Origin: Clostridium sp.
GTDB taxonomy: Bacteria > Bacteroidota > Bacteroidia > Bacteroidales > Bacteroidaceae
DNA length: 32,317 nucleotides
Direction: 5' to 3'
NCBI GenBank assembly: GCA_023663705.1
Contig: JAMPGY010000028.1
Coordinates: 1 to 32,317 of the forward strand
Position 1 is the first letter of the stretch, and every line of letters starts with the position of its first letter. Below are positions 1 to 32,317 of this stretch, piece after piece. The notes below the pieces were generated by a model. That model worked only from the letters and a program-made list of their open reading frames with translations, searched no databases and was not told where the DNA came from. Made by a program: the position numbers and the translations under genes.

Positions 1-355
1 CTTATTCCGACTGGCTAAACTATTTGCTTTCCCCCACTGATTTTCTACTGAGCCTATAGTTGTGCTTCACACGCGTGCGTTGGATTGCCATAAAACGGCA
101 ATCCCCCGACTCTCGTCGGAGGATTGCAACAACACAAACACAAAATAAAACACGACAAAACTATTATGCATTCTGCAATTTGTCGCATGCCAATTGACAT
201 GCCCTAACGGGGTGGACTATTCACATAGGCGAACCCATATCAAATTGATGCATAACTAAACGCCATCTTGGCGTTTGTTCCTCTGTATTTAGTTCCCCTC
301 TGTTATCGGGAGAATAATCATTCGTTGTCGTTCAGGGTATGCGGTGCCGGACATC
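1..355. other. Non-coding stretch with several short hairpins
   Basis: No convincing coding region is visible here and no tRNA, tmRNA or rRNA segment was recognised. It holds three small inverted repeats. The first has arms GGATTGCC (82-89) and GGCAATCC (97-104). The second has arms CCGAC (106-110) and GTCGG (115-119) directly beside it. The third has arms AAACGCC (258-264) and GGCGTTT (270-276). The 7-mer GGATTGC recurs at 121-127. The stretch lies downstream of galE on the minus strand, so the 258-276 hairpin could help end galE transcription, but it lacks a clear T-run on that strand. An uncharacterised small RNA or the remains of a repeat element are alternatives. Confidence 0.4.
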
Positions 356-1390
356 TTACATGATGCCTCGGTCGCGCAATGCGCACTGCCATTTCCATGC
401 AGTGGCCAAAACCTCTTCGAGAGGGGTGTCGGCTTTCCAGCCCAGCACCTTGTTGGCCTTGTCCACGTTGCCCCACACCTTTTCGATGTCGCCGGCACGA
501 CGGCCCACAATCTGGTAGTTGAGTTTCACACCGGTGGCCTTCTCGAAGGCGTTGATAAGCTCGAGCACGGATGTGCCCTTTCCGGTGCCGATGTTGTAAA
601 CCTCTACGGACTCTTCGGTCTTGTCCTCCATGATGCGTGTCATGGCGCACACGTGAGCCTTGGCCAGGTCTACCACATAGATGTAGTCGCGGATGCAGGA
701 TCCGTCGGGGGTGTCGTAATCGTCGCCGAACACGCTCAGCTTCTCACGGATGCCCATGGCCGTCTGTGTGAGGTAGGGAATCAGGTTCTGGGGCACACCG
801 TTGGGCATTTCACCGATGATGGCTGTGGGATGTGAACCGATCGGGTTGAAATAACGCAGCAGGATGGCCTTTATGGGCGAACCGCTGTGTACGGTGTCGT
901 AGATGATCTCTTCGTTGATCTGCTTGGTGTTGCCGTAGGGGCTTTCGGCCTTCTTGATGGGCGTTTCCTCTGTGGCGGGCAACACGTCCGGCTGTCCGTA
1001 GACGGTGCAGGAGGAGGAGAAGATGATGCCCTTGACGTTGTATTTGGGCATCAGCTCCAGCAGGTTGACCAGAGAGATGATGTTGTTTCTATAATACAGG
1101 AGGGGTTTCTCAACGCTTTCGCCCACGGCCTTGCTGGCTGCGAAGTGGATGATACCGCTGATCCGGGGGTATTTCTTGAACACGGCTTCAGTGGCATCGT
1201 AGTCGCGGAGATCCACCTTCTCGAATGCCGGACGGATGCCGGAGATTTTTTCTATACCGTCGATGACGTCCTCGCGTGAGTTGGACAGATTGTCCACGAT
1301 GACAACGTCATATCCTGCAGCCTGAAGCTCGACTGTTGTATGTGAACCGATGAAGCCGGTTCCGCCTGTTACTAATATAGTCTCTTTCAT
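356..1390 (-). CDS. galE: UDP-glucose 4-epimerase
   Basis: This cytoplasmic enzyme interconverts UDP-glucose and UDP-galactose (Leloir pathway, surface polysaccharide precursors). The 344-aa product has the usual GalE length. The N-terminal Rossmann motif GGTGFIGS is at residues 9-16. The catalytic Ser/Tyr/Lys of the extended short-chain dehydrogenase family is visible as SSS at 125-127 and YGNTK at 152-156 (Tyr152, Lys156). The ATG at 1388-1390 was chosen because the dinucleotide fold begins at once after MKETILVTGG. A longer in-frame start at 1426 would overlap the likely promoter element at 1424-1431. The gene follows the Rnf operon on the same strand, but a strong terminator and its own promoter separate them, so it is probably transcribed alone. 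Substrate range (UDP-Glc or UDP-GlcNAc) cannot be read from the sequence. Confidence 0.95.
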   Translation of the reverse strand: MKETILVTGGTGFIGSHTTVELQAAGYDVVIVDNLSNSREDVIDGIEKISGIRPAFEKVDLRDYDATEAVFKKYPRISGIIHFAASKAVGESVEKPLLYYRNNIISLVNLLELMPKYNVKGIIFSSSCTVYGQPDVLPATEETPIKKAESPYGNTKQINEEIIYDTVHSGSPIKAILLRYFNPIGSHPTAIIGEMPNGVPQNLIPYLTQTAMGIREKLSVFGDDYDTPDGSCIRDYIYVVDLAKAHVCAMTRIMEDKTEESVEVYNIGTGKGTSVLELINAFEKATGVKLNYQIVGRRAGDIEKVWGNVDKANKVLGWKADTPLEEVLATAWKWQCALRDRGIM

Positions 1391-1423
1391 ATTATTAGTC
1401 GTTGCTGTTATAGAATTTTGGGA

Positions 1424-1431
1424 CAAAGATA
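1424..1431 (-). promoter_or_regulatory. Candidate galE promoter -7 element (TATCTTTG)
   Basis: Read on the minus strand this is TATCTTTG, a perfect match to the Bacteroidetes TAnnTTTG element. It would start transcription about 25-30 nt before the galE ATG at 1390. A TTTG-containing run lies about 23 nt further upstream, slightly beyond the usual -33 spacing, so the -33 box is uncertain. Confidence 0.55.
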
Positions 1432-1475
1432 CGCATTATAATGAAATGTAGAAGCAAAAACTGTGTTTTTTTTAC

Positions 1476-1504
1476 GAAAAAATCCCCGGATCGATCCGGG
1501 GATT
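1476..1504 (-). terminator. Rho-independent terminator of the Rnf operon
   Basis: A perfect 24-nt palindrome at 1481-1504 (arms AATCCCCGGATC / GATCCGGGGATT) sits 45 nt after the rnfA stop. Read on the minus strand it is followed by a T-run (plus-strand A's at 1477-1482). It insulates galE from the seven-gene operon upstream. Confidence 0.85.
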
Positions 1505-1549
1505 GTGTTGTTTGCGCAAACAGTGGAATGCGCTGCCGTTGATGCCTTT

Positions 1550-2164
1550 TTATAAGGGCAGTCCGAAGACATTCTTCAGTCCCATATCCACGCCGCTGAA
1601 TCCCATGAAGGCCATGGACAGCAGGCCGGCGATGATGAGGGCGATGCTCATGCCTTTCATGCCTTTGGGCACGGCCACCATGTCCAGTTGCTCGCGGATG
1701 CCGGCGAACACCACCAGTGCCAGACCGAAACCGAGTGCGGTGCTGAAGGCATACCAGATGCCCTCGAGCAGGGAGAGGTCTTTCTGGATGACCAGGATGG
1801 CCACACCCAGCACGGCGCAGTTGGTGGTGATGAGGGGCAGGAACACGCCCAGCGCCTGATAGAGGGCGGGGGAGAGTTTTTTCAGGACAATCTCCACCAT
1901 CTGCACCAGGGCGGCAATCACCAGGATGAAGGCGATGGTCTGCAGGTAGCCGAGGCCGCAGGCGTCGAGCAGCTGCTGGAGCAGGTAGGTGACCAGCGTG
2001 GCCAGAACGAGCACGAAGGCCACGGCGGCCGACATGCCCAGAGCGGTGTCTATCTTTTTGGACACACCCAGGAAGGGGCAGATGCCGAGAATCTGAGACA
2101 GCACGACGTTGTTGACGAATATCGCCGTGATGAATATGATGAGATAACTGTATACTGATTCCAT
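1550..2164 (-). CDS. rnfA: Rnf electron transport complex subunit A
   Basis: This is an integral membrane subunit of the Rnf complex, which couples electron flow between ferredoxin and NAD to Na+ or H+ translocation. The 204-aa product is almost wholly hydrophobic with about six membrane segments. It shows the family's N-terminal signature FVNNVVLSQILGICPFLGVS and the mid-protein LITTNCAVLG motif. These are the half-membrane Cys-containing segments thought to hold an iron-sulfur centre between RnfA and RnfE. It is slightly longer than the roughly 193 aa of proteobacterial RsxA. It is the last gene of rseC-rnfBCDGEA, 21 nt after rnfE, and is followed by a terminator. Confidence 0.95.
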   Translation of the reverse strand: MESVYSYLIIFITAIFVNNVVLSQILGICPFLGVSKKIDTALGMSAAVAFVLVLATLVTYLLQQLLDACGLGYLQTIAFILVIAALVQMVEIVLKKLSPALYQALGVFLPLITTNCAVLGVAILVIQKDLSLLEGIWYAFSTALGFGLALVVFAGIREQLDMVAVPKGMKGMSIALIIAGLLSMAFMGFSGVDMGLKNVFGLPL

Positions 2165-2185
2165 GATATGAATGTGTTTAGATGG

Positions 2186-2770
2186 TTAGGCCTTTTTGAA
2201 CTTGTTGATGAGGGCAATCAGATAGCCCAGTACGATGAAGGCGCCCGGAGCGAGCACGAACATGAGCATGCCGTATTCCTCGGGGTAGAGAGCCACCTCG
2301 AAGATTTTACCGGTGCCCAGCAGCTCGCGCACGGCACCCAGCAGGGTGAGCGCGATGGTGAAGCCCAGTCCCATGCCCAGTCCGTCGCACAGCGAGAGCC
2401 ATACGCCGTTTTTGCTGGCGAAGGCCTCGGCGCGCCCCAGGATGATGCAGTTCACCACAATCAGCGGGATGAACAATCCCAGCGTGGCGTAAACCTCGGG
2501 CACGAAGGCCTGCATGCACATCTGCAGTGCCGTCACGAACGAGGCGATGACCACGATGAACGAGGGGATGCGCACCATGTCGGGGATGAGGTTTTTGATG
2601 AGTGAGATGACCACATTGGAGCAGATGAGCACGAATGTGGTGGCCAGTCCCATGGACATGCCGTTGAGGGCCGATGAGGTGGTGCCCAGGGTGGGGCACA
2701 TGCCCAGCAGGAGCACGAACGTCGGGTTTTCCTTGACGATGCCGTTCAGCAATACTTTTATACTATTCAT
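2186..2770 (-). CDS. rnfE: Rnf electron transport complex subunit E
   Basis: This membrane subunit is paralogous to RnfA and forms the antiparallel pair at the core of the complex. The 194-aa product begins with the typical RnfE N-terminus (ENPTFVLLLGMCPTLGTTSS). It carries the second half-helix motif LIVVNCIILGRAEAFASKNG, which separates RnfE from RnfA. About six hydrophobic segments are visible. It lies 18 nt after rnfG and 21 nt before rnfA, so it is translated from the same operon mRNA. No defects are seen. Confidence 0.95.
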   Translation of the reverse strand: MNSIKVLLNGIVKENPTFVLLLGMCPTLGTTSSALNGMSMGLATTFVLICSNVVISLIKNLIPDMVRIPSFIVVIASFVTALQMCMQAFVPEVYATLGLFIPLIVVNCIILGRAEAFASKNGVWLSLCDGLGMGLGFTIALTLLGAVRELLGTGKIFEVALYPEEYGMLMFVLAPGAFIVLGYLIALINKFKKA

Positions 2771-2788
2771 AGTGTGTGTTCCTTTCTG

Positions 2789-3442
2789 TTAGTTAATAGA
2801 GTCGGTTGTCTGGGTGCCGTTGTCCGCTTCGGCCTCTTCTTCCGTCCATCCGGCCTTTTGTGTGGCACCGCTGTTGCCGTCGGTGGCACCGGTGCGGTTC
2901 GCATAGGCCTTGTAGGCATTGTTGATGGCCCGGAGGAAGGCGCGGCTGGTGATGGTGGAGGCGGTGATGGCATCCACTTCGCCGCCGTCCTTGGACACGG
3001 AGAGTTCTTTCTGGCCCGGGTTCTTGCCGATGATGTCGCCCTTGGCTCCCTTCTGGAACCATGTGGCGGCCTTGGCTCCCAGTCCGGGTGTCTCGGCGGA
3101 GGTGAGGATGGTGTAGCCGAGGATGCTGCCTTCGGTGTCGAATCCCACCAGCACGGTGAGCGTGCCGCCGAATCCGTTTTCGGAGGCAGACACAGCCGTG
3201 CCCTGATCGGTGGCGTATACGATGTAGCCGCCCTCCAGCGTGTCGGGCGCTTCAACGGTGAGTTCTCCCGTCGTGTTGCCCAGTATCACCTGCTTGATGC
3301 CGTCCTGCAGGTTTTTGGCGTTGATGGCCTCGATGGGTTCCTGGGTCATCTTGTTCACATAGGCCAGTGCTCCGCCGGCGATGACGGAGATGAGGGTCAG
3401 TACGACCGTCATGTTGAGCAGTGATGATTCTAACTTTTTCAT
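2789..3442 (-). CDS. rnfG: Rnf electron transport complex subunit G (flavoprotein)
   Basis: This periplasm-facing subunit carries covalent FMN and relays electrons within the Rnf complex. The 217-aa product has one N-terminal membrane anchor (about residues 9-29), the family motif ETPGLG at 117-122, and the FMN attachment region DAITASTITS at 157-166. Thr163 there aligns with the flavinylated Thr of the usual (S/T)GAT-x-(S/T)S motif; the middle residue is Ser instead of Ala. About the last 35 residues form a Gly/Thr/Glu-rich low-complexity tail beyond the FMN-binding domain. The start codon overlaps the rnfD stop by 4 nt (ATGA), indicating translational coupling. Confidence 0.93.
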   Translation of the reverse strand: MKKLESSLLNMTVVLTLISVIAGGALAYVNKMTQEPIEAINAKNLQDGIKQVILGNTTGELTVEAPDTLEGGYIVYATDQGTAVSASENGFGGTLTVLVGFDTEGSILGYTILTSAETPGLGAKAATWFQKGAKGDIIGKNPGQKELSVSKDGGEVDAITASTITSRAFLRAINNAYKAYANRTGATDGNSGATQKAGWTEEEAEADNGTQTTDSIN

Positions 3443-4425
3443 TTCTTGGTTACCTCCCCGAATGTTTTAGGTTTGCAATAGTTGTTGATGAGCGGTGTGA
3501 ACGCGTTCATGATGAGGATGGCGAACGACATGCCTTCGGGGTATGCTCCAAACGTGCGGATGACAACGGTGAGCAGACCGATGGAGATGCCGTAGATGAT
3601 TTGTCCCTTGGCCGTCATGGGCGAGGTGACGTAGTCGGTGGCCATGAAGCAGGCGCCCAGCATCAGGCCTCCGCTCATGAGCACGAGTTCGGGCGAGGCG
3701 TAGACGGGATTGGACAGATGGAGCAGTCCGGAGGCCACAGCCACGGTGCCCAGAATGGACACGGGGATATGCCACGTGATGATGCGGCGGTAGAGCATGA
3801 AAGCCAGTCCGAGGAGCAGGGCCAGGGCGCTCACCTCACCGAGGCAGCCGCCCGTCTGACCCACAAGCAGGTCGAAGGACTGGGGCAGTTTGTCCAGCAC
3901 GGAGGCGTCGCCGGCCTTGATGGCTTCCTTCATGATGGCCAGGGGGGTGGCTCCGGTCCGGGCGTCGGTGTAGGCGGTCAATTGCCCGTACACGGGCCAC
4001 GATGTCATCTGCACGGGGAACGACACGAGCAGGAACACACGTCCCACCAAAGCCGGATTGAACGGGTTGCAGCCCAGTCCGCCGAAGGTCATCTTGCCGA
4101 TGCCGATGGCCACGAGTGCGCCGATGATGATGATCCACAGGGGCAGGTTGGAAGGCAGGTTGAAGCCCAGCAACAGACCCGTCAGGACGGCCGATCCGTC
4201 GCACACTGTGGTGCGCGGTGTCTTGAGCAGGAATTTCACGATGGCCCATTCAAAGAACACGCAGGCCGCCACCGAGGTCAACAATACGATCAGGGCGCCC
4301 AGTCCGAAGAAGGCCAGCGATGCGGCCAAGGCGGGAATGAGCGCTATGCACACCCCATACATGTTGCGCTGTACACTGTCTGTGCTGTGTACGTGGGGGG
4401 ATAAGGATACGATGAGTTTCTTCAT
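3439..4425 (-). CDS. rnfD: Rnf electron transport complex subunit D
   Basis: This integral membrane subunit carries covalent FMN. The 328-aa product shows about nine hydrophobic segments and the conserved regions TTVCDGSAVLTGLLLGFNLP (about 72-91) and GGLGCNPFNPALVGR (about 115-129). The flavinylation motif TGAT is at 157-160, with Thr160 the likely attachment site. It starts 6 nt after the rnfC stop, and its own stop overlaps the rnfG start. The family is shared with NqrB of Na+-NQR, but gene order and the presence of rnfB and rnfC settle the assignment as Rnf. Confidence 0.95.
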   Translation of the reverse strand: MKKLIVSLSPHVHSTDSVQRNMYGVCIALIPALAASLAFFGLGALIVLLTSVAACVFFEWAIVKFLLKTPRTTVCDGSAVLTGLLLGFNLPSNLPLWIIIIGALVAIGIGKMTFGGLGCNPFNPALVGRVFLLVSFPVQMTSWPVYGQLTAYTDARTGATPLAIMKEAIKAGDASVLDKLPQSFDLLVGQTGGCLGEVSALALLLGLAFMLYRRIITWHIPVSILGTVAVASGLLHLSNPVYASPELVLMSGGLMLGACFMATDYVTSPMTAKGQIIYGISIGLLTVVIRTFGAYPEGMSFAILIMNAFTPLINNYCKPKTFGEVTKK

Positions 4426-4431
4426 TTCAGT

Positions 4432-5778
4432 TTATTTTTTAGCGTTGCGGGCACGAATCAGGCCCATTACCGTACTTTTGCCGATGCGGATGTTGTCCAG
4501 CAACTGGCGGTTGGAAGGACAGGTGAACTGGCAGGAGCCACACTCGATGCAGGACACGATGTTGTTCTGCTCGGCCTTCTCCCAGTTGCGGAAGGCCGAG
4601 GTGGTGGCCAGCAGATAAGGCTCCAGTCCCATGGGGCATGCGCCCACGCACTTGGCGCAGCGGATGCAGGGCATCTCCTCGCCCCGGCGTGCCTCTTTCT
4701 CGTTCATGATGAGCAGGCCCGACGATCCCTTGCACACGGGGATGTCGAGGTTGAGCAGGGCTTTACCCATCATCGGGCCGCCTCCGATCACCTTGCCCGT
4801 GTCCTCGGGCAGTCCGCCGCAGGCGTCGATGAGCGTGCTCATGGGCGTGCCGATGCGCGCCAGGAAGTTGGACGGCGTCTGCACGCTTTTTCCCGTGACG
4901 GTGATCACGCGCTCCAGCAGGGGTTTGTTCTTCATCACGGCCTCGTAGATGGCAAAAGCCGTACCCACGTTCTGCACCACGGCACCCACGTGGATGGGGA
5001 TGGCGGGAGGTGCGGGCACCTCGCGTCCGATTACGGCCTGGATGAGTTGTTTCTCGCCGCCTTGCGGATATTTCACCTGCAGGGGCACGACTTCGATTTC
5101 GGGATAGGCGGCCGCCTTCTCCGTCATCAGGCGGATGGCGTCGGGCTTGTTGTTCTCGATGCCGATGTAGCCGCGGTTCACTCCCACGGCTTTCATGATG
5201 AGCGCCACGCCCACCAGTATCTCGTCGGCCTTCTCCAGCATCAGGCGGTGGTCGGCCGTGAGATAAGGCTCACACTCCACGGCGTTGATGATGACGCATT
5301 CGGCCTTGGTGCCCGGAGGAGGGGACAACTTCACATGGCAGGGGAAGGTGGCTCCACCCATACCCACCACGCCGGCGGCCTTGATTTTGGCCACAATCTC
5401 CTGCGGAGTCAGGTCGGGGCGGTCGGATAGTTTCACCAGTGTCCGGCTGCGATCGATGCTGTCTTCCCATTCGTCGCCCTCCACGTCCACGAAGATGGCC
5501 GGCCGGCGGTAACCGCTGGCATCTACAATGGCGTCTATCTTGGCCACTTTGCCCGATACCGACGAATGGACGGGGGCTGAGACAAAACCGTCAGCTTCGG
5601 CCAGCAGGGTGCCCACCTTCACGGAGTCGCCCTTGGCCACGACCGGTTTGGCCGGAGCGCCGATGTGCTGATACATGGAAAAGACCGCTTGCTTGGGCAG
5701 CCCGGCCTGCTTGATGGGGCTGGCGGCCGATAATTTATTTTCGGAAGGATGAACTCCTCCTAATCTGAACGTCTTCAC
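4432..5778 (-). CDS. rnfC: Rnf electron transport complex subunit C (NADH dehydrogenase subunit)
   Basis: This soluble, membrane-associated subunit exchanges electrons with NAD(H). The 448-aa product opens with the RnfC barrel-sandwich domain (MKTFRLGGVHPSENK). A nucleotide/FMN-binding region includes GMGGATFPCHVK near 139-150. Two [4Fe-4S] motifs follow near the C-terminus: CIRCAKCVGACP from residue 371 and CIECGSCQFTCP from residue 410. It is shorter than long RnfC forms of Enterobacteria, which have a repetitive C-terminal tail that is absent here. The gene lies between rnfB (27-nt gap) and rnfD (6-nt gap). Confidence 0.96.
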   Translation of the reverse strand: MKTFRLGGVHPSENKLSAASPIKQAGLPKQAVFSMYQHIGAPAKPVVAKGDSVKVGTLLAEADGFVSAPVHSSVSGKVAKIDAIVDASGYRRPAIFVDVEGDEWEDSIDRSRTLVKLSDRPDLTPQEIVAKIKAAGVVGMGGATFPCHVKLSPPPGTKAECVIINAVECEPYLTADHRLMLEKADEILVGVALIMKAVGVNRGYIGIENNKPDAIRLMTEKAAAYPEIEVVPLQVKYPQGGEKQLIQAVIGREVPAPPAIPIHVGAVVQNVGTAFAIYEAVMKNKPLLERVITVTGKSVQTPSNFLARIGTPMSTLIDACGGLPEDTGKVIGGGPMMGKALLNLDIPVCKGSSGLLIMNEKEARRGEEMPCIRCAKCVGACPMGLEPYLLATTSAFRNWEKAEQNNIVSCIECGSCQFTCPSNRQLLDNIRIGKSTVMGLIRARNAKK

Positions 5779-5805
5779 TGTATGATCTATGTATTAAGGT
5801 TCTAC

Positions 5806-6822
5806 TTATGCTTTCTCATTCTCTGTGGCCGGAGCCGTGGTTTGCGGTTTGTCCGTTGCGGCAGCCTTTGTCTCCGCCGGCTTTGCGGTTTCGGTCTTTA
5901 CGGCTGTCTGCAGATTGGCCTCGCCCGCTTTCGCTACTGCGGTCGCTTGCGGTCTGGCAGCGGGAGCTTCGCCGTCTGCGGCGGGTTTCGGTTTGCGGGG
6001 CGGGAAGTTGACGGCCTGAATGGCGTTTTTCGGACAAGCCTCCTCGCACTTGCGGCACAGCTTGCACTTCTCGGGATCTATGTAGGCCAAGTTGGAGGTG
6101 AGGGTGATGGCTTCGAACGGACAGGTCTTCACACACTTGCCGCAACCTATGCAGGATGCCTTGCACACCTTGTTGGCCACGGCGCCTTTGTCGCGGTTGA
6201 CGCACTTCACCACCATGCGGCGTCCTTTCGGTCCTTTCGGTCGCAATTCGATGATCTTGCGGGGGCAGTTCTTCACGCAGGCTCCGCAAGCCGTGCAGCG
6301 TTCCTCGTCCACTTCGGCGATACCGGTCTCCGGATTGATGCGGATGGCACCGAACTGGCACACGCTGACACAGTCGCCGCAACCCAGGCAACCGAAGGCG
6401 CAGGCTGTTTCGCCCGTGCCGGTCATCAGAGCCACGCGGCAACTCTTCACACCATTGAATTCCGCGATACGCGGACGGTTGGCGCATGTGCCGTTGCAAC
6501 GCACCACGGCCACCTTGGGGGTGGCTGCAGCCACGCTCATGTCGAGAATAGCGGCCACTTTTTCCATCACGGCCTGTCCGCCCACGGGGCACAGATAGCC
6601 TTCGAGTGATCCGGCATCAGCCGCTTTCACGCATGCGCCGGCAAAACCGGAGCAACCGGGATAGCCACATCCGCCGCAATTGGCCTGAGGCAAGACTTCC
6701 GCCACCTGAGCGATGCGCGGATCTTCATAGACAGCGAACTTCTTGGAGGCGGCATACAATACCGCAGCAGCCACTAAGCCCACAATGCCTAACACGATTA
6801 CTGCAATCAGTATCAAGTTCAT
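5806..6822 (-). CDS. rnfB: Rnf electron transport complex subunit B (ferredoxin-like)
   Basis: This polyferredoxin is the electron entry point from soluble ferredoxin. The 338-aa product has an N-terminal membrane helix (about 3-25) and a first cluster motif (Cys49, Cys52, Cys57 and a later Cys). Four ferredoxin-type [4Fe-4S] motifs start at Cys145, Cys176, Cys224 and Cys253. After about residue 275 there is a roughly 60-residue Pro/Ala/Lys/Thr-rich tail with no cysteines. This is an extension of unknown role beyond the last cluster. It starts 6 nt after the rseC stop. Confidence 0.95.
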   Translation of the reverse strand: MNLILIAVIVLGIVGLVAAAVLYAASKKFAVYEDPRIAQVAEVLPQANCGGCGYPGCSGFAGACVKAADAGSLEGYLCPVGGQAVMEKVAAILDMSVAAATPKVAVVRCNGTCANRPRIAEFNGVKSCRVALMTGTGETACAFGCLGCGDCVSVCQFGAIRINPETGIAEVDEERCTACGACVKNCPRKIIELRPKGPKGRRMVVKCVNRDKGAVANKVCKASCIGCGKCVKTCPFEAITLTSNLAYIDPEKCKLCRKCEEACPKNAIQAVNFPPRKPKPAADGEAPAARPQATAVAKAGEANLQTAVKTETAKPAETKAAATDKPQTTAPATENEKA

Positions 6823-6828
6823 AATGTA

Positions 6829-7248
6829 TTAGTTTAAATGGTTTATTGTACATGAAAATTTTCGTGTGATTCGGTCCCTCCTTATATATATAATAAGGTA
6901 ATAGGCAACCAAGACGGCCAGGGAGGCCAGCGTGCCGGTCAGTTCGTTGCCGGTGAGGGTGACCACCAGGGTCAGTGTGGCGAGCAACAACAGCAGAGGG
7001 ATGCCGTAGGCCACGGCCACGGCGTTCAGCCCCTGTGAAATCCGGATCTGGACGGCAACCTGCTCTCCCACGGTATAGCGCGAAGCATCGTCCGTGTACA
7101 CGTCGATCATCTTTTCCTTGCTTTCCGACGAGTGGCACAATTGCTTTCCGGCACAGGTGGCACAGGCGGCGGCCTGCTGTATCTTTACCCGAACATGTGT
7201 ATGCTCGATACTTACTACAATCCCGTTGTGTTTGATTAATTGGCTCAT
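6829..7248 (-). CDS. rseC: SoxR-reducing/RseC family membrane protein, first gene of the Rnf operon
   Basis: The 139-aa protein has an N-terminal soluble segment with a Cys cluster (Cys29, Cys32, Cys38 in CATCAGKQLC), then two adjacent hydrophobic helices (about 76-96 and 102-121) and a basic C-terminus. This is the RseC/MucC architecture. In Bacteroidetes the gene commonly heads the rnf cluster. In E. coli RseC is linked to sigma-E control and to reduction of SoxR with Rsx. Here, sitting 6 nt before rnfB, it most likely aids assembly or redox tuning of the Rnf complex; that role is inference. Confidence 0.88.
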   Translation of the reverse strand: MSQLIKHNGIVVSIEHTHVRVKIQQAAACATCAGKQLCHSSESKEKMIDVYTDDASRYTVGEQVAVQIRISQGLNAVAVAYGIPLLLLLATLTLVVTLTGNELTGTLASLAVLVAYYLIIYIRRDRITRKFSCTINHLN

Positions 7249-7276
7249 TTTGCAAAGTACACCTTACAAATCTTTG

Positions 7277-7284
7277 CAAAATTA
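7277..7284 (-). promoter_or_regulatory. Candidate promoter -7 element for rseC-rnf operon
   Basis: The minus-strand sequence TAATTTTG matches TAnnTTTG and lies 29 nt upstream of the rseC ATG. No clear TTTG -33 box is seen at the expected 19-21 nt spacing. Confidence 0.5.
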
Positions 7285-7491
7285 CGTTTTATTTACTGAT
7301 AGCTTCTATATGCTTTGTAAAAAACAGGTATGAATTTACCTTTTTTAACGCAAGACAAGGTATCCTCGGCCGGTGTGTCCCTCTCTGTAAAGTTGTGTCG
7401 GCAGACGAAGGACAAGTGCCGAAAATCTGTGAAAAAGCACGCTGTGGATGGAATAATAAAACAACGATGCGCCCAAACCGGATAGAATGTC

Positions 7492-7499
7492 TATCTTTG
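7492..7499 (+). promoter_or_regulatory. Candidate promoter -7 element for the OPT transporter
   Basis: TATCTTTG matches the Bacteroidetes -7 consensus and lies 30 nt before the chosen ATG at 7530. It supports that start over an upstream in-frame ATG at 7395. The -33 region is not well matched. Confidence 0.5.
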
Positions 7500-7529
7500 C
7501 GCCGGAATACTGAAAAAAAAGATAGATAT

Positions 7530-9518
7530 ATGGAAAACAACATGGAGAGTAAAAACGGACTTCCGGAAAATGCGTTCCGGGAGTTGAAGGAGGGAGAGGT
7601 GTATGAGCCTCTGATGAAAGCCGGCGGCGCCTATCGCGAGGTGACCGTGTGGTCGGTGGTGTGGGGGCTGCTCATGGCGGTTCTCTTCTCGGCGGCTTCG
7701 GCCTATCTGGGACTGAAAGTGGGGCAGGTGTTCGAGGCGGCCATTCCCATCGCTATCATCGCCGTGGGGGTGTCGGGCGCGTTGGGTCGCAAAAATCCTT
7801 TGGGTGAGAATGTGATTATCCAGAGCATCGGAGCCTGTAGCGGAATGATTGTGGCGGGAGCCATTTTCACGCTGCCCGCGCTCTACATCCTGCAGGCCCG
7901 TTATCCCGAGATCACCGTCGACTTCCTGCAGGTGTTCATCGCGCTGGTGCTGGGCGGTGTGCTGGGCATCCTGCTGCTTATTCCCTTCCGCAAATACTTT
8001 GTCAAGGACATGCACGGCAAGTATCCTTTCCCTGAGGCCACGGCGTCTACCCAAGTGCTCATTTCGGGCGAGAAGGGCGGCAATCAGGCATTGCCGCTGG
8101 TGGTGGCCGGACTGGTGGGTGGATTGTATGATTTCCTGGTAGCCTCGCTGGGTTGGTGGAACGAGAATGTTACCTCCCGCTGTGTGGAGTGGGGCGCCGT
8201 ATTGGCAGACAAGACCAAGCTCGTGTTCCGCCTCAATACCGGAGCCGCTCTGCTGGGTATGGGCTATATCGTGGGATTCAAATACGCGTTGATTATCTGT
8301 CTCGGTTCCATGGCTGTGTGGTGGCTGATCGTGCCCGGGATGGCCTTGTTTTTCGGTGATGTGGCGGTTGCGACTGCCGGAACGGCTCCGGTGACGGCTG
8401 CCGAAGCATCGCCCGAGCAGATCTTCATGTATACCAAGAGTATCGGTATCGGAGGTATTGCCATGGCCGGCATCATCGGCATCATCCGCAGTTGGGGCGT
8501 CATCCGCAGCGCGCTGGGGCTGGCCGCCCAGGAGATGAAGGGCAATAAGGCGCGCGGCGCCGAGGTGGCGCGCACCGACCGCGACCTGTCGATGAAAATC
8601 ATCGCCATAGGGTCGCTGGTCACATTGGCTGTGGTGTTCCTCTTCTTCCATTTTGGGGTGATGCAGGGCAATCTGGTGTTCAGTCTGGTGGCCATCGTGC
8701 TGGTAGCTGTCATCACATTCCTGTTTACCACAGTAGCGGCCAATGCCATTGCCATCGTGGGCAGCAATCCGGTATCGGGCATGACGCTGATGACGCTCAT
8801 CCTGGCCTCGGTGATCATGGTGGCTGTAGGACTCACGGGCACGGCCGGTATGGTGGCCGCCCTCATTATGGGTGGTGTGGTGTGCACGGCACTTTCCACC
8901 TCCGGAAGTTTCATTACCGACCTTAAAATAGGTTATTGGCTGGGGAGCACACCCCGCAAGCAGGAGACCTATAAATTTCTGGGTGTGCTGGTGTCGGCGG
9001 CTACCGTGGCCGGTGTCATTATGATTCTGAACGACACGTATGGCTTCACCAACGGACAGCTGGCGGCTCCGCAGGCCAACGCCATGGCGGCTGTCATCGA
9101 ACCGTTGATGAACGGAGGTGGAGCGCCCTGGTTGCTCTACGGTATCGGCGCGCTGATCGCCATTGTGCTCACGCTGTGTGGCGTGCCGGCACTGGCCTTT
9201 GCCTTGGGCATGTTCATTCCGTTGGAACTCAACCTGCCGTTGCTGGTGGGCGGCTACATCAACCGCTATGTCACCACGCGTCATGCCTCCGCGCAGGTGA
9301 ACAACGAGCGTGGCGAGCGCGGTACGCTCATTGCCTCGGGATTTATTGCCGGCGGCGCTCTGATGGGAGTGGTCAGTGCGGCGATGCGCTTTGGCGGAAT
9401 CTCGTTCGACTATGAGGCCTGGTGGGCAAATCCCGCCAGTGAGTGGCTTTCGCTGGTGCTCTATGTGTTGCTGATCTTCTTTTTCATAGTTTACAGCATG
9501 CGCAAGAGCCGCAACTAA
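7530..9518 (+). CDS. OPT family oligopeptide transporter
   Basis: This inner-membrane transporter belongs to the oligopeptide transporter (OPT) superfamily. Bacterial members are thought to import short peptides or metal-chelate-like substrates by proton symport. The 662-aa protein is mostly hydrophobic with many (roughly 14-16) membrane segments after a short soluble N-terminus. Family-like stretches include the N-terminal LTVWS-like segment EVTVWSVVWGLLMAVLFSAA, GLKVGQVFEAAIP, and the Gly-rich loop KYPFPEATASTQVL. The start at 7530 was chosen because it follows a good -7 promoter element and the residues before it are unlike the family. The gene is divergent from the Rnf operon and appears monocistronic. 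The substrate cannot be read from the sequence. Confidence 0.9.
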   Translation: MENNMESKNGLPENAFRELKEGEVYEPLMKAGGAYREVTVWSVVWGLLMAVLFSAASAYLGLKVGQVFEAAIPIAIIAVGVSGALGRKNPLGENVIIQSIGACSGMIVAGAIFTLPALYILQARYPEITVDFLQVFIALVLGGVLGILLLIPFRKYFVKDMHGKYPFPEATASTQVLISGEKGGNQALPLVVAGLVGGLYDFLVASLGWWNENVTSRCVEWGAVLADKTKLVFRLNTGAALLGMGYIVGFKYALIICLGSMAVWWLIVPGMALFFGDVAVATAGTAPVTAAEASPEQIFMYTKSIGIGGIAMAGIIGIIRSWGVIRSALGLAAQEMKGNKARGAEVARTDRDLSMKIIAIGSLVTLAVVFLFFHFGVMQGNLVFSLVAIVLVAVITFLFTTVAANAIAIVGSNPVSGMTLMTLILASVIMVAVGLTGTAGMVAALIMGGVVCTALSTSGSFITDLKIGYWLGSTPRKQETYKFLGVLVSAATVAGVIMILNDTYGFTNGQLAAPQANAMAAVIEPLMNGGGAPWLLYGIGALIAIVLTLCGVPALAFALGMFIPLELNLPLLVGGYINRYVTTRHASAQVNNERGERGTLIASGFIAGGALMGVVSAAMRFGGISFDYEAWWANPASEWLSLVLYVLLIFFFIVYSMRKSRN

Positions 9519-9553
9519 AAGTGTTGATTGTGTGATAAAAAGAAGCGGTTGGT

Positions 9554-9584
9554 TTTGGCGGTTCAAATAAAAAGCGTAACTTTG
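9554..9584 (+). promoter_or_regulatory. rpsP promoter (TTTG-N19-TAACTTTG)
   Basis: TTTG at 9554-9557 and TAACTTTG at 9577-9584 are separated by 19 nt, matching the Bacteroidetes sigma-ABfr consensus. The predicted transcript would begin near 9590, where a 6-bp hairpin (CCGTTA 9590-9595 / TAACGG 9601-9606) forms the 5' end. Confidence 0.8.
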
Positions 9585-9638
9585 CGCCGCCGTTACGAGA
9601 TAACGGTTATTTCAAACCTATAAACAATTTAAAAAATT

Positions 9639-10178
9639 ATGGCAACTAAGATTAGATTGCAGCGTCACGGTCGTAAGAGCTACGCGTTCTACAGCATCGT
9701 TATCGCTGATGTAAGAGCACCACGTGATGGTAAGTTTACAGAGAAACTCGGTACGTACAACCCGAACACAAATCCGGCCACTGTAGATTTGAACTTCGAA
9801 CGTGCTTTGTATTGGGTGGAGTGCGGCGCACAGCCCACAGACACAGTATGCAACATTCTTTCTCGCGAAGGTGTGTATTTGATGAAGCACTTGCGCGGTG
9901 GTGTGAAGAAAGGCGCTTTTGACGAGGCTGCCGCTCAGGCAAAGTTTGAGGCATGGAAAGCCGACAAGCAGAAGGGACTGGAAGCTTTTGAGGCCAAGAT
10001 GGCTGAAGAGAAGAAGGCTGCAGCTGCTGCCCGCCTGGAAGCCGAGAAGAAGGCAAACGAGGGAATCGCCAAGAAGGTAGCTGAGAAGAAGGCTGCCGAG
10101 GCTGCTGCCCAGGCTGAGGCCGAAGCCGCTGCCACGACAGAGGAAACTCCCGCTGAGGAAGCACCTGCCGAGGCATAA
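9639..10178 (+). CDS. rpsP: 30S ribosomal protein S16
   Basis: This is a component of the small ribosomal subunit needed for 30S assembly. The first 80-90 residues of the 179-aa product are a canonical S16 domain ([20 protein letters not shown] at the start, then [11 protein letters not shown]). The rest is a long Lys/Ala/Glu-rich, probably helical or disordered tail ending [12 protein letters not shown]. The tail doubles the length compared with E. coli S16 (about 82 aa). Such tails are typical of Bacteroidetes S16. A perfect promoter precedes the gene and a terminator follows, so it is monocistronic, separate from the rimM/trmD operon found in many other bacteria. Confidence 0.96.
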
Positions 10179-10210
10179 TTAACACACATATTTTCTTCTT
10201 TCAAACAAAC

Positions 10211-10246
10211 AAGAGGGGGAGAGCTTCGGCTCTCCTCTTTCTTTTT
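10211..10246 (+). terminator. Rho-independent terminator of rpsP
   Basis: A GC-rich stem with a TTCG tetraloop (GGAGAGC-TTCG-GCTCTCC, core at 10218-10235) is extended by imperfect AAGAG/CTCTT pairing and followed by TTTCTTTTTG. It lies about 33 nt after the rpsP stop. Confidence 0.85.
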
Positions 10247-10311
10247 GCCCTCTTTCTCGGCAGAGGCGAGTGGATTTTTCTTTGGCAATGCTGAAAAAAG
10301 TGATTGCTCCG

Positions 10312-10340
10312 TGTAGTTTTCAGCGCCCGACGTGCGTCTA
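10312..10340 (+). promoter_or_regulatory. Possible ECF-type autoregulatory promoter (TGTAGT-N17-CGTCTA)
   Basis: CGTCTA at 10335-10340 resembles the -10 element commonly found upstream of Bacteroidetes ECF sigma genes. TGTAGT at 10312-10317 is a partial match to the corresponding upstream element. It lies 74 nt before the sigma factor ATG, so autoregulation is possible. This is pattern-based and unverified. Confidence 0.4.
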
Positions 10341-10413
10341 AGGAGTGATGATGAATTAAAAAAACGCTGCGGATAAGAAGTCGGCATGCGGAACAAAAAA
10401 GCGAAAACAGGAA

Positions 10414-10884
10414 ATGAAAACATTGGAAGATCAATTTACACGAATGGTCAAGGAGCACAAGAGTGTGATATATACAGTGTGCTACATGTTCTCCGACAGT
10501 CAGGACGTGGTGAACGATCTCTTTCAGGAGACGCTTGTCAATCTGTGGCGTGGCTTCGGAGCCTTTGAAGGACGCAGTGACGTGAAGACATGGATTTACC
10601 GTGTCAGTCTGAACACCTGCATCTCGTCCGAGCGCAAGAAACAGCGTGCGGGAAGGGTGGAACTGACCATGGAGGCCAATCTGTTTGAAGATAAGGACGA
10701 GGACACGCGGCAGATAAGCATGCTTCATGAGCGCATCAGCCGGCTCAAACCGTTCGATCGCGCCATCGTGTTGCTCTGGCTCGAAAATATGAATTACGAG
10801 GAGATAGGAGCCGTGGTGGGCATCACGGCCAAGAATGTGTCCGTGCGGCTCTATCGCATCAAAGAGCAATTGAAACGACTGTGA
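10414..10884 (+). CDS. ECF-type RNA polymerase sigma factor
   Basis: This 156-aa sigma-70 family protein has only regions 2 and 4, the ECF layout. Region 2 spans about residues 5-70, with DVVNDLFQETLVNLWRGFGAF resembling the DxxQExFxxxW core, then DVKTWIYRVSLNTC. Region 4 spans about 100-155 (LKPFDRAIVLLWLENMNYEE, then the helix-turn-helix IGAVVGITAKNVSVRLYRIKEQL). It is followed 33 nt downstream by a predicted membrane protein in the same direction, so they probably form an operon. No classical anti-sigma (FecR or zinc-binding type) gene is adjacent. The membrane partner could fill that role, but that is inference. Target promoters are unknown. Confidence 0.9.
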   Translation: MKTLEDQFTRMVKEHKSVIYTVCYMFSDSQDVVNDLFQETLVNLWRGFGAFEGRSDVKTWIYRVSLNTCISSERKKQRAGRVELTMEANLFEDKDEDTRQISMLHERISRLKPFDRAIVLLWLENMNYEEIGAVVGITAKNVSVRLYRIKEQLKRL

Positions 10885-10917
10885 AACACCATGTACAACA
10901 TAATATTGACAGCGAAT

Positions 10918-11526
10918 ATGGAAAACCAGAACCAACTTGAGGAGATGCGCCTGCAGATGGCCGCTCTCAGCCGTAAAATCGAGCGTGAAGAAATACTCAA
11001 CGACAAACTGCTGCGACGCTCAATGCGCGCCGATATGTTCTTCCTCAAACAGAAACACTTGCTGATATTGGCTATCGGGGTGCTGATGATACCGTATAGC
11101 GTCATGCTGTTTGGCCATCTCGGTCTCTCAGTAGTCTTCCGCGTAGTCACGGTGGTATTCTTTCTTATTATAATCGGTTATACGATGTACGTCAACCGCC
11201 ATTTGCGTTACGGTGAATTGATGAACGGCAATCTGTTGGATGTGCGCGGCAAGGTGGCCCGAGCCATGAAACTGGAGCACGACTGGCTGCGTTTCGGTTT
11301 GCCGGCAGCCATCCTGTGGGTGGTATGGTATGCCTGGGAATATACGGCGGTGGTGGACGAGGAAAGTGCGCCCTACATTGTGGGTGGAATTGCACTGGCC
11401 GGACTGATTGGAATGACCTTCGGCTTGAGACTGCGCCGCAGGATGCTCAATGCCTATCGTGCCATACTGTCGCAGATGGACGAGGTGAAAGAGTGGAAGG
11501 AAGAACCGGCGGACGGGAACCGATAG
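10918..11526 (+). CDS. Predicted four-helix inner-membrane protein co-encoded with ECF sigma factor
   Basis: No named family was recognised. The 202-aa product starts with an amphipathic, charged N-terminal stretch of about 40 residues (MENQNQLEEMRLQMAALSRK onward, coiled-coil-like). Four hydrophobic segments follow, in two pairs: LLILAIGVLMIPYSVMLFG and VVFRVVTVVFFLIIIGYTMYV, then FGLPAAILWVVWYAWEYTAV and YIVGGIALAGLIGMTFGLRL. It ends with a basic, then acidic, cytosolic-type tail. The start at 10918 was preferred over an in-frame ATG at 10891 because the charged N-terminus looks native; 10891 remains possible. Position directly behind the sigma gene suggests a membrane sensor or anti-sigma-like role, unproven. 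Confidence 0.7.
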   Translation: MENQNQLEEMRLQMAALSRKIEREEILNDKLLRRSMRADMFFLKQKHLLILAIGVLMIPYSVMLFGHLGLSVVFRVVTVVFFLIIIGYTMYVNRHLRYGELMNGNLLDVRGKVARAMKLEHDWLRFGLPAAILWVVWYAWEYTAVVDEESAPYIVGGIALAGLIGMTFGLRLRRRMLNAYRAILSQMDEVKEWKEEPADGNR

Positions 11527-11548
11527 GCCCACTCCGGATAAGATAGCG

Positions 11549-11624
11549 GCAAGGCCGCAAAGCGCGGACAAACGATGGGTATGAGCGGTGCTTACCCAGT
11601 AAGTTTGCGGCTTTGCGGCCTTGC
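11549..11624. repeat. Long nested inverted repeat between convergent operons
   Basis: Perfect 15-nt arms GCAAGGCCGCAAAGC (11549-11563) and GCTTTGCGGCCTTGC (11610-11624) enclose a second, inner pair (GGGTA / TACCC) and partial CAAAC/GTTTG pairing. The result could fold into one extended stem. It lies between the membrane-protein gene on the plus strand and the lipoprotein gene on the minus strand. It could act as a bidirectional terminator, although neither flank has a real T-run. A repetitive palindromic element is the alternative. Confidence 0.65.
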
Positions 11625-11662
11625 TGTGTCTGTGAGCCGTTTGGGGCTGCGAAAGGACAATC

Positions 11663-12280
11663 CTACGGTTGAGCGTTCTTCTTTTGGAACTTGTTGTCGA
11701 TAAGTTCGTTCAGCTCCTCCACGATGTTTTTGTAGTCTCTGCGGAAACCGCAGTCGCGCAGGTCGGTGAGGGGAGTCTTGTCGATGATGTGCTCCATCAG
11801 TTGTTCCATGGTTGGTAGTTCGGTGAAGTGTGCGTATTCTTCGTAGGTATAGGACAGGAAAGCCACCCGCCCGTTGATGCCCCGGTTGTCCAGCCAATAC
11901 CCATCGTGGAGCGCTGTGGGCAGCATGAGGCGTCCGCCCACCGACAAGTCGGTGGGAGCGGGATAAGACTCAATGCGGTTGCGTTCGGCATTCAGGATGA
12001 CGGGAACGTTGTGGGAGTAATCCTTCCGCGTTTTGTACACCCGCACGGGGGGAGACGGCATCGTGGTGGGGCGGGTGGGGGATACGGGCGTTACGGCACC
12101 GGGGGCCGGCAGTGCAGGCTGCACTTCGGCTTCTGCCGGAGCATGTGTCTGAGCCGAAGCCGAAGTCACGGCATCCGTCCGGGTGGACGGAGCTGATGAG
12201 CGGCACGCGCCCAGCAGGGCCGGACACAGGAACAGGGCGCCCAGCAACTCTCCGGTGTGGTGAATTCTATTTTTCTTCAT
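11663..12280 (-). CDS. Predicted lipoprotein downstream of the C10 protease
   Basis: The 205-aa product begins with a signal sequence and lipobox (LLGAC, Cys26). A Pro/Ala/Thr-rich linker of about 60 residues follows. The C-terminal domain of about 115 residues holds the segments NVPVILNAERNRIESYPAPT, LDNRGINGRVAFLSYTYEEY and LRDCGFRRDYKNIVEELNEL. I recall similar uncharacterised Bacteroidales lipoproteins but cannot name a family. The start at 12280 was chosen because the lipobox signal begins there. It lies only 11 nt after the protease stop, so the two are almost certainly co-transcribed. A role as partner, chaperone or inhibitor of the protease is possible but not shown by the sequence. 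Confidence 0.75.
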   Translation of the reverse strand: MKKNRIHHTGELLGALFLCPALLGACRSSAPSTRTDAVTSASAQTHAPAEAEVQPALPAPGAVTPVSPTRPTTMPSPPVRVYKTRKDYSHNVPVILNAERNRIESYPAPTDLSVGGRLMLPTALHDGYWLDNRGINGRVAFLSYTYEEYAHFTELPTMEQLMEHIIDKTPLTDLRDCGFRRDYKNIVEELNELIDNKFQKKNAQP

Positions 12281-12291
12281 GAACTTCTGTG

Positions 12292-14775
12292 TTATCGGAT
12301 AAACTTGATGGTGTGGGTCTTGTTGCCGCATACCACCTGCATCAGATAGGTGCCGCGGGGCAGACTTCCGGTCTTCACTGTCGTTTCGCCGTTTTGTCCG
12401 GCGGCAGGTGTGGTTTGTCCCGCCACTTGTCCGCTCATGGTGAGCAGACGGATGCGTTCTACCGTAGCGTTGCTGCACACGGTGATGTCGCCGTTGTCTT
12501 CGTGGCGCAGGATGAAAGGTTGTGCTTCTTCATCGGTTCGTACAGAGCCGATGGCTGTGGGCCGGACGATGCGGAACGTGCGGCTGGCAACGCGGGTAAA
12601 CTCATAATTGGGATAGGTGTAGAACTCGTAGACATAGGTGCCCGGTTCGCCGCTCACGGGCAGACTGAGGGAGAGGGTGCTGGTCTGTCCGGCTTCCACA
12701 AAGGGCAGGTCCCAGGCGTATCCGATCACTTCATTGCTGCCCATCCGGTAATAGTGATGGTAGACCTGTGTGGTGTTCACGCTGCCTGTTCCGGAGATGG
12801 ACAAAGTGGCACTCACGTTCAGTTCGCTTCCGCTCTCCACGTTGGTACTTTGCAACCGGATGTTGGACACCTTGAGTGTGGGTGTGCCTGCGGTGGGTTT
12901 TAGCACGGTGATGTTTTCATACGTGTCGCTGTAATAGATGTCGTGACCGAAACTGAAGGCCGGATGTATGATGTATTCTCCGGCGTTGAGATTCACGTTC
13001 GTCTTGACGGTGTAGGTCACACTCTCGCCCGATGCGAGCTGAAGTTGCTGTCCCTTCCAGTAGGCCACCATCGTCTCATCCGTATCGTCAAATACGGCTA
13101 TGCCGTTCTCGCCGCAGAAGTAATCATCACCGTTGTTGGTCACCGTCACTTCGATGCCGGCTTCATAGCCGGTGTAGAAACTGTGGGTTGAGGTGAGGGT
13201 CAGGTCGAGGTCGTCGGCCGTAGTGGGAGTGCCGGCTACTCTGCATGAGCCGTCACTGATGACTACGTATTGGAATGCTCCGAGGGCGGCCGGACCGTGC
13301 ACGCGTTGCCAGTCTTTCTCGCCTTTGGCACGGCTTGCCATGTACATTTTGTACGTGCCGTTGGAGATAGTGGCGGGGATTTTCACGTTGTAGAAGGCAT
13401 TTTCGCTCCAGCCCCACCCGTGGTCGAGTGTCGTTTCAAAAGACGTGAGCACGTGTTGATTGTCTTCACCGTCCAGAATCAGACCTATTTCTCCGCTGAA
13501 CGGGTTGCTGCGGTTGTAGAGATGGGTGAACGCGACACTGAATGTTACTCCTTTGGCTATGTAGTCCTTGTCGGGCGTGAGTGTCTGCACGGTGAATTGG
13601 CTGGCCGTCTGCGTTTTGTTTTCGTTGGGCTCCAGACCGACGAAGATCATCTGGCTGAACTGGTAACTACCGTCGTTGAATCCGCCGATGCCGGCACCGT
13701 TGGAGTTGAGTGTGAGCAGGTCGAAATAGCCGTTGCAATATCCGCCCCATCCCCAATTGACATGCACCTTGTCGTTCGTGTCGTAGCCGTCTACAACAAA
13801 GGCGTGTCCGCCCTGTGTGGATTGTCCGCTGTAGTAGATGGGGCGGCTGGCGTTCAGCTCTGTTTTTACGATCGACATCCATTCGTCCGGTGTGTAGTTG
13901 GTTTTGTAGGCGATATAGTCTGGAGCATAACCGAGGTGCTCCGACAGACCGAGAAACATGTCTGAGTCGTAGGCGCCCGATGCACCGGTGGTGTAGTCCA
14001 TCTGGCAAGCCGCTCCGCAGGCCAGCATCAGATTGGCCACGGCTTTTATCTGCTTGTCGCTTTCGAATTCACCGAAGTAAGTGGGACAAATCTGTTCCCA
14101 TTCAAAAGGATTGGATTCAAAGTCGTAGGTGACACGGAGTCCCAGTGACCGGGTGGTGTAGTCGGCTGTGCCTTGTCCGGAAGCCGGCCATTGCCAGTAG
14201 CGCATAATCTGTGCGATGGCGGTGGCCACGCATCCCGTCACGCTGTTTTGTCCGTTCACCTGAGGACAGAGTTGATTGTAGGGAGCGTCTTGGTTGTACT
14301 GTATGTTGCGCAGCAACGGACTCACCGAAGAGGCGAAGTCGTTGTCGGTGTGTTTGGTAACACTGACGGATGTCAGACCGGTTGCATGCTCCTCTTCGGA
14401 AGGTAGCCTGTCGAAAACATCGGCATAGTAGCCCAACCAATTTCTGACATTGTCCGGCATGTTCTCCGTCACAAAAGGACAGTCCTCCGAATAGCCCAGG
14501 ATCTCGGGCATGCGGTCATCTCCGGACACGATGACAAAGGCCTTCCCGTCCTGGTTATAGATGTAGAATGCCGGTATGTCTGTCTTGCGTGCGGGCAAGA
14601 GAGTGGAGGACGTTGCTGCCAGCACCGGCGTTGCGGTGGCGCGTAAGGTTGCGGTGGCGCTATGGCGCAACAGATGTGCCCGTGCGGCGGCAAGAGCCTG
14701 CTGCGGTGTGCGTGGAGCTGCTTGCAACAGACAACTCATCCATAATGCACAGATTGCAAAAAAGTTTCTTTTCAT
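12292..14775 (-). CDS. Secreted C10 family cysteine protease (streptopain/interpain type) with T9SS-like C-terminus
   Basis: The 827-aa product has a signal peptide (about 1-20), a prodomain (about 21-150, Spi_C10-like) and a papain-fold C10 peptidase domain (about 151-382). The catalytic Cys182 lies in NSVTGCVATAIAQ and the catalytic His324 in GGHAFVVDGYD; NWGWGG follows at 340-345. Beta-rich modules span about 385-750. The last roughly 75 residues (RIRLLTMSGQVAGQ ... LPRGTYLMQVVCGNKTHTIKFIR) resemble a type A T9SS sorting domain. The size and order recall interpain A of Prevotella intermedia, a C10 protease that degrades complement C3; equivalence is inference. The protein is probably made as a zymogen and exported to the surface or medium. 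It is first in a two-gene unit with the lipoprotein gene. Confidence 0.92.
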   Translation of the reverse strand: MKRNFFAICALWMSCLLQAAPRTPQQALAAARAHLLRHSATATLRATATPVLAATSSTLLPARKTDIPAFYIYNQDGKAFVIVSGDDRMPEILGYSEDCPFVTENMPDNVRNWLGYYADVFDRLPSEEEHATGLTSVSVTKHTDNDFASSVSPLLRNIQYNQDAPYNQLCPQVNGQNSVTGCVATAIAQIMRYWQWPASGQGTADYTTRSLGLRVTYDFESNPFEWEQICPTYFGEFESDKQIKAVANLMLACGAACQMDYTTGASGAYDSDMFLGLSEHLGYAPDYIAYKTNYTPDEWMSIVKTELNASRPIYYSGQSTQGGHAFVVDGYDTNDKVHVNWGWGGYCNGYFDLLTLNSNGAGIGGFNDGSYQFSQMIFVGLEPNENKTQTASQFTVQTLTPDKDYIAKGVTFSVAFTHLYNRSNPFSGEIGLILDGEDNQHVLTSFETTLDHGWGWSENAFYNVKIPATISNGTYKMYMASRAKGEKDWQRVHGPAALGAFQYVVISDGSCRVAGTPTTADDLDLTLTSTHSFYTGYEAGIEVTVTNNGDDYFCGENGIAVFDDTDETMVAYWKGQQLQLASGESVTYTVKTNVNLNAGEYIIHPAFSFGHDIYYSDTYENITVLKPTAGTPTLKVSNIRLQSTNVESGSELNVSATLSISGTGSVNTTQVYHHYYRMGSNEVIGYAWDLPFVEAGQTSTLSLSLPVSGEPGTYVYEFYTYPNYEFTRVASRTFRIVRPTAIGSVRTDEEAQPFILRHEDNGDITVCSNATVERIRLLTMSGQVAGQTTPAAGQNGETTVKTGSLPRGTYLMQVVCGNKTHTIKFIR

Positions 14776-14820
14776 ACGTTGTATCTTAGTGTTTATATTT
14801 TATATTACGTATAAGGTGCA

Positions 14821-14851
14821 CAAAGAAAGTAAAAATATAGTTGTTTTGCAA
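14821..14851 (-). promoter_or_regulatory. Candidate promoter of the C10 protease operon
   Basis: On the minus strand TTG (14849-14851) and TTTCTTTG (14821-14828, one mismatch to TAnnTTTG) are spaced by 20 nt. They lie about 45 nt upstream of the protease ATG in an AT-rich gap. Confidence 0.45.
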
Positions 14852-14976
14852 GATAAAGGTCTTGTTTTGTACAATATTATTTATTGTTTTAAGTGATCGG
14901 TGGTAAAATATCCGAAATATCCGTGACGGAAGGATGTATGTAATGGGACGTATGTGTTCATATCTTATGAATTGTG

Positions 14977-15789
14977 TTATTCATGGAATGGTTCTCTGCA
15001 TAATTCCCAAAAAGCTACAGCCGATGCTGCAGCCACGTTGAGTGAGTCCACGCCGTGGGCCATGGGGATGCGCACCACATAGTCGGCTGCGGCAATGGCC
15101 TGGGCGGGCAAGCCGTCTCCTTCGGTGCCCATGATAATGGCCAGGCGCTGTTCGTTGCGCAAGGCAGGGTGGGTGAGCGGTACGGAGCGGTCTGTGAGTG
15201 CCATGGCGGCTGTGCGGAAACCTAATGGCCGCAGGTCGTCGGCCGAGTCTATCCATGTCCAAGGCACCAGAAACACGGAACCCATCGACACACGGATGGA
15301 GCGCCGGTTGAGCGGGTCGCATGAGTCGCGTGTCAGCAGTACGGCATTGATGCCCAGGGCGGCAGCAGAACGGAATATGGCTCCGATGTTGGTGGTGTCT
15401 GTCACCCCCTGTATCACCACCACGCGTCGCGCCCCGTTGCACACTTCCGACACCCGGCGTTCCGCCGGTCGCCTCATGGCGCAGAGCACTCCTCGCGTGA
15501 GTACATAGCCGGTAAGGGTGGATAATAGGTCGCGCGATCCGGTATAGACGGGCATGTCGGCCGGACAGCGGCGGATGATATGGGCCGCGTCGCCTTCCAG
15601 GTGGCGTGGTTCGCACAGCATGGCCAAGGGCTGGTAGCCCTGGTTGAGTGCCACCCCGATCACTTTCGGACTTTCCGCTATGAAAATGCCCTGTTCGGGA
15701 TGCAGGCGGTTGCGCAACTGCGGTTCGGTGAGCGAGGCAAACACCTCCACGCCCGGATGGGCAAGGCTGTTGATTTCTACGACAGGCAT
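14977..15789 (-). CDS. SpoU/TrmH family RNA 2'-O-methyltransferase
   Basis: This enzyme probably methylates ribose 2'-OH in rRNA or tRNA using S-adenosylmethionine. The 270-aa product has an N-terminal substrate-binding domain (about 10-115) and a C-terminal SPOUT knot. All three family motifs are visible: TTNIGAIFRSAAALG at 132-146 (Asn134, Arg140), IMGTEGDGLP at 219-228, and IPMAHGVDSLNVAAASAVA at 241-259. The length matches the TrmH/RlmB-type group (about 250-280 aa). The exact RNA target cannot be assigned from the sequence. It is transcribed divergently from the cobalamin-riboswitch operon and appears monocistronic. Confidence 0.93.
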   Translation of the reverse strand: MPVVEINSLAHPGVEVFASLTEPQLRNRLHPEQGIFIAESPKVIGVALNQGYQPLAMLCEPRHLEGDAAHIIRRCPADMPVYTGSRDLLSTLTGYVLTRGVLCAMRRPAERRVSEVCNGARRVVVIQGVTDTTNIGAIFRSAAALGINAVLLTRDSCDPLNRRSIRVSMGSVFLVPWTWIDSADDLRPLGFRTAAMALTDRSVPLTHPALRNEQRLAIIMGTEGDGLPAQAIAAADYVVRIPMAHGVDSLNVAAASAVAFWELCREPFHE

Positions 15790-15857
15790 ACGGCAATGTG
15801 TTTTTTAAAATAAGGTGAAACGGATCCGCGCTTGCAGTGCGTGCCCGCATATCGGCG

Positions 15858-15865
15858 CGAAGTTA
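15858..15865 (-). promoter_or_regulatory. Weak candidate promoter -7 element of the methyltransferase gene
   Basis: The minus-strand sequence TAACTTCG differs from TAnnTTTG by one base. It lies about 69 nt upstream of the methyltransferase start in the divergent intergenic region. No -33 box was seen. Confidence 0.3.
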
Positions 15866-15948
15866 CAAAAAACGGAGCTGACCGCAGGGCGCAGGCATGC
15901 GCTTTCCGTGTGCAGCAGAACATTGGTTATACATTATTAACATGCGGG

Positions 15949-15981
15949 TTGTTCCTTTATGGATTTTTATGTTTATCTTTG
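15949..15981 (+). promoter_or_regulatory. Promoter of the cobalamin-riboswitch operon
   Basis: TATCTTTG (15974-15981) is a perfect -7 element. TTG at 15949-15951 sits 22 nt upstream, slightly long for the -33 spacing. Transcription would begin close to 15988, right before the aptamer. Confidence 0.65.
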
Positions 15982-15987
15982 CCGCGG

Positions 15988-16200
15988 TTTTGGTACCCGA
16001 AGCGCTGCGTAACGCGTGAGGGTTTAAAAGGGAATCAGGTGAGAATCCTGAACAGTCCCGCTGCTGTAACTTCCATTGCATGCAGACAACACACCCCAAT
16101 CCACTGGCTCAGGCCGGGAAGGAGTTGTCTTGCTGGAAGAAGTCAGAAGACCTGCCTCAATCCTTTTCTCGGAATCGTGTCACGAGCGATGACCTTCCGG
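15988..16200 (+). ncRNA. Cobalamin (B12) riboswitch
   Basis: The conserved aptamer parts occur in order. AAAAGGGAATCAGGTGAGAA and then CAGTCCCGCTGCTGTAAC span 16026-16070. CCACTGG and CCGGGAAGG span about 16101-16122. The B12 box AGTCAGAAGACCTGCC is at 16141-16156, preceded at the 5' end by GGT near 15992. A short TCGTG/CACGA hairpin after the B12 box may be the partner for the loop-loop contact. Binding of cobalamin normally lowers expression of downstream genes. The next genes on the strand are the exported proteins at 16384 and 17522. The outer boundaries are approximate. Confidence 0.93.
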
Positions 16201-16383
16201 ATACGAATTAATATTCTTAAGTATATTCATGCAGACGAAACTGTTGTGATGGTCCGGTGACGGAAAATCCATGTTCGTACGTCTCGGTATCGCAGGTTGC
16301 GGTTTTCCGCATCGCTGTGGGGGACGATGGGATGCAAGAGAGATGTCGCATGGGGATACTCGGGGATTCAAAGAAATGAAAAT
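16201..16383 (+). promoter_or_regulatory. Long leader between riboswitch and first gene
   Basis: About 180 nt separate the aptamer from the start codon at 16384, so the riboswitch is unlikely to mask the ribosome binding site directly unless it folds across this stretch. A GC-rich imperfect hairpin (GCGG-TTTTCC-style region around 16290-16325) is visible. Very short reading frames such as the one at 16228 are present, but none looks like a gene. A transcription-terminating expression platform is possible but no clear T-run was found. Confidence 0.4.
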
Positions 16384-17481
16384 ATGAAAAGAAAAGAACT
16401 TTTTTTGTGGATGCTGGCTGCGGCTACAGGTGTGGTGCGCGGACAGCAGTTGGCCGATGTGCCGGAACACGGGTGCTACATTCTGGCGGTGGACGAATAT
16501 GTGCCGGCGCCGGGACAGTTTGTCAACACGATGCCTCAGTGGGAAGAGGGCGATACACCGGCCACGATGGCAGCCAAGTGTACGGAAGCCATTGGCGGAA
16601 ATCGTCGCGGACTGGTGTCGCTCGGTGCCTGGGGTGGATACATAACCTTCCATTTCGACCATAGTATAGCCAACATAGCCGGACAACGCGACTTCTGCAT
16701 CTTGGGCAATGCCTTGCAGAGCGAGCAGGCCGTGGCCGGTGGCGGTGGCGCCGAGCCGGGGGTGGTCATGGTTTCGAAGGACGTGAACGGCAATGGGCTG
16801 CCCGACGATCCCTGGTATGAGTTGGCCGGAAGCTGTGATGTGGACAGTGTCCTGCTGCTGAACTACTGCTATGAACTGACCTATCGGCGTGATGGCGAAC
16901 TGCAGGCTGTGCCTTGGAGCGACAATCTCGGCCGTTCGGGAGCAGTGCCTCGCAACATTTTCCATCGGCAGGAATACTTTCCCGGATGGATGGAAGATGA
17001 AATCACTTTCACCGGAACGCTCCTGCCGGCCAATGCCGTGGATGTGAACGGCGACGGCAAGCAATGGCTGCAGATGTTTTTCCGCTACGGCTATGCCGAC
17101 AACCGGCCCAACAGCGACCGTGAGGGATGCAGCATGGACATTTCGTGGGCAGTGGATGCCGACCGCCGTCCTGTGCAGCTCGACTTTGTGGACTTTGTGC
17201 GCGTGTATACCGGCGTGAATCAGGCTTGCGGGCTCTTGGGAGAGAGTTCCACCGAGGTGATGGGGGCTGAGGATCTCCACCTTGAGGCCTCGCTCGCAGC
17301 CATCCGCGAGGCGCGGAATCCGTCTGGAGTGGGGGCTGCTTCTGTCGCTTGTCAGCCGGCCTGCGAGGTGTCCCGCCATGCCGTAGATGGCCGTTGCGTA
17401 TCGGCGTCGGAACATGGATTGCACATCATTCGCATGAACGACGGCACCACGCGCAAGGTGATGACACGCACTGGACGATAA
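16384..17481 (+). CDS. Exported 'cell surface protein' controlled by the B12 riboswitch
   Basis: The 365-aa product has a signal peptide (about 1-20, cleaved near VRG/Q). A single beta-rich domain follows at about 30-305. It contains GAWGGYITFHFDHSIAN near 81-97, EPGVVMVSKDVNGNGLPDD near 124-142, and a second Asp/Asn loop DVNGDGK at 220-226. The two loops look like calcium-binding DxNxDG motifs. It ends with FVRVYTGVNQ, then GAEDLHLEASL, and a C-terminal tail (DGR ... GLHIIRMNDGTTRKVMTR) that resembles a T9SS-type tail and is shared with the giant next gene. I recall such 'cell surface proteins' in Bacteroidetes cobalamin loci, but this is from memory. Riboswitch control and a 40-nt gap to the next gene indicate one operon. 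A role in cobalamin binding is inferred. Confidence 0.8.
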   Translation: MKRKELFLWMLAAATGVVRGQQLADVPEHGCYILAVDEYVPAPGQFVNTMPQWEEGDTPATMAAKCTEAIGGNRRGLVSLGAWGGYITFHFDHSIANIAGQRDFCILGNALQSEQAVAGGGGAEPGVVMVSKDVNGNGLPDDPWYELAGSCDVDSVLLLNYCYELTYRRDGELQAVPWSDNLGRSGAVPRNIFHRQEYFPGWMEDEITFTGTLLPANAVDVNGDGKQWLQMFFRYGYADNRPNSDREGCSMDISWAVDADRRPVQLDFVDFVRVYTGVNQACGLLGESSTEVMGAEDLHLEASLAAIREARNPSGVGAASVACQPACEVSRHAVDGRCVSASEHGLHIIRMNDGTTRKVMTRTGR

Positions 17482-17521
17482 TCAGAAACTATTCATTCAC
17501 ATCATTTTATCATCTATATTT

Positions 17522-20500
17522 ATGAAATTTATGAAACAACAATCTTACACGATTGCGGCAACGCTGTTGTGGCTGTTGATTCCCCTGTCTCTCTGGGCGC
17601 AGGACGAAGGCGTCACAGCGGTAAATCAGCCGCAGTTCGGCAGACAGGTGGTGACTGTGAAAACGGGCGAGGAGATTCTCTTCTACGATCCAAAAGGGAC
17701 GGCTGCCATGTCGAGCAGTTCGAGCAATAACACGCAGTCGCTCACAGTGTTCAAGCCGGAAGAAGAAGGTATGTCCGTGCAGGTCACGTTCGACTCGTTC
17801 GATGTGAAGAACGACGGTGCCAGCTATCCCGGCAAAGTGTATGTATACAGCGGAGACCCCGACGCGGACGAATCGTTCGTGTGGGCAACCAACACCTACA
17901 GCGGTTTCACCACGATGCCCGAGGGGGACGTGATGGAAATACTTGACGGTGACTATGCCGACAAGTCTTTCTATTCAACCTCGCCCGACGGTATCTTGTC
18001 TGTGGGCATGCTGTGGAAGTATGCCAAACGCTGTGAGGGATGGGTGGCCCGGGTAAAGGTCATCAAGCTCACCGACATGACCGTGACCGGCGCGGCAGCC
18101 GATTACAGCGCTGTGCTGTCCTCACCTAAGGGAAAGGCCAATGTTGTACTAGCCGGATTTAACGTCACGGCCGATGGCATTATGAATCCCGACCGTCTGA
18201 CCTCTGTCTCTTTCAAACTGAACAAAAACGAGGCGGCTATAGATCCGCTGTCGCTACGGTTGTATGCCGGTGCAGAGCCGGTCAAAGACGCCACACCTAT
18301 AGAGACTACGGTGACAGCCGAAGGCGATGCCTACCGCATGACACTTGATCAAACCTTGCTTACTGGAAGCAACGACTTTGTGATTGCCGGAGATTTCCCG
18401 CTCACGTCAGCCGTGGGCACGGAGGTGGAACTGGCGGTGACCGGTGTGGCTACCGAAGCCCTGCCCGATGGAGTGGATCCCTTTGATGCTGCCACTCCCG
18501 TCACGGTGCAGAATCCCGCTATCGTACTGATGCAGCAGGGTGATATGACGGTGAGTGTGGACGATACGCCCCTTACGCTCTACGATGACGGCGGTGCCGA
18601 CGGACAAATCACCAAAGCCTTTCAGGGACGGGTGACTTTCGTTCCGGTGGTGGAGGGAAAGAAAGTACAGATAGACCTCACCAGCGTGAAGCTCTACGGC
18701 ACGTCCTATGCCATCTACTACCAGTATATAAATGTGTACAACGGTAAGGAAGCCACACCCGAAAATCTCATCCGCACATTCCGCAGCGATGAGACGGCGC
18801 TGATACATTCCACGTCAGCAGATGGCGCACTCACGCTCGAACTCACCCACAACGGACTGACAGGCTTTACCGATGACGGCATTGAAGCCACGGTGAGCCT
18901 CTTCGAGCCGCAGGCCATGACGCTGGAAAGTGCTGTCGCAAGTCAGGTGGCAGAGGGCACCGTCTGTGCCGGTGATGCGGGACAGGCTATTCTGAAGGTG
19001 AACCTGCGCACGCAGAACACCGAGCCGGCTCTGACGGCCGATAAGTTTGTGTTTACCACAAACGGGACAAACGCAGTCGTTACCCGTGCCACACTCTACT
19101 ACGGCAAGGCTGATGCCACGATGGCCGTGAAGACACAGGTGGGCGAGGTGGCCGTGGAAGGCGACAATATCGTCATCACACCCGCACAGCCCGTTGTACT
19201 CGCCGAGGGCGATAACTGGTTTGTGCTCACCTACGACATCAGCGACATGGCTCTGAACGGCCAGAAGATAGATGCCAGTCTGACCTCCGTCACCCTCAGT
19301 GGCACGGATACAACACCCAAAAACGGCAATCCGGACGGAGACCGCACGGTGGAGAACACCGTCTACTCGTTCCTCAACCAAGGCACCGTGGTGAAGAGCG
19401 TGAACGGAACACTCACGTTCAAGACACGCGCCAAAAGCGACTACTCGTCCGACTACGAGAGCGGTACGGACGACCGCATCAACACCTTTGTGCCGATGCA
19501 CGAGGGAATGATTTGTCAGATTGAATTTTCAAAATTCGCCCTTTTCTACGGTTCGAGCAGTTATCAGCCCAAGGCCAAGTTCCGCATCTATAGCGGACAG
19601 GGCACTGCGGGCGATCTGCTGTGGGAACTAAACTCGGCCGATTTGAAAGAAGTGGGACCCGACCGTGTGATCCGTTCCACTTCGTCCGACGGTGCGCTCA
19701 CTGTGGTGTTCAACCCCACCGAGAGCAATACCTATTACACCGCAGCCGGCTTTGAGGCAACGGTGAGCGAATACCAATCTCAGCCCATGACCTACGAATC
19801 TGCCGAGGTGATGCAGACCGCTGCGGGCATCGTCTCCGTCGGAGCGGAAGGGGAGGCATTGCTCACGGTGAACATCACCACCAAGGGTGATACGGACAAT
19901 CTCAGTCTGGGCAGTCTGAAGTTCGGTTTGAAAGGTTTGCAGGCTAATATCAGCCGGCTCAGTCTGTATGCCGTGGGCAATAAGGACACCGAACCGTCTG
20001 CCGATGCACAGCCCGTGGCTACGGCCGATGTGACGGTGGATGATGCCGAGGTAATCCTCACGCTGGCCGAACCGCAGGTTTTGGCCGAGGGACGCAACTA
20101 CTTCCGCCTGTTGGTTGATGTGGCCGGTGAGGCTGCTTCAGACAGCGAGATAGATGCCCTGCTTCAGACCGTAAATATCAGCGGTACGGAATATACCGTG
20201 GAAAACGGCGACCCGGACGGCGCACTCACGGTGAAGGATCTCTACATACTGAAAGCCGGAGACAACGGTGAGGTCGTTGTCAGGCCGGGACGCAACATAC
20301 TCTTCTACGATGATGGCGGAGCAGACAACAGCGCCTCCAAGGACTTTGAGGGTACGGTGACGTTTGTGCCCGGAGGCGAGGGCGATGTAATCAAACTCGC
20401 TTACGACCTGATTAAACTCAGTTATAGCGATCACTTGTATATATATAATGGTGGCAGTGTGGATGAGGCCAATCCGGCCCGTGACTATTCCGGTTCCAAC

Positions 20501-23500
20501 ATCAGCGATAAGGAATATGTATCTACGGCCGAAGACGGAAAGGTGACGGTGCGCTTCGTAGTGAAGAGCAGTTACTCGTTGCCCGACTTTGCCATGACGG
20601 TGAAGTCTTACCGCACGAAGGCTAAGGAAATCGTAGCTTCCGAAGCCGTAACCGTGGCTCCCGAAGGCGTGATGCGTGGACAGCAGGACGTACCCATGGT
20701 GCGCCTGGCACTTACTATTGAAGGAGACTACGATGCTGTAGACCTGACCCGTTTCGATGTGTCTGCCGAAGGCACGGGACTGAAGAATATCAAGGTGTAT
20801 GCCACCGGTACAGCCGGTACCTTTACGCCCAACAACCTCTACGGTACGTTGACTGAGGGAACCGCAACCGTGGAGGGCAGTTACACCATGACCGACAACG
20901 AGACCTACTATTTCTGGCTCACCGGTGACATTGACACTGCCGCCGAGGTTGGCGATAAGCCCGCCATGGTTTTCACCGCCTTCACGGCCAACGGCATCGT
21001 GACAACGGAGGAAACTCCCGCGCGTGGAGAAACTGAGATAAAGGCCGGAGTCAGCGGCACCATAACCGTGGGGGCGGGAGCCGACTACGGAACCATTCAG
21101 GCAGCGGTGGATCACATCGCCGCCGGTATCGACGGACCTGTGGTAATTAGCATCAAGCGTGGCATCTACAACGAACTGGTGAATATTCCGGAGATTCCCG
21201 GTGCTTCGGCTCTGAACACCATTACAATCCAAAGCGAGACGGGCGACTACCACGATGTAAAGGTATACCACAACCACTATTCGGAACCCGTCTACAGCGA
21301 AGATAAGATGTTCCACGAATACGGCGTGTTCACCATAGCCGGTGCGGATCACGTCACGGTGCGCGGTATTGAGTTTACCACCGAGGACATCACTTTCCCG
21401 GGCATCCTGCACGTGAAGAACGTGAGCCGGAACGTGACCATCGAGGACTGCTATGTGTACACCGAGACGGTGACCAGCTACTCCAACGACATCAACCTCA
21501 TCTACACCTATGCCAGGAGTGAGGCCAATCAGAACAACGACCGCCTGACCGTGCGCGGCTGCCTGCTCGAGGGTGGATATATCGGCGTTCGCCTGGGTGG
21601 TACGAGCACTGTGGCACTGCCCAAACAGGTGGGCGGCGTGGTGGAGAACTGCGTGCTGCGCAACCAGGGAAGCAAGGGCATTTATGCTTACGATGAACTG
21701 GGAGCCACCATCGTGAACAACACGTTTGAGAACTCCGTTTCCGATGCTTCCACCTGCTACGGCATCGACATCAATGTGCGCGAGGCCAATGCCCTGCAGA
21801 CCCGCATTGAGGGCAACCGCTTCAACTTTTCTTCGCCCAAGGCGGCCATTCCCCTGTATATGCGCAACATGGTGGGTACGGCCGATGTACCGGTGTTGGT
21901 GTTGAACAACGAGATTGTGCTCGACAGCCGGAGTGCATCCGGCGCGGGTATCGAGGTGAGCAGTGCGTCGTCTTATCTCAACATCGCCCACAACAGCGTT
22001 CGCCTCACCGGTACGGACGGACGGGCCATGTGGTTCAACGACAGCATGGGCGAGGGGGTGAATGTGGTGAACAACATCTTCCAGAACGAGACCGCAGGCC
22101 CCGTATACCGTTTCTACAAGGAGGCGAACGTGGCTACTGTCAACCTCTCCCACAATGTCATTTCCACTTCCGGCACTACGTTCGCTCATGCCGGTGGCGA
22201 TATCGCCACCTACGAGGATTGGCTGGCACTGTCCGCCGAAGCGGACGGATATAACGAGACGGTGAGCTTCCTTTCCGACGAAATCCTTGAACCGGCCGAA
22301 GAGGGCTCGCTTCTCCACGCTGCCGCGCTCGACTATGTCACTGTAGACATCACCGGCACACCTCGTGCAGGGCAACCCACCATCGGTGCCTACGAATACA
22401 ACGCCTCTGCCGAAGCGCCCGTTGTGGCCGAAGGATATCCCATGGCGAAGCACGTCACCGACACTACGGCCGTAGTGGCCATCAAGGCCGATATGAACGG
22501 CGTGGCCTACGTGATGGTGCGTCCGGCTTCGGAAGAAGCCCCTGCGGTGGATGACTTGAAAGCGAGCGAGACAACTGTGGTCTTGCGCAAGAATGCGGAA
22601 AGCACCGTGACGGTGGAAGGGCTGGTGACCGATGAAGAGTACATCGCCTACGTGGTGGCACGCAGCTTGCGCGGCATGGACGGCGGGGTGGTGGCCGGTG
22701 CTCCGTTCATCGCTTCCGGCGAGGTGATTGTGGAGATTCCCACGCCCGAACTGACGGCTGAAGGCGACACCGTGGCTGCCGGCAGTGAGGCGACGCTTAT
22801 GGCTGTTGTGGCCGGAGGAACGGCACCCTATACGCTCACGTGGATGAATGGAAAGCGTGAGGAAGTGGCTACGGTCACCCTTGATGAGGACGGTACGGCC
22901 TTCTCAGCGTGCACTCCGGATGAGTGTGACGACTACACGGTCAGTGTGGTGGATGCCAACGGCAAGACGGGCACGGCTACGGCCCGTGTCATCGTGACGG
23001 GTGAGGCCGTCACGGCCACTTTTGAGAACCTTTATCTCGATCCGGAAAGCTATTGGAACGGCTTCGATGCCGTGCCCGAGGGCGAGGATGCCCATGAGGG
23101 AAGTTTCGTGAGCGGTTCCTATGCGTTCGACAACGGTTGCATGCCGGAGTACAGCTACTGGTACAACTTCGGTTACACCAACCAGACGGCCACTACCTTT
23201 GAAAGCATGAACGACCAGTTCCATTCGGCTGCCGGTGGTGGTTACGATGGTTCGGAAACCTTTGCTGTGGCTTTCCCCAGCGGAGGCGGTGTCACCGTGC
23301 TCAACAAGGCAGAGGGTGATTCCATCCGCGGATTCTACGTCACCAACTCGGCCTATGCCTACACCTCGATGACCCATGGCGACAGCTTCTCACGCAAGTA
23401 TGAGGCGGGCGACTGGCTGAAGCTGATCGTCAGTGCTCAGGACGGAGAGGGAGACACCCGCACTGTGGAATACTATCTGGCCGACTTCCGTTCGGAAAAC

Positions 23501-24061
23501 GAGTCTGACCATTATATTCTCGACACGTGGCAGTGGGTGGATCTGCGTCCGTTGGGCATAGTGAAGACACTCACCTTTGCCCTCGACGGAACGGACAAGA
23601 GCTACGGTTATCTCAACACGCCGGCCTACTTCTGCATGGACGACTTCAACGGACATCGCGCCATCACTGAGGCAGAGGAGCAGACCGTGACGGGAGACAT
23701 CGTGCTGGCTGACCTCTTCACATTCGATGAGGATGAGGCCACGGTGACGTATGCACTGCCCGATGGACTGCCCGAGGGCATAGCGGCTACGGTGGAGATT
23801 ACCACCGACGGCATGCTGCGCGTGAACGGTCAGGTCGGCGAGGACTTCAGTCTGCTGGTGAGCGCCACTCAGCGCGGACAGATTCAGTTCGTGCGTCTGC
23901 CGCTTCACTTCGAGGCCAACGGTATCTCGTCCGCACGTCCGGCGGAAACCGGTGTGACTGCGCGTTACACCCTCGACGGTAGACGCACCGCCACGGATGC
24001 GCGCGGAGTGACCATCCGTCGTATGACGGACGGAACGGTGCGGAAGGTTGTCACGAAGTAA
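17522..24061 (+). CDS. Giant exported multidomain protein with CUB-like repeats, beta-helix and DUF4465, under B12 riboswitch control
   Basis: The 2179-aa product has a signal peptide (cleavage after about Ala26). Four CUB-like modules lie at about 35-185, 337-464, 619-753 and 909-1036, with markers such as LYDDGGADGQITKAFQG, IYSGQG and STSxDGALT. They alternate with four domains resembling the BNR-associated N-terminal domain, with LAEGDNWFVLTYDIS- and YYFWLTGDID-type motifs. A right-handed beta-helix follows (about 1176-1630, beginning ADYGTIQAAVDHIAAGIDGP), then FN3-like (about 1640-1738) and Ig/PKD-like (about 1738-1830) modules. A DUF4465 domain spans about 1830-2045 (FYVTNSAYAYTSM, VEYYLADFRSE, WQWVDLRPLG, NTPAYFCMDDF). 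The end is a DGR...RMTDGTVRKVVTK tail. I recall DUF4465 as the family of the B12-binding lipoprotein BtuH, but could not check it. Domain borders are approximate. No transporter gene adjoins. Confidence 0.88.
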   Translation: MKFMKQQSYTIAATLLWLLIPLSLWAQDEGVTAVNQPQFGRQVVTVKTGEEILFYDPKGTAAMSSSSSNNTQSLTVFKPEEEGMSVQVTFDSFDVKNDGASYPGKVYVYSGDPDADESFVWATNTYSGFTTMPEGDVMEILDGDYADKSFYSTSPDGILSVGMLWKYAKRCEGWVARVKVIKLTDMTVTGAAADYSAVLSSPKGKANVVLAGFNVTADGIMNPDRLTSVSFKLNKNEAAIDPLSLRLYAGAEPVKDATPIETTVTAEGDAYRMTLDQTLLTGSNDFVIAGDFPLTSAVGTEVELAVTGVATEALPDGVDPFDAATPVTVQNPAIVLMQQGDMTVSVDDTPLTLYDDGGADGQITKAFQGRVTFVPVVEGKKVQIDLTSVKLYGTSYAIYYQYINVYNGKEATPENLIRTFRSDETALIHSTSADGALTLELTHNGLTGFTDDGIEATVSLFEPQAMTLESAVASQVAEGTVCAGDAGQAILKVNLRTQNTEPALTADKFVFTTNGTNAVVTRATLYYGKADATMAVKTQVGEVAVEGDNIVITPAQPVVLAEGDNWFVLTYDISDMALNGQKIDASLTSVTLSGTDTTPKNGNPDGDRTVENTVYSFLNQGTVVKSVNGTLTFKTRAKSDYSSDYESGTDDRINTFVPMHEGMICQIEFSKFALFYGSSSYQPKAKFRIYSGQGTAGDLLWELNSADLKEVGPDRVIRSTSSDGALTVVFNPTESNTYYTAAGFEATVSEYQSQPMTYESAEVMQTAAGIVSVGAEGEALLTVNITTKGDTDNLSLGSLKFGLKGLQANISRLSLYAVGNKDTEPSADAQPVATADVTVDDAEVILTLAEPQVLAEGRNYFRLLVDVAGEAASDSEIDALLQTVNISGTEYTVENGDPDGALTVKDLYILKAGDNGEVVVRPGRNILFYDDGGADNSASKDFEGTVTFVPGGEGDVIKLAYDLIKLSYSDHLYIYNGGSVDEANPARDYSGSNISDKEYVSTAEDGKVTVRFVVKSSYSLPDFAMTVKSYRTKAKEIVASEAVTVAPEGVMRGQQDVPMVRLALTIEGDYDAVDLTRFDVSAEGTGLKNIKVYATGTAGTFTPNNLYGTLTEGTATVEGSYTMTDNETYYFWLTGDIDTAAEVGDKPAMVFTAFTANGIVTTEETPARGETEIKAGVSGTITVGAGADYGTIQAAVDHIAAGIDGPVVISIKRGIYNELVNIPEIPGASALNTITIQSETGDYHDVKVYHNHYSEPVYSEDKMFHEYGVFTIAGADHVTVRGIEFTTEDITFPGILHVKNVSRNVTIEDCYVYTETVTSYSNDINLIYTYARSEANQNNDRLTVRGCLLEGGYIGVRLGGTSTVALPKQVGGVVENCVLRNQGSKGIYAYDELGATIVNNTFENSVSDASTCYGIDINVREANALQTRIEGNRFNFSSPKAAIPLYMRNMVGTADVPVLVLNNEIVLDSRSASGAGIEVSSASSYLNIAHNSVRLTGTDGRAMWFNDSMGEGVNVVNNIFQNETAGPVYRFYKEANVATVNLSHNVISTSGTTFAHAGGDIATYEDWLALSAEADGYNETVSFLSDEILEPAEEGSLLHAAALDYVTVDITGTPRAGQPTIGAYEYNASAEAPVVAEGYPMAKHVTDTTAVVAIKADMNGVAYVMVRPASEEAPAVDDLKASETTVVLRKNAESTVTVEGLVTDEEYIAYVVARSLRGMDGGVVAGAPFIASGEVIVEIPTPELTAEGDTVAAGSEATLMAVVAGGTAPYTLTWMNGKREEVATVTLDEDGTAFSACTPDECDDYTVSVVDANGKTGTATARVIVTGEAVTATFENLYLDPESYWNGFDAVPEGEDAHEGSFVSGSYAFDNGCMPEYSYWYNFGYTNQTATTFESMNDQFHSAAGGGYDGSETFAVAFPSGGGVTVLNKAEGDSIRGFYVTNSAYAYTSMTHGDSFSRKYEAGDWLKLIVSAQDGEGDTRTVEYYLADFRSENESDHYILDTWQWVDLRPLGIVKTLTFALDGTDKSYGYLNTPAYFCMDDFNGHRAITEAEEQTVTGDIVLADLFTFDEDEATVTYALPDGLPEGIAATVEITTDGMLRVNGQVGEDFSLLVSATQRGQIQFVRLPLHFEANGISSARPAETGVTARYTLDGRRTATDARGVTIRRMTDGTVRKVVTK

Positions 24062-24085
24062 TTACACTTTCCCTTTTATAACTCT

Positions 24086-24131
24086 GCGGGGACGGATGCC
24101 GGAAGAATGGCATTCGTCCCCGCTTTCGTTT
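24086..24131 (+). terminator. Rho-independent terminator of the riboswitch operon
   Basis: A 15-bp stem (GCGGGGACGGATGCC 24086-24100 / GGCATTCGTCCCCGC 24109-24123, one G-T pair) is followed by TTTCGTTT. It lies 25 nt after the stop of the giant gene. Confidence 0.88.
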
Positions 24132-24231
24132 CAGGACACATATAGTAAGGTGTTTGGGAGTATCTGTCACGTCCGACGCAATATACAAACCACTTGTCCG
24201 GGGTGTGCAATCCGGTGGTTTCCGCCCGGAA

Positions 24232-24264
24232 ATCCACTGGATTTCGTTAGGCAATCCAGTGGAT
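24232..24264. repeat. Inverted repeat between convergent genes
   Basis: AATCCACTGGATT and AATCCAGTGGATC form a 12-bp stem around a 9-nt loop, and each arm is itself nearly palindromic. A related AATCCGGTGG lies just upstream. It sits between the end of the riboswitch operon and the end of the nuclease-like gene on the other strand. It could end transcription of the latter, but lacks a T-run. Confidence 0.6.
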
Positions 24265-24315
24265 CCTGAACTGCTGTCTAGAAACTTGCCGCCTGAAGTG
24301 GAACTGCGTTTCGGT

Positions 24316-26172
24316 TCATGACTTACAGCTTGTTTCCGTCCGTTTGTCCCCCTGCTTTTGTGCAAATTTCCATATAGGAAATTGACGGAAGTATTCCTGT
24401 TCTTTTGGAGGCATGTTGGTATAGCATTTATCAAACTCATCAGGTTTGTCAAGCAAAAGATAGATGCCTGCCTTTATGGATTCGGTTGCATTGTCCGCAT
24501 TCAACAGGGCGGACAGTTTCGTACGCTCCTCGTCCGACAATGTCCGCTGCCGTTTGAGAATCTGCATGCTGTTGCATTGATGGAGCGGGAGGTGATCCGG
24601 ATTGTCGTCATTGGCTATCAGCCATTCGTTCAGTTTCAGGCTCTCTTCAAGCAGTTGGAGACGCTTTCCCGGTTCCTTCTCTTCTAATGTATCGGCGGCC
24701 GACACCATGGCCAAAACATCATGAACGAGCATTTCAAAGCAATGTTTGTTTCCGTTGGTGGCCTTTTGGGCGGCAGGAATCAGACCTTCATAATCCGTGT
24801 TGTCAATTTTCGTCCACAGCTTTTCGTTCTGGAGATAGGAGTAGGGACTCACGGTTATTCTTTCCTTATTCCGGTATTTATAGGATATCTCTACGGTTTT
24901 GTCAAAATAATCGCCTATGGTACATTCGCCCTCGGTGCTGACCTGACACCAGAGAAGCAGTTTGATATTGCTGATTTCGTACAGCAGCAAGCTGTTCTCT
25001 TGCAGGGGGATTTTCACCGTTTTCCCCTTGCCGATGGTCTCTATGAGAATGTTGACGAGGGCTTCTTGTTCCTTTGTGATGGACGTCAGGTCGAATGGCT
25101 TGCTCACATGCAGTTTGTCCAATACCTTCTGCAGTTCCTTCCATCGCTTCAGTTGTTCTCTGAGTTCATCAATGTTTTCTTTCTCGTTAACTTCCAACCG
25201 TATGTCCAGATCCCCGATGCCCAGCGTCTTCGTGTCGTGCAGAGCCAGGACGAATTCGGCCTGATGGATGCTGTCGGTTAGATATGTGGCTTCCATCTTC
25301 ATCTTGACGGACGCTGTGATCTTGTCTTTTTTGTCCAAGGGCAGATTGAACGTAAGGGTATCCCCGATGGTAATCACCATTCTGCCGTCTTTGATTTCAT
25401 TGGTGTATCCATGGTAGAATACTCTTTCACCCACCTTGACCTCCCGCTGTTCGTCCCTCCGGAAGGCGAGTCGCATAGGTCCGTCGGAAAGGGGAACGTC
25501 AATATTCAGTTCCTTGGAGATTTTGGCGTATAAATAGGTGTCGTGGCTACTTAGATACTTCATTATATCCAGTCGGTCGGACATCGTGGCGGGAGTCACA
25601 AACGAGAAACTCCTGATATCTTTGTCTATTGCATCTTTCATTGTCAAGGAGTTGGTATTGGTAAAACTCAGCATTTTCTTGCTGTTGTATTTGAATACCG
25701 TCAGTTGGTTTTCAAATTCAGTCAGATCTTCTGTCAAAGGATGAAACAATGTCTTCCTGCTCTCGTTCTTTCCCATGTCCTTGAGCAGTCTCTTGACTGT
25801 GTCGGGCAGCAACTCCCGGTAGAAAAGTTTTCTTTCCTTGCTGTTTTTCTTGATCTGGCAGACAATGAAAAAGGTGGGTTCATTCAAGTACGCCTTGAGA
25901 TCAGCCTTTTCAAGTTTGTATTTCCACTTCTTCATCTGGAAACGTTCCACCTCAATCCCTTTAATCTGAACCGGAACTCTTCCCGTAAAATTATTCTTAC
26001 TTTTACCTTCGCCATTATACAGATACAAATGTCCGTCCCAGCAAGGTTCCTTGTCGTTGTCCGCCAGGAATTGCGAGATGCGTTTGCTGTCTTCAACAAA
26101 GGATTTCAAATAATTAAGAGCCTTCTCTTCAATAGCTTTGGTGTCTGTGTACTCTTTTTCAGTCGTTGCCAT
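24316..26172 (-). CDS. Putative nuclease-domain protein (DUF4365-like N-terminus), possible defence function
   Basis: The 618-aa product has no signal peptide or membrane segment. Residues about 11-120 resemble DUF4365, a PD-(D/E)xK-fold family. Candidate catalytic residues are Glu15/16, Asp46 (in CWDGHLYLY) and Gln69-x-Lys71 (in VPVQIKG), the QxK variant seen in Mrr-like nucleases. The middle (about 170-400) is rich in beta-like segments. The C-terminal roughly 200 residues look helical and repeat-like (LLEESLKLNEWLIAND, ALLNADNATESIKAGIYLLL), possibly TPR-like. The start at 26172 was chosen over an upstream ATG at 26208 because the MATTEKEYTD start fits a soluble N-terminus. Base composition is more AT-rich than the genes to its left, and IS remnants flank it, suggesting transfer. 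The family call is by eye; target and activity are unknown. Confidence 0.65.
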   Translation of the reverse strand: MATTEKEYTDTKAIEEKALNYLKSFVEDSKRISQFLADNDKEPCWDGHLYLYNGEGKSKNNFTGRVPVQIKGIEVERFQMKKWKYKLEKADLKAYLNEPTFFIVCQIKKNSKERKLFYRELLPDTVKRLLKDMGKNESRKTLFHPLTEDLTEFENQLTVFKYNSKKMLSFTNTNSLTMKDAIDKDIRSFSFVTPATMSDRLDIMKYLSSHDTYLYAKISKELNIDVPLSDGPMRLAFRRDEQREVKVGERVFYHGYTNEIKDGRMVITIGDTLTFNLPLDKKDKITASVKMKMEATYLTDSIHQAEFVLALHDTKTLGIGDLDIRLEVNEKENIDELREQLKRWKELQKVLDKLHVSKPFDLTSITKEQEALVNILIETIGKGKTVKIPLQENSLLLYEISNIKLLLWCQVSTEGECTIGDYFDKTVEISYKYRNKERITVSPYSYLQNEKLWTKIDNTDYEGLIPAAQKATNGNKHCFEMLVHDVLAMVSAADTLEEKEPGKRLQLLEESLKLNEWLIANDDNPDHLPLHQCNSMQILKRQRTLSDEERTKLSALLNADNATESIKAGIYLLLDKPDEFDKCYTNMPPKEQEYFRQFPIWKFAQKQGDKRTETSCKS

Positions 26173-26560
26173 GATAAATGTCTTATAGTGTGGAAGTGAG
26201 GCAAGCAAATTTCCTGAACGGATAAGCCTGTAGCAGTCGCTTGCCGAACCTCGTGGGTGATTGTTCGTTTAGTCTGTCGCGAAGATAGTGAATTTTTGTC
26301 TGATAATCTCTGGTTATACTTTTATTAATCACTGCGGAGTGGGTGCCGGTTTGTGCGGTGTCCGCTCCTTGTTTTCATCTCAGTCCCTTCTTTCTTTAGT
26401 GTGTTGACAGACTCGTTTTGTTTCACGGCAGGCGTTGGGTGATTCTGGGAATCGGCTGTTTCCGGATAACGTGTCTTTCTCCGTTACTTCTGTTAGGAGT
26501 AATGGCTTACTTTAACTGGAATTACAACCTTTGCTTATACGAAAGTAAGGTTTGGAAAAG
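26173..26560. other. Gene-free stretch with leader of the nuclease-like gene
   Basis: No convincing gene is present; a 64-codon plus-strand frame at 26418 has no family resemblance. A minus-strand TATCTTCG (26280-26287), one mismatch from the -7 consensus, may be the promoter of the nuclease-like gene and would give a roughly 100-nt leader. That leader contains GGCAAGC (26200-26206) paired with GCTTGCC (26239-26245). A short hairpin, CCGTTACT / AGTAATGG, also lies near 26490-26515. Confidence 0.35.
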
Positions 26561-26564
26561 CCAC

Positions 26565-26646
26565 TCCACTTTGCCCCTTTTGGCCAAACAAGATTACCCC
26601 CTTTGGGTATGATATTATTGACCCTTTTGGTTCAATAATACTAACC
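26565..26646. mobile_element. Remnant resembling an IS21-family end (three spaced repeats)
   Basis: Three variants of a CCCCTTTTGG-type motif occur at about 26573, 26596 and 26620, spaced by 22-25 nt: GCCCCTTTTGGCCAA, TACCCCCTTTGGGTA and GACCCTTTTGGTTCAA. Each is partly palindromic. The last forms an 11-bp stem with one bulge at 26613-26640. Repeated transposase-binding sites of this kind are typical of IS21-family termini in Bacteroidetes. No istA or istB gene is present, so this would be a relic. Confidence 0.45.
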
Positions 26647-26669
26647 ACTTGTACCGAGTATCATTAGAT

Positions 26670-26696
26670 TGAAGTGCCCCCCAAAAAGTTGGACGG
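26670..26696. mobile_element. Possible IS3/IS150-like terminal repeat remnant
   Basis: The string GAAGTGCCCCCCAAAAAGTTGGAC resembles terminal repeats of IS3-family elements in Bacteroidetes (TGnnCTGCCCCCAAAAAGTTGGACA-like, from memory). It is related in sequence to both arms of the palindrome 26 nt downstream. No transposase gene is present. Confidence 0.4.
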
Positions 26697-26721
26697 GTTA
26701 AACATTATCCAGTTATTGTAA

Positions 26722-26802
26722 GAGGCTGTCTAACAAGTGAACTGCACTCCAAAAGTTTTGTATCCAACTTCTGGGGTGCAGTTCACAAGTTTAGGCAGCC
26801 TC
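26722..26802. repeat. Large imperfect palindrome made of IS-end-like arms
   Basis: Two arms of about 36-37 nt, starting GAGGCTGTCTAACAAG (26722) and ending CTTTAGGCAGCCTC-like (26802), pair almost throughout around an 8-nt loop at 26758-26765. The inner part reads GAACTGCACTCCAAAAGTT against the complement of GAACTGCACCCCAGAAGTT, i.e. two inverted IS-end-like sequences. It ends 7 nt before the araC stop codon, so it may also end araC transcription. A MITE-like relic or a captured pair of IS ends is likely. Confidence 0.7.
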
Positions 26803-26808
26803 ATTCTT

Positions 26809-27666
26809 CTAATCTGTAATTTTATTGCGATATGCTTTTGGAGATAAACCGGTATGGGTTTTAAAATATTTGCCGAAAAATGACTGTGTAGGAAAATTTA
26901 ATTGATAACAAATTTGCTGGATTGTCATATCTGTTGATGCGAGCAATGCTTTTGCCTCCATCAGCACAGATTCCTCAATCCATTCTGCCGCGCTCTTCCC
27001 CGTAACGTTTTTAACAATAGATGAAAGATAACCCGGTGTCAGGCTCATATCTGCGGCGTAATCAATGACTTTTCTCTTGTGGTGATAATTCTGGCTGACA
27101 ATGTTAATATATTGTTGAGCGATATTCTCCTCTCTTGACAATACGGGAGGTATTTTTGTCACAACGCTGTCGGCCATGCTGTATATCATGGCTGTTGTTA
27201 GATGCTGCAATATCTCGCGTATATGTGGTCGTTGACGGGCGAATATCCGACGTACCATTTCACAAAACAATCTGATTGCATCATTTTCCTTATCCGAGGG
27301 CATAACAACCGGATTGGCGGTAAGTACATTCGAGATATTCAGATTATATGGAAATCCCATAGAACTTATGAACTCAGGAGATACGGATATCAATGTGGAC
27401 TTATAGTCCTTTGATACAGATAAAATCTCGACTATTTGCCCTGGTAGGATAAAACCGACCGAACCAGGTCGAGATACAACAGTCTTGAGATTTACTCGAC
27501 TCTCGCATGTTCCATGTATGCATATACTACACTGATACATATGATTGATTACCGGAATTTTTGGAAAATCATCAGCCGTTATGTCAATGACAAAAAAATC
27601 GTTATCAAGGCGACAAATATCAACGCAAGAAGTCAGCCGTTTTATAATTGAATTCTTCCTTATCAT
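26809..27666 (-). CDS. AraC family transcriptional regulator
   Basis: The 285-aa protein has an N-terminal cupin-like sensing domain (about 20-110, including the SRPGSVGFILPGQIVEIL strand) and a C-terminal AraC/XylS double helix-turn-helix (about 185-283). The second HTH reads DMTIQQICYQLNFPTQSFFGKYFKTHTGLSPKAYR, a very typical AraC end. The ATG at 27666 was chosen over a GTG at 27690 because a minus-strand TATTTTTG promoter element covers 27690-27697. It is transcribed divergently from the TonB-dependent receptor operon, 153 nt away, and most likely activates it. The inducer is unknown. Confidence 0.92.
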   Translation of the reverse strand: MIRKNSIIKRLTSCVDICRLDNDFFVIDITADDFPKIPVINHMYQCSICIHGTCESRVNLKTVVSRPGSVGFILPGQIVEILSVSKDYKSTLISVSPEFISSMGFPYNLNISNVLTANPVVMPSDKENDAIRLFCEMVRRIFARQRPHIREILQHLTTAMIYSMADSVVTKIPPVLSREENIAQQYINIVSQNYHHKRKVIDYAADMSLTPGYLSSIVKNVTGKSAAEWIEESVLMEAKALLASTDMTIQQICYQLNFPTQSFFGKYFKTHTGLSPKAYRNKITD

Positions 27667-27689
27667 TGCTGTAAAATTATTTTTGAACA

Positions 27690-27697
27690 CAAAAATA
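27690..27697 (-). promoter_or_regulatory. Candidate araC promoter -7 element
   Basis: The minus-strand sequence TATTTTTG matches TAnnTTTG, 23 nt upstream of the chosen araC ATG. The -33 region is not clear. Confidence 0.45.
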
Positions 27698-27755
27698 GAT
27701 TAAAAAATCAAATTTACAGCATGAAATTTTAATAATAGTCCAATTTAATCAAGAA

Positions 27756-27793
27756 TTTGACCTTTTCTATTGAAGGATATCACAGTAATTTTG
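27756..27793 (+). promoter_or_regulatory. Promoter of the TonB receptor operon, weak -33
   Basis: TAATTTTG at 27786-27793 is a perfect -7 element, 26 nt before the receptor ATG. The nearest TTTG (27756-27759) is 26 nt upstream, too far for a normal -33 box. A poor -33 element fits a promoter that needs the divergent AraC activator. Confidence 0.5.
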
Positions 27794-27819
27794 TAACGAG
27801 TTTAATAGCGTCTTAACGT

Positions 27820-30123
27820 ATGGCTAAATTGAATAAAATAATTTCACTATTAATATTGGCAGTGGCATTGAGTAGCCTTGAGGCACTGGCACAACAAACA
27901 TTTGTTATAAAAGGCCGGGTAATGGAAGCAGAAACAAAAGAATCTCTTATCGGGGCATCTGTAAAATGTGGCTCTGCTGGATCCGCAACAGATGTTAATG
28001 GCAATTATGAGCTCTCCGTAAAAGAAGGCTCATATGATATTGAATGTTCCTATATCAGTTTTGAAAGTGATAAACGTAGGATTATTGTTTTTCGTGACAC
28101 AGTTCTTAATTTTGAGTTGCAGAGTTCTACAAGCGAATTGTCAGAAGTTGTTGTGCTGTCACGTTCTGTGACAGACAGGTTAAGCAACACGCAGCCCGGT
28201 ATGGAACGTATTGACCTTGATGAGATGTCGAAAACTCCCGTGTTGTTCGGAGAACGCGATATACTCAAATCATTGCAACTTCTTCCCGGAGTGTCGGCTG
28301 AAGGGGATGGTACCGGCGGATTTCAGGTGCGGGGCGGCACGGCAAATCAGAACCTTGTATTACTGGACGATGCTCCAGTTATAAATTCAGGGCATCTGTT
28401 TGGCTTTTTCTCTACATTCAACGATCCCGCATTATCAAGTGCCACACTCTACAAAGGTCAGATCCCAGCGCGTTACGATGGAGCGACTTCATCCGTATTT
28501 AGTGTGAACACAAAAGCCGGTAATGCCGAAAGCTACAAGGGTTCTTTCACTGTCGGATTGTTGTCGGCCAAATTTGACATAGAAGGACCGATCATCAAGG
28601 AAAAGCTCTCTTTCTTTGTATCCGCCCGACGTTCCTATATGGATATGTTCCTTAAATTTACAGACCAATTTAAGGATAACTCACTTTATTTTTACGATAT
28701 AAACGCGAAAGTCAATTATAATGTAGGATGTAATGACAAATTAGCGGTGTCGTTATTCGTCGGGCGTGATAATCTCGGAATGAGCGATATGATGAATATG
28801 CAGTGGGGCAATATCACTACGACGGCAAAATGGTATCATACGTTCAATGACCGGCTCGCATCAGTTGCGACTCTGTATCATGGCAATTTTATAAACGACA
28901 TGGGTATGCAGATAACCTCCGAGGATGATAATATGAACGGTCATCTGCGTCAGACGGGAATAAAATATACATTTTCGTGGAATCCGCACGAGAATCATAA
29001 TGTGGATTTTGGATTGCAGTCGGCTCTTATTGACTTGAAATCCGCTGAATGGACTATGGGGACGACACACCAGAAGGAGCAACGCCGGGGTTGGGAAAGC
29101 GGAGTATGGATAAATGACGACTGGGCCATAAACGAGCGTGTTCATGTAATGGGCGGCATCCGTCTGTGCATCATGTCGGCATTAGGAGGTTCCCCGTATT
29201 ACAAAATGGATGAGGGGGGCAATATAATCGACAGCTTTACGCCTCGTAACGGAAAGCCATATAAGACATATCTGGCCGTCGAACCGCGTCTGAGTATAAA
29301 TTACCGCATAACCGATTTGCAAAGTATAAAAATGGCATACAGCAGAAGTTCGCAGAATATTCATGCCATACGCAGCACGGGGTCTTCCATGCCGTTTGAC
29401 AGATATGCGATGACCAGCAATCTCATAAAGCCTCAGACTGCCGATCAGGTGAGTGCCGGGTACGCGGCTCTCTTCGGAAACACTCGATGGGAAATATCCG
29501 GCGAGATGTTCTATAAGAATATCCACAATATCTATGATTATAAGGACGGAAAATCATTCAATTCCGAAATTGAGATAGAGCGTCTTCTCTTGGAGGGCAA
29601 GGGCCGCGCATACGGTTTTGAGTTCACCTTGCGCAAGAACGCAGGTAAACTTACCGGGTGGGTTGGCTATACTTTGTCTTGGGCGCAGAACAAGATAGCC
29701 GGTATAAATAACGGGAATTGGTACACCGCCGGCAACGACAGACGCCATGATATATCTGTGGTCGGCATATATCAGTTCAATAAAAAGTGGAATATGTCTG
29801 CCGCATGGGTATTCAACACAGGACAGGCACTGACCGCACCGAGTGCAAAATATGAGGTAGATGGGATTCATATGTTCCATTATGCGGAAAGAAACGGATA
29901 CCGCGCTCCGGCATATCATCGACTGGATTTAAGCGCGACATATACGCATGACGGGCCGAAACTTACCTATGAATGGTCATTCGGAATATACAACGCCTAT
30001 TCGCGTTACAATCCGTTTCTGATAGTATTTGAAACCGACGAAAACGCTCCGACCGGCTTTAAGACCATGAAGCATTCCCTTTTCGGTTTGGTTCCTTCGG
30101 TGTCATACACATTAAAATTCTGA
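27820..30123 (+). CDS. TonB-dependent outer-membrane receptor with carboxypeptidase-regulatory-like domain
   Basis: This outer-membrane active transporter is powered by TonB. The 767-aa product has a signal peptide cleaved near Ala24 (ALA/QQ) and a CarboxypepD_reg-like beta domain (about 29-108, with VKGRV-, GATV- and DVNGNYEL-type motifs). A plug domain spans about 118-230 (ERDILKSLQLLPGVSAEGDG, FQVRGGTANQNLVLLDDAPV), and a beta-barrel ends in a C-terminal Phe (VSYTLKF). It lacks the long N-terminus of SusC proteins and has no SusD partner. Instead a DUF4249 lipoprotein gene follows 6 nt later. The divergent AraC regulator probably controls it. The substrate cannot be read from the sequence; peptides, metal complexes or other small ligands are possible. 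Confidence 0.93.
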   Translation: MAKLNKIISLLILAVALSSLEALAQQTFVIKGRVMEAETKESLIGASVKCGSAGSATDVNGNYELSVKEGSYDIECSYISFESDKRRIIVFRDTVLNFELQSSTSELSEVVVLSRSVTDRLSNTQPGMERIDLDEMSKTPVLFGERDILKSLQLLPGVSAEGDGTGGFQVRGGTANQNLVLLDDAPVINSGHLFGFFSTFNDPALSSATLYKGQIPARYDGATSSVFSVNTKAGNAESYKGSFTVGLLSAKFDIEGPIIKEKLSFFVSARRSYMDMFLKFTDQFKDNSLYFYDINAKVNYNVGCNDKLAVSLFVGRDNLGMSDMMNMQWGNITTTAKWYHTFNDRLASVATLYHGNFINDMGMQITSEDDNMNGHLRQTGIKYTFSWNPHENHNVDFGLQSALIDLKSAEWTMGTTHQKEQRRGWESGVWINDDWAINERVHVMGGIRLCIMSALGGSPYYKMDEGGNIIDSFTPRNGKPYKTYLAVEPRLSINYRITDLQSIKMAYSRSSQNIHAIRSTGSSMPFDRYAMTSNLIKPQTADQVSAGYAALFGNTRWEISGEMFYKNIHNIYDYKDGKSFNSEIEIERLLLEGKGRAYGFEFTLRKNAGKLTGWVGYTLSWAQNKIAGINNGNWYTAGNDRRHDISVVGIYQFNKKWNMSAAWVFNTGQALTAPSAKYEVDGIHMFHYAERNGYRAPAYHRLDLSATYTHDGPKLTYEWSFGIYNAYSRYNPFLIVFETDENAPTGFKTMKHSLFGLVPSVSYTLKF

Positions 30124-30129
30124 TAACAA

Positions 30130-30927
30130 ATGAAATATCTATATTATATTGCTGCATTATGCCTATTATGCTCGTGCGAGGAGGAAATACAGCTTGACTA
30201 TCGTTCGATAAACCCGCTTTATGTGATAGAGGGTCATGTAAGTAACGACATTTCCGAAGTAATGATAACCCGGACATGTGATATTGATGATCCGGTGTTA
30301 AAGAGTGGAATCGAGGTTCAATCTGTTATACTGTCTTCAGATAACGGCATTAAAGAAACGCTGACTTATGGAGAAGCCGGTATATACCGTTCTCATGCAT
30401 TCGTGGGGATACCCAATGAAACATATACTCTTACGGTAGTTATAGACAGGAGATCTTATGTTTCAAGCTCAACGATGCCCGGATTTACTGAAATCGTATC
30501 CACCCGTATGCGATGGGAGGAAATGATGGGTAACGATATGCTTCATCTGATAGTGGATATCAGCGACAAAGCCGACGATATAAACTACTATTACTACCGG
30601 ATACTCAGGAACGGCAAACTGTTCAAATGGAATGTCGTGCGTGATCTCGACAACTCAAACAGCACTGTGCAGTTTGACATAAGCTGCATGAACCGTGACA
30701 AGGCGGAAAAAAATGACCCGGACGATTACGATTCCATTCTGTTTGAAGGGGATGATCTAACGATAGAGGTAAGAGCGATAGATATGAAGACGTATGATTA
30801 TCTTTTCTCGGCAAAACTTTCGGGACATAACCATTCAAATCCTATATATGATTTTTCGGGGGTATTTGAGGCTTACTTTCCGATGCAGTTTGGGAAGGGG
30901 GGTAAGTGTCAAGCGTTTGCGGTTTAA
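30130..30927 (+). CDS. DUF4249 family surface lipoprotein, partner of the TonB receptor
   Basis: The 265-aa product has a short signal ending in a lipobox (LCSC, Cys16) followed by Glu-Glu-Glu, which fits Bacteroidetes surface-lipoprotein export signals. The body matches the DUF4249 pattern: early YVIEGHVSND-like strand, EAGIYRSHAFVGIPNETYTL, DINYYYYRILRNGKLF, and LSGHNHSNPIYDFSGVFEAYF near the end. DUF4249 proteins commonly pair with receptors like the one 6 nt upstream and may serve as an extracellular lid, analogous to SusD; that role is inferred. The last roughly 10 residues follow a run of six G's (about 30896-30901). A one-base change there would replace them with a longer basic tail, so the true C-terminus is uncertain. 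Confidence 0.82.
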   Translation: MKYLYYIAALCLLCSCEEEIQLDYRSINPLYVIEGHVSNDISEVMITRTCDIDDPVLKSGIEVQSVILSSDNGIKETLTYGEAGIYRSHAFVGIPNETYTLTVVIDRRSYVSSSTMPGFTEIVSTRMRWEEMMGNDMLHLIVDISDKADDINYYYYRILRNGKLFKWNVVRDLDNSNSTVQFDISCMNRDKAEKNDPDDYDSILFEGDDLTIEVRAIDMKTYDYLFSAKLSGHNHSNPIYDFSGVFEAYFPMQFGKGGKCQAFAV

Positions 30928-30983
30928 CTGGTTCAAGCTATCTCACAGAAAGTAACTGACAGTGAACGCAGTAGCAATTTCAT

Positions 30984-31015
30984 CACATCCGGGGCTGTCT
31001 CAGCTCCATTATGTG
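30984..31015 (+). terminator. Hairpin after the receptor/DUF4249 pair
   Basis: GGGGCTG (30991-30997) pairs with CAGCTCC (31001-31007), with outer CACAT/ATGTG pairing. No T-run follows, so terminator activity is uncertain. GGGGCTGTCTCA also resembles some IS termini in Bacteroidetes. Confidence 0.4.
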
Positions 31016-31080
31016 CAACCATATCAGTTGCTTATTTCAATGGCAAAGTTAGCGATTGTCAGACAAATAACCAAATTAGA

Positions 31081-31131
31081 TTTGTGCGTTCAGAAGAAAT
31101 TTATTAATTTTGTCACCGTGGTAATAATTAC
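31081..31131 (+). promoter_or_regulatory. Promoter with palindromic operator for the ATPase gene
   Basis: TTTG (31081-31084) and TAATTTTG (31105-31112) are spaced by 20 nt, a perfect Bacteroidetes promoter. Just past the predicted start is the palindrome GTAAT-A-ATTAC (31121-31131), with a GGTAATAA repeat after it, next to the ATG at 31146. The position suggests an operator. Confidence 0.65.
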
Positions 31132-31145
31132 TATGGTAATAAAAT

Positions 31146-32317
31146 ATGAAATTCTATAATCGGACAAAGGAAATAGAGGAGCTGAGGCGGATACAAGGAC
31201 GAGCCTTTGACTCTCGGTCGAGGATGACTGTCATAACCGGACGGCGTCGTATCGGAAAGACATCGCTTGCTCTGCGTGCCACGCAAGGCGAGTATCCTAC
31301 TGTGTATCTGTTTGTCAGCAGAAAGAATGAGGCTGCGTTATGCGAAGAGTTCGCCGGACTTATTTCTACGGCTCTCGGTTGCTATGTGCCATCGGAGATT
31401 AAATCATTCAAGTCATTATTCCAGATGTTAATGGAGCTTGCAAAGACGCGCAAGTTCAACTTGGTTATTGATGAATTTCAGGAGTTCTTCAATATCAATC
31501 CATCAGTTTTCAGTGATATGCAGAATATATGGGACTCATACCGAAACGACACAAGGGTGAATCTGCTGCTGATGGGTTCTGTATACTCCATGATGCATAA
31601 GATATTTGAAAGTTACCACGAACCTCTCTTTGGTAGGGCGGACGCCATGATACGTCTCTCCGGATTTGGAACTGAGACCATGAAGGAGATTATGCATGAC
31701 TATCGTCCGGACTATTCCAACGATGAATTGCTCGCATTATATACAATCACAGGCGGTGTACCTAAATATATCGAGTTGTTGTGTGAAGACGCAGACCTTT
31801 CAATAGAAGGGATGCTCGAATATGTTGTCAGGGAAAATTCCCCATTCGTAAATGAGGGCCGTAATCTTCTTATAGAGGAATTCGGGAAAGATTACGGATT
31901 GTACTTCTCGGTCTTGAGTTGTATCGCATCCGGAATTAACACGCAAGGAACGATTGAAAGCGCATTGGGAGGCGTTACGGTAGCAGGACATCTAAAAAGA
32001 TTGATTGAGGATTATGCACTCATCAAACGAGTGCGCCCGATAATGTCCAAGCCCGGCTCTAAGAACGTCCAATATGAGATCACTGACAACTTCCTACGGT
32101 TCTGGTTCAATTATTTTGACCGTAACCAGACACTGGTTGAGTTGAATAACTTCGAGCATCTACGTTGTATCATCACTTCTGATTACCCGACATTTTCAGG
32201 CTTTGCGCTTGAAAAATGGTTTCGCTTGAAGATGATGGAAAGCCATCAGTATTCCGACATAGGCTCATGGTGGGAACGCAAGAAGGGAAAAGAAGCAAAC
32301 GAGATTGATATTGTAGC
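31146..32317 (+). CDS. AAA ATPase with DUF234-type C-terminus (partial, runs off the window)
   Basis: The open frame covers 390 codons to the window edge without a stop. The N-terminal AAA domain shows Walker A GRRRIGKTS at 32-40, Walker B LVIDE at 106-110 and a sensor-like LLLMGS. A winged-helix-like region follows (about 245-300), then the start of a DUF234 domain: DNFLRFWFNYF, FALEKWF and DIGSWWERKKGKEANEIDIVA. The last motif has the shape of a PD-(D/E)xK nuclease fold. Such ATPases are common in archaea and Bacteroidetes, often in accessory regions, and their role is unknown. It has its own promoter. Confidence 0.88.
   Translation, partial: MKFYNRTKEIEELRRIQGRAFDSRSRMTVITGRRRIGKTSLALRATQGEYPTVYLFVSRKNEAALCEEFAGLISTALGCYVPSEIKSFKSLFQMLMELAKTRKFNLVIDEFQEFFNINPSVFSDMQNIWDSYRNDTRVNLLLMGSVYSMMHKIFESYHEPLFGRADAMIRLSGFGTETMKEIMHDYRPDYSNDELLALYTITGGVPKYIELLCEDADLSIEGMLEYVVRENSPFVNEGRNLLIEEFGKDYGLYFSVLSCIASGINTQGTIESALGGVTVAGHLKRLIEDYALIKRVRPIMSKPGSKNVQYEITDNFLRFWFNYFDRNQTLVELNNFEHLRCIITSDYPTFSGFALEKWFRLKMMESHQYSDIGSWWERKKGKEANEIDIV

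What the first reader, a model, noticed from the sequence alone, without database searches (positions are those of the whole stretch)
15949..24131. B12-riboswitch operon encoding a 2179-aa multidomain exported protein
Seen: a clear cobalamin aptamer, one promoter, two exported-protein genes 40 nt apart and a strong terminator. The second protein carries four CUB-like modules, a beta-helix and a DUF4465 domain. Known: B12 riboswitches in Bacteroidetes control B12 uptake genes, including surface binding proteins. Inference: this is a cobalamin-capture or B12-responsive adhesive system built on a giant scaffold rather than a small lipoprotein, and it lacks an adjacent BtuB. I know of no described B12 protein of this architecture.
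Basis: partly seen in the sequence, partly recalled or inferred. Interest (0 to 1): 0.78.

Follow-up and report, generated by a model that had tools for sequence, protein, structure and literature searches.

The report
Giant exported probable B12 trap
A bacterium of the Bacteroides-Prevotella group has a vitamin-B12-controlled operon for two probable B12-grabbing proteins, one of them a 2,179-residue arm of at least ten modules that ends in a secretion-type tail where well-studied relatives carry a lipid anchor.

Summary
In detail: cobalamin riboswitch (98 bits), promoter-like site, two exported-protein genes 40 nt apart, terminator, DUF4465 (167 bits), beta-helix and four CUB-like modules (one checked by a predicted fold). 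The NTPAY loop and the Tyr146 equivalent are conserved.

The giant is not unique: 51 of 81 loci examined carry one; 35 of the 51 lie in a gene run headed by a cobalamin riboswitch, alone or after btu genes. Here BtuB-BtuG and BtuC lie elsewhere in the genome.

Both proteins lack a lipobox and end in a short tail related to type IX secretion (T9SS) signals. In 175 BtuG/BtuH/DUF4465 proteins, tail-or-CTD and lipobox co-occur in 2. All 14 tail-rich genomes have PorV, but 9 other PorV-positive genomes lack the tail, so the T9SS link is plausible, not proven.

Exclusive lipoprotein or C-terminal targeting in this family is already in print; I found no account of the giant scaffold, the short tail, or its spread to BtuH and BtuG. 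Binding, secretion and regulation are untested.

The parts
15949..15981 (+). Bacteroidota-type promoter-like site TTG-N22-TATCTTTG
   Evidence: Pattern match, (6 matches in window, 0.64 expected); consensus recalled
15974..16173 (+). Cobalamin riboswitch aptamer RF00174
   Evidence: 98.4 bits, full length
16384..17481 (+). Gene 1: exported BtuH-family protein, 365 aa, no lipobox
   Evidence: Translation; PDB sequences 8blw 7.7e-68 and 7biz (BtuH2) 3e-43; lipobox pattern
17353..17478 (+). Short C-terminal sorting-type tail of gene 1
   Evidence: Tail profile 7.5e-13; genome-wide match 1.3e-15 with an alignment that contains it
17522..24061 (+). Gene 2: giant 2179-aa DUF4465 (BtuJ-type) protein
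17522..17602 (+). Probable type I signal peptide ending WA|QDEG (Gln after the cut)
   Evidence: Read by eye; Q-rule from PMC5837995 (passages)
17654..18055 (+). CUB-like module 1 (res 45-178)
   Evidence: 3.7e-20
18128..18457 (+). Ig-like BNR_assoc_N-type module 1 (res 203-312)
   Evidence: 1.5e-12
18548..18904 (+). CUB-like module 2 (res 343-461)
   Evidence: predicted fold matches solved CUB domains
18941..19357 (+). Ig-like module 2 (res 474-612)
   Evidence: GH33 sialidases among the matches
19475..19774 (+). CUB-like module 3 (res 652-751)
   Evidence: 7.7e-30
19811..20239 (+). Ig-like module 3 (res 764-906), PF14873
20288..20605 (+). CUB-like module 4 (res 923-1028)
   Evidence: 1.6e-28
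20654..21040 (+). Ig-like module 4 (res 1045-1173)
   Evidence: 5e-16
21260..21820 (+). Right-handed beta-helix PF13229 (res 1247-1433, best stretch)
   Evidence: 28.9 bits, cut-off 25.9
23147..23647 (+). DUF4465 / BtuJ-type B12-binding domain (res 1876-2042)
   Evidence: 6.3e-49; only match in this genome; model matches D5EK51-B12 and BtuJ1
23615..23629 (+). HI-loop motif NTPAY (res 2032-2036), equivalent of BtuJ1 N241-Y245
   Evidence: motif described in PMC13398666
23942..24058 (+). Short C-terminal sorting-type tail of gene 2
   Evidence: 2.9e-16 with an alignment that contains it; tail family related to type A CTD
24086..24123 (+). Intrinsic-terminator-like hairpin

Best explanation
This is a cobamide-capture operon. 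When cobalamin is scarce the riboswitch lets a BtuH-family protein and a giant BtuJ-type (DUF4465) protein be made. [quoted passage not shown] The DUF4465 domain, near the C-terminal attachment end, binds B12; the CUB/Ig/beta-helix arm points outward as a spacer or binder. Captured B12 passes to BtuB-BtuG and the inner-membrane transporter, encoded elsewhere. Shown by computation: parts, families, binding-loop residues, locus conservation, near-exclusion of tail and lipobox, T9SS genes in the genome. Inferred: binding, secretion route, regulation, transfer and orientation of the arm.
For: Riboswitch. BtuH homology of gene 1. DUF4465 at 6e-49; predicted fold (pLDDT 90.2) matches D5EK51 with B12 (E 6e-20) and BtuJ1 (TM 0.79); NTPAY loop and Tyr146 equivalent (Tyr1945) conserved. 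51 of 81 loci (window plus 80 named) carry one gene with more than 800 residues aligned to the arm; 35 of the 51 lie in a gene run headed by a cobalamin riboswitch. The riboswitch pattern recovered 12 of 12 Rfam-known sites, none in 6 loci where Rfam found none, and 1 in 1.40 Mb of shuffled sequence. T9SS here: SprA 2781 bits, PorV 424 bits. PorV over cut-off in 16 of 16 genomes whose DUF4465 frame is at least 1000 aa, against 17 of the other 30 examined. SprA over cut-off in 12 of 12 genomes behind named loci, 11 with giants and one (L161) with a small DUF4465 protein. All 14 genomes rich in the tail (8 or more matches) have PorV over cut-off, and 12 of 12 genomes without it have 0-1. Tail or CTD versus lipobox over 175 BtuG/BtuH/DUF4465 proteins: 122 tail or CTD only, 35 lipobox only, 16 neither, 2 both. 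Tail aligns to canonical CTDs, probability 89%; six orthologous giants end in a CTD found by the own-genome profile.
Against: Of 23 PorV-positive genomes searched with the tail, 9 have 0-1 matches, among them four Bacteroides-like genomes with full PorV (G135, G163, G121, G279), which keep small lipobox DUF4465 proteins; so the tail follows certain genera and T9SS alone does not predict it. Neither protein is recognised by TIGR04183 or by a profile of 21 own-genome CTDs. Two of four BtuH2 B12-contact residues are changed in gene 1 (Y510 to Q227, W577 to L284), and B. theta BtuK2 shows that a btu-locus homologue may not bind (PMC12751083, passages). The BtuJ1 Tyr97 equivalent aligns to Met1896. 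The tail profile was trained on DUF4465 tails, so only BtuG/BtuH are an independent test (36 tail or CTD, 22 lipobox, 13 neither, 2 both), and rows are related. Lipobox calls are a crude pattern, not SignalP. The BtuG of this very genome keeps a lipobox-like signal (read). No expression or binding data for this organism.
Confidence: 0.62

Rival explanations
1. The giant is mainly a B12-regulated adhesin: CUB, Ig and beta-helix modules bind a surface or glycan, and the DUF4465 domain helps the cell settle where B12 is found rather than feeding uptake.
For: About 1,170 of 2,179 residues fall in matched CUB, Ig and beta-helix stretches; GH33 sialidases are among the fold matches; an orthologue has a SprB-repeat hit below cut-off (22.5 of 28 bits).
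Against: The same DUF4465 domain occurs in many short proteins (249-620 aa), including 7 BtuH-DUF4465 fusions, so capture does not need the arm; orthologous giants follow btuBGH.
Confidence: 0.15
2. The tail leads to release, so the pair works as free or vesicle-borne B12 scavengers (like BtuJ on B. theta vesicles) whose cargo is later taken up by the cell.
For: T9SS cargo can be anchored to A-LPS or released (PMC10202324, passages); BtuJ1/J2 deliver B12 on vesicles in B. theta (PMC12751083, passages).
Against: A 2.2k-residue free protein would be a costly scavenger and needs a recovery route; no direct evidence either way.
Confidence: 0.3
3. The tail is not a T9SS signal: it is a lineage-specific end with another role, and both proteins stay in the periplasm or leave by another route.
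For: TIGR04183 and the own-genome CTD profile do not recognise it; 9 of 23 PorV-positive genomes searched have 0-1 copies.
Against: All 14 tail-rich genomes have PorV, it aligns to CTDs, orthologues carry CTDs at the same end, and the last 22 residues of a CTD suffice for secretion (PMC10202324, type A section). A periplasmic 2.2k-residue arm makes little sense.
Confidence: 0.18

Closest known systems
BtuJ1/BtuJ2 (DUF4465, IPR027828) of B. thetaiotaomicron; D5EK51 of Coraliomargarita
   Same: Domain, fold, HI-loop motif, DE-loop Tyr; for BtuJ also riboswitch and btu-locus setting
   Different: Those are short proteins (250-305 residues in the solved chains) with a lipid or plain signal peptide; here the domain sits near the end of a 2,179-aa CUB/Ig/beta-helix arm with a sorting-type tail
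BtuH2 and the BtuH domain of BtuG1
   Same: Gene 1 is homologous over the B12-binding domain
   Different: No N-terminal PKD/Ig domains, no lipobox, C-terminal tail; two of four contact residues changed
T9SS type A cargo with C-terminal domain (TIGR04183/PF18962)
   Same: Signal peptide, C-terminal Gly-rich turn and basic end related by profile, T9SS in the genome
   Different: Tail is about 35-40 residues, not detected by TIGR04183
Eukaryotic cubilin (CUB receptor for intrinsic factor-B12, PDB 3kq4)
   Same: CUB fold (rank 45, after neuropilin, PCPE-1 and others)
   Different: Generic fold similarity only; no evidence of carrier-protein binding

Membership tests
Cobalamin riboswitch RF00174 | Covariance-model score over gathering, full length | tested here: met
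   98.4 vs 31.5 bits, 1-189/189
Cobalamin riboswitch RF00174 | B12-dependent change in expression | not testable with these tools
   No expression data for this organism
BtuJ / DUF4465 | PF14717 over cut-off | tested here: met
   167.1 vs 25 bits
BtuJ / DUF4465 | Augmented jelly-roll fold | tested here: met
   Model pLDDT 90.2; 9hmu E 6.2e-20, 9fct TM 0.79
BtuJ / DUF4465 | HI-loop Asn-Thr-x-x-Tyr contacts | tested here: met
   NTPAY 2032-2036; contacts named
BtuJ / DUF4465 | DE-loop Tyr146 equivalent | tested here: met
   Tyr1945
BtuJ / DUF4465 | AB-loop Tyr97 equivalent | tested here: inconclusive
   Aligned to Met1896 in a weakly aligned region
BtuJ / DUF4465 | Binds cobalamin | not testable with these tools
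   Published for eight other members (PMC13398666)
BtuH | Homology to the BtuH B12-binding domain | tested here: met
   8blw 7.7e-68, 7biz 3e-43
BtuH | Four named B12-contact residues | tested here: inconclusive
   His476 and Trp511 kept, Tyr510 and Trp577 changed
BtuH | N-terminal PKD/Ig domains and lipoprotein signal of BtuH2 | tested here: not met
   365 aa, BtuH match starts at residue 30-36; no lipobox by pattern
T9SS type A cargo | TIGR04183 match | tested here: not met
   Gene 1 and gene 2 not among 32 own-genome matches at E up to 0.1
T9SS type A cargo | C-terminal motifs related to CTD | tested here: met
   Profile comparison 89% probability, 27 columns
T9SS type A cargo | T9SS machinery in the genome | tested here: met
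   SprA 2781 bits, PorV 424 bits
T9SS type A cargo | Tail occurs wherever T9SS occurs | tested here: not met
   14 of 23 PorV-positive genomes tail-rich, 9 with 0-1
T9SS type A cargo | Secretion depends on T9SS | not testable with these tools
   Needs a mutant
CUB domain | PF00431 over cut-off | tested here: not met
   13.1 vs 21.4 bits
CUB domain | CUB fold | tested here: met
   Model of module 2 with Ig 2: TSG-6 CUB TM 0.77 (target-normalised), neuropilin, PCPE-1

The most novel reading that the evidence does not exclude
The CUB-like arm does not merely space the domain: it captures B12-loaded carrier proteins (host haptocorrin or intrinsic factor, or other microbes' B12 binders), as cubilin does with its CUB domains, and the surface-proximal DUF4465 and BtuH domains strip the vitamin, so that a T9SS-delivered machine steals B12 from its carriers.
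Probability: 0.06. Interest if true: 0.9.

Novelty: new variant of a known kind. Interest (0 to 1): 0.5.

Why it matters
It suggests that the surface B12-capture set worked out in Bacteroides as lipoproteins (BtuG, BtuH, BtuJ) has in Prevotella-like bacteria partly changed its export route, with the BtuJ domain mounted on a very long arm. If the tail is a T9SS signal, competition for a key gut vitamin is tied to type IX secretion, a class of giant unannotated surface proteins gains a function, and a short signal is defined that the current T9SS model TIGR04183 misses.

Tried and rejected

Canonical T9SS CTD: tested with TIGR04183 and a profile of 21 own-genome tails, not met; this led to the short-tail comparison.

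Nine of 13 further PorV-positive genomes have 0-1 tails.

Viral origin: one viral-contig scan with the whole giant found nothing; only short exact peptides are scanned, so weak evidence. The arm has no other match in this genome at E up to 0.001. None of the 17 other same-genus genomes listed has DUF4465, so lateral gain or loss is open. A tree of 43 giants puts the window with two uncultured Prevotella (support 91), rooted at the midpoint for drawing only.

Cubilin link: CUB fold matches are generic (cubilin rank 45); a paper search for four terms including cubilin and Bacteroides found none. Kept only as the novel case.

Dropped or chosen rows: loci L089-L168 are the best 80 of 390 confirmed relatives and include near-identical strains (L098-L100). 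The tail table uses window, L005 and L040-L168, complete ORFs with distinct last 100 residues, 860 of 952. A2 uses 37 of the 71 tails. In one search I used 13 of the 21 own-genome CTDs. In one search I sent 46 of the 104 DUF4465-positive genomes, 35 of those, 12 genomes behind named loci; all chosen by me, not at random. Rfam scans of fetched stretches covered 15 of the 20. In G159 the PorV match is the shorter type (190 bits).
Full report
1. What is there. The window holds a cobalamin riboswitch aptamer at 15974-16173 (98.4 bits), a promoter-like site at 15949-15981 (consensus recalled), gene 1 at 16384-17481 (365 aa), gene 2 at 17522-24061 (2179 aa) and a terminator-like hairpin at 24086-24123.

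2. Its sequence matches the BtuH domain of BtuG1 (8blw, 7.7e-68) and BtuH2 (7biz, 3e-43) (chain identities from PMC10404256, passages). BtuH2 binds B12 directly (PMC8941943, passages). Of four B12-contact residues named there, His476 and Trp511 are kept and Tyr510 and Trp577 are not, so binding by gene 1 is likely but not certain.

3. Gene 2. Four CUB-like modules (45-178, 343-461, 652-751, 923-1028) alternate with four Ig-like modules of the BNR_assoc_N type (203-312, 474-612, 764-906, 1045-1173), followed by a beta-helix and, near the C-terminus, DUF4465. AlphaFold2 of CUB 2 plus Ig 2 (pLDDT 92.5) matches solved CUB domains (neuropilin, PCPE-1, TSG-6) and GH33 sialidases. The DUF4465 model (pLDDT 90.2) matches D5EK51 with B12, BtuJ1 and, less well, BtuJ2. 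Eight DUF4465 members are reported to bind B12 (PMC13398666; I saw the abstract, sections 3, 15, 16, 17 and part 1 of section 11). The HI-loop NTPAY motif is at 2032-2036 and the DE-loop Tyr at 1945; the Tyr97 position is Met in a weak part of the alignment. This is the only DUF4465 match and the only match of the arm in the genome.

4. The rest of the pathway. The genome (2.74 Mb, 43 contigs) has three cobalamin riboswitches. One precedes a TonB receptor and a DUF5074 propeller-type lipoprotein taken as BtuB and BtuG, beside genes that look like methylmalonyl-CoA mutase (by eye). A FecCD permease (BtuC type) lies at C11:16741-17703 beside a BtuF-like frame (by eye). So the parts of a B12 uptake route exist, split over several loci.

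5. Relatives. PF14717 occurs in 104 of 301 genomes drawn from the same family, in 22 of 30 genera, but in none of the 17 other same-genus genomes listed. A named scan confirmed 390 relatives and kept 80 loci, mostly Prevotella and its kin, with some Muribaculaceae and B. salyersiae. Of these plus the window, 51 of 81 loci carry a protein (1246-2616 aa, 48 of 51 complete) with more than 800 residues aligned to the arm. Gene runs upstream of them: riboswitch alone 23; riboswitch-btuH 5 (the window among them); riboswitch-btuB-btuG-btuH 5; riboswitch with btuB or btuB-btuG 2; btuB-btuG-btuH with no riboswitch in the fetched stretch 6; others 3; nothing within 700 nt 7. The riboswitch pattern was checked on known sites, on loci without one and on shuffled sequence.

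6. Export. Neither protein has a lipobox by pattern; both show a likely type I cut before Gln (VRG|QQ and WA|QD, by eye), as is usual in Bacteroidota (PMC5837995, passages). Both end in a similar tail, roughly Y-x-L-D-G-R-R ... G-x-x-I-x-R-M-x-D-G-T-x-R-K-V. TIGR04183 and an own-genome CTD profile do not find it, yet profile comparison links it to CTDs over 27 columns (89%), and six orthologous giants end in a sequence that the own-genome CTD profile finds, among them P. corporis, P. falsenii, H. marshii and B. salyersiae. The last 22 residues of a CTD (motifs D and E) can suffice for secretion (PMC10202324, type A section). Over complete, distinct proteins the DUF4465 set splits into 13 lipobox proteins of 249-322 aa without tail and 89 without lipobox (283-2616 aa), 86 of which have tail or CTD. 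For BtuG/BtuH alone: 36 tail or CTD only, 22 lipobox only, 13 neither, 2 both. Controls: 0 of 568 internal segments hit the tail profile; 22 of 644 other ORFs do.

7. Does the tail go with T9SS? PorV is over cut-off in 16 of 16 genomes with a DUF4465 frame of at least 1000 aa and in 17 of 30 others. SprA is over cut-off here and in 12 of 12 genomes behind named loci, B. salyersiae included. Of 23 PorV-positive genomes searched with the tail, 14 have 8-108 matches (29 here) and 9 have 0-1; of 12 without PorV over cut-off, 12 have 0-1. The nine include four Bacteroides-like genomes with full-length PorV (about 450 bits) whose DUF4465 proteins are short and carry a lipobox (L050-L053). So every tail-rich genome has T9SS, but not the reverse: either the tail is a lineage-specific short CTD, which I favour, or the co-occurrence is phylogeny alone. 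In this genome BtuG itself keeps a lipobox-like signal (sequence).

8. What is already known. PMC12751083 (section 8) reports that of 824 IPR027828 sequences 229 carry IPR026444 and 88 IPR013424 (C-terminal extracellular targeting), 275 a lipoprotein signal, and that these never co-occur. So exclusion of lipid anchor and C-terminal targeting in this family is in print. What I did not find in print (searches; word searches in two papers; abstracts and listings only for most hits): the CUB/Ig/helix giants, the short tail missed by TIGR04183, and the same swap in BtuH and BtuG. B12 response of riboswitch-proximal genes in a Prevotella relative is reported for X. ruminicola KHP1 (PMC11575231, passages), not for this gene.

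9. Judgement. A new variant of a known kind: BtuJ/BtuH-type B12 capture, riboswitch controlled, with a very long arm and a T9SS-like tail. Binding, secretion and regulation remain inference.

Noticed in passing
L004 4872-10100 (own genome C22): A cobalamin riboswitch lies about 410 nt upstream of an operon of two SGNH-type proteins and an MBOAT acyltransferase, which looks like surface O-acetylation; no B12 link is obvious.
   Followed up: partly
L005 4916-12396 (own genome C40): Riboswitch, BtuB-like receptor and BtuG-like lipoprotein end next to genes that look like methylmalonyl-CoA mutase subunits on the other strand (by eye).
   Followed up: partly
window 12292-14775 (-): C10-family peptidase with an I69 inhibitor prodomain and a T9SS C-terminal domain over the TIGR04183 cut-off.
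   Followed up: partly
window 27820-30927 (+): TonB receptor with carboxypeptidase-like N-domain followed by a DUF4249 protein; a separate uptake pair.
   Followed up: no
L087, L088, L125, L134, L135, L143, L148, L163: BtuH and DUF4465 fused in one protein of about 580-620 aa with the short tail (L125 is the named copy of L087).
   Followed up: partly
L137 8855-11512; L131 4589-12262; L114 and L119: Proteins with three or four DUF4465 domains, and loci with two adjacent large DUF4465 proteins.
   Followed up: no
L072 11674-12477, L108 12534-13337, window 14977-15789: A TrmH/SpoU-like methyltransferase gene (named by eye) lies near the giant in both this genome and Xylanibacter muris, a possible shared site.
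   Followed up: partly
G023, G049, G024, G010 versus G135, G163, G121, G279: PorV-positive genomes differ sharply in the number of short tails (9-83 against 0-1), so the tail marks certain genera.
   Followed up: partly
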